Assembly (NCBI GenBank): GCA_004321915.1
Contig: SCQE01000021.1
Span: 62,001 to 126,000 of the forward strand
Source: Nitrospirota bacterium
Lineage (GTDB): Bacteria; Nitrospirota; Thermodesulfovibrionia; Thermodesulfovibrionales; Dissulfurispiraceae
Length of the DNA stretch: 64,000 nucleotides
Reading direction: 5' to 3'
In this document: positions 1 through 64,000 of the stretch, in pieces
Numbering within the stretch: the first letter of the stretch is position 1
How the letters are laid out: each line of letters opens with the position of its first letter
The notes under the pieces: generated by a model
What the model was told of the DNA's origin: nothing
The model's database searches: none
What the model saw: the letters and a program-made list of their open reading frames with translations, nothing else
Translations under genes and position numbers: made by a program

Positions 1-624
1 TCCGGTTTGGTCGCCCCATTTCTTTTTCAGATAGCTTTCTCTGCCCGACCCTGAACTGTAAGCCTTGTACCTTAGCCGGTTCTTCTCGTAGTATTTCTGG
101 TGATACTCCTCGGCCTTGTAAAATGTTGCGGCGGGAACGATTCCTGTTACTATAGGTTTTTCGAACAACCCGGATTGATTAAGTTTTTCCTTTGCTGCTG
201 CTGCGGCTTTTTTCTGACCGTCATTCCGATAAAAGATCGCGGTCCTGTATTGCGTACCCGCATCGCTGAACTGCCTGTTCGGGGTCGTCGGGTCTATGTT
301 TTGCCAGAATACATCGAGCAGTTCGTCATAAGTTATGACCGAGGGATCGAAGATTATTTCTATCGCCTCCGCATGGCCTGAAATCCCCGACGAGACCTCT
401 TCGTAGGTAGGGTTTTTTGTTGTGCCGCCGGTATACCCCACGGCTGTCGATACGACCCCCTTGACCTTATCGAACGCATACTGCATACACCAGAAGCAGC
501 CGCCCGCAAATACTGCTGTTTCGGTCTTTTTAGCCGGAGAATTGTTTCTGTTCATTTCAGCAGCCTCCGTTATGCCGGCAAGGCATATCAGCGTTATCAA
601 GGTCAATGCTGCAAACCGTCTCAT
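1..624 (-). CDS. msrA: Peptide-methionine (S)-S-oxide reductase MsrA, 3' end cut by window edge
   Basis: Reduces methionine-S-sulfoxide in damaged proteins. Reading leftward from an ATG at 624-622, 208 codons stay open to the window edge. A hydrophobic N-terminus ending in an ITEA/AEM-like cleavage site suggests export. The catalytic motif GGCFWC follows at about residues 42-47, then GYTGG and the family segment around FWQNIDPT. The conserved C-terminal part (YHQKYYEKN) is present, so only the tail is missing. The catalytic residue is an ordinary Cys codon, not UGA. No resolving cysteine is visible in the part seen. No operon partner can be seen on this side; the next gene runs the other way. 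Confidence 0.93.
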   Translation of the reverse strand, partial: MRRFAALTLITLICLAGITEAAEMNRNNSPAKKTETAVFAGGCFWCMQYAFDKVKGVVSTAVGYTGGTTKNPTYEEVSSGISGHAEAIEIIFDPSVITYDELLDVFWQNIDPTTPNRQFSDAGTQYRTAIFYRNDGQKKAAAAAKEKLNQSGLFEKPIVTGIVPAATFYKAEEYHQKYYEKNRLRYKAYSSGSGRESYLKKKWGDQTG

Positions 625-847
625 TCTGATTAAATCTAGCACAAACCGGGTAAAAACCGAAACAACGCCTGCTGTTTCCCGGGACCTGAAAAATGTTATT
701 ATTGCTCAACAAATCACCGCCGGGGGACCATGTCGCAGCTTGTGATTATGGCATTTGTTCAGGGAGAGTCCGTGTCTTGCGGGTGCAGCATTTTTCATAC
801 GGCGAACTCAAGGAACAGCGGAATACCCGATAGTCCGGGGGAGAGAT

Positions 848-2992
848 ATGACGGCATATCCAGCTAAAGAAAACGGAAAAAATTCTTGCAAGTGGCGTTT
901 TTTCAGGGCAGGAGGCTTTGATCAGGTCTGCATCGAGACAGGGGCCGATATGCTGGCCCTCGGACATTTGGACCAAAAACTATGGGTTTCTCTAAGCTGT
1001 CCTGTTAAAGATCTCGAATTCGATCCTAAAACGCTTTCGTTGATAGACAGTGACGGCGACGGCCATATCAGGGCGCCCGAAATCATAAACGCCGTAACTT
1101 GGGCGGCTTCCGTGCTGAAAAACCCCGAGACCCTTATAAACGGGGTAAGGGGGGTGCCGCTTTCGGCAATACGGGATGATATCGAAGACGGTAGGCAATT
1201 ACTTGCATCCGCCCGGGAGATTTTGAAGAACTTGGGCAAGCCTGAAGCGAAAGTAATAAGCGTCGAGGATACGGCAGAGGAAGCTCTTATATTTGCCGGC
1301 ACAAAGTTTAACGGCGACGGGGTCATAACGCCCGATGCTTCGGATGATGAAGGCGTAAGGGCGGTAATAGGCGAGATAATAACTTGCCTTGGGGCTGAAC
1401 CCGACAGGAGCGGGGCGGGCGGGGTATCCAAGGAGAAGGTGGATGCGTTTTTTTCTGAATTGGATTTATATGACGGATGGCGTTCAAAAGCGGAAAAGGA
1501 CCCTTCAATACTGGTTTTAGGCGAAGCCACGGAAAAGGCTGCCGCTTCTGTTAAGGCGCTCAAAGCGAAGGCCGAAGACTACTTCACGCGTTGCAGGCTT
1601 GCGGCCTACGACGGTCGTTTTGAGGACTCTCTTTTTACCGCCGAGGCGGACCGTCAGAATCTGGCTTCAAAGGAAATATCTACAGAAACAGAGTCTGTTT
1701 TGGCCCTTCCTTTGGCCGCTCCAAGCAAAGACAGGCCGCTTCCTCTTAAAGAAGGCCTGAATCCCGCATGGACGGGGACGGTCGAGAAATTCAGGGCGGA
1801 TGCGGTGTTGCAGATTTTAGGCGATAAAAGCTCTCTCTCTTTTGCGGAATGGCAGGAGTTGTTATCGAAGTTTTCGGCCTATTTTGTATGGATTTCGGAA
1901 AAGCCTGCAACTTTTGTGGAGCAACTCGGCATTGCAAGGACAAGAGAGATTTTGTCCGGCGGATACAGGGAAACGATTGGTGCGCTTATAACAAAGGACA
2001 AGGCACTTGAAAGCGAAATCGGATTGGTGTCCTCCGTTGACAGGCTCGTCCGTTATTGCAGGGACCTGCACACACTCGTCAATAATTTTGTTTCTTTCAG
2101 CGATTTTTATACGCGTAAGGCAAAGGCGGTCTTTCAGTCAGGAACGCTTTATCTTGACGGAAGAAGCTGTGAACTCTGCATCAAGGTTGACGACATAAAC
2201 AAACACGCAATGCTCGCGTCGTTAAGCCGCATCTGTCTCGTATATTGCGAATGCAGCCGCAAGGGCAGCCCGGAAAAGATGACGGTAGCCGCGGCCTTCA
2301 CCGCAGGTGATTCGGACCATCTGATGACCGGACGCAACGGCGTATTTTATGACCGCAAAGGGCAGGACTGGAATGCGACGGTCATCAGGATAATCGAAAA
2401 CCCCATAAGCGTACGGCAGGCCTTCTGGCTTCCGTACAAACAGGCCGGCAAGATGGTCGGGGAACAGCTTATGAAACTCGCCGCATCCCGCTCAAAAGGG
2501 GTGCAGGACAAGGTGGCGGCCTCTTTGGCCCAGTCGATGCAAAAGGCCGAAACCCCCAAACCTGCTCCTGCTCAGGGTTTTGATATCGGCAAATTTGCAG
2601 GAATTTTTGCGGCCATAGGTTTAGCTGTAGGCGCTATCGGTACCGCCATAGCATCTGTTGTAACCGGGCTTTTGCGTCTGGACTGGTGGCAGGTCCCTCT
2701 TGCAGCCGTTGGTTTGTTGCTGTTGATATCCGGCCCATCAGTGGGTATCGCATGGTTCAAACTCAGACAGCGAAATCTCGGCCCGCTTCTAGACGCAAAC
2801 GGATGGGCTGTTAATTCCCGTCCGAGGATAAACATCCCGTTCGGAACGGCGCTGACACAGGTTGCAAAATTGCCCGAAGGCTCGGTCAGGCCTATGATAG
2901 ACCCGTTTGCCGAAAAGAAAACGCCTTGGACCCTTTACGCAGCCGCAATTATATTCATAATCGCATTCCTGCTTCTTCTGAGGGCACTGTAA
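848..2992 (+). CDS. EF-hand-like membrane protein of unknown function
   Basis: 714 residues. The start at 848 is chosen because GGGGGAGAG lies just upstream; the frame is open further 5' without a better site. A complete calcium-type EF loop sits at residues 67-78 (D67, D69, D71, G72, I74, E78), and a partial one (NGDGVI) near 155-160. The middle is a long soluble region. The C-terminus carries a Lys/Pro/Ala linker and three hydrophobic segments near 582-606, 611-632 and 692-712. I know similar uncharacterised proteins from other proteobacteria-like genomes but no function. Calcium binding is inferred from the loop only. Confidence 0.8.
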   Translation: MTAYPAKENGKNSCKWRFFRAGGFDQVCIETGADMLALGHLDQKLWVSLSCPVKDLEFDPKTLSLIDSDGDGHIRAPEIINAVTWAASVLKNPETLINGVRGVPLSAIRDDIEDGRQLLASAREILKNLGKPEAKVISVEDTAEEALIFAGTKFNGDGVITPDASDDEGVRAVIGEIITCLGAEPDRSGAGGVSKEKVDAFFSELDLYDGWRSKAEKDPSILVLGEATEKAAASVKALKAKAEDYFTRCRLAAYDGRFEDSLFTAEADRQNLASKEISTETESVLALPLAAPSKDRPLPLKEGLNPAWTGTVEKFRADAVLQILGDKSSLSFAEWQELLSKFSAYFVWISEKPATFVEQLGIARTREILSGGYRETIGALITKDKALESEIGLVSSVDRLVRYCRDLHTLVNNFVSFSDFYTRKAKAVFQSGTLYLDGRSCELCIKVDDINKHAMLASLSRICLVYCECSRKGSPEKMTVAAAFTAGDSDHLMTGRNGVFYDRKGQDWNATVIRIIENPISVRQAFWLPYKQAGKMVGEQLMKLAASRSKGVQDKVAASLAQSMQKAETPKPAPAQGFDIGKFAGIFAAIGLAVGAIGTAIASVVTGLLRLDWWQVPLAAVGLLLLISGPSVGIAWFKLRQRNLGPLLDANGWAVNSRPRINIPFGTALTQVAKLPEGSVRPMIDPFAEKKTPWTLYAAAIIFIIAFLLLLRAL

Positions 2993-3070
2993 AACCTGCT
3001 GTTTTTATGTTCATAATTTTTTCACATCTCGAAGGTTATAATTTCTCATCAACAAAGCGAGAGGTATGAA

Positions 3071-3427
3071 ATGAGAAAAATAATCGTATCGGCAATAATT
3101 GTCTTACTGGCCCTTGCCGGGTGTTCGGCGGAAAAATACGGACTTGATATAAGTAAAAACGCGCCTGTTGTGAAGGTAAAGGACGTTTATCTGGACATGA
3201 GACTTTTGGGCAGGGACGTTACGCTCGAAGGCAAGATATCCTCCCAGTGCGGTTCCAACGGATGCTGGTTTGTTTTGCAGGACGACACAGGCCAGATATT
3301 CATAAACCTTGCTCCGAGCAATCTTACTCTTCCGCCGCGGCTCGGCAAGCAATCTACAGTGACCGGACAGGTACAGGTGGTCCAGAACGAACTCCAGATA
3401 TTTGCGAAAGGCATCGAGGTAAGATAG
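3071..3427 (+). CDS. Lipoprotein with OB-fold-like domain
   Basis: 118 residues. The N-terminal signal ends in a lipobox (LALAGC, Cys18), so the protein is probably lipidated at the outer face of the inner membrane or in the outer membrane. The remainder resembles small OB-fold nucleic-acid/ligand-binding domains (VTLEGKIS, GCWFVLQDDTGQIFI, STVTGQVQVVQ), with a CGSNGC pair. The TAG stop shares a base with the GTG start of the ABC permease, so it is cotranscribed with it. It could be a substrate-binding or accessory protein for that transporter; this is inferred from position. Confidence 0.75.
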   Translation: MRKIIVSAIIVLLALAGCSAEKYGLDISKNAPVVKVKDVYLDMRLLGRDVTLEGKISSQCGSNGCWFVLQDDTGQIFINLAPSNLTLPPRLGKQSTVTGQVQVVQNELQIFAKGIEVR

Positions 3428-4584
3428 TGGTCTTTTTAAAGCTCGCAATTACGAACCTGAGAAGACACGGCACAAGAAGCCTGCTTACAGCATTGGGCAT
3501 CGCCACTTCGGTTGCCGTGCTTTTTTCGATACTTTCTTTTAACAAAGGCTTCAGCAAGGGGCTTGCGCGTGAGCTGCAAAGAACCGGCATCCATTTTATG
3601 GTGGTGCCTTCGGGCTGCCCTCATGAGGTTGCGTCCCTTGTGCTGCATGGTTCTGTGATCCCCAAATTCTTGAACACTTCGGTCATGGAAAAGATAGTTT
3701 CGATGAAGGATGTCGATTTTGCGACGCCCATTCTGGTGACACAGCTTCCAAATGCGGAGAAGGCGCGCGTTGACTTGGTTTACGGTATGGAGATGAGCAG
3801 GCTTTCTGCCGTAAAACCCTACTGGGAGGTTGACGGGAAAATCCCGTCTGCCGTAAATGAGTTAATGGCAGGCAGCGAAATAGCAAGCCATAATAATATT
3901 CGGAAAGGCGACCTGCTTACCTATTCCGGGGTTTCGTTCAAGGTGTCCGGAATACTGAAAAAGACAGGCAGTCAGGACGACGCGTTTATTTATATGCCGG
4001 TTGAGGCTCTTCAAGCGATCCTTAAAAAACCGTCCGGCGCAACCGCAATAGGCGTAAAGGTCAAAACGCCCGAAACACTGGCAAAGACGACAGACGAGCT
4101 GGCCGAAATCGTTCCGGGCATTCAGGTTGTGACTATGAATCAGGTGATGTCGAGCATATCCAACCTCGCGGCGTCAGGCAAGGTGCTGAGCCTTTCGATA
4201 GCGATAATCACAATTCTTGTGAGCGCCGTAGGCGTTATGAATTCGATGCTGATGGCGGTGTTCGAGAGGACCCAAGAGATAGGCATGATGCGGGCCATAG
4301 GGGCTTCAAGGGCCGATATATTCAGGATAATCCTGAAGGAGGCCGCAATACTTACGCTCTTCGGCGGTTTGAGCGGAATCGCGTTTGCGGTTGCCGGAAG
4401 CGACATTATCGAAAAATTCGTCAGGAAGGCCATGCCGTATATACCGAGCGGAAGCATGGTGGATTTCGATCCTGTTCTGGCTGCGGCAAGTCTTGTTTTT
4501 GTTTCTGCGGTCGGCATAATTTCGGGTTTGTATCCTTCATGGAAGGCCGCAAAAATAAGCCCGATCGAGGCGATAAAGGGATGA
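3427..4584 (+). CDS. MacB/FtsX-family ABC transporter permease
   Basis: 385 residues from a GTG that overlaps the upstream lipoprotein stop. An N-terminal membrane segment (about 17-40) is followed by a large periplasmic domain of the MacB_PCD type and three C-terminal transmembrane helices; the ERTQEIGMMRAIGASRADI signature of FtsX-like permeases is clear, as is the final KISPIEAIKG. The family powers lipoprotein release, macrolide or toxin export, or envelope signalling, using periplasmic motion rather than a pore. With the lipoprotein before it and the ATPase after it this is one three-gene operon. The substrate is unknown. Confidence 0.9.
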   Translation: MVFLKLAITNLRRHGTRSLLTALGIATSVAVLFSILSFNKGFSKGLARELQRTGIHFMVVPSGCPHEVASLVLHGSVIPKFLNTSVMEKIVSMKDVDFATPILVTQLPNAEKARVDLVYGMEMSRLSAVKPYWEVDGKIPSAVNELMAGSEIASHNNIRKGDLLTYSGVSFKVSGILKKTGSQDDAFIYMPVEALQAILKKPSGATAIGVKVKTPETLAKTTDELAEIVPGIQVVTMNQVMSSISNLAASGKVLSLSIAIITILVSAVGVMNSMLMAVFERTQEIGMMRAIGASRADIFRIILKEAAILTLFGGLSGIAFAVAGSDIIEKFVRKAMPYIPSGSMVDFDPVLAAASLVFVSAVGIISGLYPSWKAAKISPIEAIKG

Positions 4585-5237
4585 TAGAACTTAAAGGCAT
4601 AGAAAAGACCTATTTGCGCGGTTCCGAAGAGGTGCATGCCCTCAAAGGTATCGATATGAAGATTTCAAAAGGCGAGTTTATCTCGATAGTCGGCCCTTCT
4701 GGTTCGGGGAAGACCTCTCTTCTGCATGTCCTCGGATGCCTTGACAGGCCGTCTAAAGGCAGCCTGCTTATCGATGGTGTTGCTGTCGAGAAGATGCGGG
4801 AAGATGAACTCGTGCGTATAAGGCGCAAGAAGATCGGTTTTGTATTCCAGCAGTTTTATCTTATGCCGGGGCTCACGGTGTTTGACAACATCGCGCTGCC
4901 TCTGGTTTTCAGCCGGACCGCAATAGACAAAGAGAAAATTATCGGGGCGATCGAACTGCTCGGTTTGAAAGGACGCATAGAGCACTATCCCAAGCAGTTG
5001 AGCGGCGGAGAGATGCAGAGGGTGGCCATTGCGCGGGCCTTGGTGAACGGTCCTGAAATCATACTTGCGGACGAACCTACGGGAAATCTGGACAGCGAGA
5101 ACAGCGAGAATATTTTCGAACTCTTAAAGTCTCTCCACAAAAACAGTCTTACCGTTATCATGGTCACACACAATAACGACCTTGCGGCGCGCGCCGACAG
5201 GACACTGCTTCTGAAAGACGGGCGTTTTCCGGGTTGA
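4581..5237 (+). CDS. ABC transporter ATP-binding protein (LolD/MacB type)
   Basis: 218 residues, ATGA overlap with the permease. Walker A GPSGSGKT (about 36-43), Q-loop (FVFQQFYLMPGLT), signature LSGGE and Walker B IILADEPTGNLD are all intact, followed by the H-loop in MVTHNN. Length and motifs match the LolD/MacB-like subgroup that works with FtsX-type permeases. It should energise the permease encoded just upstream. A terminator-like hairpin follows the stop within 10 bases, closing the operon. Confidence 0.95.
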   Translation: MIELKGIEKTYLRGSEEVHALKGIDMKISKGEFISIVGPSGSGKTSLLHVLGCLDRPSKGSLLIDGVAVEKMREDELVRIRRKKIGFVFQQFYLMPGLTVFDNIALPLVFSRTAIDKEKIIGAIELLGLKGRIEHYPKQLSGGEMQRVAIARALVNGPEIILADEPTGNLDSENSENIFELLKSLHKNSLTVIMVTHNNDLAARADRTLLLKDGRFPG

Positions 5238-5245
5238 TACCAAGG

Positions 5246-5266
5246 CGCATTCAAGATGCGTTTTTT
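5246..5266 (+). terminator. Rho-independent terminator after ABC operon
   Basis: CGCAT and ATGCG arms separated by TCAAG, followed by six T. The stem is short (5-6 bp), but position directly after the ATPase stop supports it. It also lies just past the stop of the convergent SspB-like gene. Confidence 0.6.
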
Positions 5267-5267
5267 G

Positions 5268-5711
5268 TCAATCGTCCGTTTTTGTTTTTCTTGTAAAGTC
5301 CACTTTGATGACGTTTTTGGAAGGCTTCGCCTCTTTGGATGCTTTATGGGCAGGGACGGCGCTGATCTTCCGGTCGGTGAGGTCTTGGGTTTCGGTATTG
5401 CGGGCGGCATTGGGGTTCAGGACGAATTGCGCGGACAAGTCGGGCGAATATACCGCGATTATATCGTCCACCGGTATGAAACATTTTTGCGGCGATGTGC
5501 CGAATACAAGCGTGGCGGTTATGCCGTAATCGTCCCAATGAAAGTTCATTTTTGAATTGAAGACCAGCACTATGCCGTTCTCTTTTTCTTCCGAGGTGAA
5601 TCCGCGATGGCCGAGGATCACGTTTTCCGAATGCCGGGCCAAAACATAGACCCTTCCGGCAAGATTCAGGAACTCGTAAAAGATATGTTTTTTTAGGGAG
5701 TTCAATCCCAA
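5268..5711 (-). CDS. SspB-like ClpXP adaptor protein
   Basis: 147 residues from a TTG at 5711; a second TTG six bases downstream is an equally possible start (GGGGGG Shine-Dalgarno before both). The central part has the SspB fold signature: GIVLVFNSKMN, DDYGITATLVFGT, CFIPVDDIIAVYSPD. The C-terminal third is a low-complexity Ala/Lys/Ser linker ending in NVIKVDF, reminiscent of the short ClpX-docking tail of SspB proteins. The family delivers ssrA-tagged and other substrates to ClpXP. Sequence similarity is moderate, so substrate range is not claimed. Confidence 0.72.
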   Translation of the reverse strand: MGLNSLKKHIFYEFLNLAGRVYVLARHSENVILGHRGFTSEEKENGIVLVFNSKMNFHWDDYGITATLVFGTSPQKCFIPVDDIIAVYSPDLSAQFVLNPNAARNTETQDLTDRKISAVPAHKASKEAKPSKNVIKVDFTRKTKTDD

Positions 5712-5761
5712 AACGCCCCCCTTTGCTTGACAAACAATACGATTAGATAAAAGTATATCAC

Positions 5762-6721
5762 ATGACGGAATTTCGCGCTTCTCAGGACGATAAATTTTTA
5801 AAAATTCCCCCCTTCAGGGACTCGCATGTTCATTTTGCGGTCGAGGGTCTTCAGGCCGGAAATGAAGAAATCGGCTCGCTCTCAAAAGCGATGACAAGAA
5901 ACGGAATAATGTCGGTCGAAGATTGCGGTCATAAGAGCGGCATCGGGTTTGAGGCAAAAAGGCTTATATCCGGAGCTGGCAGTCCTCTAAAAATGCATAC
6001 GTCAGGCAAGGCCCTTTACGGAAAAGGCGGTTACGGCGTGTTTCTCGGGGTCGGCATTTCGGACAGGGGCGAGGCAAAAGAGGCGGTGCGCGGGATGGCG
6101 GACAGCGGGGCCGATTTCATCAAGGTCGTGAATTCCGGAATAGTCCATTTCAGGGACAGCGCGTATGTAACTCCCGGAGGCTTCGATCTGGAACTGCTGC
6201 GAATAATATGCGAAGAAGCCCGCGGATACGGACTTAAGGTCAAATGCCATGCAAATTCGGACAAGGCTGTACGGGTCGCCTTGGCTGCCGGAGCATCTTC
6301 GATCGAGCACGGTTTTTTTGTCTCAAAAGAGACATTGCATATTATGGCCGGGGAAAATGTATCGTGGACGCCGACGGTCTTTGCTCTGGCAGCATTGTCC
6401 GAAGGCCCGTCTTTGCAGGTGAAAAGGCTTATCGACGAGGTGGTCGAGGACCATCTGCTGGCTTTAAATTATGCCTCCTCCATCGGCGTGCCCCTTGCAG
6501 TAGGAACGGACAGCGGGTCAAAGGGTGTCAGGCACGGCAGAGCATTTTTTGAGGAACTCAGGTTTTTTTTAAAAGCAGGGCTTTCTCTTGAGCGGACACT
6601 CAGCGCAGCCTGCATGGATGAGTGCGAGATCGAAAAAGGAAACTATCTGCTCGCGGATAGGGATTTTATAACGAAAGGGACGCTGCAAGCGGTGTTTTGC
6701 AGCGGCGTTCGGTTGGAGTAA
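5762..6721 (+). CDS. Amidohydrolase-family metal-dependent hydrolase
   Basis: 319 residues. Metal-site motifs of the amidohydrolase superfamily are present in order: HVH near residue 22-24, a Lys in DFIKVVNSG (candidate carboxylated lysine), CHAN, EHGFF and GTDSG near the C-terminus. The composition and order match imidazolonepropionase/prolidase-like amidohydrolases, but the substrate cannot be read from sequence. It is divergent from the SspB-like gene, with about 50 bases between. No partner genes follow; a repeat-bearing intergenic region comes next. Confidence 0.85.
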   Translation: MTEFRASQDDKFLKIPPFRDSHVHFAVEGLQAGNEEIGSLSKAMTRNGIMSVEDCGHKSGIGFEAKRLISGAGSPLKMHTSGKALYGKGGYGVFLGVGISDRGEAKEAVRGMADSGADFIKVVNSGIVHFRDSAYVTPGGFDLELLRIICEEARGYGLKVKCHANSDKAVRVALAAGASSIEHGFFVSKETLHIMAGENVSWTPTVFALAALSEGPSLQVKRLIDEVVEDHLLALNYASSIGVPLAVGTDSGSKGVRHGRAFFEELRFFLKAGLSLERTLSAACMDECEIEKGNYLLADRDFITKGTLQAVFCSGVRLE

Positions 6722-6744
6722 ACAGAACAAACACGCTGATCCAA

Positions 6745-6821
6745 GATAAGGCTGGGTTTCTGGAGTGAATGCGGAGTTTTGGTCAAAACGCAGCCCTGAA
6801 CGGAAGAGGCCCGGCCTTATC
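6745..6821 (+). repeat. Nested-hairpin repeat, short copy (copy A)
   Basis: Outer arms 6745-6756 and 6810-6821 pair over 12 bp with one G-T wobble. Inside are the conserved blocks TGAATGCGGAG and GCAGCCCTGAACGGAAG. The apex is a perfect small hairpin, GTTTTG / CAAAAC (6776-6789). Related copies lie at 24143-24315 and 26269-26383. Confidence 0.75.
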
Positions 6822-6839
6822 GCAGGCATTTATATGTAG

Positions 6840-6971
6840 TGTCTGTCCATAAAGTAAGCAGTCGTCATCCTCGGGCTTGACCCGTGGATCCAGAACACCT
6901 TGAAAACACTGGATTCCCGATTAAAAACTTCGGGAATGACAGACAAAAGAACAGAGTTTATGGACAGACTC
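6840..6971 (+). mobile_element. MITE-like element, copy 1
   Basis: Terminal inverted repeats GTCTGTCCATAAA (6841-6853) and its complement (6957-6969) enclose a non-coding core with internal palindromes (CTTCGGGAATGAC region). A 7-base direct repeat, TATGTAG, flanks it at 6833-6839 and 6972-6978 and looks like a target duplication. A second, longer copy in inverted orientation is at 50329-50504. Confidence 0.75.
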
Positions 6972-7043
6972 TATGTAGCGCGTTGCCCTTAACTGTCTTA
7001 ACCCCGATTTTAATATGCATAATAAAACGTGTTATACTTTTAA

Positions 7044-8528
<1,485 letters not shown>

Positions 8529-8570
8529 ATAAAAAAGCCAGCAGTCGATAGCCGGCAGTCAAAAAAGAAA

Positions 8571-10139
8571 ATGGCAAACATAGACAAAATATTGGTCCTC
8601 GATTTCGGCTCGCAGTACACGCAGCTTATCGCAAGAAGGGTGCGTGAAACGAGCGTATATTGTGAGCTCCATCCTTACGACGCAAGTGAGACATTTATCC
8701 GTGAGTTCAGCCCGAAGGGTATAATTCTCTCGGGCGGTCCTGCGTCGGTATATGAAGAAGAAACCCCTAAAGTCCCGGACATCGTCTTTAATCTCGGCGT
8801 GCCGGTGCTCGGCATCTGTTATGGCATGCAGGCCATGGCAGAGCAGTTGGGCGGCAGGGTCGAGAACGCCCTAAAACGTGAGTTCGGCTATGCGGAAGTG
8901 CGCGCACACGGCCACACCGCCCTGCTGCGCGACATACAGGACAGGCTGGACCCTGACGGAAAGGCATGGCTCGATGTATGGATGAGTCACGGTGACAAGG
9001 TGACTGCGATGCCGCAGGGGTTCAAGGTCATTGCCGAGAATGCGGCAACTCCGATAGCAGCGATGGCTGATGAGTCCCGTAGGTTCTACGGGGTGCAGTT
9101 CCATCCGGAAGTGACCCATACCCTCCATGGCAAGGCAATACTGGAGCGCTTTGTCCACGATATCTGCGGATGCGGCTTTGACTGGAACATGCCGGACTAT
9201 GTGGAGGAAGCGATCGGAAAGATACGCTCGGAAGTGGGCGATGAGGAGGTGCTTCTTGGACTATCAGGAGGCGTCGATTCTTCCGTTGCCGCGGCCCTGC
9301 TTCATCGCGCCATCGGTGACCGTCTTACCTGCGTATTCGTTGACAATGGCCTTCTGCGCTTAAACGAAGCAGAGCAGGTGATGGAGACCTTCGGCAAAAA
9401 CCTCGGAGTCAGAGTACTCCACATAGACGCTTCTGAACGTTTCATGAAGGAACTAAAAGGGGTCTCGGACCCGGAGCAGAAACGCAAGATCATAGGCCGC
9501 GAATTCGTCCATGTGTTTCAGGAAGAAGCTGAGAAGCTGACCGGCGTTAAATGGCTGGCACAAGGCACCATATACCCTGACGTGATAGAGTCTGCAGGTT
9601 CAAAGACAAAGAAGGCACACACTATCAAGTCACACCATAACGTTGGAGGCCTGCCCGAAACCCTGCATCTGAAGCTGCTGGAGCCTCTCAGGGAACTGTT
9701 CAAGGACGAGGTAAGAGAGCTTGGATCGGCTCTTGGACTGCCACACGAAATGGTGTTCCGTCATCCATTCCCCGGTCCCGGCCTCGGCGTGAGGATTCTT
9801 GGCGAAGTCAGACGGGAATACGCCGACCTTCTGCGCCGTGCAGACCATATATTCATTGAGGAACTGCGAGCATCGGGCTGGTACGAAAAGACCTCGCAGG
9901 CCTTTGCCGTGTTTTTGCCGGTAAAGGCAGTTGGTGTGATGGGCGACGGCCGCACCTACGACTATGTTGTCGCCCTGCGTGCAGTCCAGACAACGGACTT
10001 TATGACGGCCCGCTGGGCCGAACTACCCTATGCCTTGCTGTCAAAGGTTTCCAATCGCATCATAAACGAAGTCAGGGGAATAAACCGGGTCACTTACGAC
10101 ATCACCTCAAAACCTCCCGGAACCATAGAGTGGGAGTAA
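8571..10139 (+). CDS. guaA: GMP synthase (glutamine-hydrolysing)
   Basis: 522 residues. Class I glutamine amidotransferase domain first, with nucleophile Cys in GICYGMQ and the His-x-Glu of FHPEVTH; then the ATP pyrophosphatase domain with the P-loop-like SGGVDSS; then the GMPS dimerisation domain ending in [13 protein letters not shown]. It aminates XMP from GuaB to GMP. The Shine-Dalgarno is weak (AAGAAA), and a small direct repeat (GCCAGCAGTC / GCCGGCAGTC) lies in the spacer after guaB. Confidence 0.98.
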
Positions 10140-10140
10140 G

Positions 10141-10160
10141 ATTTGTTATATAATACAAAT
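10141..10160 (+). promoter_or_regulatory. Operator-like inverted repeat over a TATAAT
   Basis: ATTTGT (10141-10146) and ACAAAT (10155-10160) form an inverted repeat with an 8-base spacer that contains TATAAT (10149-10154). The site lies 24 bases upstream of the antitoxin start. This is the usual design for autorepression of a toxin-antitoxin operon; binding is inferred. Confidence 0.5.
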
Positions 10161-10183
10161 ACACTGGGTTGAGAGGATAAAAC

Positions 10184-10426
10184 ATGGGACACAGGATAGC
10201 CGAAGCAGTTATAGAAGACGGTATGGTAAAGCAGATAGATCGAAAACTGCCTATAGGAAAAGTTAAGGTCCATATAATTTATGACGAACAGGAAGAGAAT
10301 ATTGCAGGGACGGATTCGTCAGTAGTTACAAAAAGTGCTTTCGGCATCTACAAAAATATGGACTTCGATCCGGATAGCGAATCCAAGAATCTAAGAGAAG
10401 ATTGGGAACGCGCTCTTGGAAAGTGA
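10184..10426 (+). CDS. Putative antitoxin paired with PIN toxin
   Basis: 80 residues, acidic C-terminus. It overlaps the downstream PIN-domain gene by 11 bases. An IR-type operator lies upstream. I do not recognise a specific DNA-binding family with confidence; the short size, overlap and partner make VapB-like antitoxin the best reading. The C-terminal half (KNMDFDPDSESKNLREDWE) would be the toxin-binding part if so. Confidence 0.65.
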   Translation: MGHRIAEAVIEDGMVKQIDRKLPIGKVKVHIIYDEQEENIAGTDSSVVTKSAFGIYKNMDFDPDSESKNLREDWERALGK

Positions 10427-10799
10427 GTATCTTTTAGATACAAACATTCTGATCTATTACACTAAGGGCTCTGAAAGCGCAAGACATCTTATAGACGACC
10501 TTACACTCCGACACACGCTCAATATCTCCATTCTGACAAAGATTGAATTTCTAGGTTGGGACAAGCACACTGCCGAAGGATATGAAACCTGCAAAGAATT
10601 AATTGAATACGCCACGATTTATCCTCTCGATAAGAATGTCTCCGATAAAGCTATAGAGCTGAAAAGGAGCAGCAAGATCAAACTTGCCGATGCCGTGATT
10701 GCAGCAACGGCGCTTGTGAACGATCTGAAGCTGGTTACGAAAAATATAGATGACTTTGCAAAAATAGAGGGACTTGAAGTGGTCAATATATTGGAATGA
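10416..10799 (+). CDS. vapC: VapC-like PIN-domain ribonuclease toxin
   Basis: 127 residues from a TTG that overlaps the antitoxin; the next in-frame codons already encode the PIN core (YLLDTNILIYY), leaving no room for a later start. Acidic active-site residues are visible: the first Asp in LLDTN, Glu in TKIEFLG, Asp in KLADAVIAATA and the final Asp in TKNIDDFAKI. The family cleaves RNA, often initiator or other tRNAs. It is neutralised by the upstream gene in the usual arrangement. Confidence 0.88.
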   Translation: MESEYLLDTNILIYYTKGSESARHLIDDLTLRHTLNISILTKIEFLGWDKHTAEGYETCKELIEYATIYPLDKNVSDKAIELKRSSKIKLADAVIAATALVNDLKLVTKNIDDFAKIEGLEVVNILE

Positions 10800-10847
10800 G
10801 AACGACCGGAGGGTCGAGGGTCATTTTAAAAATTTTGGCAACCGATA

Positions 10848-11123
10848 ATGCTTAAAGAGAAAAAGAGATTGTGCCCGGAATGTAGCGGCAGTATAAAAGC
10901 AGGGCATACAGATATGGTCTATGAACTGAAAAGTATTACGGTTACTGTAAAGCATGTTATCGCCAATGTTTGCAGCAAGTGCGGGCAGGCCTTTATCTCG
11001 GGGCATGTGGCCGAAGAAGTCAACCGCCTCGTAAACAGGGTCAGCGAGGATGTAAACAGCTTTATTAAAACCCAGCCTGAAGTTAGGGGCAGACATAAAA
11101 AGGAAATTGCAATTGCAGTATAA
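10848..11123 (+). CDS. YgiT-type zinc-finger protein
   Basis: 91 residues. Two CxxC pairs (CPEC at about 9-12, CSKC at about 42-45) form the YgiT/MqsA N-terminal zinc-binding module. A short helical tail follows (SGHVAEEVNRLVNRV). Such proteins commonly act as the antitoxin half of MqsRA-like or DUF4258 modules, but no toxin gene is visible beside it, so it appears to be an orphan. It lacks the C-terminal HTH of full MqsA. Confidence 0.8.
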   Translation: MLKEKKRLCPECSGSIKAGHTDMVYELKSITVTVKHVIANVCSKCGQAFISGHVAEEVNRLVNRVSEDVNSFIKTQPEVRGRHKKEIAIAV

Positions 11124-11143
11124 TCTAAACGGAGAGTCTGTTA

Positions 11144-12034
11144 ATGGACATCAAAACTTATCTTAAAGAGAGAAAGAACCTTGTGGACTCGTTCCTCGGG
11201 GATTATTTCCCTGCCTCTTTCAACCCGAAGGTCCTTAACGACTCTATTGTCCATTCGCTTTCTGCAGGAGGCAAAAGGATCCGTCCCGTACTCTGCATGG
11301 CTGCCTACGAAGCGTGCGGCAGGAAGGGAGAAGACGTTTTGCCGTATGCGTCGGCCATCGAATTTATTCATACCTATTCGCTTATTCACGACGATCTCCC
11401 TGCGATGGACAACGACGATCTTCGGCGCGGCAAACCCACTAACCATAAAGTTTTCGGGGACGGTATGGCGATTCTCGCCGGCGACGGCCTGCTTACCGAA
11501 GCCTTCAGCCTGCTTTCGGATAAAAGTTACAACAAAAACAGTATCAGCGATCACGCATTGGTCAGGGCCATCCGAGAGATAGCACATGGGGCAGGCATTC
11601 ACGGCATGGTCGGAGGTCAGGCGCAGGACCTGCTTTCCGAGAATTCAGAGCCCGATGAAAACACGCTCTCTTTTATCCACTCCCGAAAAACCGCCGCCCT
11701 TATTACCTCCTCTGTGAGGATAGGCGGAATATTTGCCGAGTGCGGTGAGGATGCGTTGCTTCACCTTACAAGGTACGGGACAAATATAGGCCTCGCCTTT
11801 CAGGTGGTTGACGATATCCTCGATGTGGAGGGCGAGACAGAGGTGATAGGCAAGCCGAAGGGGTCTGACGAAAAAAAGAAGAAGATGACCTATCCAAAAT
11901 TATACGGGCTCGAAAAATCTAAAGAAAAGGCCAAAGAGCTTATAAATAACGCGATCGAATCGCTCACGGAATTTGGGGACAAGGCGGAACCGCTACGCCG
12001 GATTGCGCTTTACCTGTACGACCGCAAGAGTTAG
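11144..12034 (+). CDS. ispA: Polyprenyl (farnesyl/geranylgeranyl) diphosphate synthase
   Basis: 296 residues. First Asp-rich motif DDLPAMDNDD and second FQVVDDILD bind Mg-pyrophosphate; GGKRIRP at the N-terminus is the substrate-binding signature. The first motif has the bacterial type II farnesyl synthase spacing (DDxxxxD). It condenses IPP with allylic diphosphates. dxs begins 8 bases after the stop, so early and middle isoprenoid steps are cotranscribed. Confidence 0.93.
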   Translation: MDIKTYLKERKNLVDSFLGDYFPASFNPKVLNDSIVHSLSAGGKRIRPVLCMAAYEACGRKGEDVLPYASAIEFIHTYSLIHDDLPAMDNDDLRRGKPTNHKVFGDGMAILAGDGLLTEAFSLLSDKSYNKNSISDHALVRAIREIAHGAGIHGMVGGQAQDLLSENSEPDENTLSFIHSRKTAALITSSVRIGGIFAECGEDALLHLTRYGTNIGLAFQVVDDILDVEGETEVIGKPKGSDEKKKKMTYPKLYGLEKSKEKAKELINNAIESLTEFGDKAEPLRRIALYLYDRKS

Positions 12035-12041
12035 CAACCGG

Positions 12042-13955
12042 ATGATTATCGAGAAAATCAATTCGCCGCTGGACCTTAAGAAACTGACCTTTGAGGAGAT
12101 GACTCAGTTGGCCGAAGAGTTGCGTTCTCTCATTATCGAGAGGGTTTCGTTGAACGGCGGGCATCTGGCATCCAGCCTAGGCGTTGTTGAAATGACGATC
12201 GCGCTCCATTATGTGCTTAACTCGCCAGAAGACAAGATAGTCTGGGATGTCGGCCATCAATCGTATCCTCATAAGCTCCTGACAGGCAGGTTCAAGGCTT
12301 TTGAAACCCTCAGGCAATTCGGCGGCATGTCGGGCTTCCCCAAGATGAGCGAGAGTCCGCACGATGCCTTCGGCACAGGCCACAGTTCAACTTCGATCTC
12401 GGCGGCGCTTGGTATGACTGCAGGCAGGGATATTATCAACTCGCAGAGACCGAATGCCTCGAATTTTAAAATGCAGAAGATAGTGGCTGTCATAGGCGAC
12501 GGGGCTTTGACCTCAGGGCTTGCCTTTGAAGGACTCAATCACGCCGGCCATCTTAAGAAAGACCTTGTCGTAATACTCAATGACAATGAAATGTCCATAT
12601 CCCCTAATGTGGGCGCGATGTCCAATTATCTGAGCAAGGTCCTCACAGGCACATTTTTCAAGCGTTTCAGGAAAGAGACGAAGGCCTTGCTCGAAGGTAT
12701 TCCCAAGATAGGCGGTACGGTCACAAAGATCGCGGAAAAGGCGGAGGGAAGCTTAAAGGGTTTTTTCACTCCCGGAGGTCTTTTCGAGGACTTGGGCTTT
12801 AACTATTTCGGCCCTATAGACGGCCATGATATACCGCTCTTGATAGAGACGCTCCGAAATATCCTCGACGTAACAGGCCCGGTCCTCATACATGTCGTCA
12901 CAAAGAAGGGCAAGGGCTATAAATTCTCGGAAGAAGACCCCTGCATTTATCACGGGACCGGCCCGTTCGATACCGACCTCGGCCTCCAGCCTAACGGCTC
13001 TAAAATATCCGAAGAATGCCCCTCTATGACGTACAGCGAGATATTCGGCAATGCTTTGACCGGACTTGCCGCCGTTGATGATCGCATAGTGGCCATAACA
13101 GCTGCCATGAAAGAAGGCACCGGCCTTAATGTTTTTGCCGACAAGTTCCCTGACAGGTTCTACGATGTGGGAATCGCCGAGCCGCATGCCGTAACCTTTG
13201 CGGCAGGACTGGCAGCGCAAGGTTTGAGGCCTGTTATTGCGATATATTCGACCTTCCTTCAGCGCTCTTATGACGAGGTGATCCATGATGTGTGCCTGCA
13301 AAACCTGCCTGTTATGTTTGCGATAGACAGGGGAGGCATAGTGGGCGAGGACGGGCCGACGCATCAGGGACTGTTCGATCTTTCCTACCTTAGACATATA
13401 CCCAATCTCACCCTGATGTCTCCTAAGGACGGCGATGAATTCGGGGACATGCTTAAGTTTGCGCTTGCGCTCGATGCTCCCTGCGCCATACGCTATCCGC
13501 GCGGCAAAAGTTCGATAACCGCGAACCCCTTGGTCCCGATACAAAAGGGCAGGGCCGAGGTCCTGCGCGAGGGAAGCGATATTGCGATAATCGCCATAGG
13601 CAATACGGTAAAGACCTCGCTTGGAGCAGCGGCGTTGCTGAAGGACGAGGGGATAAGCGCGTGTGTTGTGAATGCCCGTTTTGTAAAGCCCTTGGATACA
13701 GGAATGCTTTCAAGCATAGCGACGAAATTCAAAAAGATAATTACGGTTGAAGAAAACATCGTGGCCGGAGGCTTCGGTTCCGCGGTTCTTGAATACCTGA
13801 ATTGGGCCGGATTCTCTCATGCCGGCGTAAAGCTTTTAGGGGTCCCGGACGAATTTGTCGAGCACGGCCCGCAGAAAATACTCAGGAGAAAATACGGCCT
13901 CGATGAGGACGGCATAGTCCGGGCTGCGAAGGACCACCTTAACCGAAAGACTTAA
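12042..13955 (+). CDS. dxs: 1-deoxy-D-xylulose-5-phosphate synthase
   Basis: 637 residues from ATG 12042. Thiamine-diphosphate enzyme of the MEP pathway: N-terminal GHQSYPHKLLTGR, the TPP motif GDGALTSGLAFEGLNHAG with NDNEMSIS, then the pyrimidine-binding domain (GIAEPHAVTFAAG) and the transketolase C-terminal domain. It makes DXP from pyruvate and glyceraldehyde-3-phosphate. Its last 17 bases overlap the convergent miaA 3' end. Confidence 0.98.
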   Translation: MIIEKINSPLDLKKLTFEEMTQLAEELRSLIIERVSLNGGHLASSLGVVEMTIALHYVLNSPEDKIVWDVGHQSYPHKLLTGRFKAFETLRQFGGMSGFPKMSESPHDAFGTGHSSTSISAALGMTAGRDIINSQRPNASNFKMQKIVAVIGDGALTSGLAFEGLNHAGHLKKDLVVILNDNEMSISPNVGAMSNYLSKVLTGTFFKRFRKETKALLEGIPKIGGTVTKIAEKAEGSLKGFFTPGGLFEDLGFNYFGPIDGHDIPLLIETLRNILDVTGPVLIHVVTKKGKGYKFSEEDPCIYHGTGPFDTDLGLQPNGSKISEECPSMTYSEIFGNALTGLAAVDDRIVAITAAMKEGTGLNVFADKFPDRFYDVGIAEPHAVTFAAGLAAQGLRPVIAIYSTFLQRSYDEVIHDVCLQNLPVMFAIDRGGIVGEDGPTHQGLFDLSYLRHIPNLTLMSPKDGDEFGDMLKFALALDAPCAIRYPRGKSSITANPLVPIQKGRAEVLREGSDIAIIAIGNTVKTSLGAAALLKDEGISACVVNARFVKPLDTGMLSSIATKFKKIITVEENIVAGGFGSAVLEYLNWAGFSHAGVKLLGVPDEFVEHGPQKILRRKYGLDEDGIVRAAKDHLNRKT

Positions 13956-14877
13956 TATTGTCCGTAACTTTTAAGAATATTTTTCCGGCATCGAACAGGC
14001 CGGTCACATCGACCCATTCTATGCCTTCCTCTTTTCTGAACCATGTAAGCTGTCTTTTGGCATAATTGCGCGAGCGTTTTTTTATCAGGTAAACGGCATC
14101 ATCCAGAGCCCCGGAACCTTTCAGATATGACGCAAGTTCTTTGTATCCTATGGCCTGCATTGCAGGACAGTCGGCCGGGGTTTCCGCATTTCTCGCTATG
14201 AGGTCAAGCACCTCGGAAACTTCGTCAACAAGCCCTGAGGCAAGCATGGCGTCGACCCTCTCATCGATCAAGCGGTAAAGTTCGTCTCGTTCCCTGATAA
14301 GACCTATTTTTAAGAAATCGTACGGAAAAGGTTTTGTGCGGTTTTCTTGAAAGTCTGAAATGGCTGTTCCACTTTTGATGCAGACTTCGAGCGCCCTTAT
14401 GGTCCTTCTGATATCTTGAGGCATTATCTTGGCTGCTGCCGGCGCATCGAGGCGCTGCAACATTTCATAAAGGCTGCCCGGCCCATGAGCTTCTTTTTCG
14501 GCAAGCTCGTTTCTCAGGCCCCTGTCCGCCGAAGGGCCTTCGAAAATGCCGCGAGTCATCGCTTTTATGTACAGCCCTGTCCCGCCTGTGATTAGCGGTA
14601 TTTTCCCGGCTGCGAAAAGATTTTCGAATAGGGGCAAAGCCTTTGAAATATAGGCGCCCGTGCTGAAAGGTTCCCACGGCTCGATGATGTCTATCATGTG
14701 GTGCGGGATCTGTTTCTGCTCTTCCTTTGACGGTTTTGCCGTGCCGATGTCCATGTGACGATAAATCTGCATCGAATCGGAGCTTATTATTTCGGTTTTC
14801 AGATGTTCAGCAAGCATAAGCGAGGCGCCGGTTTTCCCCACCCCTGTAGGACCGAGAAGTATGACCGCTTTTTTCAT
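13939..14877 (-). CDS. miaA: tRNA dimethylallyltransferase
   Basis: 312 residues. P-loop GPTGVGKT at about 9-16, the SSDSMQIYRHMDIGTAKP segment and the GGTGLYI motif are typical MiaA. It transfers dimethylallyl to A37 of UNN-reading tRNAs, using a product of the isoprenoid pathway encoded next door. The ATG overlaps the stop of the methyltransferase gene (ATGA), so it is last in the minus-strand run. Confidence 0.97.
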   Translation of the reverse strand: MKKAVILLGPTGVGKTGASLMLAEHLKTEIISSDSMQIYRHMDIGTAKPSKEEQKQIPHHMIDIIEPWEPFSTGAYISKALPLFENLFAAGKIPLITGGTGLYIKAMTRGIFEGPSADRGLRNELAEKEAHGPGSLYEMLQRLDAPAAAKIMPQDIRRTIRALEVCIKSGTAISDFQENRTKPFPYDFLKIGLIRERDELYRLIDERVDAMLASGLVDEVSEVLDLIARNAETPADCPAMQAIGYKELASYLKGSGALDDAVYLIKKRSRNYAKRQLTWFRKEEGIEWVDVTGLFDAGKIFLKVTDNIKSFG

Positions 14878-16121
14878 CTGAGATCAAGGACTGCAACGGA
14901 TTCTATGTGATAAGTCTGAGGGAAGAAGTCGATCATCTTTACAGACTGCAGTTCGTATTCCTTGTTGAGTTTTTTCATGTCGCGTGCGAATGTCGCGGGA
15001 TTGCATGAAACATAAATCAACTGTTCGGGTTTTGAGGCGAGTATATTCCTGCAAACGCGGTCGGTCAGGCCCGGCCGTGGGGGATCGAGGATGAGGACAT
15101 CGCAACCTTGCAGCTTGTCGTATTCCTCTGCTTTGTGCTTTATGAATCTGCAGTTGTGAATGTCGTTTATTTCGATGTTCCTTTCCCCGTCTTTTACGGC
15201 ATACGGGTTTTCTTCGACAGCGATGACCTCGCCGGCATGCTGCGCTAAAGGCAGAGAGAAATTTCCGGCCCCCGAATAGAGATCTATAATACGTTTGTCT
15301 TTAAGGGGCGCGAGCATGTCTTTTATCTCTTTTAAGACCTTGAGGTTGACCTCCCAGTTTGCCTGAAAAAAACTTAAAGGCGATACCGTATATTCGATCC
15401 CATCGAGCTCTAAAGTCGTAAAGGCCCGCCCCCAAGATTTAAAGGAATTCTTCCCTTTTTGTATGACAACGCCCTCAAAACCGTGTTGCAGGAATTTATC
15501 GGCTGTTCTTTCATCTGCGCCCGACATGGCCCCTTCGGGTATCTTTAAAAGGACCGTTGAGGTCTTGCCTGCGGATATATGAATCTCTTCCGACGGCATT
15601 CCGGTCACCGTCCGTTTAGTCTCCGTAAAAAGTTTGTTCACATTTTCGGACATGAGCGGACAGGCATCGATATCCACTATGGTACGTGTTTTTTCCATAT
15701 AGAATCCGGCAGTGTTATTTTGGATTTTGAACTGGCCGCGCAGCCTGTAGTTCCAAGGATTTTCGGATGTTACAGGTCCGGAAACCGAAAGTTCGATCTT
15801 TCCGATCCGTTTAAGATTGTCCCTCAGGATATGACTTTTCATATTTACCTGAAATTCGTGGGCCATGAACTGAAGCCGGCAGCCCCCGCATATGCCGAAG
15901 AATCTGCAGCGCGGTTCTGTTCGAAAAGGGGACGGTTCTATTATTTCTACAACCTTGGCCCGGGAAAAGTCTTTTTCTTCTTTTTCGACGACTGCGGTCA
16001 CGAGTTCGCCCGGGATGGCGCCTTTGATAAGAACAACTTTGCCTTGAATCCGGGCGAGCGCAAAACCGCCGTAAGCCGGAATTTCAGGGCGTAAGGTCAG
16101 CAACCGGTCATTTTTTGTCAA
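14874..16121 (-). CDS. 23S rRNA (uracil-5-)-methyltransferase, RlmD/RumA family
   Basis: 415 residues from TTG 16121, overlapping the response-regulator stop by 14 bases; a weaker later TTG exists. N-terminal TRAM domain, then cysteines of a [4Fe-4S] site (CRFFGICGGCRLQ), then the SAM domain (DLYSGAGNFSLPLA), LDPPRPGL and the catalytic YVSCNPATFARD. It methylates C5 of uracil in rRNA (m5U1939-type) or tRNA; family members cannot be split by eye. Confidence 0.92.
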   Translation of the reverse strand: MTKNDRLLTLRPEIPAYGGFALARIQGKVVLIKGAIPGELVTAVVEKEEKDFSRAKVVEIIEPSPFRTEPRCRFFGICGGCRLQFMAHEFQVNMKSHILRDNLKRIGKIELSVSGPVTSENPWNYRLRGQFKIQNNTAGFYMEKTRTIVDIDACPLMSENVNKLFTETKRTVTGMPSEEIHISAGKTSTVLLKIPEGAMSGADERTADKFLQHGFEGVVIQKGKNSFKSWGRAFTTLELDGIEYTVSPLSFFQANWEVNLKVLKEIKDMLAPLKDKRIIDLYSGAGNFSLPLAQHAGEVIAVEENPYAVKDGERNIEINDIHNCRFIKHKAEEYDKLQGCDVLILDPPRPGLTDRVCRNILASKPEQLIYVSCNPATFARDMKKLNKEYELQSVKMIDFFPQTYHIESVAVLDLR

Positions 16122-16458
16122 TTATCTGTTTTATCGTTGCCTTGAGATTTGTCAGGTCGGAAGATTTGACCACATATCCGTCAGACACCCAGACCGAGAA
16201 ATCGTCCCTGTAATCGTAAGCCGTGAGCATTATTACCGGGATCTGCGGGTTTTTTTCTTTTATCTGCCTGAGCACCTGAATGCCGTCTATATCGGGCATG
16301 AGTATGTCGAGCGTAATCAGGTCGGGTTTTTCCTTTTCGAAAACCTCAAGCGCTTCTTTCCCCGAATTGGCCGTAAAAACCGTATAGCCTTCATCTTCGA
16401 GTTCGGCCTGATAAAGCTTCAGAATGTTTTTTTCGTCGTCCACCACAAGTATTTTCAT
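16108..16458 (-). CDS. Single-domain response regulator
   Basis: 116 residues: only a receiver domain. The acidic pair in VVDDE, phospho-acceptor Asp in LITLDILMPD, Thr/Ser in MLTAYD and Lys in YVVKSS are all present. Start chosen at 16458 because GGAGGAGAG lies just upstream; the frame is open further 5'. No output domain, so it works like CheY/Spo0F or as a relay. It lies 37 bases after the histidine-kinase stop and is its probable partner. Confidence 0.93.
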   Translation of the reverse strand: MKILVVDDEKNILKLYQAELEDEGYTVFTANSGKEALEVFEKEKPDLITLDILMPDIDGIQVLRQIKEKNPQIPVIMLTAYDYRDDFSVWVSDGYVVKSSDLTNLKATIKQIIDKK

Positions 16459-16495
16459 GATCTCTCCTCCTCCGGGTATTTTATCATCTTTATTT

Positions 16496-19228
16496 CTATT
16501 CATCCATCGGCAGATAGAAAACAAATTTGGTGCCTTTGCCGACCGTGCTTTCGACCTCTATCCTGCCTCCGTGATCTTCGATTATCTTTTTTGTTATCGA
16601 GAGGCCGAGTCCTGTCCCTGTCGACCTCGTCGTAAAAAAAGGATTGAAAATACGGTTCATGTCTTCCTCTTTGATGCCCTGCCCGTCGTCCTCCACTTCA
16701 AGCACGGCATAATTCCGGTATTCCGTGTTCGCATCCGGCCGGGCTTTATAGGCGCGTATCGTGATCGTCCCCTTATCGGTGGACTGATTTGCGTTGGTCA
16801 CCACATTTATGATCGCTTCTTTAAGCCTGTCAGGGTCTACTTTTGCGGTAATAGGCAAGTCGCACTCTTTTCGTAGAATATTGTTTCTGTAAGCTGCGGC
16901 AGGGTCCAGCAGATGAATAATGTTATCGATGATCCCGCTAAGTTCGACTTCGCGTTTATTGATCGGCGAAACCCTGACGAAACTGAGCGTATCGTTGAGC
17001 ATGCTTTCGAGCCTTCCGACCTCGTCCACGATTATTTTTGCGTATTCCTTAACGCCGGAGTCCACCTGTTTTTCGAGCCGTCTCGCAAAGCCCCCGATAG
17101 AGAGCAGCGGGTTTCGTATTTCATGGGCCACCTTTGCGGCCATCTCGCCGAGCGCCGCCATTCTTTCCGTAAAGGTCACGCGCTCCCTGAGTTTTTTAAG
17201 CTCCGTTATGTCCCGTAAGAGATGCACCGTTCCGATGATCTTTCCGCTCGTGTCGATAATCGGGGAGCATGAAACGAGATAGGTGCCCCCCAGATTCGAA
17301 TCTTCGAGTTCCCGGACAAAGGCGTCGTGGTGGGAGTCCCCGTTCGGCAGCGGGCAGGCCTCCCACTCGGCAGCTATATTTCCGAATATGTCGGAACTTT
17401 TTCTGCCCATAATTTCGACGGCGGGCTTGCCCAGCGTATTTATCACCGCCTTGTTGATCTTTTTTATGACATAATTTTTGTCGGCCACATACAGCATGTC
17501 CGAAATGGATTCGAATATGTTTTCGAGTTCCTGCTCCGCCCGCGTGACCTGAGCAAAGAGACGCACATTTTCGATGGCCGATGCGATCTGATTGGTAAAG
17601 CCCTGAAGGACTTCCAGATCATGCTCGGTTATCGGTCTCCTCGAAAACATGTTGTCGACCCATATGACCCCGATGACCCTGTCCTGATAAACGAGAGGCA
17701 CCACCGCATAGGCCGACGTGCCGAGCTGCTGTATGAGAATAGTGTCCGAGAGCGGCTCGGAATAAATATCGGTCACATTGAAGGATTGCTGTTCTTTTAC
17801 GGCCCGGGTAAGTATGGTAAGCTCTTCGAGGGGGACTTCGACGCTGCAGCAGAGCCTGTCCATAAAAGAGTCTTTCCTTAGGGGGCCCCTCTCTATTTCT
17901 TCCATTATAGTATTGAGGTCTTTCTGCTCCGTCGATAGCCTTGACCATATCTCCCAAGCTTCTTCGTGGCTGGCGGGTCCGACCCCCATAGCGCCTTTCA
18001 GGCTGTTCTTTTCTTCGTCCAGCAGAAACAGCATCGCACGGTTGAATCCGAGGCCGTCACCCATGGTCACCGCCGTAAGCACCATTCTAAGCAGCCTGTC
18101 CAGATCCAGAGTGCCTCTCATGGCGGAGCTTATGAAAAGCAGGCGGGCCAACTCCGAGTTTCTTCTAAGAAGGTCCTTCTCGACCCTCTTCTTGTCTGTG
18201 ATGTCTCTTGCGATGCCGCTTATTGCGATCACCTCTCCGCCCACGTTTTTTATCGGAGAAAGCGTTAAATTCACGTCTATTAATTTCCCGTCTTTGGTCC
18301 TTCTGATGGTCTCGATGTCTTTAAGCGTTTCCCCTTTTTTCACCCTTTCCGTATAATCGTTTTCTATTTCGGCCAGAAATTCGGGCAGGAAGGGGAGGAA
18401 CCTGCCTATGGCCTCTTCCCTCGTAAAGCCGTAGATTTTTTCCGAGCCGAGGTTCCATGACTTCACTATGCCGTTCAGGTCCGAAGTTACTATCGCGTCG
18501 GCCGAATTTTCGATCAAGCCCTGCAGGTAGTCTTTGAGTTCTTCGACCTGCTTTCTTGCCTCGTTGGCCTCACGCTCCTGCCTTAACGCATTCTCGTAGA
18601 TTATGGATTTTTCTATCACTATGGCCGCTATCGTAGCGAAGCCTTCGAGCATGGTCACGTCTTCTTCCGTAAAGGACGCATCGCTTCCGTCCGGGTTCTT
18701 TTTGTCGAATATCCCGAAGGTGCCTATGACCGCATTGCCTATTTTTAGAGGAATGCTTACCGCCGTCCTGATGTTTATGACCGGAGTTATAGCGCCGAAC
18801 TCTTCCGCAGTCTTTACGAGAATGGTGCGTCCTTCTTTAGCTGAAGTCCCTGCCAGCCCCTCGCCGAGCCCTACGGATATCGCGTCTATTATTTCGGGCG
18901 GCACGCCGTAAGAGGCCTTGATCTTGAGGCTTCCGTCTTCCATAAAACGTATCATAGACCCGGCGGCATTGAAGAGTTTGGCGACCTCTTCGGTTATCTT
19001 CTTGAGGAGCTCATCGAAATTGTTGAGCGAGATTATGGCCTTGGTAAGCTCATAGATGACCGTGATCCTGTTCAGGTGTTCGGTCGTCTTCCTGTAAAGC
19101 TCGGCGTTCTTTTCGACAGCGTCTCTCAGCGTATTGAGAATATTGCTGTCGCCGTCCAGAAGGTTTCCGAGCGAAGACTCATGCGGGCCGGATTGTCCGG
19201 GTCCCGTTAAGTTTGTGTTTTCGTCCAT
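16496..19228 (-). CDS. Soluble GAF-PAS-GAF-PAS sensor histidine kinase
   Basis: 910 residues without membrane segments, so it senses cytosolic signals. Order: coiled coil, GAF (about 60-205), PAS with PAC (about 235-350), GAF (about 365-560), PAS (about 570-685), HisKA with phospho-acceptor His in AAKVAHEIRNPLLS, HATPase with N box (NVVTNANQS), G1 (DDGQGI) and G2 (GTGLGLSI). GAF domains may bind small ligands or cyclic nucleotides; no ligand can be deduced. The single-domain regulator follows in the same operon, and galT precedes it by 7 bases. Confidence 0.95.
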   Translation of the reverse strand: MDENTNLTGPGQSGPHESSLGNLLDGDSNILNTLRDAVEKNAELYRKTTEHLNRITVIYELTKAIISLNNFDELLKKITEEVAKLFNAAGSMIRFMEDGSLKIKASYGVPPEIIDAISVGLGEGLAGTSAKEGRTILVKTAEEFGAITPVINIRTAVSIPLKIGNAVIGTFGIFDKKNPDGSDASFTEEDVTMLEGFATIAAIVIEKSIIYENALRQEREANEARKQVEELKDYLQGLIENSADAIVTSDLNGIVKSWNLGSEKIYGFTREEAIGRFLPFLPEFLAEIENDYTERVKKGETLKDIETIRRTKDGKLIDVNLTLSPIKNVGGEVIAISGIARDITDKKRVEKDLLRRNSELARLLFISSAMRGTLDLDRLLRMVLTAVTMGDGLGFNRAMLFLLDEEKNSLKGAMGVGPASHEEAWEIWSRLSTEQKDLNTIMEEIERGPLRKDSFMDRLCCSVEVPLEELTILTRAVKEQQSFNVTDIYSEPLSDTILIQQLGTSAYAVVPLVYQDRVIGVIWVDNMFSRRPITEHDLEVLQGFTNQIASAIENVRLFAQVTRAEQELENIFESISDMLYVADKNYVIKKINKAVINTLGKPAVEIMGRKSSDIFGNIAAEWEACPLPNGDSHHDAFVRELEDSNLGGTYLVSCSPIIDTSGKIIGTVHLLRDITELKKLRERVTFTERMAALGEMAAKVAHEIRNPLLSIGGFARRLEKQVDSGVKEYAKIIVDEVGRLESMLNDTLSFVRVSPINKREVELSGIIDNIIHLLDPAAAYRNNILRKECDLPITAKVDPDRLKEAIINVVTNANQSTDKGTITIRAYKARPDANTEYRNYAVLEVEDDGQGIKEEDMNRIFNPFFTTRSTGTGLGLSITKKIIEDHGGRIEVESTVGKGTKFVFYLPMDE

Positions 19229-19235
19229 AAAGCCT

Positions 19236-20234
19236 TTATATTTTGGCGTCCCTCATGAACTTTGTGGCCTCTTCGGGCGGGGTAGGGTTTATGTAGAAAC
19301 CCGATCCCCATTCGAACCCGGCCCTCTTCAAGAGCCTCGGCATGATTTCTATGTGCCAGTGATAGTAGTCGTTTTGCTCTTCCTTGAAAGGAGAGGTGTG
19401 GAGTATGAAATTATACGGAGGTGAATCCAATACTCTGTCGAGCTGCCTGAGTGTTCTTTGGAGTATCTCGGCGAGACTCGCAAAGCTCTTGTCCGAGGGC
19501 ATAAAGGCGGACTCGTGCTTTTTAGGCATGATCCATGTCTCAAAAGGGTCTCTCGGCGCAAAGGGTGAAAGCGCGACATATTTATCGTTTTCGTAAATCA
19601 CCCTTTTGTCCGCGTCTATCTCCTGATTTATAATGTCGCAGAATATGCAGCGTTCTTTGCTGTCATAATATTTTTTGGATGACTCCATCTCTTCCCTGAC
19701 AGTCTTGGGCACTATGGGAAGGGCGATAAGCTGTGAATGGGTATGCTCCAGAGATGCCCCCGCTATTTCGCCCTCGTTTTTGAATATGAGCGCGTATTTA
19801 AGCCTGAAATCCTTTTTGAGATCGGTCAGTCTGAAATAGTAGGCCCAGAGCACATCCTCAACCGCGCGCAGCGGCATTGTTGCGAGAGAGAGAAGGTGGT
19901 CCGAGGTCTCGATTATGACCTCGTGGGCGCCTATGCCGCTCATCTTGTCGAATACGCCTTCGCCGGTCTTGTTCAGCTCCCCGTGTATCTGGAGTGCCGG
20001 GAACTTGTTCGGTACGACCCGCAGGGACCACCCCGGCGAATTCGGCGCTGTGCTCGCCGGCCTGAAGACTATAATTTCTGAAGTGGTGGTATGTTCGTTA
20101 CCCGGGCAGAAAGGGCAGAACCCCCCGGCCTTTCTTTTTTGGGACGGGGAAGTGAAGTCGGACGGTCTTTTGCCCCTCTCGACAGATATTATTACCCATC
20201 TGCCGGATATGGGGTCTTTTCTCAATTCAGGCAT
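19236..20234 (-). CDS. galT: Galactose-1-phosphate uridylyltransferase family
   Basis: 332 residues, RBS AAGGAGG before the ATG. HIT-superfamily transferase: metal-binding CPFCPGNEH, active site HTHSQ (His-x-His-x-Gln, where the second His is uridylylated) and a C-terminal HWHIEI. Known role is exchange between UDP-glucose and galactose-1-phosphate; related enzymes act on other hexose-1-phosphates. No other Leloir genes are near, and it leads an operon with the histidine kinase, so its true substrate is open. Confidence 0.9.
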   Translation of the reverse strand: MPELRKDPISGRWVIISVERGKRPSDFTSPSQKRKAGGFCPFCPGNEHTTTSEIIVFRPASTAPNSPGWSLRVVPNKFPALQIHGELNKTGEGVFDKMSGIGAHEVIIETSDHLLSLATMPLRAVEDVLWAYYFRLTDLKKDFRLKYALIFKNEGEIAGASLEHTHSQLIALPIVPKTVREEMESSKKYYDSKERCIFCDIINQEIDADKRVIYENDKYVALSPFAPRDPFETWIMPKKHESAFMPSDKSFASLAEILQRTLRQLDRVLDSPPYNFILHTSPFKEEQNDYYHWHIEIMPRLLKRAGFEWGSGFYINPTPPEEATKFMRDAKI

Positions 20235-20336
20235 ATATCCTCCTTAAACCTTATCTTTGCAAGTAGTTTGTTTTCGGTAAGCCGCGGCGTGTCCTATGTG
20301 TATGGTCATTGTCGCTTCGGGTATAATTATATCACT

Positions 20337-21311
20337 ATGAACCCAACTTTTCACGCTTCGATGGTAAACGACCCTTTCGGCGACCCCTGCGTGCTTGTAA
20401 GGCTTTTGCGCGAAGGCAGGGGCCTTTTGTTCGACGCCGGGGCCCTTTCGTCTCTTTCTGCCGGCGACATGATGAAGGTCTCGGCTGTTTTTGTGACCCA
20501 CGCCCACATGGACCATTTCATAGGCATCGACGAACTTTTCAGAAACCTCTTGAGGCGTGAGTCGCCCTTGCTGATATTCGGGCCGGAAGACATCATCGAA
20601 TGCGTTGACGGCAAGCTCAAGGGATACACATGGAACCTCATAGCGAAATATCCTCTTAAGATCGAGGTCTTCGGCATAGGTGAAAGGGCTGTGCGGCATT
20701 CAAGCTTTCATGCTTCGAACAGGTTTAAGGCTGTAGAACAGCCCTCAACGGATTTTAACGGCCTGATACTGGAAGATCTTTCATTTAAGGTCAAGGCCCT
20801 GCGCCTGTCTCACAGCATTCCTGTTATCGCTTATTCCATAGAGGAGGAATTCCATATAAACATCAACAAGGCGCTTCTTGAGGGGCGCGGTTTTTCTGTC
20901 GGCCCTTGGCTTTCCGAACTCAAAAAGGCCATAAGGCTGGGGGATGACAGCCGCGCTATTAAAGTTGACGGAAAAGAACTCTGCCTTGCAGAGCTTAAAG
21001 ACCTTGCGGACATAACAAGGGGACAAAAAATTTCTTATCTGATGGACACTGCCCCGCTGTCGACCAATATCGAAAAAGCGGTCGAGTTTGTTCGCGGTTC
21101 GGACATCCTGTTCTGCGAGGCTTATTTTCTTGAGCGGGACCGCGGCTTGGCGGAAGAGCGCCATCATCTGACTGCCGCGCTTGCGGGTGAGATCGCGAGA
21201 AAGGCGAAAGTAGGGGCGTTAAAGATAATGCATTTTTCTCCGAGGTACAGGGACTGTGTTGAGGAGCTTTACGCTGAAGCGGAAGAGGCGTTTGCTAATC
21301 CTCACTGCTGA
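20337..21311 (+). CDS. RNase Z-like metallo-beta-lactamase-fold hydrolase
   Basis: 324 residues. Zinc motif THAHMDHFIG near residues 57-66, later LSHSIP, LMDTAPL (metal-bridging Asp), and a C-terminal HH in RHHLTAA plus a His in KIMHFSPRY, matching the RNase Z/ElaC branch. Start is ATG 20337. TATAAT ends only 9 bases before it and there is no Shine-Dalgarno, so the message may be nearly leaderless. It may process tRNA 3' ends or be a phosphodiesterase of the same fold. Confidence 0.83.
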   Translation: MNPTFHASMVNDPFGDPCVLVRLLREGRGLLFDAGALSSLSAGDMMKVSAVFVTHAHMDHFIGIDELFRNLLRRESPLLIFGPEDIIECVDGKLKGYTWNLIAKYPLKIEVFGIGERAVRHSSFHASNRFKAVEQPSTDFNGLILEDLSFKVKALRLSHSIPVIAYSIEEEFHININKALLEGRGFSVGPWLSELKKAIRLGDDSRAIKVDGKELCLAELKDLADITRGQKISYLMDTAPLSTNIEKAVEFVRGSDILFCEAYFLERDRGLAEERHHLTAALAGEIARKAKVGALKIMHFSPRYRDCVEELYAEAEEAFANPHC

Positions 21312-21326
21312 CATCCGGCAGGAAGA

Positions 21327-22457
21327 CTATCGTTCTTTAGTTCCCCATTCAAGATCATAACTCGTGCTTCTGCCTTTGCCGGGATTGTGTTTAAGGACCC
21401 CCATATCCAGCAGATATTGCAGCTCGCGCGTGGCTGTAGCCCTGCTGACCTTGGCCATCGAAGCATATTTCCTATTGGTCAACCCACCGGTGAAATTACC
21501 TTCCCCTGCATCCAGAAGCTTGTTTATGACTTTTCGCTGCCTGTCAGTAAGCTGCGTTTGAGAATTGCGATACCAGAAGGCTGCTTTGGCGAGGACTATC
21601 GCCATAAGCTTCTCGGATGTTTCGATGCCTCGCGACAAACACCCGAGAAACCATTGGAGCCAAGCAGTTATGTCAACATCGCCTTTCTGGGATTGCTCCA
21701 ATACAGCATAGTAGGATTCTCTCTCGGCATTGATCTGCGAGGAGAGACTGTAATAGCGCTGCGGCTGCCGGTCATCCTGTGCGAGCGCCATATCTGTCAG
21801 GGCTCTGGCGATGCGTCCATTGCCATCCTCAAAAGGATGGATTGTTAGAAACCGGAAATGGGCCACTGCAGCGCGAATAATTCCGTCAATCTTTCCGGCG
21901 CTTTCCTGCCACCACTTTAGAAAAAGCCCCATTTCCGCTTCCACTTTATCAAACGGCAATGCTTCATAGTGAATGATCTCCCGCCCCGCCTTTCCCGAAA
22001 CCACACGCATAGGTTCGGGGCCGCGCCATTGCCCGACTCTGATCTTGTGCAGGCCCGAATAACCGGTAGGGAACAGTGCGGCGTGCCAGCCGAAGAGTCG
22101 TTTTTTCGTAAGGGACCCACGGTATTTCTGGGATGCGTCCAATAAAATGTCTATAAGTCCATCCGTATAATGATCAACACGCAAGCCTGCTGATGGCAAT
22201 CCGAGCTTACGGGCAATGGATGACCGCACAGAGGGAGGGTCAAGTCTTTCGCCCTCTATGGCGGATGTGGTCATGGCTTCTTGAAAAAGAACATCGGCGT
22301 GCGCCTGTTGTTCATATGGCAGGCCTAACGATGATATTTGTGCCAGAAGCTTTCCCTGCTTCAGACGGCATTCGCCTAAAAGTCTCAGCAATAGGGAGTT
22401 GTTCCAGACAAGCTTGGGCCATTTCTTGGATTGCCAGATATATCGGGTCGATTGCAT
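21327..22457 (-). CDS. Fic-domain protein with C-terminal winged helix
   Basis: 376 residues. Fic core HPFEDGNGR (intact catalytic His) in the middle; an inhibitory-helix type motif TSAIEGE (S/T-x-x-x-E-G) near residue 68 suggests a class II, self-inhibited AMP-transferase. The last 100 residues form a helix-turn-helix (RKYASMAKVSRATATREL). Fic enzymes usually AMPylate proteins. The upstream region has three copies of a 12-base motif, suggesting the HTH controls its own promoter. Confidence 0.92.
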   Translation of the reverse strand: MQSTRYIWQSKKWPKLVWNNSLLLRLLGECRLKQGKLLAQISSLGLPYEQQAHADVLFQEAMTTSAIEGERLDPPSVRSSIARKLGLPSAGLRVDHYTDGLIDILLDASQKYRGSLTKKRLFGWHAALFPTGYSGLHKIRVGQWRGPEPMRVVSGKAGREIIHYEALPFDKVEAEMGLFLKWWQESAGKIDGIIRAAVAHFRFLTIHPFEDGNGRIARALTDMALAQDDRQPQRYYSLSSQINAERESYYAVLEQSQKGDVDITAWLQWFLGCLSRGIETSEKLMAIVLAKAAFWYRNSQTQLTDRQRKVINKLLDAGEGNFTGGLTNRKYASMAKVSRATATRELQYLLDMGVLKHNPGKGRSTSYDLEWGTKER

Positions 22458-22460
22458 TTT

Positions 22461-22510
22461 ATAATTGCCTCAAAATATGAGTCAATTATAACAGATAATT
22501 GCCTCAAAAT
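22461..22510 (-). promoter_or_regulatory. Fic promoter with three operator-like repeats
   Basis: ATAATTGCCTCAAAAT occurs identically at 22461-22476 and 22495-22510; between them, in opposite orientation, is ATAATTGACTCA (about 22479-22490). On the minus strand an extended -10 (TG-T-TATAAT, 22485-22490 complement) lies within the array. The last repeat adjoins the Fic start codon. The layout suggests an autoregulatory operator. Confidence 0.6.
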
Positions 22511-22531
22511 CTATTGAATGATGGACAGCGA

Positions 22532-22918
22532 CTACAAGACCGCTTTTCTATGTCTTTTCAGCAGGTCCCGTTCGATCTTTAAGATTGTGAGATAGTGGCT
22601 GATCACGGTTTCGGGCAGGTCGTTGAGGACCGACAGGAAATCCTTTTTATACGCGCTTCGGGTTTTGTACATAACTGTTTTGTCCGCAACCTTGGCGTCA
22701 GCCCCGCCTTCGTCCTCTTTCAGAAAATTTATCACAGGTTGTGATAAGGCCTTTGCTATGAGCTCCAGCGATTTCTGGGTGTAGTTCCGCTTTCCGCACT
22801 CAAGCTGGTTGATGTAGCCCTGAGAAAGGCCGCTCCTGAGCGCCAGCTCTTCCTGCGTGATGCCCGCTTCCATGCGGAACTGCCTGATCCTGCTTCCGAA
22901 CAGATTCTTCGCTTTCAT
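22532..22918 (-). CDS. XRE-family transcriptional regulator
   Basis: 128 residues from ATG 22918 (a TTG immediately before is also in frame). N-terminal Cro/CI-type HTH (RIRQFRMEAGITQEELALRSGLSQGYINQLECGKR), followed by a 65-residue C-terminal region without recognised ligand domain. It is divergent from the exported Gly-rich protein, and the shared 120-base region has two related palindromes that sit over the promoters, so it very likely controls both genes. Confidence 0.92.
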   Translation of the reverse strand: MKAKNLFGSRIRQFRMEAGITQEELALRSGLSQGYINQLECGKRNYTQKSLELIAKALSQPVINFLKEDEGGADAKVADKTVMYKTRSAYKKDFLSVLNDLPETVISHYLTILKIERDLLKRHRKAVL

Positions 22919-22928
22919 CAAAATATGT

Positions 22929-22992
22929 TATAGCACCCTGTTATAGAAGACAATTTCAGGTTGCTTTACATTCTTTATAGCACTGTGCTATA
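22929..22992. promoter_or_regulatory. Divergent promoter with two XRE operators
   Basis: Operator 2, TATAGCAC-T-GTGCTATA (22976-22992), is a perfect 8+1+8 palindrome. Operator 1, TATAGCACCCTGTTATA (22929-22945), matches it with an imperfect right arm. A rightward promoter TTTACA (22965-22970), 18 bases, TATATT (22989-22994) overlaps operator 2; operator 1 abuts the regulator's start. This fits repression of the exported protein and autorepression. Confidence 0.72.
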
Positions 22993-23040
22993 TTGCGCGA
23001 ATGCGCGGGAAGCCCGCAACGTATTGGGGGAGGTCACAAC

Positions 23041-23985
23041 ATGCCTTATACAAGCACAACAGCCGCAAGGACAGTCTGTTTTGGCGTTTTTCTGCTCCTG
23101 TTCAGCCTGCCGTCTTATTCGGCCGAACAGTCCTTTGATGTCTCTGCCAAGGCCTACACAGAGGCAGGGGCGATCTCAAACACCAAGGGGACGATGACAG
23201 TCGGCGGTCTGAGCGCTGTGGTTAATCCTGCGAATAATCCCCTGCATCTTCAGATTGACGGAGAAAAGGGCACTGTTGCAGGCATGAGGTATAATGGTCT
23301 GGCAGGCCACGCCTTTTATAAGGACGATAACGGAAGGCTGGGGCTCTTCTCCTCTTATGGCGAGCTCGGCAGCGATGTTAAGCTTAAGCTCTACGGCCTA
23401 AGCGCCACCAAATTCTATAATGATTTTCATCTGGGCGGCAAGACAGGCCTTTTAAACGGAGAGAATATCGTGCATAAGGGCGCCTTCGGCATCGGCAGCC
23501 TGAAATACTTTTTTACAGACAACCTTGTCTTGGGCCTTGAGGGCGCTTTGTTCCCGCATACCGCAAGCGCAAAGCTCTTTTCTGAATACAAATTCTCAAA
23601 GACCTGCATCTCTCTGTTTGCGGCAGCGACAACAGGAAAGAACAACAGCGTGATAGGCGGAATGAGATGGTATTTCGGCACAGGAGGGAAGAAGAGCCTG
23701 AAGGAGGAGCATAAGGCCTTTGACAACCCAGAGGTTTTGATATCGCCTTCAACGCTCGAAAGCATTGTGCAGTCTGTAAACACGGTAAAGGCGAATGAGA
23801 TAGCAAAACAGGCTGAGGAATTAAGGCTGCAGCAGGCTGCAGCGCAGAACAATAATAATGGCGGTGGCGGAGCAGGTGGCGCTGGTGGAGCAGGAGGGGC
23901 TCCGGGCGGACTTGGAGGCGGCGGATCCGGTAGCGGCGGTAGCGGCGGTGTCGGTGGCGGCGGTGTCGGTGGCGGTGGATTATAA
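23041..23985 (+). CDS. Exported protein with Gly-rich C-terminal tail
   Basis: 314 residues, RBS GGGGGAGG. A signal peptide ending at SYSA/E is followed by a region rich in alternating hydrophobic and polar residues (about 30-205) that could be a small outer-membrane barrel or beta-sandwich, then an alpha-helical stretch (about 215-265) with AKQAEELRLQQAAAQ, then about 45 residues that are nearly all Gly with a few Ala, Ser and Val. I do not recognise the family. Regulation by the divergent XRE protein is indicated by the palindrome across its promoter. The Pro-rich ORF on the other strand is only its shadow. Confidence 0.82.
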   Translation: MPYTSTTAARTVCFGVFLLLFSLPSYSAEQSFDVSAKAYTEAGAISNTKGTMTVGGLSAVVNPANNPLHLQIDGEKGTVAGMRYNGLAGHAFYKDDNGRLGLFSSYGELGSDVKLKLYGLSATKFYNDFHLGGKTGLLNGENIVHKGAFGIGSLKYFFTDNLVLGLEGALFPHTASAKLFSEYKFSKTCISLFAAATTGKNNSVIGGMRWYFGTGGKKSLKEEHKAFDNPEVLISPSTLESIVQSVNTVKANEIAKQAEELRLQQAAAQNNNNGGGGAGGAGGAGGAPGGLGGGGSGSGGSGGVGGGGVGGGGL

Positions 23986-24074
23986 CCATTAAATGGGACG
24001 GTTCTATTTTGGAAAATAGGGACAGCGACCGTTTTCATGAAAAATAAACAATAGACGCTGTTTTGAAAAAAGCG

Positions 24075-24106
24075 CAGGGAAGCCGAATCAGGCTTCCCTG
24101 TTTTTT
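24075..24106 (+). terminator. Rho-independent terminator
   Basis: CAGGGAAGCC, loop GAATCA, GGCTTCCCTG, then six T. It ends the Gly-rich protein transcript. The same stem and loop recur at 25316-25341, outside any obvious operon end. Confidence 0.85.
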
Positions 24107-24142
24107 GTGAATAGACACAATTCGGCGCGATGGGGATACAGA

Positions 24143-24315
24143 GATAAGGCCGAGCTTCTTCCGTTCAGGGCTGCGTTTGGAAAGTTCTAAATACTCGCTC
24201 CACTACAGCCGTGCAACTCGGCCTGCGGCCTCAGACACTCACGGCTGTTTAACGCTACGCTTCGCAAAGAACTTTTAACCAAACTCCGCATTCACTACAC
24301 AAACCCGGCCTTATC
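24143..24315 (-). repeat. Nested-hairpin repeat, long copy (copy B)
   Basis: Outer arms 24143-24154 and 24304-24315 pair over 12 bp. On the minus strand the conserved blocks TGAATGCGGAGTTTGG and CCAAACGCAGCCCTGAACGG are present. The apex is extended by further pairings: AAGTTCT / AGAACTT and, inside that, ACAGCCGTG / CACGGCTGT. Compare copies at 6745-6821 and 26269-26383. Confidence 0.75.
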
Positions 24316-24593
24316 TCCGATTGTGTCCGGAGAGAGCTGGTTAAATTTCCGCGGGCGCAGGGCAACTGCTTTTCAGAAATGAGCGTCTGGGTTATCCGAG
24401 GGGCAGGTAACGCCCTGCCCGTTAACCTGCAATGGAAGCTGCAAGAGAATTATCAGAAAACTTTAAGGATTAAAGGCCCGGACTAATCGCGAATAGTGAA
24501 AGGCTGTTGGCCTGCGCCGTATCAATTCTGAACGAAAGGAATTTATCCCCATCGCGCTATCAACTCGCTGTTTGACACGGGGACAATGAAAGA

Positions 24594-24926
24594 CTATTGT
24601 ATCTGTCTTGTCAGGCGGTCGAGGAGGACATCTTCAACATTGCGGCGCGAATCAATAACTGCCAGAATATACACAACCCGGTCGGCCCTGCGATAAATGA
24701 TCCTCCATGGAGAAACAACAAGTTCGCGGTACTGCAAAATGCCGTGCTGTTTCAGTTCAGGAACAATACGGCCACGCTGAGGCAGAGTTAATAGCGTCGA
24801 TGCTTTATCCTGAAGCTGTTTTAAAATGCGAAGCGCTGTGTCAATGCTGTCTTTTGCAATGTAACCGATAATAGACTCAAGGTCATGGGCTGCAGCATCC
24901 GACCAGATAACAGCATACTTATTCAT
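24594..24926 (-). CDS. RelE/ParE-family toxin
   Basis: 110 residues. Typical RelE/ParE fold pattern: N-terminal WSDAAAHDLESIIGYIA, central LPQRGRIVPEL, and the C-terminal strand pair with RELVVSPWRIIYR and VYILAVIDSRR. Such toxins either cut mRNA on ribosomes (RelE) or poison gyrase (ParE); this one cannot be assigned by eye. It overlaps the Phd/YefM gene (TGATG), so the pair is translationally coupled. Confidence 0.88.
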   Translation of the reverse strand: MNKYAVIWSDAAAHDLESIIGYIAKDSIDTALRILKQLQDKASTLLTLPQRGRIVPELKQHGILQYRELVVSPWRIIYRRADRVVYILAVIDSRRNVEDVLLDRLTRQIQ

Positions 24927-25216
24927 CAGTCACGCTGGAATTTGCCGGCTTCCAATCTCTTTTTGAGCGCTCCAAACAGACTGTCGTGATCAACTGTTTT
25001 GCCCTTGCGGATATCCTCTTCACCCTGTGCAATAAGCTTCAAAAGGCCGATGGCGTTCCTCATGCTTTCGTATGTTTCGGTGTCCTGCAGGACAGCCCTC
25101 GCTTCGCCGTTCTGGGTTATGATAACAGGGCGATGGGTGGCGTTGACCTGATCAAGCAGCGCAGCAGCCCGGGATTTTAAATAGGTTACAGGGCGAATGT
25201 CTTCAACTGTTTTCAT
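24926..25216 (-). CDS. Phd/YefM-family antitoxin
   Basis: 96 residues. Start taken at ATG 25216, 8 bases after GGAGG; an in-frame GTG three codons earlier falls inside the Shine-Dalgarno. The N-terminal DNA-binding fold has the family signature (RPVTYLKSRAAALLDQVN, VIITQNGEARAVLQDTETYE). The C-terminal 35 residues would wrap the toxin. It presumably represses its own operon. Confidence 0.9.
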   Translation of the reverse strand: MKTVEDIRPVTYLKSRAAALLDQVNATHRPVIITQNGEARAVLQDTETYESMRNAIGLLKLIAQGEEDIRKGKTVDHDSLFGALKKRLEAGKFQRD

Positions 25217-25315
25217 TATGCTCACCTCCGGTCATAATAAGGTACCATAAAAGGACCGGTAGAGACAACAATGAATGTCCCCACGGGGTCATGTCTTGCA
25301 ATGCAATAAAGCGCG

Positions 25316-25346
25316 CAGGGAAGCCGAATCAGGCTTCCCTGTTTTT
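25316..25346 (+). terminator. Terminator-like hairpin, duplicate of the one at 24075
   Basis: CAGGGAAGCC, GAATCA, GGCTTCCCTG, five T. Stem and loop are identical to 24075-24100. No plus-strand gene ends here, so it is more likely a copied fragment than a working operon end. Confidence 0.5.
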
Positions 25347-25412
25347 GTGTATGAGGGATATTGTCATTGCGAGCCCGGTCTCATCGGGCGCGGCAATCTC
25401 AGAGCAAAAGCA

Positions 25413-25560
25413 AGATTGCTGCGTCATTTCATTCCTCGCAATGACAAACTATACTGCCGGTCATTCCCGCAATCCGTAAGCGGGAATCCAGACAAAAGAA
25501 ACTGGATGCCCGATAAAAGCCTTCGGGCATGACAGAAAAGATTTACTGACGACACAATTC
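25413..25560 (+). repeat. 148-base direct repeat, copy 1
   Basis: Equal in length to 26118-26265 with about 8 mismatches by eye. Includes GTCATTCCCGCAATCC and CTTCGGGCATGAC palindromic units. The two copies bracket the AbrB/PIN module. Confidence 0.85.
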
Positions 25561-25602
25561 TGGACGAAAGGGATTATCCCTATTGCAATATCAATCACCA
25601 CC

Positions 25603-25657
25603 TTGACAAACCTCTTAATATTTCTTACCTTAAAGTAAGGATATTACTTTTTTGTAA
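25603..25657 (+). promoter_or_regulatory. Promoter and tandem operator for AbrB-type antitoxin
   Basis: TTGACA at 25603-25608, 17-base spacer, TACCTT at 25626-25631. Two TTAC-N6-GTAA inverted repeats follow, at 25625-25638 and 25644-25657, centres 19 bases apart, that is, on nearly the same helix face. The RBS AAGGAG follows, then ATG 25669. Autorepression is inferred. Confidence 0.6.
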
Positions 25658-25668
25658 GGAGCTTACAT

Positions 25669-25911
25669 ATGTCAATTTCTCTGCTTACATCCAAGGGACA
25701 GACAACCATTCCCAAGAGGATCAGGAACCACCTGCGGCTAAACGCAGGCGACAAGCTCGATTTTGTAATCGAAACCGGCGGCAGGGTATTCCTTGAACCT
25801 GCAACGCTTGATGCTAAAGACCTCGAAGGCATACTGCACAAAAAGGGTATGAAAAAAGTCTCTGACTCCCGGATAAAAGAGGCCATAAATAAACGCTTCA
25901 AGAGAATTTGA
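25669..25911 (+). CDS. AbrB/SpoVT-type antitoxin (VapB-like)
   Basis: 80 residues. The N-terminal swapped-hairpin AbrB domain is clear (LLTSKGQTTIPKRIRNHLRLNAGDKLDFVI). The C-terminus is basic and helical (DSRIKEAINKRFKRI). It sits 3 bases upstream of a PIN-domain toxin remnant, so this is the surviving half of a VapBC locus. The tandem operator upstream remains intact. Confidence 0.9.
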   Translation: MSISLLTSKGQTTIPKRIRNHLRLNAGDKLDFVIETGGRVFLEPATLDAKDLEGILHKKGMKKVSDSRIKEAINKRFKRI

Positions 25912-25914
25912 CAG

Positions 25915-26045
25915 ATGAAAGGCATTGATACCAATGTGCTTGTACGTTATCTTGTGCGCGACGATGAAAAGCAGGCCGAAAAAGCATCAGCTCTTATAAA
26001 AAAACGGGTGAAACCTTTTTTATGGCCGTGAATAGGGTCAGGCTT
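25915..26045 (+). pseudogene. vapC: Broken VapC-like PIN toxin gene
   Basis: ATG 25915 starts a good PIN N-terminus (KGIDTNVLVRYLVRDDEKQAEKAS) that hits a stop at 26029 after 38 codons. In the +1 frame the family sequence continues briefly (ETFFMAVNRV, to about 26045) and then ends in repeat DNA. So there is a one-base frameshift near a run of seven A plus loss of the 3' two-thirds. The toxin cannot be functional. Confidence 0.85.
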
Positions 26046-26117
26046 GCAAGTATGCATTTAGTATTTTATTAATACCACTTGTTTGTCATTCAGAGCAAAG
26101 CGGATAATCTTGTCTTG

Positions 26118-26265
26118 AGATTGCTTCGTCATTTCATTCCTCGCAATGACAACTTATCTTGCCGGTCATTCCCGCAATCCGTAGGCGGGAATCCAGACAA
26201 AAGAAACTGGATGCCCGATAAAAGCCTTCGGGCATGACGGGAAAGATTTACTGACGACACAATTC
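26118..26265 (+). repeat. 148-base direct repeat, copy 2
   Basis: Near-identical to 25413-25560, same orientation. It runs straight into nested-hairpin copy C. Confidence 0.85.
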
Positions 26266-26268
26266 AGC

Positions 26269-26383
26269 GCGATGTGGATAGGTTCCTGTAGTGAATGCGG
26301 AGTTTGGCTAAAAGTTCTTTGCGGAGCGAGCATTTAGAACTTTCCAAACGCAGCCCTGAACGGAAGGGATTTATCCACATCGC
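26269..26383 (+). repeat. Nested-hairpin repeat, medium copy (copy C)
   Basis: Outer arms GCGATGTGGATA (26269-26280) and its exact complement (26372-26383) give 12 bp; pairing continues inward with wobbles. Conserved blocks TGAATGCGGAGTTTGG and CCAAACGCAGCCCTGAACGG match copies A and B, but the outer stem sequence differs completely while still pairing. Confidence 0.75.
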
Positions 26384-26477
26384 AATATCAACTCGTTGTT
26401 GCCACGGGGACAGTCCCATCACACAAACTAATCGCGAGTAATGAAAGGCGGTTGGCTTGCGCCGTATCAGGCTAGGG

Positions 26478-27107
26478 TTACAACTCTATGTGGAAAAATT
26501 CTTCCTGACCTTTTATCTTTATGAAGGCCTTGACGCCTTTGGCAGCCTCGGTGGTGCGGTAGTACAAAATTCCGCCAAGCTGCAGTCCGGAAGGGACTTT
26601 ATAGCTTTTCAGCAAAAGGTCTTCTTTTCTTTGCGCATCGGCCTCTGCGGTCTGTCTCGAAGCCATTTCCGTTCCGAGCGCGGCCCCTGCAAGCACCAAT
26701 GCCGCTTTAGCGATGTTGGTCCTATCGTTCGACGCAGGGGCTATAATTGCCGCTATGCCTGCTGCAAGCGCGCCGACCGTAAAGGGGTTGACTAATTTGC
26801 CTGTTTTTCTGTGGACGCGTTCATTTATCTCGTGCGCACGCAACGGGACCAGATCGTAGTTCTTTTCGTTTGTTACGTATATCTTGGAGATATCAAACTC
26901 AAGGTCTTGGCCGGTCTCGTTCAGGATCGCCACTTCTAGTTCTGACCAATCGTTCGTATACCCGAAGGCCACAATGCGAAAAGTCACGCCGTTGATCTTC
27001 ATCGCCAGAGGTTTGCCCTGCGGGAGTTCCTGAAAGGTCGGCTTGGTGGCCCCGGCGCAGCCGCATAGCATAGAAATGATAAGAAGTAAGGCCCAAAATC
27101 GTTTCAT
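26478..27107 (-). CDS. Lipoprotein of unknown function
   Basis: 209 residues from ATG 27107. Signal peptide with lipobox-like LCGC (Cys17). The N-terminal half looks like a beta-sandwich (MKINGVTFRIVAFGYTNDWSELEVAI), followed by a Gly/Ala-rich hydrophobic stretch (about 107-137) that may insert in a membrane and a C-terminal beta-rich part (GGILYYRTTEAAKGVKAFIKI). No family recognised. It is divergent from the IscA-like gene. Confidence 0.75.
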   Translation of the reverse strand: MKRFWALLLIISMLCGCAGATKPTFQELPQGKPLAMKINGVTFRIVAFGYTNDWSELEVAILNETGQDLEFDISKIYVTNEKNYDLVPLRAHEINERVHRKTGKLVNPFTVGALAAGIAAIIAPASNDRTNIAKAALVLAGAALGTEMASRQTAEADAQRKEDLLLKSYKVPSGLQLGGILYYRTTEAAKGVKAFIKIKGQEEFFHIEL

Positions 27108-27204
27108 GTTTAATTTTAGCAGAAACCTGTTTGTAAATCCCAATTGCCGCATGTATGCGGTATCTGTTATTCTATAAGATATAAAAATATTCGGAGGTAT
27201 TCAA

Positions 27205-27528
27205 GTGGTAACAGTTACTGAAAAAGCGGCGGAAAAGGGCAAGGAGATTCTTGCGGCCGAGGGCAAGCACGGCTGGGGCATAAGGATATATAACGCAGGA
27301 AGCGGGTGTTGCGGACCATCATTCGGGCTCGATATAGACGAAAACCCTCTTGCCGACGACGATGTGGTCGAGAAGAACGGCCTGCGGGTGTTTGTCGAGA
27401 AGTCGTTGTCACCGAATCTAGTCGGGATGCAGCTCGACTACTTGGAAGGCGAGGAGCACGAGGGGTTCGTGCTGAACGGAGGCGGCAGTGCGCCGTCCTG
27501 CAGTTCCGGCTGCAGCAGCTGCGGATAA
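27205..27528 (+). CDS. IscA/HesB-like iron-sulfur protein
   Basis: 107 residues from GTG 27205, RBS CGGAGGT. The HesB-type core is short: [18 protein letters not shown] contains the paired Cys, and the C-terminus ends in CSSGCSSCG, supplying the second cysteine cluster of A-type carriers. Related HesB-like proteins in some anaerobes carry selenocysteine; here all positions are ordinary Cys codons. hemB starts 8 bases after the stop. Confidence 0.85.
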
Positions 27529-27536
27529 ACAGAAAG

Positions 27537-28508
27537 ATGTTCCCTGTTAACCGCTACAGGAGATTAAGAAAGAACGATACCATCCGCAGAATGGTCCGTG
27601 AAACGAGCCTTTCTGCGGATGACTTTATTTATCCTTTGTTCGTGACCTTCGGCAAAGGCGTGCGCAAGCCGATCTCGTCCATGCCCGGCTGTTTTCAGGA
27701 ATCCATAGACGAAGCCGTCAAAAACGCAAAAGAGAGTTATGCGCTCGGCATTCCTTCCATAATACTTTTCGGCATTCCAGAGCACAAGGATGAATTAGGG
27801 ACAGGGGCTTACGACGAAAACGGCGTGGTGCAGAATGCCATAAAGGCGATAAAGGACGCGGTCCCTGATCTTTATGTCATCACCGATGTCTGCATGTGCG
27901 AATACACAAATCACGGCCATTGCGGGGTCATCGAAAAGGGCGAGGTGGAAAACGATAAGACCCTCAGGTTGCTGGCAATGGAAGCTGTTTCTCACGCAAA
28001 GGCGGGCGCGGACATGGTTGCTCCGTCCGACATGATGGATGGCCGGGTAGGCGCAATCAGGGGCGCGCTGGATGAAAACGGCTTTGGCGGCATTCCCATA
28101 ATGGCTTACGCAGCAAAATACGCATCCGGTTTTTACGGCCCTTTCCGCGAGGCCGCGGAATCGACCCCGCAGTTCGGAGACAGGCGTTCATACCAGATGG
28201 ACCCTGCCAACAGGCGCGAGGCCCTGCGGGAGATATCCCTCGACATTCAGGAAGGCGCGGATGTTGTTATGGTCAAGCCCGCGCTTTCATACCTCGACAT
28301 AATCGCGGACGCACGCGCATCTTTCGCCATACCTCTTGCTGCTTACAATGTCAGCGGCGAATACTCTATGGTCAAGGCTGCGGAGCAGCTTGGCTGGATA
28401 GACGGCAAACGGGTGATGATCGAAATCCTCACCTCGATAAGGCGCGCAGGCGCAGACCTGATACTCACGTACCACGCAAAAGAAGCCGCGGAAATAATAA
28501 ACGGATAA
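27537..28508 (+). CDS. hemB: Delta-aminolevulinic acid dehydratase (porphobilinogen synthase)
   Basis: 323 residues from ATG 27537. It condenses two ALA molecules to porphobilinogen for heme, siroheme and related tetrapyrroles. The Schiff-base lysines are in YAAKYAS and [10 protein letters not shown]; the cysteines of [14 protein letters not shown] mark a zinc-type active site. It follows the IscA-like gene closely and rsmE starts 48 bases later. Confidence 0.97.
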
Positions 28509-28556
28509 CCGTAGGTTTTAGAAGGCGCGGGACCACCCCACTTCGAGGCCTTTTCA

Positions 28557-29267
28557 ATGAACCTCATTCTCCTTTCCCCTGAAGACTTTACCGGACCCAA
28601 AACAGTGCGTCTTGAGGGAAGGCGGTGCAGGCATATTTCGGGCGTTCACAGGGCCGCCGCCGGAAGGACTCTCTGCGTAGGGCTTAAAAACGGTCGTATA
28701 GGCTCAGGAACGGTAACGTCGATAAAGGAGTTGTTTGTCGAGATGGAGGTTTCTCTTGACAGAGACCCGCCTGAGCCGCAGCGTATCACGCTTATTCTCG
28801 GCCTTCCACGGCCTAAGGTCTTGCGCAGGGTTTTGTTTTCGGCCGCTGTCATGGGAATAAAAAAGATATATTTTTTGAACTCGTTCAGGGTCGAAAAGAG
28901 TTTTTGGCTGAGCCCGCTTGTTTCGGACGAGAGCATTAGGATGCAGCTTGAACTCGGCCTTGAGCAGGCAAGGGACACGGTGATGCCCGAGGTCTTCTTG
29001 AGGCCTCTTTTCAAGCCTTTTGTGGAAGACGAGCTTCCGGGATTGACCCGAGACACGCTTGCTTTTGCCGCCCACCCCTATGCAGAGTCTTGTTTTCCGC
29101 ATGGTCTGGCAGGCCCGTCGGCAGTAGCCATAGGACCTGAAGGCGGCTTTATAGATTACGAAATAAATAAGCTTGCGGAAGCGGGCTTCAAGCCTGTCAA
29201 CCTCGGGAAAAGGGTCATGAATATCGAAGCTGCAGTCCCGTATTGCGTTTCCAGATTGACGCCATAA
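28557..29267 (+). CDS. rsmE: 16S rRNA (uracil1498-N3)-methyltransferase
   Basis: 236 residues. N-terminal PUA-like part (RRCRHISGVHRAAAG) and the SPOUT knot with AIGPEGGF and GKRVMNIEAAVPY are diagnostic. Methylates U1498 in the decoding region of the 30S subunit. Probably cotranscribed with hemB. Confidence 0.95.
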   Translation: MNLILLSPEDFTGPKTVRLEGRRCRHISGVHRAAAGRTLCVGLKNGRIGSGTVTSIKELFVEMEVSLDRDPPEPQRITLILGLPRPKVLRRVLFSAAVMGIKKIYFLNSFRVEKSFWLSPLVSDESIRMQLELGLEQARDTVMPEVFLRPLFKPFVEDELPGLTRDTLAFAAHPYAESCFPHGLAGPSAVAIGPEGGFIDYEINKLAEAGFKPVNLGKRVMNIEAAVPYCVSRLTP

Positions 29268-29320
29268 GTACGGGTCTCCGCCCGGTTAAATCGTGATGCA
29301 GACCGATAAAGCAGATAATT

Positions 29321-29355
29321 CAGGTCGAGTATTCACAAGGTAACGGCCTGTTTTT
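29321..29355 (+). terminator. Possible terminator after rsmE
   Basis: CAGGTC and GGCCTG pair over 6 bp around an 18-base loop, followed by five T. The loop is long, so confidence is limited. Confidence 0.4.
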
Positions 29356-29488
29356 ATGACCGGCAGCCTGTTCGTTCAAACCGCATAAATAAAGCTCATT
29401 GAACTATTAATAATTCTTAATCCAGTGGGTTTTACTTTTTTCTGTTCTTTATGATACAAAGATAGCATTTATTTTTTACCGGTCACGC

Positions 29489-29507
29489 AAAAGGCCTTTG
29501 GCCTTTT
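29489..29507 (+). promoter_or_regulatory. Hairpin in the yedE leader (attenuator-like)
   Basis: AAAAGGCC, loop TTT, GGCCTTTT: a perfect 8-bp stem ending in a T run, 24 bases before the yedE start and just upstream of its RBS (AGGGGAGG). It could terminate or attenuate transcription entering the transporter gene. Confidence 0.5.
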
Positions 29508-29530
29508 AATAAACTACAGGGGAGGTAGTG

Positions 29531-30622
29531 ATGGAACAGATACCACAGGCAAGCATCATGGTATTGCTGAGCGGGCTCGGCGTCGGCGTTCTTTTCGGTT
29601 TTGTCCTGCAGCGCGGCAGATACTGAATGAACTCAGCGTTCAGAGACGTGATCTTTGTGAACGACATTACTTTGCTTAGGGCTTGGCTTTTAGCGCTTTT
29701 GATCGCGATGGTGGGGGCGAACCTCATCGAAGATATGGGCTTTATGGGCGATGATGGTTTGAGAAGACAGGCTTTCGCGCCGATTGCCGCGATAGTCGGC
29801 GGGTATATCTTCGGTCTCGGCATTGTCAGGGCAGGGGGCTGTGGAAGCGGGGTGCTATATAAACAGGGGGAAGGGCAGTTCGCTGCTTTTGTAGCGACCA
29901 TAGGTTTTGGCATCGGTCTCATTTCGACTTTGCATGGTCCGCTGAAGCCTATAAGCCAGTTTCTCAAGAGCTTTAAGGTTTCAGTCGGAGAGGGTGAAAA
30001 CGCCATAGCTTCTCCGGCGTTGTGGGATATAATGGGCGGTCAGGGAATGAAATGGTTTGTGATAAGCGTCTTGGCGCTTATTTTTTTGATGGTCGTGCTT
30101 AGGGGAAAGCCCTTCGGCAAAGGCCCGAAAAAGGGCTGGTCGTGGTCCGTAGGCGGGGCGCTGATAGGCGTGATGGTTGTGCTTGCATGGTGGGCTTCGT
30201 ATTTCTGGGGCGGGCAGGCAAGGGGGCTCTCTTTTTCAGGTCCGCTGTCCGACTTCATCATGTTTGCGCTTACAGCCAACAGCAAGGCGCCTTTTGACCC
30301 GATGTTTGTTCTGTTCGGTATAGGTGTGCTTACATGGAGCGCGTTGTATGTCGTTGGCGTTCCGTTGGGCGCATATCTGAGTGCGAAGGGACTGGGAGAA
30401 TTCAAACTGACGGCGCCTAAAGACCCTCACGAGCTTATGACTGTGTTCGTAGGCGGACTGATAATGGGTTTTGGCGGCGCAGTTGCCGGCGGCTGAACAG
30501 TGGGGCACTCGCTGACAGGTATGTCGGCGCTATCGCTTCAGAGCATAGTGGCAACTATTTTCATAATACTCGGCAACTGGACAATGACCTATTTCATGTT
30601 CATAAAGCCGATGCAGGATTGA
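29531..30622 (+). CDS. YeeE/YedE-family transporter with two in-frame UGA (selenocysteine) codons
   Basis: 363 residues if both UGA codons are read. ATG 29531 has RBS GGGGAGG. The first UGA is codon 32 (29624-29626), within LQRGRY-U-MNSAFRD, where family members have Cys. The second is codon 322 (30494-30496), within GGAVAGG-U-TVGHSLTGMSA, again at a family Cys. Reading continues to TGA 30620 through the conserved GNWTMTYFMF end. The third family Cys (GGCGSG, residue 104) is unchanged. In thiosulfate-transporting YeeE these three cysteines line the substrate path. Both UGAs are followed by SECIS-like hairpins. About nine membrane segments. Likely substrate: thiosulfate or a selenium/sulfur anion (inferred). 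Ordinary gene calling gives only 29627-30496. Confidence 0.88.
29637..29663 (+). promoter_or_regulatory. SECIS-like hairpin for yedE UGA-32
   Basis: Lower stem CGTTCA / TGAACG (29637-29642, 29658-29663), a mismatch, then AGA / TCT, with apical loop C-GTGAT-C. The stem starts 10 nt after the UGA; the loop GU (29648-29649) is 21 nt after it, within the range known for bacterial SECIS elements. Confidence 0.7.
30510..30529 (+). promoter_or_regulatory. SECIS-like hairpin for yedE UGA-322
   Basis: CGCTGACA (30510-30517), loop GGTA, TGTCGGCG (30522-30529): 8 bp with one G-T wobble. The loop GU is 22 nt after the UGA. Confidence 0.75.
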
Positions 30623-30709
30623 TTCCCAAAAGGGGAAAGAAATTTCCCAAAAGGGAAAGAGGGCATTGTTTTCGGACTTAACTGTATTGTAGAATAAGCG
30701 GAATTAGGA

Positions 30710-30725
30710 TGGCACATAAGTTGCT
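30710..30725 (+). promoter_or_regulatory. Sigma-54 promoter
   Basis: TGGCACATAAGTTGCT matches the -24/-12 consensus TGGCAC-N5-TTGCW exactly, with the required GG to GC spacing. Transcription would start near 30737, 28 bases before the ATG of the Lys-rich protein. An enhancer-binding activator would be needed; none is encoded here. Confidence 0.75.
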
Positions 30726-30764
30726 TCTTAATAACTAAAAAATTGGAAGGAGGTGAATCAAAAG

Positions 30765-31016
30765 ATGAAGAAAGCACTCGCACTCATAGTTGCTCTTCTG
30801 TTTGCATTTGCTATGACCTCTATCTCTTTCGCAGCAGACGCTCCGAAGGCTGATAAAAAGGCTGAGGCCAAGGCTGACGACAAGAAGGCCGACAAAAAGG
30901 CTGACAAGAAGGCCGACAAGAAGGCTGACAAGAAAGACGACAAAAAGGCCGACGATAAGAAGGCAGAGCCTAAGAAGGACGACAAGAAGAAAAAGAAGGC
31001 CATCGAAGGCTGCTAA
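30765..31016 (+). CDS. Exported Lys/Ala/Asp-rich repeat protein
   Basis: 83 residues; RBS GGAAGGAGG. A signal peptide (to about SISFA/A, residue 23) precedes a mature part made almost only of K, A, D and E in KADKKADKK-type repeats, encoded by near-repeated 12-base units. It ends in IEGC, a single terminal Cys. Highly charged and probably disordered in the periplasm. Function unknown; metal, polyphosphate or cell-wall binding would be guesses. Transcription from a sigma-54 promoter and a strong terminator mark it as its own unit. Confidence 0.82.
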   Translation: MKKALALIVALLFAFAMTSISFAADAPKADKKAEAKADDKKADKKADKKADKKADKKDDKKADDKKAEPKKDDKKKKKAIEGC

Positions 31017-31033
31017 TTTTTTCTGTGAAAGTG

Positions 31034-31071
31034 ATCGGGTGAGGGCGCTTTGCGCATTCACCCGATTTTTT
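31034..31071 (+). terminator. Rho-independent terminator
   Basis: ATCGGGTGA (31034-31042) pairs with TCACCCGAT (31058-31066), inner GCGC pairing, followed by a run of T. Ends the Lys-rich protein gene. Confidence 0.85.
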
Positions 31072-31090
31072 ATTGAGACGAGGAGACCAT

Positions 31091-31351
31091 ATGGGAAAAA
31101 GGTTTGGATTGTGTGCTGTATGTGCGGGTTTGGTTGTTTGCCTGTCTTGTTCTTTTGCGCTTGCCGAAACCTTCAGGGGCACCGTCATAGCCATAGACGG
31201 GAATGCTATTACCGTAAGAGACCACAAAGGCCAAGAGACCACCGCAATAGTGGATGTTAAAGACATAAAAACAGGGGACATGGTGGAGTTGAAGGACGGC
31301 AAGGTCATAAAGGCCGGGGGCAAGAAAAAAAGCGCGGTAGAGGCCAAATGA
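31091..31351 (+). CDS. Small exported beta-barrel-like protein
   Basis: 86 residues from ATG 31091, RBS GAGGAGA. Signal peptide to about FALA/E (residue 25). The mature part resembles short OB/SH3-like repeats (FRGTVIAIDGNAITVRDHKGQET, VKDIKTGDMVELKDGKV), common in small periplasmic proteins of unknown role, and ends in a basic tail. uvrA begins 18 bases later, so it may be cotranscribed. Confidence 0.78.
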   Translation: MGKRFGLCAVCAGLVVCLSCSFALAETFRGTVIAIDGNAITVRDHKGQETTAIVDVKDIKTGDMVELKDGKVIKAGGKKKSAVEAK

Positions 31352-31369
31352 AAATGCTAAAATATCAGG

Positions 31370-34150
31370 ATGTCCCAGAATGAACTTATAATAGAGGGCG
31401 CCAGGCAGAACAATCTCAAGAACCTCTTTTTGAGGGTCCCACATAACAAGGTCATTGCCGTTACCGGCGTTTCAGGTTCCGGCAAATCATCTCTCGCGTT
31501 TGATACAATCTTTGCCGAAGGCCAGTGGCGTTTTATCGAGTCGCTTTCTACCTATGCCCGTTTATTCATAGAAAAGCTCGACAGGCCCGATGTTGACTCG
31601 ATCCGCAATATAAGACCGGCGATTGCTCTGGAACAAAAAAATCCCGTTAAGGGCTCGCGTTCGACCGTAGGCACGATGACCGAGATATACGACCTGCTCA
31701 GGGTTGTTTATTCCAAGGTCTCTGTCCCCCATTGTCCTAAATGCGGCGGTGAGATACGCAAGTGGGACCCCTCATCGGTTGCTGCCGAAGTTTTGGAAAA
31801 TTATCCGGGGAAACGTATCTCTATAGCGTTCGAGACTTCAGAGAGTCGTGAAACCCTTATGCAACGCGGATTTCACAGGCTTTGGCATGACGGTGTTTTT
31901 GCGGACATGGCAGAGACCTCATTATCAGGCGGACCCCCGGCCTCCTTTAATGTTGTGGTAGATAGACTTGTGGTCCGTGATGAGCCTAGGCTTGCCGATT
32001 CTATCGAAACTGCATGGAAAGAGGGCAAAGGCCGGCTTAATATTCTGATGTTCGGCGATGAAGGCGACATGCTTTCCTTGAAGTTTTCGGGTCAAAACAG
32101 ATGCGACGAGTGCGGTATTGCCCTTCCCGAACCTTCCCCGATCATGTTTTCGTTCAACCATCCTGTCTGCGCCTGCAGTGAATGTAAGGGGTTCGGTAAC
32201 GTGCTTGTATATGACGAAGACCTGCTTGTGCCGGACAAAGGCCTGTCTATTTCAGAAGGCGCAATAGACATATGGGAGAAGCCCGGCTACAGATGGTGGA
32301 AGGAACAGCTGATAAAGGGCGCCAAGAAGTCGGTCCTCGATATGAATAAACCGTTCTGCGGGTTTTCTAAGGAAGATAAAGCGCTCCTTTACAAAGGCGG
32401 TGAGGGATTTTACGGTATAAACGATTTTTTTGAAGAGATGGAGGCAAAGAGGTACAAACTGCATGTCAGGGTCCTGCTCAGCAGGTACAGGAGCCCCGAG
32501 ACCTGCCCTAAGTGCAATGGGGCAAGGCTCTGCGAGGACGCGCTCTCTTACAGGCTCGATGGTTTAAATATTTACGATGTTTCCAATATGCCTTTATCGC
32601 AGCTGCTTGACTGGCTTGAAAACCTGCAACTTTCGCCCATGCAGCGCGAAATAGTTAAAGACGCCTTGGGTCAGGTCAAAGGAAAACTGAGTTTTCTTAA
32701 ACGTGTCGGACTCGATTACCTTACCTTGAGCAGGCAATCGAAGACCCTTTCCGGGGGCGAGTACCAACGCGTGAATCTTTCTAACCAGCTGGCCTCTGCG
32801 CTCACAGGCACCATATATGTTCTGGACGAGCCTACAATAGGGCTTCACCCGCGCGATACGAGGAGGATTTCAGAAATCATGCGTGAGCTTGCTTTTCCGG
32901 GCAACACGCTTATAGTTGTCGAACATGACAAAGACATAATAGCTTCGAGCGATTGGGTTGTCGAGATGGGCCCCGGCGGAGGACATTTAGGCGGTGACAT
33001 TGTTTTTTCGGGGCCGATAGAAGAATTCAGGGAAGCAGGGACCTTGACCTCGAATTATGTTTATCATAACGACTGCGGCGCAACAATAATCCCTGCCAAG
33101 GTGTTAGGAGCGGCGCAGTTTGCGGATTATGTCGAACTTTCGGGCGCTTCCGGCCACAATCTAAAAGACCTCTATTTCAGGATTCCGCTGAAGGCCCTGA
33201 CCGTTGTTACGGGCGTTTCCGGTTCCGGTAAAAGCAGCCTTGTCGTAGAAACCCTTTACATGGCCTTGGCAAGGCATTTCAAGACCGATTCCGGCCATCC
33301 GCTCGAATACGGCCGCATCGAGGGGACAAGGAAGATAAGCGGGGTAAGGCTTATCGACCAGAGCCCTATAGGAAAAACGCCGAGGTCCAATCCGCTGACC
33401 TATTTGAAAATGTTCGAACCTATCAGAAAGCTGCTTGCTTCGCAGCCCGAAGCAAAGGCCCACGGTTACACGCCCGGCTTTTTTTCTTTCAATGTTCCGG
33501 GAGGCAGGTGCGAGAGCTGCAAGGGGGAAGGCTGGCAGAAGATGGAAATGTACTTTTTTGAAGATATTTTCGTCAGGTGCGAAGACTGTAAGGGCAGACG
33601 GTATGGCGATGACGCGCTGAGGGTCACCTATAACGGGAAAAATATAAGCGATATTTTTGAGCTGACAGTTGACGAGGCGTATGACTTTTTTGCGGCCTGC
33701 GACGATATATCTTCGAAGTTCATGCTTATGCGGGACATAGGGCTCGGCTATCTCAGGCTCGGCCAGCCTGCGCCTACGCTTTCGGGCGGAGAGGCCCAGA
33801 GGCTCAAGATATGCGCGGAACTGTCAGGCAGGGGGGGAGGCAAGGGCCGTCCGGCAGCATTAGGCAAAGGTTTGTTGTATATACTCGACGAGCCGACCAT
33901 AGGGCTGCATGGCAGGGATGTTGCCCTCTTGGTAAGGATTTTACGGCAGCTCGTGAATGCCGGGAATACTATTCTTATAATCGAGCACAACCTTGATGTT
34001 ATAGCTCAGGCCGACTGGGTCATTGACTTGGGACCCGAAGGTGGGGAAAAGGGCGGTACTATACTTTTTCAGGGCACGCCGGACGCGTTGTATGACGCTG
34101 AGGGTTCCCATACAGCCGAACACCTCAGGATGTCTTTGCAGAGAGGCTGA
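31370..34150 (+). CDS. uvrA: UvrA-family excinuclease ABC subunit A
   Basis: 926 residues. Two ABC ATPase modules (Walker A GVSGSGKSS at about 34 and again at about 618; signatures TLSGGEYQR and TLSGGEAQR), zinc CxxC pairs (CPKCGG, CDECG/CSECKG, CPKCNG, CESCKG/CEDCKG) and the UvrB-binding insertion in the first module. It recognises bulky DNA lesions for nucleotide excision repair. Several signature stretches differ from canonical UvrA (IFAEGQWRFIESLSTYARLF), so it could be a second, UvrA2-like paralogue; uvrB is not in the window. Confidence 0.9.
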   Translation: MSQNELIIEGARQNNLKNLFLRVPHNKVIAVTGVSGSGKSSLAFDTIFAEGQWRFIESLSTYARLFIEKLDRPDVDSIRNIRPAIALEQKNPVKGSRSTVGTMTEIYDLLRVVYSKVSVPHCPKCGGEIRKWDPSSVAAEVLENYPGKRISIAFETSESRETLMQRGFHRLWHDGVFADMAETSLSGGPPASFNVVVDRLVVRDEPRLADSIETAWKEGKGRLNILMFGDEGDMLSLKFSGQNRCDECGIALPEPSPIMFSFNHPVCACSECKGFGNVLVYDEDLLVPDKGLSISEGAIDIWEKPGYRWWKEQLIKGAKKSVLDMNKPFCGFSKEDKALLYKGGEGFYGINDFFEEMEAKRYKLHVRVLLSRYRSPETCPKCNGARLCEDALSYRLDGLNIYDVSNMPLSQLLDWLENLQLSPMQREIVKDALGQVKGKLSFLKRVGLDYLTLSRQSKTLSGGEYQRVNLSNQLASALTGTIYVLDEPTIGLHPRDTRRISEIMRELAFPGNTLIVVEHDKDIIASSDWVVEMGPGGGHLGGDIVFSGPIEEFREAGTLTSNYVYHNDCGATIIPAKVLGAAQFADYVELSGASGHNLKDLYFRIPLKALTVVTGVSGSGKSSLVVETLYMALARHFKTDSGHPLEYGRIEGTRKISGVRLIDQSPIGKTPRSNPLTYLKMFEPIRKLLASQPEAKAHGYTPGFFSFNVPGGRCESCKGEGWQKMEMYFFEDIFVRCEDCKGRRYGDDALRVTYNGKNISDIFELTVDEAYDFFAACDDISSKFMLMRDIGLGYLRLGQPAPTLSGGEAQRLKICAELSGRGGGKGRPAALGKGLLYILDEPTIGLHGRDVALLVRILRQLVNAGNTILIIEHNLDVIAQADWVIDLGPEGGEKGGTILFQGTPDALYDAEGSHTAEHLRMSLQRG

Positions 34151-34246
34151 CGCGGCCGTACTCTTTGACTAAAGCTAATGTTATCATTTAAACTTTCAAA
34201 TTCAGTGCGTTGACTAAATTTCTAACAGCATGGGGGTAGCTAATTT

Positions 34247-35983
34247 ATGGTGAGGATTATTGCAGGACTGTTGTTTTACGCCCTGTATGCGGTTCTTTTT
34301 ATGCAGCCGGCAGCGGCAGCTGAAAAAGACGCCCCTCTTGCAGCAGAGCTCGCACTAGCGGCGCTGAAAGACGAGCTTATTTCGTATTTCGAACCTGTCA
34401 GCGGCAGCGTAACCGGTATGACCGATAATTCCTTGAAGATAGATAAAGGGACTAAAAGTCGTGTCAAGCCGGGCATGAGATTTTTTGTATACAAAGAAGG
34501 AGTGAAATTCGTCCATCCGGTAACAAAAGAGGCGCTCGGCCGTATGGAGATGCCTGTCGGCAATATCGAGATAGTATCGGCAGGGGAAAATAGTTCGGAA
34601 GGCACGATAGTTCAGGGCAAACGCGAAGATTTCGAGAAGGCGAAGATAAAGATTCCGGCCAAGAAGGTCAAACTGCTATTTTATCAGGGCAAGGTCGACT
34701 GGTATCTGGGCGATGCCTACTACCAGCTTCTCAAAGACAGCGGCAGATTTGAGCTTCTGGACACAGGGCTCGAGACGGAAGATATGTCTAAACTTGCGGC
34801 CGAAGCCAGAGAGAGAGGCGCGGAAATTCTGCTCGCCCTCGATTCAACGGAATCTGCAGGTTTGGTAAAACTGACACAAAAGTTTTTCTGGGCAGGGGAT
34901 GCCAAGCAGTTTGGCGGGAACGCCACATCCATAAACAGCGGCCATGTAAAGGAACTGCGCTTTAAATCCGGGCTGTACGCCGAGCAGGAGGGCGCAGTGC
35001 TTCTTTCTATAGAACTGTCTTCGCGGTCCCGGCATATGGCGCTCGGAGACGTTGACGGCGATGGTATTCAGGACCTTCTACTCTCCTCGGGCGATGAGAT
35101 CGAGGTGTACCGTTACGGACTCGATCTGAAACTGCTGTGGACATTAAAGGCCGCGCCCAGAAGTGAGATTTTGTGGATAGATACGATCGATTCGGGCAAA
35201 GGCCCACGCTCTAAGATTCTTGTGACAGCTATGTCCGAAGGCCTGATCACCTCCTACGTTTACGAATTTGATCCGTCCAAGCCCGCACAGGTCAAGGGCG
35301 GCGTTGCAGGTGGGTTGGTTTTGCTTGCCAAGATCAAAGGAATGTTCCTGCGCGGCTACGAAGGAAGCATTCTCGGACAGGAGTTCGATAAGAATTCAGG
35401 TTATGACGGCGACGTATTCAAAATCGTATTTAAAGACGGAGCATACAAGAAGGGCGAGAAGTTCAAGCTTCCCCCGGCAGTCAATATATACGATTTTCAG
35501 TTTATCAGGGCGATCGGCGGAGAGAAAGGGGTCCTTGCGTGGGATGAAGAAGGCCACCTGAACCTGTACAATGAAGCAGGCGTTAGCGTATGGCGCAGCA
35601 AAGAAGACTATGGGGGTTTTTCGTTGAGCTATAAAAAAGAAACGCCCACAATCATGGTTGATAAAGGGATGTGGGCCATAAAAGACCGTTTGTTGAACAA
35701 CTATGGAGAGATTCTCGCCCCGTTCCGCACCCCATTGGTCGGGATGGCGAAAGGGCTCGGGTACAGGAAATCAGCCATAAAAAGTCTTCTCTGGAACGGC
35801 CTGACCGTGGAAGAGAGGACGCTTGTCGATAAGATAGGCGGAGAACTTTACGATTATGTTTTTATAGACAACAGGCTTGTGGTGCTTTCAAAATCGCTTT
35901 TCGGCGTGAATATGGCCAATGTGCTTAAAGGCCGGAGCCCTCTCGGGGTCACTATAAACATATATCCGATGAAAGGCATGTAG
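34247..35983 (+). CDS. Exported VCBS/FG-GAP-like repeat protein
   Basis: 578 residues with signal peptide (to about AAAA/E, residue 25). Residues 40-125 resemble a beta-rich flagellar/SH3-like domain; 130-220 a domain with ALDSTE; then a beta-propeller-like region beginning with the calcium-loop repeat LGDVDGDGIQDLLL (about 265) and WDEEGHLNLYNEAG. Likely periplasmic or surface. Comparable proteins in related bacteria have no defined function. uppS follows 16 bases after the stop. Confidence 0.78.
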   Translation: MVRIIAGLLFYALYAVLFMQPAAAAEKDAPLAAELALAALKDELISYFEPVSGSVTGMTDNSLKIDKGTKSRVKPGMRFFVYKEGVKFVHPVTKEALGRMEMPVGNIEIVSAGENSSEGTIVQGKREDFEKAKIKIPAKKVKLLFYQGKVDWYLGDAYYQLLKDSGRFELLDTGLETEDMSKLAAEARERGAEILLALDSTESAGLVKLTQKFFWAGDAKQFGGNATSINSGHVKELRFKSGLYAEQEGAVLLSIELSSRSRHMALGDVDGDGIQDLLLSSGDEIEVYRYGLDLKLLWTLKAAPRSEILWIDTIDSGKGPRSKILVTAMSEGLITSYVYEFDPSKPAQVKGGVAGGLVLLAKIKGMFLRGYEGSILGQEFDKNSGYDGDVFKIVFKDGAYKKGEKFKLPPAVNIYDFQFIRAIGGEKGVLAWDEEGHLNLYNEAGVSVWRSKEDYGGFSLSYKKETPTIMVDKGMWAIKDRLLNNYGEILAPFRTPLVGMAKGLGYRKSAIKSLLWNGLTVEERTLVDKIGGELYDYVFIDNRLVVLSKSLFGVNMANVLKGRSPLGVTINIYPMKGM

Positions 35984-35999
35984 TTTTTTGGGAGGTCTT

Positions 36000-36734
36000 T
36001 TGGAAAAATCGTCGATCCCTAAACATATAGGAATCATAATGGACGGCAACGGACGTTGGGCCGAGATGCGGGGGCTTCCACGGGTCGAGGGGCATAAAAG
36101 AGGGGTTGAAAGGGTTTCTGAGATGGTCGAGGCCGCAACGGGCATAGGAATAGAGGCGTTGTCCCTGTATGCCTTTTCGATCGAGAACTGGAAAAGGCCT
36201 GAGGATGAGATATCCGTAATCATGGGGCTTTTGGAAACAACCTTATCGAGGGAGTTCCTGAATTTTATGCGGGAAGGCATCAGGTTCAGAATAATCGGGA
36301 ACCGCGAAAAATTGCCGCGGACCGTAGGCGCGGTAATAGAACAGGTCGAGAAAGGCACTTCTGAAAACAAAAGGCTCACGCTGCAATGCGCGTTGAGTTA
36401 CGGCGGCCGCGACGAGATAATAAGGGCAGCGAGAAAGATGGTGCAGTCCGGAGTTTCACCGGACGCTGTCAATGAGGAGCTCTTCAGCAGTCTAATGGAC
36501 ACCGCAGGAGTACCCGACCCTGACCTTATTATCAGGACGAGCGGAGAGCAGCGGCTAAGCAATTTTCTGCTCTGGCAGTCGGCCTATTCCGAATTTTATT
36601 TTACCGATACTCTCTGGCCCGATTTTACCAAAGACGAGCTTCTCGAAGCCGTAAGAGAGTACCAGAAGCGCAGCAGGCGTTTCGGGGCGGTAAATTTATC
36701 ACAATCCCAAGCCTTTAATTCGTGGGGCGGTTAA
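36000..36734 (+). CDS. uppS: Isoprenyl (undecaprenyl) diphosphate synthase
   Basis: 244 residues; TTG 36000 preferred because GGGAGG lies 4 bases upstream (an earlier TTG at 35988 precedes the SD). cis-prenyltransferase motifs: HIGIIMDGNGRWAEMRG with the catalytic Asp, SLYAFSIENWKRP, and the end RTSGEQRLSNFLLWQSAYSEF. Makes the C55 lipid carrier for peptidoglycan and LPS. Overlaps cdsA (TAATG). Confidence 0.96.
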   Translation: MEKSSIPKHIGIIMDGNGRWAEMRGLPRVEGHKRGVERVSEMVEAATGIGIEALSLYAFSIENWKRPEDEISVIMGLLETTLSREFLNFMREGIRFRIIGNREKLPRTVGAVIEQVEKGTSENKRLTLQCALSYGGRDEIIRAARKMVQSGVSPDAVNEELFSSLMDTAGVPDPDLIIRTSGEQRLSNFLLWQSAYSEFYFTDTLWPDFTKDELLEAVREYQKRSRRFGAVNLSQSQAFNSWGG

Positions 36735-37537
36735 TGCATCTTAAGCGTCTTGCGGTTGCTGCTGTCGCGCTGCCGCTGCTATACCTCTACATCACAAAAC
36801 TCTCCCCTGTTTTTTTCCTTTTGCTTCTTGCGCTCGTGTCCGCGCTCGGACAGGCGGAATTTTATTCGATGTACAAAACAAAAAAAGAGCTGGCGTTCTG
36901 GGGGATAGTGAGCGGTCTACTCCTGATGTCGTCCCTTTATCTGTCCCGCTATTCGGCCCTCGATATGAGCGGCCACAGCGTAAACGGCATATTCTTTATG
37001 CTCTCGTTTGTTTTGATGGCGTCGGCGCGTCTTTTTTTGATAAGCGACCCTTCGGCCTCTCTCTCCGACCTTGCGCCTGCAATAACGGGCTTTCTATACG
37101 TTCCAAATCTTATGAGCGCCCAGTGGTATCTCAGGCTTCAGGGGGCCGAATGGATAATCTTTCTTTACGGCTGCGTTTGGGCCTCGGACAGCTTGGCCTA
37201 TTATGCGGGCACCGGCATCGGGAAAAGAAAACTCTATCCTTCGGTAAGTCCGAACAAAACTGTGGAGGGCGCGGTCGGCTCTGTTGCGGGGGGCATCGTT
37301 GCTGCGCTTGTTTTAGGCGGAGTTTTGACTAAATGTCCCTATACGTCTTTGGCGGCTATGGGCGCGGTAATAGGATTGATAACCATTGCAGGAGACCTTG
37401 TAGAGTCCATGTTCAAGCGGGATGCCGGTGTTAAGGATTCCGGCTCTATCGTGCCCGGACACGGAGGCATCCTAGATAAACTTGACGGCTCGCTCTATGC
37501 GGGGCCTGCGCTTTACTGGATGACTCTGGTCCTATGA
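36734..37537 (+). CDS. cdsA: Phosphatidate cytidylyltransferase
   Basis: 267 residues, polytopic. C-terminal signature (GDLVESMFKRDAGVKDSGSIVPGHGGILDKLD) is diagnostic. Makes CDP-diacylglycerol, the branch-point of phospholipid synthesis. Start at ATG 36734 overlaps the uppS stop. The dxr start overlaps its stop (ATGA). Confidence 0.96.
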   Translation: MHLKRLAVAAVALPLLYLYITKLSPVFFLLLLALVSALGQAEFYSMYKTKKELAFWGIVSGLLLMSSLYLSRYSALDMSGHSVNGIFFMLSFVLMASARLFLISDPSASLSDLAPAITGFLYVPNLMSAQWYLRLQGAEWIIFLYGCVWASDSLAYYAGTGIGKRKLYPSVSPNKTVEGAVGSVAGGIVAALVLGGVLTKCPYTSLAAMGAVIGLITIAGDLVESMFKRDAGVKDSGSIVPGHGGILDKLDGSLYAGPALYWMTLVL

Positions 37538-38685
37538 AACGTATCACTGTTTTAGGCTCCACAGGCTCCATAGGCAGGAGCACTCTCGATGTTGTCTCGG
37601 CGTTTCCGGACAGGTTCGGTGTGTTCGGGCTGACCGCAGGAAACAATACCGGACTGCTTCTGGCCCAGATCAAAAAGTTCTCTCCTAAATTCGTTGCCGT
37701 GCCCGAGAAGGCTGCATGCGAACTTCTCAGAAAAGAGCTTAGGGGCCTTCAAACCGAAATATTATGCGGTATTGAAGGTATAAATACTCTCGCCGGAATG
37801 CCTGAAGCTGAAGTGGTCATTTCGGCCATCGTCGGCGGCGCAGGCCTGTTGCCCACACTTTCGGCCGTTAAGGCGGGGAAGACCGTGGGCATCGCGAACA
37901 AAGAAACTCTTGTAATGGCGGGCGACATAGTAATTTCGGAGGCCAAGCGTTCGGGCGCCGTATTGATACCGGTTGACAGCGAACACAGCGCGGTATTTCA
38001 ATGTCTCGGCAGCTATGAAAAGCGGTCGGTGCGGAAGCTTGTGCTTACCGCATCCGGAGGCCCTTTTGAAGGAAAGAAAAAAAACGAGCTCGAAGCCGTA
38101 ACCCTCGAAGACGCCCTGAAGCATCCCAACTGGAGCATGGGCAGAAAAATAACGATAGACTCGGCAACGCTTATGAACAAAGGGCTTGAAGTGATAGAGG
38201 CCCACCATCTGTTCGCATTTCCTCCAGATAAGGTTGATGTTCTGATACATCCGCAGAGCATAATCCATTCTATGGTGGAGTTTGCAGACGGAACTTTTAT
38301 AGCGCAGCTTTCGAGACCGGACATGAAGGCCCCTATCGCTTATGCTATGTCGTATCCCGAAAGGCTCGATAATGTGATTACTCAGATAGGCTGGGAGACT
38401 CTGCAGCCGCTCACCTTCAGAAAACCTGACACGGACACATTTCCGTGTCTTGGCTTGGCGTATGACGCTCTGGGTGAGGGCGGCACGATGCCTGCGGTTT
38501 TGAATGCTGCAAACGAGGTCGCCGTGCAGGCATTTCTCGATCGCGGCATCGGCTTCATGGAAATTCCTGCTATAATCAAAAAAGTCATGGATGCCCATAA
38601 AGTAAAGCCCGCTTCTGATTTGGACGGCATAATGGAAGCGGACGCGTGGGCGAGGAAAAATGCGGCAAAGGAGATTGAAAGTTGA
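37534..38685 (+). CDS. dxr: 1-deoxy-D-xylulose-5-phosphate reductoisomerase
   Basis: 383 residues. N-terminal NADPH fold (GSTGSIGRSTLDV), NKETLVMAG, the active-site loop PVDSEHSA and the metal/substrate motif TIDSATLMNKGLEVIEAH. Second step of the MEP pathway; dxs is 24 kb upstream in the window. The typical uppS-cdsA-dxr-rseP envelope operon order is kept. Confidence 0.97.
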   Translation: MKRITVLGSTGSIGRSTLDVVSAFPDRFGVFGLTAGNNTGLLLAQIKKFSPKFVAVPEKAACELLRKELRGLQTEILCGIEGINTLAGMPEAEVVISAIVGGAGLLPTLSAVKAGKTVGIANKETLVMAGDIVISEAKRSGAVLIPVDSEHSAVFQCLGSYEKRSVRKLVLTASGGPFEGKKKNELEAVTLEDALKHPNWSMGRKITIDSATLMNKGLEVIEAHHLFAFPPDKVDVLIHPQSIIHSMVEFADGTFIAQLSRPDMKAPIAYAMSYPERLDNVITQIGWETLQPLTFRKPDTDTFPCLGLAYDALGEGGTMPAVLNAANEVAVQAFLDRGIGFMEIPAIIKKVMDAHKVKPASDLDGIMEADAWARKNAAKEIES

Positions 38686-39752
38686 GCTTTTTATCGGCGT
38701 TGGTCCTTTTTGGTTTTTTGATTTTTGTCCATGAACTCGGACATTTTCTTTTTGCCAAACTCAGTAATGTAAAGGTGTTGAAGTTTTCACTCGGTTTTGG
38801 CCCTAAGGTTGTGGGCAGAAAGATAGGCGAGACCGAATACATGCTTTCTGCAGTGCCCCTCGGAGGCTATGTAAAAATGCTGGGCGAAGAAGTTGAAGAC
38901 GAGGTGGAGCAGGATGACATGTCGCGTTCTTTCAAGAACCAGCCTATTCGCAAGCGGGCCGCGATAATTCTGTTCGGACCGCTTTTCAATATTTTTACCG
39001 CAGTCGTTATTTTCTTTTTCGTGTTTCTTCTGGGAGTGCCTACCTTGCTGCCGGTTGTTGGCGAAACCATGAAGGACACTCCGGCCGAAAGGGCCGGACT
39101 TCAGAAAGGTGACAGGATTGTGGAGATAGATAGCCTGCCGATAAATCAATGGTCGGAGATGACCGAGGTGATTTATAGAAGCCCTGACAAGCAGCTCAAT
39201 TTCAAGATTGACAGGGCGGGCGGGATGATGGATTTTAAGGTTACGCCCCAAAGCAAGAAGACAAAGGACATTTTCGGGGAAGAAAAAACGGTCGGGCTTA
39301 TCGGAATAAAACCTTCGGGCGATACCGTAATTTTCAAAGAAGGCTTTGCGGGTTCCATAAAGCACGCCTTTTTAAAGACATGGGAGATAACCGTGCTTAC
39401 GCTTGTAGGCATGGTTAAGCTGATTCAGCGCATAGTCCCGGCCGACAACATAGGCGGCCCTATTCTTATTTTTCAGCTGGCAGAAAAACAGGCTACGGCA
39501 GGGTTTCTCAGTTACTTTACCTTTGCCGCAGTCATAAGCATAAACTTGGGTGTGTTGAATCTGCTGCCTATTCCCGTACTCGACGGCGGACACCTTCTGT
39601 TTCTCTCCATCGAGGCGTTGAGGAAAAAACCCTTGAGCGAAAAGGTAGTAATAATCTCTCAGAAAGTAGGGATAGCGCTCCTTGTGATGTTGATGGCTTT
39701 TGCTATGTACAACGATATTTTCAGAATAATAACCGGCAAACCATTGCCGTAA
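38682..39752 (+). CDS. rseP: RseP-type site-2 membrane metalloprotease
   Basis: 356 residues from TTG 38682 overlapping the dxr stop. Zinc motif HELGH (residues 17-21) in the first membrane helix, a single PDZ domain (about 125-205) and the second metal motif NLLPIPVLDGGHLLF in a later helix. It cleaves anti-sigma factors and signal-peptide remnants inside the membrane. One PDZ domain, as in many non-enteric homologues. Confidence 0.95.
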   Translation: MSFLSALVLFGFLIFVHELGHFLFAKLSNVKVLKFSLGFGPKVVGRKIGETEYMLSAVPLGGYVKMLGEEVEDEVEQDDMSRSFKNQPIRKRAAIILFGPLFNIFTAVVIFFFVFLLGVPTLLPVVGETMKDTPAERAGLQKGDRIVEIDSLPINQWSEMTEVIYRSPDKQLNFKIDRAGGMMDFKVTPQSKKTKDIFGEEKTVGLIGIKPSGDTVIFKEGFAGSIKHAFLKTWEITVLTLVGMVKLIQRIVPADNIGGPILIFQLAEKQATAGFLSYFTFAAVISINLGVLNLLPIPVLDGGHLLFLSIEALRKKPLSEKVVIISQKVGIALLVMLMAFAMYNDIFRIITGKPLP

Positions 39753-39758
39753 TCCGCA

Positions 39759-40226
39759 ATGAAAACCGCAAGGCCTGCAACTATCAGGCACATGTATTCC
39801 GCAGGCGGGGTGGTCTTCAGGTTTTTGGATGCGGCCCCGCAGGTCGTATTGATCGCGAACAAGAAAAATACCGTTTGGACCCTTCCAAAAGGGATGATAG
39901 ACAGGGGAGAGGAAAGGGAAGATACCGCGATAAGGGAGATAAGGGAAGAAACCGGGCTGACGGGCAGGGTCGTCGAAATGTTAGGCGAAAAATCCTACTG
40001 GTTTTTTTTAAAGAACGAAAATTTAAAATGCAAAAAGACCGTGACTTATTTTCTTGTAGAGTATGTCGAAGGCAACACGGAAGACCATAACTGGGAAGTT
40101 GACGATGCGAGATGGTTTGATCTGGAAGAAGCGATGAATACCCTCTCGTACAAGAGGGACAGGGAGATACTCAAGGAGGCGGGCGACAGGATATGGGCGA
40201 AATACTTGGCCGGCAAGAGCTCATAG
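39759..40226 (+). CDS. Nudix hydrolase (diadenosine-polyphosphatase-like)
   Basis: 155 residues. Nudix box GMIDRGEEREDTAIREIREETGL has the REEx2E core in REIREETG. N-terminal SAGGVVFRF and later YFLVEYVEG match the Ap4A-hydrolase-like subgroup. Substrate not determined. It overlaps rfaE2 by 34 bases, so the two are coupled. Confidence 0.92.
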   Translation: MKTARPATIRHMYSAGGVVFRFLDAAPQVVLIANKKNTVWTLPKGMIDRGEEREDTAIREIREETGLTGRVVEMLGEKSYWFFLKNENLKCKKTVTYFLVEYVEGNTEDHNWEVDDARWFDLEEAMNTLSYKRDREILKEAGDRIWAKYLAGKSS

Positions 40227-40666
40227 CAAGGACAGAGGCCCTCAAATCAGAGGGCAAGAAGATCGTTTTTACAAACGGCTGTTTCGATATTCTTCATGTC
40301 GGACATATAAGATATCTAAAGGAATCGAGGGGTTTAGGCGATATATTAATAGTGGGGTTGAATTCGGACGCATCAGTCAACAGGTTGAAACCGAACAGGC
40401 CGATAGTGGCCGAGGCCTGCAGGGCGGAACTGCTTGCCGCGCTGACGGCCGTGGATTTCGTGACGATATTCGGAGAGGACACACCGTATGAGTTGATCAA
40501 GCGATTACGGCCCGATGTCCTCGTGAAAGGGGGCGATTGGAAGAAGGAGGATATTGTAGGTTCCGACATTGCAAAAGAAACTTACAGCCTCCCGTTCGTG
40601 CAGGGAATGTCAACTACAGGCATTGTGGAGAAGATACTTGAACTGGGCAGAAACAAGGATTTATAA
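40193..40666 (+). CDS. rfaE2: D-glycero-beta-D-manno-heptose-1-phosphate adenylyltransferase
   Basis: 157 residues. Nucleotidyltransferase motif GCFDILHVGHIRYL, then SDASVNRLK and VLVKGGDW, all as in the C-terminal domain of HldE. Here it is a stand-alone protein without the kinase domain. It makes ADP-heptose for the LPS inner core, evidence for an LPS-bearing outer membrane. Confidence 0.95.
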   Translation: MGEILGRQELIARTEALKSEGKKIVFTNGCFDILHVGHIRYLKESRGLGDILIVGLNSDASVNRLKPNRPIVAEACRAELLAALTAVDFVTIFGEDTPYELIKRLRPDVLVKGGDWKKEDIVGSDIAKETYSLPFVQGMSTTGIVEKILELGRNKDL

Positions 40667-40720
40667 GGCCCGGCAAGGTTTTTTTCTTGACTTTCCCCGG
40701 CGATTCTGGTAAAAAAGACT

Positions 40721-41782
40721 ATGTTTTTTAAGAAAAAGAATTATGTAGTAGGCCTTGATATAGGCACCAGCTATGTAAAGATGGTGCAATTGAAAGATGT
40801 TAAGGAAGGCGGCTACGAACTCGGGTTTTACGATATGATGCCGCTGCTGCCCGGAACTATTGCAGAAGGAAACATTACGGACAAAGCGCAGCTCACTTCG
40901 GTAATACGCGAGCTGATGAAGAAGACGGGCTGCAAATCTGCCGATGCCGTGATAGGCGTTTCAGGCCATTCGTCGGTCATAATAAAACGCATAACGATCC
41001 CCACGATGACGGAAGAAGAACTCACCAACTCGATACGCTACGAAGCCGAGCAATATATACCTTTCGACATAGACGATGTCAATATAGATTTCCAGATAAT
41101 CGGTCCCAAGCAGGACGAAGAAGGACAGATGGACGTTGTTCTTGTTGCCGCAAAAAAGAACGTTATAACCGATTACGCCGAAGCTGCGGAAGAAGCCGGA
41201 CTGAATGTTATTCTGGCGGATGTCGACTCGTTCGCGTTGAGCAATATGTACGAATTCAATTACGACACGACCGCGAAGCGGATTGTCGCCCTGATAAACG
41301 TAGGGGCCACAAATTCGATAATAAATATACTGCAGGACGGGTTGCCTGTTTTTACTAGGGACAGCGCGATCGGCAGCGGTCACCACACCGACATGCTGGA
41401 AGAAGAGTTGAGCATATCGAAAGAGGACGCAGAAAGGCTCAAGCTGGGACGGGCCGTAGACGGCGTCGATCCCGAACAGGCGCAGACGATAATCACGAAC
41501 GCGTCCGAAGACATATACGGCGAGATATCGCGTTCCTTCGATTATTTCAGGAGCAGCGTGGGTTTCGAAGAGATAAACGGCATAATACTCGGCGGCGGGG
41601 CCGCTGTTTTAAAAGGGTTCCCCGAAATGATGGCCGAGAGGCTCGGCATAGAGGTCGAACTCGCCGACCCGTTCAAGGGCCTGAAAATTCCGGACACCCT
41701 CAATAAAGATTTTCTCAAAGAAATGGGGCCCATGGCCGCCGTTGCCGTAGGGCTTGCGCTCAGGCGTGAGGACGACAAGTAG
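40721..41782 (+). CDS. pilM: Type IV pilus assembly ATPase-fold protein PilM
   Basis: 353 residues, actin-like. Nucleotide-binding motifs VVGLDIGTSYVKMVQL at the N-terminus and NVGATNSII in the middle; LGGGAAVLKGF near the end. PilM sits on the cytoplasmic face and binds the PilN N-terminus. First gene of the pilMNOPQ operon. TTGACT-17-TAAAAA (40687-40715) is a possible promoter, which would leave almost no leader; no good Shine-Dalgarno is visible. Confidence 0.96.
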   Translation: MFFKKKNYVVGLDIGTSYVKMVQLKDVKEGGYELGFYDMMPLLPGTIAEGNITDKAQLTSVIRELMKKTGCKSADAVIGVSGHSSVIIKRITIPTMTEEELTNSIRYEAEQYIPFDIDDVNIDFQIIGPKQDEEGQMDVVLVAAKKNVITDYAEAAEEAGLNVILADVDSFALSNMYEFNYDTTAKRIVALINVGATNSIINILQDGLPVFTRDSAIGSGHHTDMLEEELSISKEDAERLKLGRAVDGVDPEQAQTIITNASEDIYGEISRSFDYFRSSVGFEEINGIILGGGAAVLKGFPEMMAERLGIEVELADPFKGLKIPDTLNKDFLKEMGPMAAVAVGLALRREDDK

Positions 41783-42430
41783 ATGATAAAAATCAATCTC
41801 CTCACAATAACCGAAGAACAAAAAAAGAAGAAGAAAAAGAAAAAAGGCCCATCGGCGATTCAGGCCCCCCAGAACTTTCTCGTAACGATAGGCCTGATCA
41901 CAGGCGCCGCCCTGCTTGTCGGGGGCGGAGGCGCCGGCTATTTCATGCATAAAGTGTCGAGCCTGAAAGATCAGATCGAAACCAACAAAAAAACTCTGGC
42001 AGAGCTTGAGAAACAGGCTGCGGATGTCATCAAGCTTGAAGAGATGAAAAAAGAGATGACGCAGTTCAGCGGTCTTATAGAAACTCTCAGCAAAAAACAG
42101 TCTTTGCCTGTGACCGTACTCGACGATATGAGTTCTCTGCTTCCTGACGGGGTGTGGCTGGTCAGGTTTGCTTTTCTGGATAAGGACTTAGTGCGGGAGT
42201 CGGCCAATCCTGAGCAGTTTGCCGCTTTTAGTTCTACTATGGAGTACAAGGACGTTATGGCCTCAGGCAAGGCGATATATCTCGAGGGTTACGCCTTTAC
42301 GAACAACGATATAGTGGCGTACATAGCCAATATAAGAAAAAAATATTCCATAGCATATCTGGCGGAAACGAAGCGCGAAGAGATATCAAAGACTCCTGTT
42401 TATAAATTCATGGTACTGGTGGGTGGATAA
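41783..42430 (+). CDS. pilN: Type IV pilus assembly protein PilN
   Basis: 215 residues. Starts MIKINLL, the conserved PilM-binding peptide, then a Lys-rich stretch, a membrane helix (about 33-55), coiled coil (58-95) and a ferredoxin-like periplasmic domain. Begins directly after the pilM stop. Forms the inner-membrane alignment complex with PilO. Confidence 0.94.
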   Translation: MIKINLLTITEEQKKKKKKKKGPSAIQAPQNFLVTIGLITGAALLVGGGGAGYFMHKVSSLKDQIETNKKTLAELEKQAADVIKLEEMKKEMTQFSGLIETLSKKQSLPVTVLDDMSSLLPDGVWLVRFAFLDKDLVRESANPEQFAAFSSTMEYKDVMASGKAIYLEGYAFTNNDIVAYIANIRKKYSIAYLAETKREEISKTPVYKFMVLVGG

Positions 42431-43077
42431 TGGGTCTCGAGCTTAATTTAGATACAATGCCGCAGTCCCAGAAGAAGATCCTTATGATACTGCCGCCGGT
42501 CCTTATAATCGGGCTGGCCATTTATCTTTTTATAATGCCGGACATGGAGGCCGCAGGCAAGCTTGGAGAGGAGCTGGACAACCAGACAAAGGTCATAGAT
42601 ACCCTCAAAAAGGACACGGCCAAACTTGCGCGGATCAAGTCCGATAATGCGGCAATCTCGGCCAAACTCATCGAGCTGAAGAAGAAACTGCCCGAAGAAA
42701 AAGAGATATCCGGGCTCTTGAAGCAGATATCCGAACTCAGCATAAAAGAAGGCTTGACGATACTTGCGTGGAAGCCCAAAGTCCGTGTCGTCCATCCGAG
42801 CAACGAGGTTTACGAGATACCGCTGGTAGTCCAGTTGAGCGGTTATTATCATAGCGCAGGAATGCTTTTCAGTAAGGTGGCGGGGCTCGAGAGGCTTGTG
42901 AATGTTTCGAATATAGCCATAGACGGCAGTAAGACCAAGGACGCCAGAAGTCTGTCGACCGTGAACGTGGAGTTTATGGCCTCCACCTACTCTATGATAC
43001 CCGAGAAAGAGAAAAAGGCGCTCAAGGAAAAGGCAAAGAAGGAAAAAGAAGAAAAAGAGAAGAAGGAGAAGAAATAG
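42430..43077 (+). CDS. pilO: Type IV pilus assembly protein PilO
   Basis: 215 residues. One membrane helix (about 16-36), coiled coil (40-100), periplasmic ferredoxin-like domain, and an unusual C-terminal run of Lys/Glu (KEKKALKEKAKKEKEEK) that family members often lack. TAATG overlap with pilN. Confidence 0.94.
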   Translation: MGLELNLDTMPQSQKKILMILPPVLIIGLAIYLFIMPDMEAAGKLGEELDNQTKVIDTLKKDTAKLARIKSDNAAISAKLIELKKKLPEEKEISGLLKQISELSIKEGLTILAWKPKVRVVHPSNEVYEIPLVVQLSGYYHSAGMLFSKVAGLERLVNVSNIAIDGSKTKDARSLSTVNVEFMASTYSMIPEKEKKALKEKAKKEKEEKEKKEKK

Positions 43078-43078
43078 T

Positions 43079-43696
43079 TTGGGTTTTCAGATAGGGGACA
43101 TCATAGAAAAACTTAAATCAGACCGCCGTCTGCAGATGATTGTTGCGGGCTTCGTGATTTTAGTCGTTGCCGCAGCGGTTTTGTTTTTTGTTATGTCGCC
43201 TTCCGAACAGCCGACAGCCGTTAAACCTGCCGTTGTTCCTAAGCCTAAAGGCAAGGACAATGCTACGGCAAAAAAGCAGACTGACAACAAAACAGCGCAG
43301 CCTGACAATAAGACTGTCCAACTGCCCCAGACGCCGCAGGCTGTTCAATACACATCAATAGGGAGGCGCGACCCTTTTATGCCGCTGCTTGTCCCTAAAG
43401 AGATTCTGGAAAAGAAATCGGAGAAAAAGAAGGCGCTGAGTCCTCTCGAAGACGCCTCGATATCTGATATTCGTTTGACAGCTATCATAAAAGGCAAGGA
43501 AGGGTACTATGCGCTTATAAGAATGGCTGACGGAAAATCTTACACTCTCAGGCCCGGCATGCTTGTGGGATCAAACGAAGGCCGCGTTTATAAAATCACT
43601 CAGGATTCTGTTATTATTAAAGAAAAAATAAAGGACGAAAGAGGAAGGCTCATCATTAAGGAGAATCCTTTAAAACTCCGCAGGGGGGAAGAATGA
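43079..43696 (+). CDS. pilP: Type IV pilus assembly protein PilP
   Basis: 205 residues from a TTG; RBS AGAAGGAG. A membrane helix (about 19-40) rather than a lipobox anchors it. A Pro/Lys/Asn linker (about 45-90) leads to the conserved GRRDPFMPLL and the beta-domain that docks on PilQ. ATGA overlap with pilQ. Confidence 0.9.
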   Translation: MGFQIGDIIEKLKSDRRLQMIVAGFVILVVAAAVLFFVMSPSEQPTAVKPAVVPKPKGKDNATAKKQTDNKTAQPDNKTVQLPQTPQAVQYTSIGRRDPFMPLLVPKEILEKKSEKKKALSPLEDASISDIRLTAIIKGKEGYYALIRMADGKSYTLRPGMLVGSNEGRVYKITQDSVIIKEKIKDERGRLIIKENPLKLRRGEE

Positions 43697-45963
43697 AAAA
43701 AATTGCCGCAGCGTTTCTGTTTCTTGCCGTCTCCTGCTTTTTAATCTTTGCCGCAACAGCGCAGGCAGGAGAAAAGACAGGCCCGTCTAAAATAACCGAT
43801 ATAAAGGTTTCCGACTATTCGGTTACCGTTAAGGCGGACGGCCCTTTCACATACAAAATACAGAATTCGGCCGACCCGTTTCGCGTTATAGTTGACCTTG
43901 AAGGCATAAGCAGCGGCAATTACAGGACAAAGATAGTTTCGTACAAACAGGGCATAACCGAGGTTACGCCTATTACGGTCACTTCTCCGGTTATGATGAC
44001 CAAGCTCGATATTCTGCTTCAATCTCCTATGAATGTTAAAGCCGACCACTCGGCAAACACACTTACGCTTTTTGCCGAAAGAAGCGATAAGGCCCCGGAA
44101 ACCGCAGTGCGCGTGAAAGAGATCGCAGCGGCGGTCGAAAGGGATCTTCCGGCAGTCGTAGAAACTTCGGACAAGGGCGCGGCAAAAGAGATAACAGGTG
44201 TTTTTTTCGATAAGACCAACGAAGGGTATGACCTGATAATAAAGGCCGACGGAAATCTGCCGGAGCCTTCGGTCATAGAGCTCGAAAATTCGGTGTATAT
44301 TGATCTGCCTGACGTTATGATGAAGGCCTCTCTACCGTCAGCCGTGCCGGAGTCTGTGAAAGGGATCCGTTACCGGGACGAAAAAGACAGGATCAGGTTT
44401 ATGCTCGAACTTCAGAGGGGCTTCTATACCGAAGTGAGTGTTGTAGATGATGAGGTCATAGTAAGCATAATCGACAAGAATATAATCAAGAAAGAGGGCG
44501 CTAAGGATTCGACCATGCAGGCTGAAGCGGGCAAATCCGCGGAAGCACTTAAGATTAAGCCGCAGACAGTGTCGCTCGATTTTCAGGATGCGGACATTCT
44601 GCCGATATTGAGGCTCTTGGGAGATGTGGGCGGATATAATATACTGATACACCCTGATGTTAAGGGAAAGATAACGATGAAGCTGGTGAATGTAGAGTGG
44701 GAGCAGGCGCTCGACCTTATCCTTAAGACCTTTGCCCTCGAAAAGGCGATAGAAGGGAATGTTATCAGGGTCGCCTCCAATAAGATATTTCAGGACGAAA
44801 AGAAGATGTTGGCTGACGTGAGGGAGGCGCAGACAAAGGCTGAGGATATCATAACTAAAGTTTTTACCGTTAATTATGGGAATGTCGAGAAAATAAAAGA
44901 TGCCATTACACAGGCAAAGGTGTTTTCTATGAGAGGCAACGTGAGTACCGATGTGAGAACTAAATCTCTTATAGTGAAAGATACTCCGACAGCCCTTGCA
45001 GAAATACAAAAATTGCTGGAGGTGCTCGATGTCCCTACCCGGCAGGTTTTAATAGAGGCAAAAGTCGTTGAGATGAGTTCAAATACGGTTAAAAGTCTCG
45101 GTGTTGAGTGGGGAGCGAGAAGATTTACAAGCGGGGGAAGGAACGGGATAAATATTGGCGGTTCAAGGGGGGCAACAGGAGATACTGCAAAAAATGTTCC
45201 GGGAGGGAATACTATTTCTCAAGGTAATGTTACAGCTTACACCCCCGCGTCAGGGACAACTCCCGCTACGACTACATATAAATTTGAACCATATGCATGG
45301 CAGGGTGGGCAGTTTGGGTTGCCGGGTAAAACTTCTTTTGGAGCCTTAAGCGGTCCCGGCGCAACTTCCCTATTTGATTTTGCGGCTACAGCTTCAAAGG
45401 TAGCTGCTGCGCCGAGCGCTCTGACGATGTCTTTTCTGAATGCCTCTCAAACCTTTGCCCTTGATTTAAGGCTTTCTGCAATAGAAGGCGCGGGAAAAGG
45501 CAAGACGCTTTCAAATCCTCGGATTATGACGCTCGAAAACGAAAAGGCAACCATCAGGCACGGCAAAAGGATCCCTGTTACAACTTCGGGCGCGCAGGCC
45601 GGCACATTCACGACAACTTATATCGACGCCAATTTAAAACTGGAAGTGACGCCTCAGGTAACCCCGGACGGCACAATGCTACTTAAGGTTGATGTGACAA
45701 AAGACGAGCCTGATTTCGGCAATAAAGACGCTCAGGGGAATCCTGCGGTTGATTCCAGACAGGCCACAACTCAGGTGCTCGTAAAAGACGGTGAAACTGT
45801 TGTGATCGGGGGCATAATGAAAAGCACAAACTCTAACGACGAACAAGGCGTTCCGGGGTTGTCAAAGATTCCGGGTTTGGGCTGGCTGTTTAAGAAGGAA
45901 ACAAAAGAGCATACATCCGAAGAATTGCTTATATTTATAACCCCGAGACTTGTTAATCTTTAG
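43693..45963 (+). CDS. pilQ: Type IV pilus secretin PilQ
   Basis: 756 residues with signal peptide (to about AQA, residue 25). Two AMIN domains (about 35-125 and 165-260), STN (about 290-350, VSLDFQDADILPILRLLGD), NolW-like domain, then the secretin barrel ending in GVPGLSKIPGLGWLFKKE and ELLIFITPRLV. A Gly/Thr-rich insertion (about 480-575) breaks the start of the secretin domain. Forms the outer-membrane pore for the pilus. A strong stem-loop follows. Confidence 0.96.
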   Translation: MKKIAAAFLFLAVSCFLIFAATAQAGEKTGPSKITDIKVSDYSVTVKADGPFTYKIQNSADPFRVIVDLEGISSGNYRTKIVSYKQGITEVTPITVTSPVMMTKLDILLQSPMNVKADHSANTLTLFAERSDKAPETAVRVKEIAAAVERDLPAVVETSDKGAAKEITGVFFDKTNEGYDLIIKADGNLPEPSVIELENSVYIDLPDVMMKASLPSAVPESVKGIRYRDEKDRIRFMLELQRGFYTEVSVVDDEVIVSIIDKNIIKKEGAKDSTMQAEAGKSAEALKIKPQTVSLDFQDADILPILRLLGDVGGYNILIHPDVKGKITMKLVNVEWEQALDLILKTFALEKAIEGNVIRVASNKIFQDEKKMLADVREAQTKAEDIITKVFTVNYGNVEKIKDAITQAKVFSMRGNVSTDVRTKSLIVKDTPTALAEIQKLLEVLDVPTRQVLIEAKVVEMSSNTVKSLGVEWGARRFTSGGRNGINIGGSRGATGDTAKNVPGGNTISQGNVTAYTPASGTTPATTTYKFEPYAWQGGQFGLPGKTSFGALSGPGATSLFDFAATASKVAAAPSALTMSFLNASQTFALDLRLSAIEGAGKGKTLSNPRIMTLENEKATIRHGKRIPVTTSGAQAGTFTTTYIDANLKLEVTPQVTPDGTMLLKVDVTKDEPDFGNKDAQGNPAVDSRQATTQVLVKDGETVVIGGIMKSTNSNDEQGVPGLSKIPGLGWLFKKETKEHTSEELLIFITPRLVNL

Positions 45964-45981
45964 GCGAAGACCTAAGCAACT

Positions 45982-46010
45982 TAAGGGGGCATTATCTTAA
46001 TGCCCCCTTA
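45982..46010 (+). terminator. Stem-loop after pilQ
   Basis: Perfect 13-bp stem TAAGGGGGCATTA / TAATGCCCCCTTA around TCT. No T run follows, so it may protect the 3' end or cause pausing instead of intrinsic termination. Confidence 0.6.
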
Positions 46011-46190
46011 CCTCCCAGAGCTATAAGCTGCCGTTATTGAGAAGCAAAAAAGATAATTGGGTATTTCATTGCCCATATTTGGGAAAGAATGTTCCTGTTT
46101 TATTGAAAAGCAAAGTGTTTTTCATTGGAATTTAAGACTATTTTTCCCGGCATTAAAATTGCATATATAGCGAAAGAAAGGTATACAAAA

Positions 46191-46691
46191 ATGAATGCCA
46201 AGAAAAACTCAAGAGAAAAAGGCTTTACATTGATGGAGGCGCTGATAGTCGTTACCATTGTTGCCATAATGGCGGCGGTAGCCTTGCCCCAACTCGGAAG
46301 CTATGTAAAAACTTACAAATATAACGATTATGCCGCTAAAATGGAATACCTTGTAAAGCACTCAAAGATATACGCGATGGAACGGACAAGAAATGTTGGG
46401 GTGTGTGTGAATTCCGGCGCAAAGACCTTGTCGCTTTATGATTTAGGCACCAGCCGCGCTGCAGGCGCATGTACGGGAACAGCCATATCTCAACAGAGCA
46501 TGGCGATTTCTGAAAGTTATATCACGCTTGCCGGCACCAATCCCGGCGTTAGTTTTGATCCCCGTGGCTTGGCGATTCAGAACGGCTATGTATGCGTTGC
46601 TTATAACAATGGGTATACCCGGCTCTGCATTAGTCAGACGGGTGTAAGAAAAGAATCAGGTTCGGGGGCGTGCGCGTCATGTTCAAGTTAA
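46191..46691 (+). CDS. Pseudopilin, FimT/GspH type
   Basis: 166 residues from ATG 46191. Type III signal with prepilin-peptidase site REKG/FTLMEALIVV (Glu5 present), then a hydrophobic helix and a beta-rich domain with paired Cys (VCVNSG, CTGT, YVCVAY, LCISQ) and CASCSS at the end. Likely a minor pilin priming assembly. Overlaps the next gene. Confidence 0.9.
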   Translation: MNAKKNSREKGFTLMEALIVVTIVAIMAAVALPQLGSYVKTYKYNDYAAKMEYLVKHSKIYAMERTRNVGVCVNSGAKTLSLYDLGTSRAAGACTGTAISQQSMAISESYITLAGTNPGVSFDPRGLAIQNGYVCVAYNNGYTRLCISQTGVRKESGSGACASCSS

Positions 46692-47026
46692 ACGAAAAAG
46701 GTTTTACGTTGCTCGAAGCGATAATGGCGGTTGCAATTCTGGCGATTGCTCTGGTAGGGCTTATAACCACACAGGCCCAGTTTTCGACCCAGACGGCCGA
46801 CAGGACCGCAATGAACTGCATAGTTGACGCGGCTGTCAGCGCGGCTGCGGAATGCCAGTCTTCTATAACGCCTACAAACAAAAGCTGCGCTGAACGGGGA
46901 AATGCAACGATTACAATAACCGCAAGCAATAGTTGTTCTCCGGCAAGCGGGGCATGCAATGACGTTACTATTACGGCCTCAGGCTTGAACAGAAGTTTTG
47001 TAATGACAACTAGAGTCTGCAATTAA
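46679..47026 (+). CDS. Minor pilin, PilV/GspI-like
   Basis: 115 residues from ATG 46679, overlapping the previous gene by 13 bases. Prepilin site NEKG/FTLLEAIMAVAILAIALVG; the remainder is short and Cys-containing (CIVDAAVSAAAECQ, SCAERG, NSCSP). Position between FimT-like and PilW-like genes supports PilV/GspI. Confidence 0.88.
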   Translation: MFKLNEKGFTLLEAIMAVAILAIALVGLITTQAQFSTQTADRTAMNCIVDAAVSAAAECQSSITPTNKSCAERGNATITITASNSCSPASGACNDVTITASGLNRSFVMTTRVCN

Positions 47027-47038
47027 AGGGGTGATTTG

Positions 47039-47932
47039 ATGGCCGAGAATCAAAAAGGGTTTACGCTCGTCGAGGTTTTGATAGCAACGGCGATCAGCCT
47101 GATGATCATGGGGGCGATAATGGTCGCTTATATGGCCTCCGTAAAAACTTTTAATGACGTAAAGAGCATATCCGACAATCTTGAGTCTAAAACCCCTTCC
47201 ATAGAACTCATAGCAAGATATTTCGACCGTTGGGGCGTCGGTGTTGTTTCGCAGGCGGATAACGCAAGCTGCACAAATTGTCCCGCTGCACAGAGGTCGG
47301 TTTCCATAACCACCACAAACGGCTGCTCCGATGTCACTTTTTACGGAAACCTTTACGGCATGGGTTTTGTTCAGTCCGTATCAGGCGGTGCGGCGAACAT
47401 TGTGAGTTGCAGGCTTGCTACAGGGACGAACAATAACTGCTATTTGATTTGGAGGAATAACGCGATCATAAACACAATAACAGGCGGAATGGTAGACCCT
47501 GTATCTGTTTCTAGTCTGAGCAGCAGCAATGCCGATTGTTCCGCCCTTGCAGCAGGCACGACTTCCAATGTCACTGCAAGTTCCACGATGTCAACCCTGA
47601 CTGTTCAGGCCGGAGACGTAATACAGCGGGCATGGCACACTGTAAGGCTTTATTGCGCCAATAACTCTAATGATTCCAATAGAAAATGGCTGTATGTGGA
47701 TCTGACCGACAACTCTAACGGATATTGCAACGACGCGCAATCGGCCATGCCTGTTGCGCCTGTGGAATCCTTTACCGCAACGGCCTTGCCGGTCCAGACC
47801 GGTTGCGTCAGCACAACCGGCGGCACAGCCTGCAGGGCAGTAAATGTGAATATTACGTTTAGAAGTCAGACTCGGAAAGCCGGCGGGACTTACGATACAT
47901 ACACTACCGCCAACAAAACCTTCGGGAGGTGA
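47039..47932 (+). CDS. Minor pilin, PilW/GspJ-like
   Basis: 297 residues from ATG 47039 (a TTG directly before is in frame). Prepilin site NQKG/FTLVEVLIATAISLMIMGAIM, then a long beta-rich, Cys-bearing domain ending in KAGGTYDTYTTANKTFGR. PilW-type position in the minor pilin cluster. Confidence 0.88.
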   Translation: MAENQKGFTLVEVLIATAISLMIMGAIMVAYMASVKTFNDVKSISDNLESKTPSIELIARYFDRWGVGVVSQADNASCTNCPAAQRSVSITTTNGCSDVTFYGNLYGMGFVQSVSGGAANIVSCRLATGTNNNCYLIWRNNAIINTITGGMVDPVSVSSLSSSNADCSALAAGTTSNVTASSTMSTLTVQAGDVIQRAWHTVRLYCANNSNDSNRKWLYVDLTDNSNGYCNDAQSAMPVAPVESFTATALPVQTGCVSTTGGTACRAVNVNITFRSQTRKAGGTYDTYTTANKTFGR

Positions 47933-47937
47933 TTTAT

Positions 47938-49743
47938 ATGAAAAGAGCGATCGATAACGAAAAGGGGTTTGCGCTTGTAATGGCTTTGGTGGTAATGCTT
48001 TTGATGCTTGTTATGGCAGGCACTGCAATGACGCTTTCCCGGCTCGGGTATATGTCCGTAGGCAGCGAGAGGAGGTACCAGCTTGCAGCTTCGGCGGCAG
48101 AATATGGTTTGAATACCGGAGTCAATCTTGCTTCAACCTCTTCATGCCCCACATCTTCTTCCAACTGCGGCACGCTTTCGGGCGGAGGCTCCTGCACCTA
48201 TTTCGGCATTGCCGACAGCTCGAGCACGAACTGCTTTATAATCGCAAGGGGACAGACCGGCACAGCCGCTGTTTACAGGACCGCTGTTGTGCCTATTTAT
48301 GCCTCTTCTTACGGGGCCTTGACTTTGAGGAACGGGGGCGAGATATCGCTGACCGGCAGTTCATCTATAGTGAATTGCGACACAACCTGCGCCACCCCTG
48401 CTGTCGTAGCTGGAGGCAACCTTGAGTATTCTGCGGGTGGGGGGCTTCACAATACCAATTCATGCCCCAACAATCCTTCAGGGCTTTACGGCTCTACGAG
48501 CGCTATAGCCATGGGCAACGCGGCATGCAATACATCTCCATGCTCAGGCACTACATTAACCGACAGGGTGCCCAAAGTCTTTAATGCTACAGATTTCAAT
48601 GATCTTACGTCTAAAGTCGCTGCGGCATCCGCAAAGACGGTCAATGGCCAAAACCTAACTGTTTCTATCAGCGGAACAGGCGAGGATGTTATCCCGACAG
48701 TGTCCGGAATGCCTGCCGCGCCTACGCCTTCTTGCACCTGCACAAACGCATCTATAACCCTTACCTCCTCTACTTCTTCCTGCACAGGCGTTGCAAACTT
48801 TAGCGCCTGCAGCGGAAACGTTAAATTCAACGGAACGGTTACTGTGAACGGCGTTCCGGCTACCATAACAAATTTGGTGTCCGCGGGAAATGTTACGATA
48901 GGCGCCGATATTTCGGGGAAAGGCATTTACACTACGGGCACAGCCGGGGTATCTGTAACCGCAAATAATATAGACATAACGAATTCAAACATAATTTCAG
49001 CGGGCAAAATAACCATAAACAGCAACAACGGCACCATAACCAACAGCAACGTATCCTCCTCAGGCACTATAAGCGGAGATCCGCACAATGTTATCGAGAT
49101 AACAAATATAAGCACCATCTCAGGTTCTGCAATTGTAGCATCGGCATCGGACCATGCAGAAATCTATCTCGGCGCCGGGAACGTCAGCAACGCCCTCATA
49201 ACGGCAAAAGACGAAGTCAGGCTTAACACCGCAGGCACTATTTCGAATTCTAAGGTCCTTGCCAAGGAGATAGAGATAGGCCATCATGATAGCGACACTG
49301 ACGACGGCGCTGATGGAGGCTCAAGTGGACAGATTGGAGATATTACCGGCACCCTTTTATTTGGCGGGGAGGTCGAGATTGAGGATATGACCAGCAATAC
49401 GAATATAGGCACCGCTGCAAGCCCTGTTATGATAATAGGTGCAGGAGAGGTGGAGTTGGAGGATGTTGGCGGAAATGTTTCGCTTAATGGACTTGTTTTT
49501 GCCAACGGTGAGCTTGAAATAGAAGACAACTCCGGAACATTTGCTATCAACGGAGCGGTCGTCGGGAACAGCACATCGGAGGGGGCTGAACTCAGCGCTG
49601 GCGGCAATATGAGCATCAAATTTGACAAGGCTGTATTGAATACACTGTACAGCAGCTTTTCTTCCTTTATGAAAGCTCCGCCTTGTTCGTCTTCAGGCAG
49701 CCCGGCGGCCTATACAAGCAACACAAAGATGTCCGTATATTAA
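47938..49743 (+). CDS. PilX-like protein with long beta-helix-like domain
   Basis: 601 residues from ATG 47938 (RBS GGAGGTGA). N-terminal membrane helix as in PilX (NEKGFALVMALVVMLLMLVMAG); note the site is KG/FALVM, without Glu5. Residues 125-560 are regular short strands rich in G, N, T and S (TITNSNVSSSGTISG, AGEVELEDVGGNVSLNG), typical of right-handed beta-helix or bactofilin-like folds. So a pilin-type anchor or tip is fused to a large repeat domain, perhaps an adhesin. Confidence 0.85.
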   Translation: MKRAIDNEKGFALVMALVVMLLMLVMAGTAMTLSRLGYMSVGSERRYQLAASAAEYGLNTGVNLASTSSCPTSSSNCGTLSGGGSCTYFGIADSSSTNCFIIARGQTGTAAVYRTAVVPIYASSYGALTLRNGGEISLTGSSSIVNCDTTCATPAVVAGGNLEYSAGGGLHNTNSCPNNPSGLYGSTSAIAMGNAACNTSPCSGTTLTDRVPKVFNATDFNDLTSKVAAASAKTVNGQNLTVSISGTGEDVIPTVSGMPAAPTPSCTCTNASITLTSSTSSCTGVANFSACSGNVKFNGTVTVNGVPATITNLVSAGNVTIGADISGKGIYTTGTAGVSVTANNIDITNSNIISAGKITINSNNGTITNSNVSSSGTISGDPHNVIEITNISTISGSAIVASASDHAEIYLGAGNVSNALITAKDEVRLNTAGTISNSKVLAKEIEIGHHDSDTDDGADGGSSGQIGDITGTLLFGGEVEIEDMTSNTNIGTAASPVMIIGAGEVELEDVGGNVSLNGLVFANGELEIEDNSGTFAINGAVVGNSTSEGAELSAGGNMSIKFDKAVLNTLYSSFSSFMKAPPCSSSGSPAAYTSNTKMSVY

Positions 49744-49751
49744 GTTGCTTT

Positions 49752-49790
49752 AAAAAACGCCGGCTCAGTTTTTGGGAGCCGGCGTTTTTT
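49752..49790. terminator. Bidirectional terminator
   Basis: AAAAAACGCCGGCTC pairs exactly with GAGCCGGCGTTTTTT around a 9-base loop, with A and T runs on both sides. Serves the pilX-like gene and the convergent gene; the stop of the latter lies inside the stem. Confidence 0.9.
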
Positions 49791-50304
49791 TGTTTTTAAT
49801 GGCGTTTGAGAGCAGATCGGACACTAATTCGAGTTCTGTTATAATGTGGTTTTTTTCTTTTTTGAGCATTGATTGTTGTGAGAGCAAGCCTTTTATAGCA
49901 TTCAACCTCAAAATGCAGTCTCTTATTTTTTCGCTCTGCGGCGAATCCTTTTTTTGATCGAGATATTCCTGAAGTTTGTAGGCCAAGGTCGAAATTTCAT
50001 AAGCGGCGCCCTTCCTTCTTTTTCTTGAGATGTCTGTTTCGGAAAACTCATTTTTGATGCCATCTACTTTATTAAGGACATCGCTAAGCAGATTGTCATC
50101 TGTCGTTGTCATCTTAGCGGAAGCATTGTCCTTCAGGGATACATTATCCGGAATTGTAGGCTTTGCCTGAGCAGGCTCCTCAATAATCGAGTTTTTATAC
50201 TTGTACTTCTTTAGATCCGCATCAGTAAAAAAATAAGGTTCGGACGACAAAGCGTCGCCTGCGCAAAATAAAAGAAGGAAGACGAATATTGTTTTGCATT
50301 TCAT
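49765..50304 (-). CDS. Exported protein of unknown function
   Basis: 179 residues with signal peptide (to about LSS/E, residue 21). The mature part is hydrophilic and mostly helical in its second half (TLAYKLQEYLDQKKDSPQS, MLKKEKNHIITELELVSDLL), possibly a coiled coil. Convergent with the minor pilin operon. No family recognised. Confidence 0.75.
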   Translation of the reverse strand: MKCKTIFVFLLLFCAGDALSSEPYFFTDADLKKYKYKNSIIEEPAQAKPTIPDNVSLKDNASAKMTTTDDNLLSDVLNKVDGIKNEFSETDISRKRRKGAAYEISTLAYKLQEYLDQKKDSPQSEKIRDCILRLNAIKGLLSQQSMLKKEKNHIITELELVSDLLSNAIKNKKTPAPKN

Positions 50305-50328
50305 TTTGGACCTCCAAGTTTAAGTAGA

Positions 50329-50504
50329 GTCTGTCCATAAACTCTGTTCTTTTGTCTGTCATTCCCGAAGCCTGCCCTCGAAGTTAGTAATCGGGGGTTT
50401 TTAATCCCCGATAGAGACACTCGGGGACGAATCCAGTGTTTTCAAGCTGTTCTGGATTCCCGGGTCAAGCCCGAGGATGACGACTGCTTACTTTATGGAC
50501 AGAC
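50329..50504 (-). mobile_element. MITE-like element, copy 2
   Basis: Same 13-base terminal inverted repeats as 6841-6969, in opposite orientation, with an extra internal segment of roughly 45 bases containing ATCGGGG / CCCCGAT palindromes. No clear target duplication is visible. Confidence 0.75.
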
Positions 50505-50598
50505 ACCAAGCAAGCATGAATTAAATTATAGCATTTCGAAACCGGACATAGAAAATTCATGCTCATAAGTTTATCAGTTTTTCTTATACATGTTTTAA

Positions 50599-50628
50599 TT
50601 GACAACCTTTGCGTAACTTTGGTATAAA
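50599..50628 (+). promoter_or_regulatory. Promoter of the DsrH-DsrE-TusA operon
   Basis: TTGACA (50599-50604), 18 bases, TATAAA (50623-50628), about 58 bases before the first ATG. A good housekeeping-type promoter. Confidence 0.7.
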
Positions 50629-50685
50629 GTTAAACTCCATAAGGAGTTGTTCAGCTAATATCAACGCAGAAGGGGAGGTGTTTTG

Positions 50686-50982
50686 ATGAAACTCGGTGTT
50701 TTCATGAGCGACTACAGAAGCGGTTCCGACGTCATCGAGAGGCTGCAGGCTGAGAAGCTCGGCATTATCCTCGTAGGAAACGGGGTATATCACGCTGCTG
50801 CAAAGGAAAACGGCGGCGCGTCTTCGGTTCTTTCCAAACAGGCCACGTTCTATGTGCTTGTCGAAGACCTTGAGAGTCGCGGCTTTACCGCAGCCAACAT
50901 TGACAGCCGCGTTAAGGTCGTCAATTACGGCGATGTCGTTGATTTGATCTTCAACGATTACGAAAAAATAATCTGGATATAA
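50686..50982 (+). CDS. DsrH/TusB-like sulfur-relay protein
   Basis: 98 residues from ATG 50686 (RBS AGGGGAGG). Small Rossmann-like DsrE-superfamily fold, with GIILVGNGVYHAA and FYVLVEDLESRGF typical of DsrH/TusB. The usual active Cys of DsrH is not evident. First gene of a four-gene sulfur-carrier operon with two DsrE-type proteins and TusA. Confidence 0.8.
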   Translation: MKLGVFMSDYRSGSDVIERLQAEKLGIILVGNGVYHAAAKENGGASSVLSKQATFYVLVEDLESRGFTAANIDSRVKVVNYGDVVDLIFNDYEKIIWI

Positions 50983-50994
50983 AAGGAGGCAGTG

Positions 50995-51357
50995 ATGAGC
51001 AAACTTACAATCGGCTGTTTTTCATCCCTTGTCGGCTCCATGTCTCTCGACTTTGCCGTAAAGCTCTCGAAGGCTGCGGTTGAAAAGGGGCATTCGGTTG
51101 ACATGTGGGTCTCGGGAAACGCCACCATGCTTTCCAAGAAGGGGCAGAGGGCGTTTAAGGACTATTCGGCCCTTGCAAAGCCCCTCGAAGAGCTCTTTGC
51201 AACAGGCAAGTTTCAGGCAACGGCTTGCGAAGCCTGCGCAGAGGCAAGGGGATATCACAAGGACGATACGATGGCAGGCTTTAAAAGACACAGCATGGAC
51301 TGGTACCTTGCGAGCTGCTTCAGCGCCGACAAGGTGCTGCATATAGGAGGTGACTAA
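50995..51357 (+). CDS. DsrE/TusD-like sulfur-transfer protein
   Basis: 120 residues from ATG 50995 (RBS AAAGGAGG). DsrE fold with candidate persulfide cysteines in TACEACAEARGY and a C-terminal SCFSADKVLHIGGD. Works in the family as a sulfane-sulfur acceptor between TusA and downstream partners. The next gene starts 1 base after its stop. Confidence 0.85.
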   Translation: MSKLTIGCFSSLVGSMSLDFAVKLSKAAVEKGHSVDMWVSGNATMLSKKGQRAFKDYSALAKPLEELFATGKFQATACEACAEARGYHKDDTMAGFKRHSMDWYLASCFSADKVLHIGGD

Positions 51358-51358
51358 A

Positions 51359-51772
51359 ATGGCGATTAAAAAATATGCTTTTGTGGTCAAAAGCCTCCCG
51401 TACAAAATAGAGAGCTCAAGGCTTGCAATGACCCATGCCATATCGAGCCAGACTGTCGAGATATACCTTGAAGACGGCGAAAATGTCGAGCCGGTCATAT
51501 GTTTTATCGGTGACGGCGTATTGAACTGCGTCAAGGGGCATCAGGCCATGAAGCATTACGGCGTCACAAGCCTCGAACAACACATAAAGAACGCTCTTCT
51601 GCTCGACCTTAAGGTCCTTATATGCAAGGAGGATGTGGACAAATTTGGACTCTCTGAGGCATCGCTCATTATGGATGCCGAGGACATCGGCGGCGAAACC
51701 AAGGCCCAAGTGGTCCCTTACAGTGAAATACAGCAGGCTTTGGACTCTGCTGACCATCTTTTGTTCAATTAA
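51359..51772 (+). CDS. DsrE/DsrF-like protein
   Basis: 137 residues from ATG 51359 (RBS ATAGGAGG). DsrE-superfamily signature: KKYAFVVKSLPYKIESSRLAM, VEPVICFIGDGVLNCVKG with a Cys near residue 60, and KVLICKEDVDKFG. Completes a DsrEFH-like triad with the two preceding genes. Confidence 0.85.
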   Translation: MAIKKYAFVVKSLPYKIESSRLAMTHAISSQTVEIYLEDGENVEPVICFIGDGVLNCVKGHQAMKHYGVTSLEQHIKNALLLDLKVLICKEDVDKFGLSEASLIMDAEDIGGETKAQVVPYSEIQQALDSADHLLFN

Positions 51773-51795
51773 TTAAACCAAGGAGGTTTAAAATT

Positions 51796-52047
51796 ATGGC
51801 AGATTTAAAGTCACAAACCCCTACGGAGACGCTGGACGTTCTCGGCAGGGTATGTCCTTACCCGTTGGTGCTTACCAAGAAGCAGATGGAAAAGCTCGAC
51901 AGCGGCTCGCTTCTGAAGATACTTTGTGACGCCCCGGCGTCTGCTGAGGATTCTATCCCCCGTTATGCGGAGAAGCAGGGTTTCGATATCGAGGTTGTAA
52001 AGGTTGAAGATAAAGGCTTTTGGGAGATTTATCTCAAAAAGAACTAA
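51796..52047 (+). CDS. tusA: TusA-family sulfur (selenium?) carrier
   Basis: 83 residues. CPYP motif with the carrier Cys (LGRVCPYPLVLTKKQM) and PASAEDSIPRYAEKQGF are standard TusA. It shuttles persulfide, and in some organisms related YedF-type proteins handle selenium, to target proteins. With the DsrE-type genes it forms a relay; a YeeE/YedE transporter, its common partner elsewhere, is at 29.5 kb. Confidence 0.93.
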   Translation: MADLKSQTPTETLDVLGRVCPYPLVLTKKQMEKLDSGSLLKILCDAPASAEDSIPRYAEKQGFDIEVVKVEDKGFWEIYLKKN

Positions 52048-52057
52048 GTTTAGAGAC

Positions 52058-52095
52058 AAAAAAAGGGAGGCTGCGGAAGCAGCCTCCCTTTTTTT
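52058..52095. terminator. Bidirectional terminator
   Basis: GGGAGGCTGC (52065-52074), GGAA, GCAGCCTCCC (52079-52088) flanked by seven A and seven T. Ends both the TusA operon and the convergent ferredoxin gene. Confidence 0.92.
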
Positions 52096-52102
52096 GTTAC
52101 GC

Positions 52103-52288
52103 TTACATTTCTGTTATCGTTATTGCTGACGGAGGACAAACGCTCAGACAAGTTTCGCAGAAAACGCATTCGGAAGTCTGATAAGGATCGGATTTCCCGT
52201 CAACCATTCTGAAAACTTCCTGCGGGCAGTTGTTAACGCACTCTTCGCAGCCTTCGCATTTGGCCGCGTCGACATTTACCATGTACAT
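52103..52288 (-). CDS. Two-cluster [4Fe-4S] ferredoxin
   Basis: 61 residues, RBS AGGAGGTG. Two CxxCxxCxxxCP motifs (CEGCEECVNNCP and CVFCETCLSVCP) hold two [4Fe-4S] clusters. Soluble electron carrier. Convergent with the TusA operon; monocistronic. Confidence 0.94.
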   Translation of the reverse strand: MYMVNVDAAKCEGCEECVNNCPQEVFRMVDGKSDPYQTSECVFCETCLSVCPPSAITITEM

Positions 52289-52393
52289 TGTTCTTCACCT
52301 CCTTATAATTTATTGTCAGTTGCAAGCTCGTTGGCTCAATCTTTTATACTACTAAAGAACTTTTAAGACAGTCAAATAAAAAGGAAGGTTTAA

Positions 52394-53650
52394 ATGGGAA
52401 GAATCTCAGAACATAAGAGGACGCAAGCAATATCGCAGTGGCGGACTGTTTTCTCCGTTCCCGTGATAGTGGCGGCGCTCGGCTATTTTGTGGATATTTA
52501 CGATCTTGTGCTTTTTAGCATAGTGAGGGTCCCCAGCCTTAAATCAATAGGGCTGCAGGGGCAGGCCTTGCTCGATGAAGGTGTGTTCCTTTTGAATATG
52601 CAGATGGCCGGAATGCTTATAGGCGGAGTGATCTGGGGGATATTGGGGGACAAAAAAGGCAGGCTGAAGATACTGTTCGGTTCTATCTTTTTGTATTCGG
52701 TTGCCAATATAGCCAACGGCATGGTTGCCACAATGGAATGGTATTCAGTATGGCGTTTTATTGCGGGTGTCGGATTGGCGGGTGAACTCGGAGCGGGGAT
52801 AACGCTTGTGACCGAGGTGCTGCCAAAACATCTGCGCGGCTACGGCACGATGGTTGTGGCTTCGGTAGGCGTGTCCGGAGCCATACTTGCGAACTATCTT
52901 GCGAAGCTGTTTGACTGGCGTGTGGCTTTTTTCATAGGCGGCGGGCTCGGCCTCCTCTTGCTCTTTTTGAGGATGGGAGTTTATGAGTCAGGCATGTTCA
53001 GACAGGTGGAGAAAAGCCCGGTCAAAAGGGGAAACTTCCTTAAGATCTTTTCGAACAGGCGCATGCTTTTTAAGTACGCGAACTCGATCCTGATTGGAAT
53101 TCCGATATGGTTTGTTGTCGGCATACTGATAACCTTCTCGCCCGAGTTCGCTAATGCGCTCGGTGTTATAGGGGCCGTGAATGCGGGCAACGCGGTGATG
53201 TTTTGCTATCTCGGCCTGATCTTGGGAGATTTTTCGAGCGGGCTTTTGAGTCAGTTATGGAAGAGCAGGAAAAAAGCGGTATTGTTTTTTCAGCTTATGA
53301 CGGCTGTTTTTATAATTTTTTATTTCAATCTCTCCGGAGCGACATCAGAGGTGTTCTATGCGGTATGTGTGCTGCTCGGTTTTGCTATAGGCTACTGGGC
53401 AATGTTTGTAACGATCGCTGCCGAACAGTTCGGGACTAATCTGCGGGCGACCGTGGCTACTACGGTGCCCAATTTTGTAAGAGGAAGCGTTGTTCCGGTG
53501 ACCTTTCTTTTTCAATTTGCGAAGTCGAAGTTGGGGATTTTGAACGGCGCGACGGTCATCGCAGTTTTATGTTTACTTGTTGCTTTCTATGCGCTCTGGC
53601 GGCTTGAGGAGACTTTTCATAAAGACTTGGATTACATAGAGCTTTCATGA
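52394..53650 (+). CDS. MFS transporter
   Basis: 418 residues with about 12 membrane helices. The loop GDKKGRLKILFG after helix 2 and RFIAGVGLAGELGAG in helix 4 are MFS signatures of the sugar/organic-acid (SP/MHS-like) branch. Substrate unknown. RBS AAAGGAAGG. It stands between the ferredoxin and the motility genes without shared operon evidence. Confidence 0.9.
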   Translation: MGRISEHKRTQAISQWRTVFSVPVIVAALGYFVDIYDLVLFSIVRVPSLKSIGLQGQALLDEGVFLLNMQMAGMLIGGVIWGILGDKKGRLKILFGSIFLYSVANIANGMVATMEWYSVWRFIAGVGLAGELGAGITLVTEVLPKHLRGYGTMVVASVGVSGAILANYLAKLFDWRVAFFIGGGLGLLLLFLRMGVYESGMFRQVEKSPVKRGNFLKIFSNRRMLFKYANSILIGIPIWFVVGILITFSPEFANALGVIGAVNAGNAVMFCYLGLILGDFSSGLLSQLWKSRKKAVLFFQLMTAVFIIFYFNLSGATSEVFYAVCVLLGFAIGYWAMFVTIAAEQFGTNLRATVATTVPNFVRGSVVPVTFLFQFAKSKLGILNGATVIAVLCLLVAFYALWRLEETFHKDLDYIELS

Positions 53651-53672
53651 TGCCCGATGAATTTGTAACCTG

Positions 53673-53701
53673 TTGACAAACAAGTGGTTTGGTTGTAGGA
53701 T
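53673..53701 (+). promoter_or_regulatory. Promoter of small motility gene set
   Basis: TTGACA (53673-53678), 17 bases, TAGGAT (53696-53701), 20 bases before the ATG of the first gene. RBS AGGAGGTGAGG follows. Confidence 0.65.
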
Positions 53702-53721
53702 ATGACTAGGAGGTGAGGATT

Positions 53722-54090
53722 ATGGCGACAGTGTCGGACATAAACTCTCTCAGCGTTAGAAGGTATGAACAGATAAACCAGATTTCGGCAAAAGAGAAGC
53801 CGGACGCTAATCAGCAGGCTAAAATTGCTGAAGCCAAGAAGACGCAACAAAACCAAAAAGAGGACAGGGTAAGTATAAGCAGAGAGGCCGATGCAAAGAA
53901 TAGATATGAAAACAAGCAGGTGGCTGATAAAAGAGAAAGACAGGAAGTGGATAAGGACAAAAACGCGGGAAACGACAGCAAAGGACCGAGGGCGCTGATT
54001 CAGCAGTATGACGAAATAAGCAAAGCTGGAAACTCGATAAGAGAGGCTGTTGCAGCGTACAATGCGACTAAGAAACAAGGGCAGGCGTAA
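53722..54090 (+). CDS. Small charged protein in motility cluster
   Basis: 122 residues from ATG 53722. Very hydrophilic, with Lys/Asp/Gln-rich helical regions (DANQQAKIAEAKKTQQNQ) and a C-terminal helix (IQQYDEISKAGNSIREAVAAYN). No family recognised. Its start (MATVSDINSLSVRRYEQIN) resembles the start of other small flagellar proteins, and it precedes FlaG- and YjfB-like genes. Confidence 0.7.
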   Translation: MATVSDINSLSVRRYEQINQISAKEKPDANQQAKIAEAKKTQQNQKEDRVSISREADAKNRYENKQVADKRERQEVDKDKNAGNDSKGPRALIQQYDEISKAGNSIREAVAAYNATKKQGQA

Positions 54091-54150
54091 GAGCAGTTGG
54101 ACATGGCAGTATAGTCGTAACGCTTGATTTCAAGGGGTGGTGAATTTGCA

Positions 54151-54654
54151 ATGGAAGTGAGTGCAAGCGCGAATTTAAGTTCGCTTAACGCATACAATCC
54201 GGTTGCGACTAACACCGCCAAACAGACAGGAAGTCTGAGCAGTAGCCAAGCCCAAACCCAAACCAAGACCGGCATTCAAAATCAAACGGAGAATAGACCG
54301 TCCGGGCTGGGCATCGGAGGGCCACCTCCGGAGCAAAGAAATCCGAACCCCGCAGTTGCCGCTAATGCTACGGTTCAGGAGGCGGAGAAAGCTGCTCAGA
54401 AGAAACTTATAGAAAACGCCGAAAATATTTCGAAGGCGGCAAAGAAGGTCGTATTTGAATACGACAAAAGAACCGGAGATTCCGTGGTCAAGTATATGGA
54501 TGCCAAAGGCAATGTTGTAACCCAGGTCCCGCCTGAGCAGTATCTTAAGCTGAAAGAACTTCTCGGTGATTCCAACAGTTTGGACATACAAGAAATATCG
54601 GCTGATGCAAAAGAGATGAAAGAAACCGGTGTGATAGTAAGTAAAAAAGTTTAA
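54151..54654 (+). CDS. FlaG-like flagellar protein
   Basis: 167 residues from ATG 54151 (RBS AGGGGTGG). Low-complexity N-terminal half, helix (about 76-100), then the FlaG domain: VVFEYDKRTGDSVVKYMDAKG and NVVTQVPPEQYLKL. FlaG proteins influence filament length or flagellin export; no flagellin or fliD gene is in the window. Confidence 0.83.
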   Translation: MEVSASANLSSLNAYNPVATNTAKQTGSLSSSQAQTQTKTGIQNQTENRPSGLGIGGPPPEQRNPNPAVAANATVQEAEKAAQKKLIENAENISKAAKKVVFEYDKRTGDSVVKYMDAKGNVVTQVPPEQYLKLKELLGDSNSLDIQEISADAKEMKETGVIVSKKV

Positions 54655-54676
54655 CGAAAGGGCAGGTGATTTTATT

Positions 54677-54874
54677 ATGGCAGACATAAGTGCAATAAGT
54701 TCAGGCGTATATCAGGCCCAGTTATATGGCCGGCTTGCCAAAAACACTATGTCTATGAAGAATGCGGCCAATGCGGAGCAGGCTGTAGCGCAGGTCATTG
54801 AAACGGCTTCAAAATCTATCGAAAATATTCAGGGCGATTCCGGGGAAAAAGGGATTGTGGATATTTACGTGTGA
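54677..54874 (+). CDS. YjfB-like putative motility protein
   Basis: 65 residues. MADISAISSGVYQAQL and KNTMSMKNAANAEQAVAQVIETA resemble the short YjfB motility family. It lies 22 bases after the FlaG-like gene in the same direction. Role unknown. Confidence 0.65.
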   Translation: MADISAISSGVYQAQLYGRLAKNTMSMKNAANAEQAVAQVIETASKSIENIQGDSGEKGIVDIYV

Positions 54875-54886
54875 TTCAGTTTGGTT

Positions 54887-55666
54887 TTAAAAAACATCCG
54901 CCAGAATCCTTAAGGCTGTTGCTGTAATAAGCAGCGCCAATAGCCATCTTAAATGTCTGCTTTCTGTGTTTTTGCTCACAAAACTGCCCAGACTTGCGGC
55001 TGGTATTGCGCCTAAGAGCATCGGTATCGCCTGAATCAACGGCACCTGATCCGTAATCACTTTGCCTGCAAGTCCTGCGGTTGCGGAGAACAGGCCGATC
55101 CCGAGCGTACTGCCCAATGCGACCCGGAGCGGAATTTTCAAAATATAAAGTATTGTTGGAATCAGCAGGAATGCCCCGCCCTGTCCCACCATGCCGGTAA
55201 GGAACCCTATGCATAGCCCGATAATGACCGAAAGCGCTTTGTTGAACGTTACGGAGTCTTCCTTTGAATCGTCCTTTTCAGCGCTTCTCGGCAGGAACAT
55301 CATTATTGCTGCGATTATGGAAAGCATGCAGAAGATTATGAGCAGCGCGCGGTCGGGAAGCGTCTTTGAATAGAGCGCTCCTGCAAATGACGACGCGAAG
55401 AGCGAGAGCCCCAAGCAAACAACGAGGGGCTTGTTTACGAACCGCTGTTTGTGGTGGAAGAAAAGAGCGGTAAGGGAGGCAAAGAACCCCTGAACCATTG
55501 TGAGGCCTGTTATGCTTTTTATATCCAGAGCCGAAAAGCCGAAAAGCGGCGGCAGATATAAAAGGAGCGGGAACATGACAATCCCGCCGCCTATGCCCAA
55601 AAGACCCGATAAAAAACCTACTGAGGCTCCAATCAGAAACAGGAGCAGATCGAGAAAAGATAACAC
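54887..55666 (-). CDS. TSUP (TauE/SafE-like) permease, second copy
   Basis: 259 residues from GTG 55666, directly after the selD stop (TAG-GTG). Eight or so membrane helices with internal repeats: GFLSGLLGIGGGIVMFPLLLY and GFLTGMVGQGGAFLLIPTILY, the TSUP signature. The family moves sulfite, sulfoacetate and other sulfur or organic anions. Coupling to selD suggests a selenium-related anion; this is inference. Confidence 0.88.
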   Translation of the reverse strand: MLSFLDLLLFLIGASVGFLSGLLGIGGGIVMFPLLLYLPPLFGFSALDIKSITGLTMVQGFFASLTALFFHHKQRFVNKPLVVCLGLSLFASSFAGALYSKTLPDRALLIIFCMLSIIAAIMMFLPRSAEKDDSKEDSVTFNKALSVIIGLCIGFLTGMVGQGGAFLLIPTILYILKIPLRVALGSTLGIGLFSATAGLAGKVITDQVPLIQAIPMLLGAIPAASLGSFVSKNTESRHLRWLLALLITATALRILADVF

Positions 55667-56713
55667 CTAGCGCTCAACCGAGATCCTTAATTCTTCAGCT
55701 GTATTTGCCTTTACAACATCTCCTATATGCGCTGCGAGTATTCCTGACGATTGGAGCGCATCGGTCAGCACGGCCCTCTTTTCGGAAGGAACAAAGATGA
55801 GCAGGCCGCCTGAGGTCTGTGCGTCGCTCATCAGCATCTTTACAACGTCCGGAACATCGGCAGACCATGAAACATTATTTTCAAAAGATTTGAAGTTGGC
55901 CCTTGTACCGCCCGGAATTACGCCCATTTCAGCAAGGCTTATCGCTTCTGAGAAGAATGGTATATTTGAGGCATGGAGCCTTGCCCTGCATCTGCTCGCT
56001 GAAAGCACTTCGTTGAGGTGGCCTATCAGGCCGAATCCTGTTATATCGGTGGCTGTGCTTACGCCGATCTTGACCATTATCTCGCTCGCTTTTTTGTTCA
56101 GCATGGCCATGGAGCTTGTAAACTCTTCGATGGTTGCCTGACTGCATTTGCCTGCCTTGACCCCTGTTGATATTATCCCTGTGCCTATTTTCTTTGTGAG
56201 TATTATAGAATCGCCTTCCCTCGCTTTTGTGTTGTCGAATATTTTATCCGGATGGATTATGCCCATGACCGCGAAGCCGTATTTAGGCTCTTTGTCCCTG
56301 ATAGTGTGGCCGCCGATGACCGGAACCCCTGCCTCGGCCATCTTGTCTATGCCGCCCTGCATTATTTTTTTGAGTGACGGAAAAAATTCCGGCTGATTCG
56401 GGAATAGCGCTATGTTCAAAGCCACAGTGGGTACCCCGCCCATTGCATATACATCCGAAAGCGCGTTGGCGGCGGCTATTGCTCCGAACCAGTACGGGTC
56501 ATCAACTATAGGCGTGAAGAAGTCTGTGGTAAGCACCACCGCTATCTGGTCCGTTATTCGATACACCCCTGCGTCGTCGGCGTTTTTTGCGCCTACGAGC
56601 ACATTAGGGTCTTTGATATCGGGCAGCTGCCCCAACACGTGGAGCAGGTCTGAAGGACTGAATTTAGCCGCTCAACCCGAACAGCTTGCGAGTTCCGTAA
56701 GTTTTATGTCCAT
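55667..56713 (-). CDS. selD: Selenophosphate synthase SelD with in-frame UGA (Sec)
   Basis: 348 residues. ATG 56713, RBS AGGAGA. The UGA is codon 14 (56674-56672) in LASCSG-U-AAKFSP, exactly where SelD has its catalytic Cys or Sec; the conserved Lys of AAK follows. Downstream: glycine-rich ATP site, VIGGHTIRDKEPKYGFAVMG, DITGFGLIGHL and TSGGLLIFV. It makes selenophosphate from selenide and ATP for Sec synthesis. A SECIS-like hairpin follows the UGA. Starting at 56638 instead would lose the active site. Confidence 0.96.
56627..56647 (-). promoter_or_regulatory. SECIS-like hairpin in selD
   Basis: On the minus strand CTGCTCC, loop ACGTGTT, GGGGCAG: 7 bp with one wobble. The loop GU begins 33 nt after the UGA, further than in the other genes here but inside the known bacterial range. 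Confidence 0.55.
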
Positions 56714-56788
56714 TGTTCTCCTGAACTGCCTTGTTTTTTTAATTGTAATCTATAGCTCAGGATTCACTCAATAGAAAAACATATTTTT

Positions 56789-57577
56789 TTAACGCCCTGT
56801 TGCGATCTGGTACCATATGCGAAGCCCTGTTAACGCGATAATGACGGCGATGGCAAGCCGCAGATATTTTGTGTTTATCTTTTTGCTCATATTGCCGCCG
56901 ACCTGCGCTCCCGGAACCGTTCCTAATACAAGCGCTATCGCGTAAGGCCATATAATCTGTCCTGTAACCATTTTGCCTATCGTTCCGGTTATGGCGCCCA
57001 CGAGCACTATGCCTAATGTGCTGCCTATTACTATGCGGGTCGGAATGTTAAGCAGGTAAATCATTACCGGTATGTAAATAAAAGCTCCCGGAGCTCCAAC
57101 CATACCGCCAAAGGTGCCTATTCCAAGGCTCAGTAAGGCGGCAAGAGGTTTGTTATAGGTGATTTCATCAGGCGAAAGTTCGCCGCCCTGCTCTCTTTTG
57201 GGGATAAACATTGCAAAAGCGGCAATGACGGCGAGTGTAGCGAAGATTGCAAGGAGAAGTTCGCTTTTGGTATGTTTTGAAAACAGCGAACCCGCGAGAT
57301 TTCCGACAGCGTTGCATGATCCCATTGTGAGCAGGATCGAGGTGCTGACAAATTTATTTTTTTTATGGACGATAAGGCCCGACAAAGAGGCCGAAAGCAC
57401 CTGCACCATGCTGACAGCCGCCACCTGTTTCATGTCGAGCTGCCCGACTCCGAGGAGCGGAGGCACGTAGAGAAGCAACGGTATCATAAAGATAGCTCCC
57501 CCGAGCCCGAGAAGGCCCGAAAGAAAACCGCCGCCAAGTCCGAGCAATAAAAGTGTTAAGAGAATTGGAATCTCCAT
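56789..57577 (-). CDS. TSUP (TauE/SafE-like) permease, first copy
   Basis: 262 residues. ATG immediately follows the stop of the thioredoxin-like gene. TSUP repeats: GGGFLSGLLGLGGAIFMIPLLLY and GTFGGMVGAPGAFIYIPVMIY. Clearly a paralogue of 54887-55666. Two permeases on either side of selD in one operon point to paired transport roles, perhaps different oxyanions or opposite directions. Confidence 0.88.
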   Translation of the reverse strand: MEIPILLTLLLLGLGGGFLSGLLGLGGAIFMIPLLLYVPPLLGVGQLDMKQVAAVSMVQVLSASLSGLIVHKKNKFVSTSILLTMGSCNAVGNLAGSLFSKHTKSELLLAIFATLAVIAAFAMFIPKREQGGELSPDEITYNKPLAALLSLGIGTFGGMVGAPGAFIYIPVMIYLLNIPTRIVIGSTLGIVLVGAITGTIGKMVTGQIIWPYAIALVLGTVPGAQVGGNMSKKINTKYLRLAIAVIIALTGLRIWYQIATGR

Positions 57578-57826
57578 TTAGTTTTCGTTTTTTATTGCGT
57601 CGGCAAGGTCTTTAAATGTAACTGTGCCGTTTATGACCAGCGGTTTTGAGTCGATAAATACGGAAGGACAGACGGGCGGATTTTTTTCTGACGAATATTG
57701 AGGCGATGTCTTGGGAATGACGGCTACTTTTACACCTAATTCTTTTTCCGCCCTACGGGCGGATTCGATGTTTGTTAATCACCGTTTGCCCATAGGCTCG
57801 TTTACGTAAAGCTTAACGGTTTTCAT
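57578..57826 (-). CDS. Small thioredoxin-fold protein with in-frame UGA (Sec)
   Basis: 82 residues if the UGA at codon 16 (57781-57779) is read; RBS GGAGAG 6 bases before ATG 57826. Order fits a thioredoxin fold: strand KLYV, loop NEPMGKR-U, helix LTNIESARRAEKELG, strand VKVAVIPKTS, then PPVCPSVFID with a Cys before a probable cis-Pro. U16 takes the place of the second Cys of a CxxC. Only one Cys is present (C53). The TAA touches the ATG of the TSUP gene. A perfect SECIS-like hairpin follows the UGA. No standard ORF spans it, so annotation pipelines will miss it. Confidence 0.8.
57747..57763 (-). promoter_or_regulatory. SECIS-like hairpin in thioredoxin-like gene
   Basis: Minus strand TCCGCCC, GTA, GGGCGGA: a perfect 7-bp stem with GU in the loop, 22 nt after the UGA. 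Confidence 0.75.
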
Positions 57827-57846
57827 CCGGTACTCTCCTTGATTTT

Positions 57847-58146
57847 TTATTTAACCTCTACCGGGTCTCCTTCAACCGGATATGTCGCGTCTTTCAAGGC
57901 CTTTTTTATTGTTTCGATATCTGTCTTTTCTGTGTCATAAATTACCGTGAGCGAGGTTGTTGATATATCGTCGTCAACGTCCAGAACCCCTGAAACCGAT
58001 TTGGCGGCAACACTTGCCTGCCATGCGTTCGTGGCTCAAAACACTTTGGGAACGATCAGCTGCACCTTTTTTTCTGCCGCAAAAGCGGAGATGCCGATTG
58101 AAGCAATTGCAAGAAAAACAACTGTGGACAATAATATCATTCTCAT
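57847..58146 (-). CDS. Exported MerP/HMA-like protein with in-frame UGA (Sec)
   Basis: 99 residues if the UGA at codon 37 (58038-58036) is read; RBS GGGGGGAG. Signal peptide to about FAA/E (residue 24). The mature part follows the heavy-metal-associated fold of MerP: strand VQLIVPKVF-U, helix ATNAWQASVAAKSV, SGVLDVDDDISTTSLTVIYD, helix DIETIKKALKDATYPVEG. The UGA sits where HMA domains have their metal-binding Cys. The mature protein has no Cys at all, so Sec would be the only soft ligand. A SECIS-like hairpin follows. Confidence 0.8.
58002..58023 (-). promoter_or_regulatory. SECIS-like hairpin in MerP-like gene
   Basis: Minus strand TGGC-A-GGCAA, loop GTG, TTGCC-GCCA: 9 bp with one bulged A; GU is 22 nt after the UGA. 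Confidence 0.72.
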
Positions 58147-58170
58147 ACGCTCCCCCCTGTTTTTGGCCTT

Positions 58171-58533
58171 TTACGCGACCGTTGTCTTTTGTTTCCCGTG
58201 CCGTACGCCCGGATATTTGCCCTTTTTCGTTATTGGACAGCATGCGGGCGCAGGCAGTTTCGAAGTATAGTTTTTATTCAGGACCGATAAGAGTTCCGGT
58301 ATCATAGCGTCTACGAGGAAATAGCATTTAAGCCTGCCGTCAACATAGTAGTCAATAATGCCGTGGCTTCTGAGCAGCGAAAGGTGCTGCGACACATTCG
58401 GCTGGCTTATTTCTAAAAATTCTTCAAGGTCGCTGACGCACTTGACGCCTTTTGTCAGTTCGTCGAGGATCTTTATCCTTATCGGATGCGCGATAATCCT
58501 GAGCGTCTCGATCTTTTTTGCTGTTGAACGCAT
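58171..58533 (-). CDS. ArsR-family repressor
   Basis: 120 residues. Winged helix with recognition region LEISQPNVSQHLSLLRSHGIIDYYVDGR. Cys in GVKCVSDL lies at the classic alpha-3 metal(loid) site, and ACCP near the C-terminus offers two more thiols. First gene of the minus-strand selenoprotein operon; the MerP-like gene starts 24 bases after its stop. It may sense a soft metal, metalloid or selenium species. Confidence 0.9.
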   Translation of the reverse strand: MRSTAKKIETLRIIAHPIRIKILDELTKGVKCVSDLEEFLEISQPNVSQHLSLLRSHGIIDYYVDGRLKCYFLVDAMIPELLSVLNKNYTSKLPAPACCPITKKGKYPGVRHGKQKTTVA

Positions 58534-58663
58534 TAACGCCTTCCCGGAAATGAATTTGATTAATTTAGTTTAGCAAAAACCGTCATAAAAATATAACACC
58601 GCTCCCAATCTTGATTGGATGATACCAGCCGTATCCTGCAGGTTCCGGCAGACGCCGTTTTTG

Positions 58664-59398
58664 CTATGCGCGGACAGTAAGGAAATGGGAAGTTAAAAAG
58701 GCGGTAATCTTTATGGCCGTTGAATAAAAGCCTTTTCTATGGTTTTTGCAGTCTTCCAAGAGGCTGTCTATCCAGTCAAGATGTTTTAGCAGAAATTCTT
58801 GTTGTTCCCTTTTTGAGGCATTGCTGCATAAAAAAGACATATATTCCAATTCGAGGGACAGGTGATCCGGCATAGACGAATATTTGTCGGGTATCACGAT
58901 TTCAGAAGCTCGATACCTATTTATCATGTCCATTGCAGGGTCGCCCATTAGATAGCCTTTCTCTCCGGACATGCTTAATTTGCATCCCGGGTCGTTTGTC
59001 CATTTTTTATAAACGCTCTCCACAGGCACTATATAGGGCGGCATGGGGCCTAAAAAAAGTCTCCTGTATTCGTCTTTTAGAGACGCATATACTAAGGAAT
59101 TTACAAGCAAAGCCCCCTCACCCGCAAGGGGAGAGGGTTGTATTAGTTCCCCTCCCTTGAGGGGAGGGGATGAAGGGGAGGGTGATTTGTGCGGCTTTGT
59201 TAAGTTATATCTTAGTACATCGTTATTCACGGACAGACCCGATAAAACAGATACGTCAATCTCCAGTTCAGAGAAGGCTTTTTTAAAGTAACGGAGGAGC
59301 CTGCCCGAGGCGACGTCATCGGCAAACTCCTCTGTAGGCTCTTTAAAGAACTCGCTTAACTGAGCGTAAATATCGGCCCTCATATTGTTGTTCCCCAT
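58664..59398 (-). CDS. TorD/NarJ-like chaperone for the molybdenum enzyme
   Basis: 244 residues. All-helical TorD-type chaperone: LKDEYRRLFLGPMPPYIVPVESVY, MPDHLSLELEYMSFL and QQEFLLKHLDWIDSLL are characteristic. It binds the Tat-exported catalytic subunit during cofactor loading. Residues about 70-97 (Pro/Ser/Gly-rich, PSPSSPPLKGGE, PSPLAGEGA) are the translation of a palindromic repeat inserted in frame in a loop. Starts 7 bases after the ferredoxin subunit stop. Confidence 0.85.
   Translation of the reverse strand: MGNNNMRADIYAQLSEFFKEPTEEFADDVASGRLLRYFKKAFSELEIDVSVLSGLSVNNDVLRYNLTKPHKSPSPSSPPLKGGELIQPSPLAGEGALLVNSLVYASLKDEYRRLFLGPMPPYIVPVESVYKKWTNDPGCKLSMSGEKGYLMGDPAMDMINRYRASEIVIPDKYSSMPDHLSLELEYMSFLCSNASKREQQEFLLKHLDWIDSLLEDCKNHRKGFYSTAIKITAFLTSHFLTVRA
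59108..59188. repeat. Palindromic repeat inserted inside the TorD-like gene
   Basis: CCCTCACCCGCAAGGGGAGAG and CCCCTCCCTTGAGGGGAGGGG type hairpins, a common bacterial dispersed palindrome. Its length keeps the reading frame, adding about 27 residues. Confidence 0.7.
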
Positions 59399-59405
59399 GC
59401 GGTCT

Positions 59406-59945
59406 TTACGGCTTTAGTCTCTCCAGATAAAAAGTCGAAGGACCTGCCTTCCCGATGTTGACATCTCGCTGCTTTCTTTTTTCGAAAGAGGCCTTCGCGA
59501 GGAGTTCGCCCTTTCTGCCGAAATGGAGGGCATGGCCCGGACATTTGGCAACACACGCAGGCTGCTCTCCACGCGCAAGCCGGTGAGCGCAATAGGTGCA
59601 CTTGTCGGCCACCATCTTTTCGGCGTCAAAACCCATTGCGCCGTAAGGGCAGGCCCACGAGCAGTACCTGCATCCGATGCATTTATTTTTGTCTATAAGG
59701 ACAAGTCCGTCTTCGGGCCTTTTGTATATTGCGCCGGCAGGACAGGAAGCCCGGCACGCCGGATTCTCACAGTGCATACACGGCATTGACATAAAAGAGA
59801 GTCTTTTGTCGTTCCGGGGATTAATCCAAATGACCTTTGTCCTGTATCTTCCTTCCGGGACCCCATTTTCGAGTTTACAGGATGCCTCGCAGGACTTGCA
59901 CCCGATGCATCTTTCCAAATCCACCATTATCGCGTATTGACTCAT
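59406..59945 (-). CDS. Four-cluster [4Fe-4S] electron-transfer subunit
   Basis: 179 residues, PsrB/DmsB/TtrB-like. Four Cys groups: CIGCKSCEASCK, CMHCENPACRASCP, CIGCRYCSWACP and CTYCAHRLARGEQPACVAKCP. No signal peptide, so it would cross with the catalytic subunit if periplasmic. Directly downstream of the molybdopterin subunit; no membrane anchor gene (NrfD/PsrC) is seen in this direction. Confidence 0.93.
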   Translation of the reverse strand: MSQYAIMVDLERCIGCKSCEASCKLENGVPEGRYRTKVIWINPRNDKRLSFMSMPCMHCENPACRASCPAGAIYKRPEDGLVLIDKNKCIGCRYCSWACPYGAMGFDAEKMVADKCTYCAHRLARGEQPACVAKCPGHALHFGRKGELLAKASFEKRKQRDVNIGKAGPSTFYLERLKP

Positions 59946-59955
59946 ATTCGCCTCC

Positions 59956-62352
59956 TCAAGCCTTCGTTATCCTGCATATCAGCGCTTTATAATTTATCTG
60001 GTCGGAAACCGGGCACCGCTTATTCTTATCAACAATGAAATTTAATGATCTCCACTGGGTAAAGGGTTGTTTTTCGGAATAAGTGTTCGGCACAAAAATA
60101 GTGTCTTTTCTGATGCCCTCATAAACCCATGCCTTTGCATATATATACCCTTTTACGCCTTCTATCTTCACCTTGTCTCCGTTTGAAATTCCCAATTCTA
60201 GCGCCTTCTCGGGATGGACCATGCAGTACTGGTCAGGCATCTGTTCATTAAGGTTCCAGACCCAATGGCTGCCGTCGCCGAAATGCGCCGCAGAAGGTCT
60301 GCCGGACGTGAGATACATGTCAAAGCCCGACAGTTCAGGTTTGTCGGGATATTTAATCTTTACGCGGAGCGCCCGCATAGTGCCTACAGCTACGATTCCT
60401 TTCATCTGGGAAGTCACGCCTTCTGATGAGTCATCATCAAGATATTCAAGGTATGGCAGACTGTCTTTCATGCCGATCTCGGGATCGACATAAAATTCAG
60501 GCAGAGGGCTTAATCCCTGAACCTTATATGCTTTTTCCAAATTTTCCGTCCATATCTCGATCTTCCCTGAGGGTCTGGGGAACTGCCCTTTCTTTCCCGG
60601 CACGCCATGCTGTTCCGTATAAAGCGTGCCGATCTCGGGCGCATCAGGCGAAGGCAGAGGCCCCCTTAACGAGCTGTCCTTTTTTGCAAAAAACCTCTCA
60701 GGAGAGAATCCTGTTTTTTTTGCCATCGCCTTTTGTAATTTCACGGGGTCTTTGTATTCGTCCTTGAATATATCGCCCCACCCCATTTTTTTGCCTAGTT
60801 CTATGAATATCCATCTCTCCGGCTTTGCCTGATGCAGCGGCTGGATGATCTGTGGTACAAATACATTTCTCCTCTCATCCGATACCGGAGCAACGCCCCC
60901 TGATTCGGCCCACGGCGATACAGGGAGGACATAATCGAAATATAATGTCTCTATGCTCGGGAACATATTGTAATACACCGAAACATCAAGGTTATCCAGC
61001 GCTGCTATTATCCGCTGTATATCTCCCCACTGAACAAGGGGATTGGCGCATGCCATAAATGCCTTTATGGGATACGGCTTCCCGGTGATCATCGGCTCGA
61101 CCCATGCAATAGGCGACCTCCCGAGCCTTTGTTTCTTGGGCTTCACCTCTTTTTCCGCGGGAACAGAGATGCTCCCCATCGGTGTAGCCCCTGTATTGCC
61201 GCATCCATAGCCCATCGAGGGCTTGCCGAAATGTCCTGTTATGGCCGCCAACATAAAAAAAGCCCTGTGGGTCAGATGACCGTTTGTATGGTGGCTCAAT
61301 CCGGCATTGCCCATAATGATGGCCTTTTCTGTTTTTGCGTATTCTTCTGCAAGTTCCTTGATCGTTTTTGCGGGAATGCCTGTCATCTTTTCCGCCCATT
61401 CAGGCGTATATTTTTTTTCCAGAAGGAAAGCCTTCAGTTTATCGAAGCCCAGCACTTTCCGGCTGATGAAATCGTTATTCTGAAGGTTTTTCTCTATAAT
61501 ATGGTGCATCATTGAAAGGGCCAAGGCCATATCCGTAGATGGTTTGACAGGAAGCCATACATCGGCCCTGCTTGCCGTTTCTGTCATACGAGGGTCGACA
61601 ACAATGATTTTTGCCTTTCTCTTTACCCTTTCGTCATTCACCGCCCCAAACATTACAGGTTTGCACGCAGCCATATTGCTGCCGACAAACATATACCAGT
61701 CAGCGCCGCCGAAGTCATCCCTCGTATATATCCACGGGGGGTTGTTATGCCCCAAAATGGAGTTGGAGGCGGATGTGCCCGCGAGATTGCAGAAAGGGCC
61801 CGTCCCCTCGCGGTGAGGTGTACCGTAGAGCTTCTGAAATGTCCCTGTCAGGCCTGCCCTTGCCTGAGACTCGCTCCTGCCCGCAACCCACCACGCAAAT
61901 GCCTCCGGTCCGTATTTTTCTTTAACCGTTTTCAACTTTTCGGCTATTTCCGTTAATGCCTGCTCCCAGCTTATCTCCTGATACGATTCAGGCTTGCCAC
62001 GGGGACCGACCCTTTTCAAAGGCGCCTTCAGGCGATATTTGTTGTACAGCATGTTCACACTGTTCTGTCCTTTAGGGCAGAGTCTGCCGTTTGTCACCGG
62101 ATCATCAGGGTTTCCGTGAATATTGACGATCCTTCCTCCTTGAACATGGACCTTCATGCTGCACCCGGTCTGGCACCATGGACATCCTGCCGTTATCACC
62201 TTTTCAGGTACAGGCGCTGTTCCTTCATCCGTATAGGGTTTATGCGCTTTCGGGTCACCCGCGCCTTTGGCGGTTGAGGCCGCGCCAATAACGGCTGCAG
62301 CGGCCCCTGCAGCTTTTAGAAACGACCGTCTTGAGAGTTTCATTTCACTCAT
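59956..62352 (-). CDS. Tat-exported molybdopterin oxidoreductase (DMSO reductase family)
   Basis: 798 residues from ATG 62352 (RBS AGGAGGAGG). Twin-Arg signal SRRSFLKAAG; [4Fe-4S] motif CPWCQTGCSMKV with the fourth Cys in GRLCPKGQ; likely Mo-ligand Cys in EGTGPFCNLAGTSA; then molydopterin-binding domains (MFVGSNMAACKPV, VVDPRMTETASRADVWLPV) and C-terminal MPDQYCMVHPEKA. Sequence style fits polysulfide, thiosulfate, tetrathionate, arsenate or selenate reductases; substrate cannot be chosen. Context with an FeS subunit, TorD-like chaperone, FecR and PKD proteins. Confidence 0.93.
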   Translation of the reverse strand: MSEMKLSRRSFLKAAGAAAAVIGAASTAKGAGDPKAHKPYTDEGTAPVPEKVITAGCPWCQTGCSMKVHVQGGRIVNIHGNPDDPVTNGRLCPKGQNSVNMLYNKYRLKAPLKRVGPRGKPESYQEISWEQALTEIAEKLKTVKEKYGPEAFAWWVAGRSESQARAGLTGTFQKLYGTPHREGTGPFCNLAGTSASNSILGHNNPPWIYTRDDFGGADWYMFVGSNMAACKPVMFGAVNDERVKRKAKIIVVDPRMTETASRADVWLPVKPSTDMALALSMMHHIIEKNLQNNDFISRKVLGFDKLKAFLLEKKYTPEWAEKMTGIPAKTIKELAEEYAKTEKAIIMGNAGLSHHTNGHLTHRAFFMLAAITGHFGKPSMGYGCGNTGATPMGSISVPAEKEVKPKKQRLGRSPIAWVEPMITGKPYPIKAFMACANPLVQWGDIQRIIAALDNLDVSVYYNMFPSIETLYFDYVLPVSPWAESGGVAPVSDERRNVFVPQIIQPLHQAKPERWIFIELGKKMGWGDIFKDEYKDPVKLQKAMAKKTGFSPERFFAKKDSSLRGPLPSPDAPEIGTLYTEQHGVPGKKGQFPRPSGKIEIWTENLEKAYKVQGLSPLPEFYVDPEIGMKDSLPYLEYLDDDSSEGVTSQMKGIVAVGTMRALRVKIKYPDKPELSGFDMYLTSGRPSAAHFGDGSHWVWNLNEQMPDQYCMVHPEKALELGISNGDKVKIEGVKGYIYAKAWVYEGIRKDTIFVPNTYSEKQPFTQWRSLNFIVDKNKRCPVSDQINYKALICRITKA

Positions 62353-62365
62353 TGCCTCCTCCTGC

Positions 62366-63313
62366 CTAACATCCGCAGTCTGCTTCCACGGATATATTGA
62401 TTTGCGCCGTGGCCTTCTGGCCGTTCTCATCCTCCACTTGGACAATGACCACATAAACTCCTTGGGTAAAGGTATGCCCCACTTCTCTGCCTGCAGCGCT
62501 TTCGCCGTCTCCGAAGCTCCAGTTGATCGCCTTAATCTTTCCGCTGCCACCCCTTGTAAGCGCCTTGAATTTAACTGCATAAGGAGTGTTGCCTCTCCTG
62601 TTCTTCACGCCGCCGATCTTTACGCTTAGGGCTCTCCCGGCAGATCCCGTATCCTCTTCTATCAGGAGACTCCCACCCAATCTCTTTGAGGTCTTGTTCA
62701 ATGCCTCCTTTATCTTATCGGGCATCGGCGCGGGGTTTTCGGGTTTAGTCCCTGTTTTTAACACCGCCTGCCCGCCGTCCTCAATCCTGACACGCTGGAC
62801 GCCCGTATCGGCAATTACGGTCCCGAGGATAGACCATATGGTGGTCTTTTTTTCCGTTTCTTCGTATTTAACGGCGAACTCGGCTCCTTGTGTCATTATC
62901 GCGGCCCCTCCCGCGCTTAACTCGAAATGGCTGAACAGATGTTCGGGCACTTGCGCCTTGGCGAAGATTCTGCCTTTTTCGAGTACGAGAAGGGATTTTT
63001 CGAGTTTCCTGTCGCTTTCAAAAATTATTCCGTTTAAGATCAGGGTTGTTTCAGGATACAGCTCCACTATGCTGCCGTTCGACCATGTAAGCACAACCGC
63101 CGAGTTCGCCTTTGTCGCTATTTTTTCGTCCCTTTCGATGATATCTCCTTCCTTTAACGGAACTCCGTTTCTGGTGACAGCGCCGTCAACTCGTGTTGCG
63201 CGCACTGTTGAGGCGTCTTCCGCATAGACAGCGCCCTTGCCGATCTGTAAGAAAAGAGAAAGCATACAGATAAAAGCGCTAACCGATAAAACTTTTTTAG
63301 TTGAGCAGATCAT
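62366..63313 (-). CDS. Exported FecR-domain protein with C-terminal PKD domain
   Basis: 315 residues, signal peptide to about YAE (residue 31), RBS AGGAGG. FecR-like domain about 36-190 (VDGAVTRNGVPLKEGDIIERDEKIAT, SAVVLTWSNGSIVELYPETTL). A PKD domain at about 235-310 (INWSFGDGESAAGREVGHTF). Ends EADCGC. Located 13 bases before the molybdenum enzyme gene, so it belongs to the same operon; a structural or anchoring role is a guess. Confidence 0.86.
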   Translation of the reverse strand: MICSTKKVLSVSAFICMLSLFLQIGKGAVYAEDASTVRATRVDGAVTRNGVPLKEGDIIERDEKIATKANSAVVLTWSNGSIVELYPETTLILNGIIFESDRKLEKSLLVLEKGRIFAKAQVPEHLFSHFELSAGGAAIMTQGAEFAVKYEETEKKTTIWSILGTVIADTGVQRVRIEDGGQAVLKTGTKPENPAPMPDKIKEALNKTSKRLGGSLLIEEDTGSAGRALSVKIGGVKNRRGNTPYAVKFKALTRGGSGKIKAINWSFGDGESAAGREVGHTFTQGVYVVIVQVEDENGQKATAQINISVEADCGC

Positions 63314-63411
63314 TTTCTAAAACCTCCTTATCTTTTGGCTGGACGCAGGGAGGAATCCGCACGTCCCGTTTATTTTTGGTCTCCTTCAGACCGAAGGCGG
63401 CATGATGAGGA

Positions 63412-63765
63412 TCAGCCGGGCAAGGCCGCATCGATACTGATTCCGGCGGTGTATAACTTCCCGTCTCCGGCAGTTACCTCCAACACTAAATTGTATTTCC
63501 CGAATTCATAATAATGGGGCTTCGGGGTAGCATCAGTACTCTCCTGCCCGTCTCCGAAATACCACCGATACTTTAGCGGTTTCTTCAGGTTATTCACCTG
63601 CGGCTCCAAATAGACCCACATAGGACCTTTGCCGGACTTCGGAATCGCGAATATTTCGATCTGCGTATCTTTCCGTTCCTCCGCAAATACTCTTCCCGCG
63701 CTTGTATCGGTAAAAGTAATCATTACAACAAAAAAAATAATAATGCATAGTAGTTTCAAAGTCAT
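63412..63765 (-). CDS. Small exported PKD-domain protein
   Basis: 117 residues from ATG 63765. Signal peptide or anchor (CIIIFFVVMITFTDTSA), then one PKD-like domain (YRWYFGDGQESTDATPKPHYYEFGKYNLVLEVTAG). Related in type to the PKD part of the next protein. Likely periplasmic and part of the oxidoreductase operon. Confidence 0.82.
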   Translation of the reverse strand: MTLKLLCIIIFFVVMITFTDTSAGRVFAEERKDTQIEIFAIPKSGKGPMWVYLEPQVNNLKKPLKYRWYFGDGQESTDATPKPHYYEFGKYNLVLEVTAGDGKLYTAGISIDAALPG

Positions 63766-63791
63766 TGTTAAAACCCAAACTCTCCTTTCTT

Positions 63792-64000
63792 TTATGCCCG
63801 TTGTAGTGTGGCCTGCTTGAGAACGGCATGTTTTTTCACACAACGATTGATTGTCTCTTGCAATTGTCCGGCATGGATAGGCTTGCTGATATAATCATCC
63901 ATACCGGCTTCGATACAGCGTTGCCTGTCGCCGTTCATGTCATTGGCTGTCATAGCAATAACAGGCACCCCAAAATTAATATGGGAATTCTGAAAACGCT
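63792..64000 (-). CDS. Response-regulator receiver domain, C-terminal end (5' part outside window)
   Basis: About 69 residues seen, frame open to the window edge. [18 protein letters not shown] and [19 protein letters not shown] contain the conserved Thr and Lys of a receiver domain, in the style of the last domain of hybrid histidine kinases. The stop is 27 bases before the PKD gene start, so the signal protein may control the molybdenum-enzyme operon. Confidence 0.85.

Follow-up and report, generated by a model that had tools for sequence, protein, structure and literature searches.

The question raised by this locus is whether a YeeE/TsuA-type transporter gene crossed by two in-frame UGA codons encodes a protein with selenocysteine (Sec) at two positions of its substrate path and, if so, what such a protein would carry. 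The gene lies in a stretch of 64,000 nucleotides (the window) from a metagenome-assembled genome of Thermodesulfovibrionales (Nitrospirota). A first, sequence-only reading had placed the UGAs at codons 32 and 322, within RGRY-U-MNSAFRD and AGG-U-TVGHSLTG, and had reported an unchanged Cys motif, GGCGSG. Read-through translation of 29531–30622 agrees with these positions and, with TGA as U, yields a single frame with U32, U322, and a terminal TGA364; both flanks and the Cys motif (within AGGCGSG) are found as claimed. The gene has the following features.

29519–29525, + strand: Shine-Dalgarno sequence GGGGAGG, before the ATG at 29531 (from sequence)

29531–30622, + strand: yeeE/tsuA-type transporter gene, read through two UGAs; 363 amino acids, inferred Sec32-Cys104-Sec322

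29624–29626, + strand: UGA codon 32, inferred Sec; aligns with C22 of Spirochaeta thermophila YeeE (StYeeE), the third, cytoplasmic-side cysteine

29840–29842, + strand: TGT codon 104, the middle cysteine, kept; StYeeE C91; Cys in 94/94 orthologues

30494–30496, + strand: UGA codon 322, inferred Sec; aligns with StYeeE C293, the first, periplasmic-side cysteine

30620–30622, + strand: terminal stop TGA (codon 364), in the same frame as UGA32 and UGA322

Cys104 is the sole cysteine of the window protein, as it is in 15/16 Sec-Cys-Sec proteins (forms are named here by the states of sites 32, 104, and 322). The protein matches PF04143 (Sulf_transp) over model positions 1–310 of 310 with 234.6 bits, against a cut-off of 27.

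Alignment to the solved StYeeE places residues 32, 104, and 322 at C22, C91, and C293, and the two UGA sites are thus C22 and C293, cysteines of the family as had been proposed. C22, C91, and C293 are the three conserved relay cysteines of YeeE (PMC11073785), and a Cys-to-Ser change abolishes the function of SoxT1B (PMC11582611). Since C22 is the exit and C293 the entry, the Secs would stand at both ends of the path with a Cys in the middle. An AlphaFold model, computed from 31 aligned clade members with Sec modelled as Cys, has a mean pLDDT of 88.4 and a pTM of 0.87; Foldseek gave significant E values for YeeE entries only (6LEO, E 3.6e-21, TM 0.92 by target length). The S. thermophila TsuA/YeeE (6LEO, 6LEP, 8J4C, 8K1R) shares the fold, the three relay positions, and the conserved surrounding motifs at ~35% identity, but carries Cys at all three positions, and the window gene lacks its adjacent YeeD/TusA. 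SoxT1A and SoxT1B of Hyphomicrobium denitrificans are likewise full-length YeeE-like proteins with three conserved essential cysteines that serve sulfur import or sensing; they differ in being all-Cys and linked to sox/sHdr genes (PMC11582611).

Orthologues were sampled from 60 relatives and then from 396 genomes of the phylum, from which 94 were extracted and aligned. Across these 33,634 codons, 16 genes have an internal TGA at column 32 and 31 genes have one at column 322, and 47/47 internal UGAs fall in Cys columns. The only other in-frame stops are one TGA (column 360) and two TAGs, which are the genes' own ends; there is no internal TAA or TAG in the 94 orthologues, and no internal stop in the remaining matches of the phylum search outside this alignment. 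Close relatives with stops or unrelated residues at both positions would have refuted the sequence-only reading, and this is not what they have: sites 32 and 322 hold UGA or Cys, never another residue. A chance origin of the UGAs is ruled out by the concentration of all 47 at two columns, and assembly error by their recurrence in 16 genomes, one of which (G006) is a single contig scored 100% complete.

The 94 orthologues comprise 62 Cys-Cys-Cys genes and one that is N-terminally cut, 15 Cys-Cys-Sec genes, and 16 Sec-Cys-Sec genes; Sec-Cys-Cys occurs in none of them. The Sec-Cys-Sec genes, 66–84% identical at the protein level, have their two UGAs in matching columns, and the named relatives at 66–83% identity are metagenome-assembled genomes of Nitrospirae or Thermodesulfovibrionales. 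A search of a plasmid collection returned only matches below 60% identity, those listed being below 30%. A maximum-likelihood tree computed without the two trait columns (32 and 322) unites the Sec-Cys-Sec genes with the Cys-Cys-Sec gene of genome G324 in one group (SH-aLRT 99) that is sister to a 12-gene Cys-only clade. The other Cys-Cys-Sec genes lie in separate groups, with at least four changes forced by strong branches. This pattern suggests, as an inference from the tree, that Sec replaced Cys at the entry before it did so at the exit.

Within the Sec-Cys-Sec group dN/dS is 0.08 for codons 2–31, 0.05 for codons 33–321 (where synonymous sites are near saturation), and 0.04 for codons 323–363. 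Because dN/dS is low in all three segments, translation is inferred to run past both UGAs. Each UGA had also been credited with its own SECIS-like hairpin bearing GU at 21 or 22 nt. The spacing is confirmed in the sequence, and covariation and strong synonymous constraint back the hairpins at both sites.

29637–29663, + strand: SECIS 1; stem CGUUCAGAGA / UCUUUG(UG)AACG, apical loop CGUGA at 29647–29651, GU 21 nt after UGA32

30510–30529, + strand: SECIS 2; stem CGCUGAC / GUCGGCG, loop AGGUAU at 30517–30522, GU 22 nt after UGA322

The codons AGA GAC GTG ATC TTT 3' of UGA32 are identical in 16/16 Sec-Cys-Sec genes and vary freely in Cys forms; AGAGACGTGATCTTT after UGA32 is common to the same 16/16 genes, where Cys forms use many synonyms. 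The synonymous difference is 0.22 in the 13 codons 3' of UGA32 versus 0.57 over the whole gene. Pairs of SECIS 1, with its loop CGUGA, show compensatory changes from G-C to A-U and from C-G to U-A, while in SECIS 2 GAC...GUC is exact in 29 distinct sequences, with G-C/C-G and C-G/U-A exchanges below it. The Cys forms, compared at both sites, do not keep the SECIS bases. Paired cells amount to 96.7% for SECIS 1 and 91.6% for SECIS 2, with double-sided changes in 6 and 19 cells, respectively. No shuffled alignment (0/500 for either SECIS) reaches the observed pairing or covariation score, and sliding the helices lowers pairing to 23–58%; since the shuffles take no account of relatedness, more weight rests on the slid helices and on the contrast with the Cys forms. 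RNAalifold, unprompted, folds the same helices at both sites. Compared with Rfam at gathering thresholds, the window yielded no match, a result that says little for short bacterial SECIS elements.

The gene of G324 (L060/L078, G324:C113:2404-3474), inside the double-Sec clade, has UGC in place of UGA32. In its SECIS 1 the 5' arm and the loop persist, but the 3' side of the stem is disrupted (AGAGACGTGATCCTG). This gene is a natural reversion of Sec32 to Cys, with SECIS 1 decaying once the Sec is gone.

The genome itself (3.63 Mb, 99.6% complete) contains selA (616 bits), selB (357 bits, cut-off 242), and tRNA-Sec (71 bits); absence of selA, selB, and selC, which would have counted against the sequence-only reading, is thereby excluded. 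selB is above cut-off in 30/30 genomes whose copy of the gene has a UGA, weak evidence as a contrast, given that 74/80 tested genomes have selB. A 289-amino-acid open reading frame beginning at 29627 would suit a pseudogene or split gene in which the UGAs are stops and translation re-initiates at the ATG right after UGA32, but this very improbable account is rejected on the purifying selection on both sides of the UGAs and the covarying SECIS elements, along with the fact that 16 genomes share both UGAs and the lack of internal TAA or TAG. A general recoding of UGA as some non-Sec amino acid has a negligible chance and is likewise rejected, since the gene's own stop is TGA, internal UGA occurs at Cys columns only, and the Sec machinery is present. 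It is therefore highly probable that UGA32 and UGA322 both encode Sec, although incorporation itself is inferred, without a protein or selenium measurement.

The substrate is less easily assigned. The NCBIfam TsuA models NF052577 and NF041049 score below cut-off (247.7 of 400 and 148.1 of 645 bits), so that thiosulfate cannot simply be assumed. The selenium YedE models TIGR04112 and NF033796 are also below cut-off (45.2 of 200 and 83.4 of 350 bits). Further evidence comes from two sets of genes on the same strand.

30765–31016, + strand: small Lys-rich secreted protein with a C-terminal ...KKAIEGC tail, downstream of the transporter gene

50683–52047, + strand: DsrH-, DsrE-, and DsrF-like genes with TusA, a cassette 20 kb downstream of the transporter gene

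Homologues of the EGC-tail protein, or proteins sharing its tail, lie directly downstream in 13/14 Sec-Cys-Sec loci with enough sequence. EGC-tail proteins also follow several Cys outgroup genes. The family (homologues include L045, L051, and L066) matches no Pfam family above cut-off, and its EGC is invariant. It is a candidate periplasmic carrier of sulfur or selenium, its C-terminal thiol presumably resembling the carrier arm of SoxY. Right after this gene, a second small secreted protein (31073–31351) carries a GTVxxIDGNxITVRDxKGxE domain, which in relatives is fused to the EGC tail; the pair in the window resembles a form of that protein that was split or duplicated.

In 7 Sec-Cys-Sec genomes the transporter gene is immediately preceded by a DsrE/F/H-like trio, and in one more by the F-like gene alone; two Cys outgroup genes also have the trio. 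Only the E-like member nears a Pfam cut-off, and the F and H labels follow from order and size. The trio is absent beside the window's own copy. The products of the downstream DsrH-DsrE-DsrF-TusA cassette are possible cytoplasmic acceptors by inference; a ferredoxin-like open reading frame follows the cassette on the other strand (52103–52288). The genome also contains dsrA and, on contig C37, a distinct YTD-like cluster whose long YedE is all-Cys. Published clusters pair YeeE-like transporters with DsrEFH-like sulfurtransferases in the same way, many of the type II subtype 1 genes being from Nitrospirota, but the paper describing them does not mention selenium.

The neighbours (DsrEFH-like trio and EGC-tail protein) favour import of sulfane sulfur or thiosulfate, and the gene is probably, though far from certainly, a sulfur importer with Sec at the relay ends; computation establishes the read-through frame, the two sites, the hairpins, the Sec machinery, and the conserved neighbours, and Sec incorporation, direction, substrate, and the acceleration of the end steps are all inferred. 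SelA/SelB/SelC would decode UGA32 and UGA322 as Sec, each through its own SECIS. Most likely, a reduced or sulfane sulfur anion (thiosulfate, polysulfide, or similar) would bind at the entry Sec322 on the periplasmic side, pass Cys104 mid-path, and be released at the exit Sec32 to a cytoplasmic acceptor of the TusA/DsrEFH type. At neutral pH the two selenolates would be ionised, and as stronger nucleophiles than thiols they may speed binding and release at the two ends.

An all-Cys paralogue complicates this assignment. A Cys-only copy from the sister clade is present in 7/16 Sec-Cys-Sec genomes, and in G006, G018, G026, and G041 a Cys paralogue sits between LysR_Sec_metab (NF040786) and yedF (TIGR03527), with no EGC-tail gene beside it. 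Representatives of both neighbours are above cut-off (318 bits against 250 for LysR_Sec_metab, 208 against 110 for YedF). G041 is without the Sec form. The window's own genome has no close Cys paralogue; LysR_Sec and a YedF-like gene are on its contig C84. In Methanococcus, the LysR_Se orthologue HrsM represses Cys isoforms when selenium is present, and YedE is co-distributed with selenium use (PMC5322559). The yedE transcript of Methanococcus maripaludis rises by 5.3 log2 on selenium depletion, and deletion of yedE has no clear selenium phenotype (PMC11097638). Because of the LysR_Sec/yedF neighbours and the behaviour of HrsM and yedE in Methanococcus, the simplest reading of the gene pair is inferred to be a selenium-controlled switch between Sec and Cys isoforms. 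The all-Cys paralogue flanked in this way (L074–L077) may thus be a selenium-regulated Cys back-up (a candidate selenium-starvation isoform), or may serve selenium uptake.

The same observations lend some support to an unlikely but serious possibility, that the double-Sec protein is a dedicated selenium importer, itself selenium-dependent, with the Cys paralogue as its starvation isoform: the sister copy adjoins LysR_Sec_metab and YedF in four genomes, and yedE elsewhere follows selenium use and selenium depletion. The Sec form itself, however, adjoins DsrEFH-like and EGC-tail genes rather than selenium genes, the selenium YedE models stay under cut-off, the Methanococcus deletion is without clear selenium effect, and an importer needing two Secs would fail when selenium is scarce. 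The locus is related to the selenium YedE/YedF system (TIGR04112, NF033796, TIGR03527; PMC5322559) through the transporter family and the Cys sister paralogue adjoining YedF and LysR_Sec, but the Sec form lies outside that system's locus. A selenium-species substrate is neither shown nor excluded, given that the genes next to the Sec form point to sulfur and the Cys paralogue stands in a selenium-metabolism locus.

The Secs could instead guard the relay against irreversible oxidation rather than add speed, the substrate being the same one that the Cys forms carry. Sec can in general be oxidised reversibly, and its two sites here mark the entry and the exit of the path. This is improbable, however, as the hosts seem to be anaerobic sulfate reducers and Cys suffices in many relatives.

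Sec itself is not new to the family. YeeE/YedE (PF04143) is already listed among selenoprotein families, with a single Sec replacing a relay Cys in the motif GUxSG of WP_012471001.1 (PMC13188914, PMC9312934). The window protein, in contrast, is full-length with two Secs, in GUTVG and YUMNS, and GUxSG is not met. Four half-size PmpA-like proteins (L148, L149, L150, L151) have an in-frame UGA in LADGUPSGHGLSG or LAGGUTSGHGLSS. As judged from their sequences, the published motif fits these proteins (GUPSG/GUTSG) and not the window gene. Assignment of GUxSG to the middle cysteine (GCGSG) was provisionally set aside on the evidence of the half-size relatives alone, which have their GUPSG/GUTSG Sec at the C293 site. 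Another PF04143 lineage (L146, G010:C2:106436-107368; L147, G019:C123:59777-60703) has just one in-frame UGA, located at the exit (QRGRFU); its middle residue is Cys and its entry residue Asp.

A full-length double-Sec YeeE-type transporter was not found in the searchable literature, which excludes supplements, where an earlier mention is possible; YeeE is not named in the main texts of deep-Sep, Zhang 2008, and Peng 2016. Within the searchable literature, the new part is the presence of two Secs in a full-length transporter. Standard gene callers would cut the gene at its UGAs, so it is easily missed in Nitrospirota genomes.

Most known selenoproteins are redox enzymes, and a transporter with two Secs in its substrate path is very unusual; in the window protein, as in no fewer than 15 relatives, selenium, sulfur, and selenium would follow one another along the pore. 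The natural Cys-Cys-Cys, Cys-Cys-Sec, and Sec-Cys-Sec forms, with the revertant and a solved relative, offer a ready-made test of what selenium contributes to sulfur transport, and the same series could tell a YeeE relay by hydrogen bonds from one by chalcogen exchange. A more speculative and doubtful proposal is that the Sec-Cys-Sec line is a chalcogen relay, in which sulfane sulfur (or selenium) crosses the membrane by exchange rather than free diffusion, loaded from the periplasmic EGC-arm carrier, unloaded to DsrEFH/TusA, and switched with the all-Cys isoform under a selenium-sensing LysR regulator. If true, this would be a selenium-tuned transmembrane chalcogen transfer system of a kind not described before.

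Follow-up and report, generated by a model that had tools for sequence, protein, structure and literature searches.

A selenoprotein gene from a divergent sister subfamily of TsoC in a Nitrospirota genome and its possible link to sulfur handling

Introduction

TsoC is so far a selenoprotein defined by its motif, catalogued in NCBIfam as NF045708 ("NEPxGxxU motif selenoprotein TsoC"). It is part of the "three selenoprotein operon" (Haft & Tolstoy, 2025, as cited in PMC13188914), and the listing of TsoC in PMC13188914 states no function for it. Among proteins of the thioredoxin fold, the "cxxC" class is the arrangement of the peroxiredoxins, in which the nucleophile sits at the second CxxC position and the first cysteine is gone, as in the TxxC of Prx5 (PMC2757866).

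We analysed a stretch of 64,000 nucleotides from a Nitrospirota bacterium (contig SCQE01000021.1, positions 62,001 to 126,000), hereafter the window, in which an initial annotation made from the sequence alone had proposed a small thioredoxin-fold selenoprotein. The gene belongs to a TsoC sister subfamily in which both selenocysteine (Sec) and cysteine forms occur and whose conserved neighbourhood of sulfur genes offers a testable role for TsoC-type proteins. It also exposes a closable gap in annotation, as such genes are truncated at the UGA and score under the cut-off of the family model.

Results

The frame with a single UGA is present on the minus strand at 57826–57578 (82 codons plus TAA); the initial annotation had named no strand. 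Its only TGA is codon 16, at 57781–57779. The plus-strand reading of the same interval was rejected, as it contains two TGA and two other stop codons. With TGA read as Sec, the translation is MKTVKLYVNEPMGKRULTNIESARRAEKELGVKVAVIPKTSPQYSSEKNPPVCPSVFIDSKPLVINGTVTFKDLADAIKNEN*, in which NEPMGKRU agrees with the NEPxGxxU motif of TsoC, and U16 and Cys53 are the only thiol or selenol residues. The gene has its own ribosome-binding site, AAGGAG at 57840–57835 (minus strand), 8 nt from the ATG, and its TAA (57580–57578) is followed without a gap by the start codon (ATG, 57577) of a gene for a TSUP permease; both features had been pointed out previously. The Cys53 codon (57670–57668, minus strand) lies immediately 5′ of that of Pro54, and the two residues are invariant in the subfamily.

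We searched 395 genomes across the phylum for homologues and obtained matches in 42 of them; a contig search with the single window protein as query had returned two loci only. Among 28 close loci, the window's included, codon 16 is TGA in 23 and a cysteine codon (TGC) in five, and the same codon in a sister subgroup (subgroup ii) encodes Cys in six members and Sec in five. The cysteine homologues that the initial annotation suggested looking for thus exist, five close and six more distant, and all 28 close loci have TGA or Cys at the codon; homologues with neither had been named beforehand as a finding that would refute the proposal. Downstream of the UGA, comparison with a relative of the same genus gave dN 0.062 and dS 0.92, indicating purifying selection, and third codon positions hold 25 of the 34 differences. 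In view of the conserved codon 16 and the selection after it, we rejected a chance open reading frame. The genome carries selA, selB and tRNA-Sec above their respective cut-offs and, with selD, the whole machinery for Sec.

A bacterial SECIS hairpin occurs exactly as initially described, at 57763–57747 on the minus strand, with seven perfect base pairs and a GUA loop (UCCGCCC-GUA-GGGCGGA) 22 nt after the UGA. The bacterial SECIS model given in PMC13188914 comprises a loop of 3–9 nt with a G in its first two positions, a spacing of 16–37 nt and a minimum free energy of −7.5 kcal/mol or lower, and the spacing, the loop and the −13 kcal/mol (z −3.17) of the window hairpin agree with the model as described there. 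Rfam gave no meaningful match, either to a SECIS or to any other family. The hairpin of the window gene by itself is not decisive, since 489 of 20,000 synonymous recodings gave an equally good one, and therefore it is the comparative evidence that bears the case for Sec. We counted hairpin pairs at the fixed position across loci and compared them with synonymous codon shuffles. The 23 Sec loci retain a mean of 6.04 of the seven pairs against 4.50 (s.d. 0.18) in the shuffles, a value reached in none of 1000, while pairing in the five Cys relatives is at chance level (304 of 1000 shuffles). Covariation of the paired positions in the Sec genes amounts to 0.343, compared with 0.139 after shuffling (0 of 500), and is low when the partner is slid. 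Decoding of the UGA as Sec is well supported by the Sec/Cys exchange at the exact codon, the conserved SECIS, the purifying selection beyond the UGA and the complete machinery, which together bear out the selenoprotein assignment; we regard it as very likely that the frame encodes a selenoprotein related to TsoC.

The gene product is cytoplasmic. An AlphaFold2 model built with 26 homologues (pLDDT 93.7, pTM 0.82) has the strand and helix order of thioredoxin (β-α-β-α-β-β-α), with Pro54 aligned to the thioredoxin cis-Pro before the third strand. In structure comparisons with VIA-align and Foldseek, the model superimposed on thioredoxins with Z scores of 9–10.8 and an r.m.s.d. of about 2 Å over 78–79 of the 82 residues; Foldseek ranked ArsD first (E 9e-4, TMq 0.71) and thioredoxins next. 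A PDB search with the single window sequence produced chance matches only, and a Pfam search with the window protein found no match. The family profile performed better than the single sequence against the PDB, with 1ilo (MTH895, E 2e-4) and the small thioredoxin 1nho (E 2e-3) as its best sequence matches. In the profile alignment, U16 falls on the second Cys of the CxxC motif in both proteins, and Gly13 on the first in 1nho. MTH895 and 1nho share fold and register with the window protein but carry a complete CxxC, whereas the window protein has GxxU, with Gly13 in the place of the first Cys, instead of the canonical motif. These results support a predicted minimal thioredoxin fold of the "cxxC" type, in which Sec16 would lie in the opening turn of helix 1, and agree with the initial proposal that the protein is thioredoxin-like and carries Sec in place of the second active-site Cys.

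Cys53, located just before the likely cis-Pro as noted earlier, is a plausible candidate for the selenenylsulfide partner of Sec16. It is missing from two related groups, canonical TsoC and the NDPPGRR[C/U] group, and the superfamily as a whole therefore does not need it.

NF045708 matches residues 3–80 of the window protein with an E-value of 3.9e-9; the score of 36.4 bits falls short of the curated 45-bit cut-off. The relatives fall into three groups, namely canonical TsoC (NEPxGKTU...APA...ICRH), the NDPPGRR[C/U] group and the window's own group (N[DE]PMGKRU...PPxCPSV). Profile comparison with hhalign related the window group to canonical TsoC at 97.6% (E 3.5e-12), and to the NDPPGRR[C/U] group at 98.6% (E 6.1e-16). 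In a maximum-likelihood tree, computed from a short alignment with long branches and rooted at the midpoint, the window group forms a clade (100/99) and canonical TsoC a separate one (99/97), and at least two Sec/Cys changes are required. TsoC and the window protein share homology over the whole length, the N[ED]PxGxxU motif, a similar size and a related ArsR gene nearby. Unlike TsoC, the window protein stays below the model cut-off, branches separately, has Cys53 before the cis-Pro and lacks the C-terminal ICRH segment.

The window's own genome gave no match to TsoA and no full-length TsoB. Its partial matches to TsoB resemble those obtained in 13 of 14 control genomes. The window gene is not placed in a three-selenoprotein operon with TsoA and TsoB, its neighbours being different. 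As neither TsoA nor a full-length TsoB was found in the genome and the clade is separate, we place this homologue of TsoC outside the Tso operon. Sequence comparison assigns it to a divergent sister subfamily and sets it apart from the protein of the Tso operon itself. The word "new" in the initial annotation thus holds in part: the family was already catalogued as TsoC, and the newness is limited to the sister subfamily below the model cut-off, with operon types of its own. In one relative (G093), a TsoB-like stretch lies directly upstream of a canonical TsoC gene on one contig. Two TsoA-like genes with one TGA each (L133 and L134) score below their cut-off, and both genomes also carry a window-type gene. 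In another genome, a selenoprotein gene of the window type (L068) and one of the NDPP type (L025) form a tandem pair (L048, G042:C2:187434-188107).

All genes of the window's operon lie on the minus strand. Upstream, an ArsR/SmtB-type repressor gene (58533–58171) encodes conserved Cys32, Cys70 and Cys99-Cys100; in the ArsR proteins of the subfamily loci, Cys32 and Cys70 are kept and Cys99-Cys100 nearly always. The sulfite-sensing repressor BigR is among the weaker NCBIfam matches of the window ArsR. Between ArsR and the TsoC-like gene lies a gene for a secreted MerP/HMA-like selenoprotein (58146–57847; Sec37, TGA at 58038–58036). Its motif is VPxxxUA[ST]; about 20 homologues with TGA occur in the phylum, and one homologue (L132) has Cys at the same residue. 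NCBIfam has no model that this protein matches at the model's cut-off. Downstream follow the flush TSUP (TauE/SafE) permease gene (57577–56789), a selD gene (56713–55667) whose product is itself a selenoprotein (Sec14, CSGUAAKFS), and a gene for a second TSUP permease (55666–54887), which starts flush with the SelD stop. When TGA is taken as a stop, the SelD frame begins late, at GTG 56638. With three selenoproteins among four consecutive genes (MerP-like, TsoC-like, TSUP and SelD), the operon is a compact setting in which to ask why Sec is used.

To describe the neighbourhood, we counted families from Pfam and NCBIfam on the same strand within 4.5 kb in 27 subfamily loci; as several loci lie near contig ends, the counts are lower bounds. 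ArsR was found at 20 loci, an SQR-like flavoprotein at 14, DsrE, DsrF and DsrH at 13 each, TSUP at 11, DsrE2 at seven, SelD at two and the MerP-like selenoprotein at one. Seven of the 27 (four Sec and three Cys) have none of the tested neighbours within this distance. In subgroup ii, TSUP follows directly in five of eight loci, all five being Cys forms. The nearest relative, from the Nitrospirae MAG MYbin3 (L009), has 87% identity and the same gene order.

Discussion

The neighbours of the subfamily (ArsR, TSUP, DsrE/F/H and SQR-like proteins) suggest a role in the redox chemistry of sulfane sulfur or sulfite. Our literature search found no paper linking TSUP, TusA, DsrE and ArsR, or a selenoprotein, TSUP and ArsR. 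We infer a mechanism from the anatomy of the protein together with gene linkage. The operon would be controlled by a thiol-sensing ArsR repressor. The selenolate of Sec16 may attack the sulfane sulfur of a persulfide, a polysulfide, a thiosulfate-type substrate or a DsrE-type carrier, and Cys53 could resolve the intermediate by forming a Sec16-Cys53 selenenylsulfide. Freed sulfide, sulfite or thiosulfate would then leave by way of the TSUP permease encoded immediately downstream, and cellular thiols would recycle the protein.

A selenoprotein of the TsoC sister group acting by such a sulfur mechanism is, as a whole, the explanation that we mildly favour. More tentatively, the unnamed subfamily might be the selenium-based part of a DsrE/F/H-SQR-TSUP system of sulfur trafficking, a thioredoxin with one nucleophile in which Sec would remove sulfane sulfur from carriers or polysulfides, with TSUP exporting the product and ArsR sensing sulfur. 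Several observations count against the sulfur explanation. The neighbours in the window itself are the MerP-like protein, SelD and two TSUP permeases and not DsrEFH or SQR, seven of the 27 loci lack every tested neighbour, ArsD is the best Foldseek match, and the sister subgroups do without Cys53. ArsR repressors, moreover, more often sense metals.

The similarity to ArsD, the ArsR gene and the MerP-like neighbour make a metallochaperone the main rival, albeit an unlikely one. As an ArsD-like or MerP-partner chaperone, the protein would bind Hg(II), As(III) or a similar metal or metalloid through Sec16 and Cys53 and pass it to the MerP-like selenoprotein and the permease, with ArsR as a metal sensor. 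The top rank of ArsD (3mwh, 3kgk) in Foldseek, the repressor at 20 of 27 loci and the MerP-like selenoprotein adjoining the gene in the window fit this role, and the operons of ArsD are likewise linked to ArsR. The metalloid site of ArsD, however, is a cluster of three cysteines, which the window protein, with U16 and Cys53 alone, does not contain; the two proteins share 13–14% identity. The MerP-like gene occurs in this genus only, at one of the 27 loci, and we saw neither ars genes nor further mer genes in the window's operon. The genes for DsrEFH and the SQR-like protein in the neighbourhood are sulfur genes. According to Su et al. (2007; cited in PMC2757866), metal binding by thioredoxin-family proteins is precluded when a cis-Pro adjoins the active site.

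Next in probability, and also unlikely, comes a peroxiredoxin-like or general thiol-disulfide reductase with a TxxC-type nucleophile and no special tie to sulfur species. The predicted thioredoxin fold and the "cxxC" arrangement, shared with Prx5, would suit it. Yet the window protein has no PxxxTxxC motif, carries Pro and not Arg at the cis-Pro site and is far smaller than a peroxiredoxin, and its conserved linkage with DsrEFH, SQR-like and TSUP genes also counts against this role.

We consider a function in selenium supply improbable, ranking behind the reductase. Here, the protein would be a carrier or reductase for selenium en route to SelD, and the TSUP permeases would move selenium or sulfur oxyanions. 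SelD shares the operon in the window's genus and is encoded directly 3′ of the TsoC-like gene in another locus (L049), and the window contains a TusA/YedF-like gene. Against these stand the linkage of SelD in only two of 27 subfamily loci and the existence of Cys forms; because SelD is itself a selenoprotein, a common dependence on selenium may suffice to account for the linkage. The TusA/YedF-like gene encodes a putative sulfurtransferase and lies on the plus strand at 51796–52047.

Hardly credible is a true stop at the UGA followed by a chance or decayed frame, for which the 2.4% of recodings matching the hairpin of the window gene alone may be cited, in the face of the Cys homologues, the selection past the UGA, the SECIS covariation and the complete Sec machinery.

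Upstream of the operon, at 62580–58664 on the same strand, we observed genes for a PhsA/DmsA-type molybdopterin reductase, its FeS subunit and a TorD-like chaperone. The chaperone gene contains a low-complexity insert rich in CCCCTC/GAGGGG near 59112–59175.
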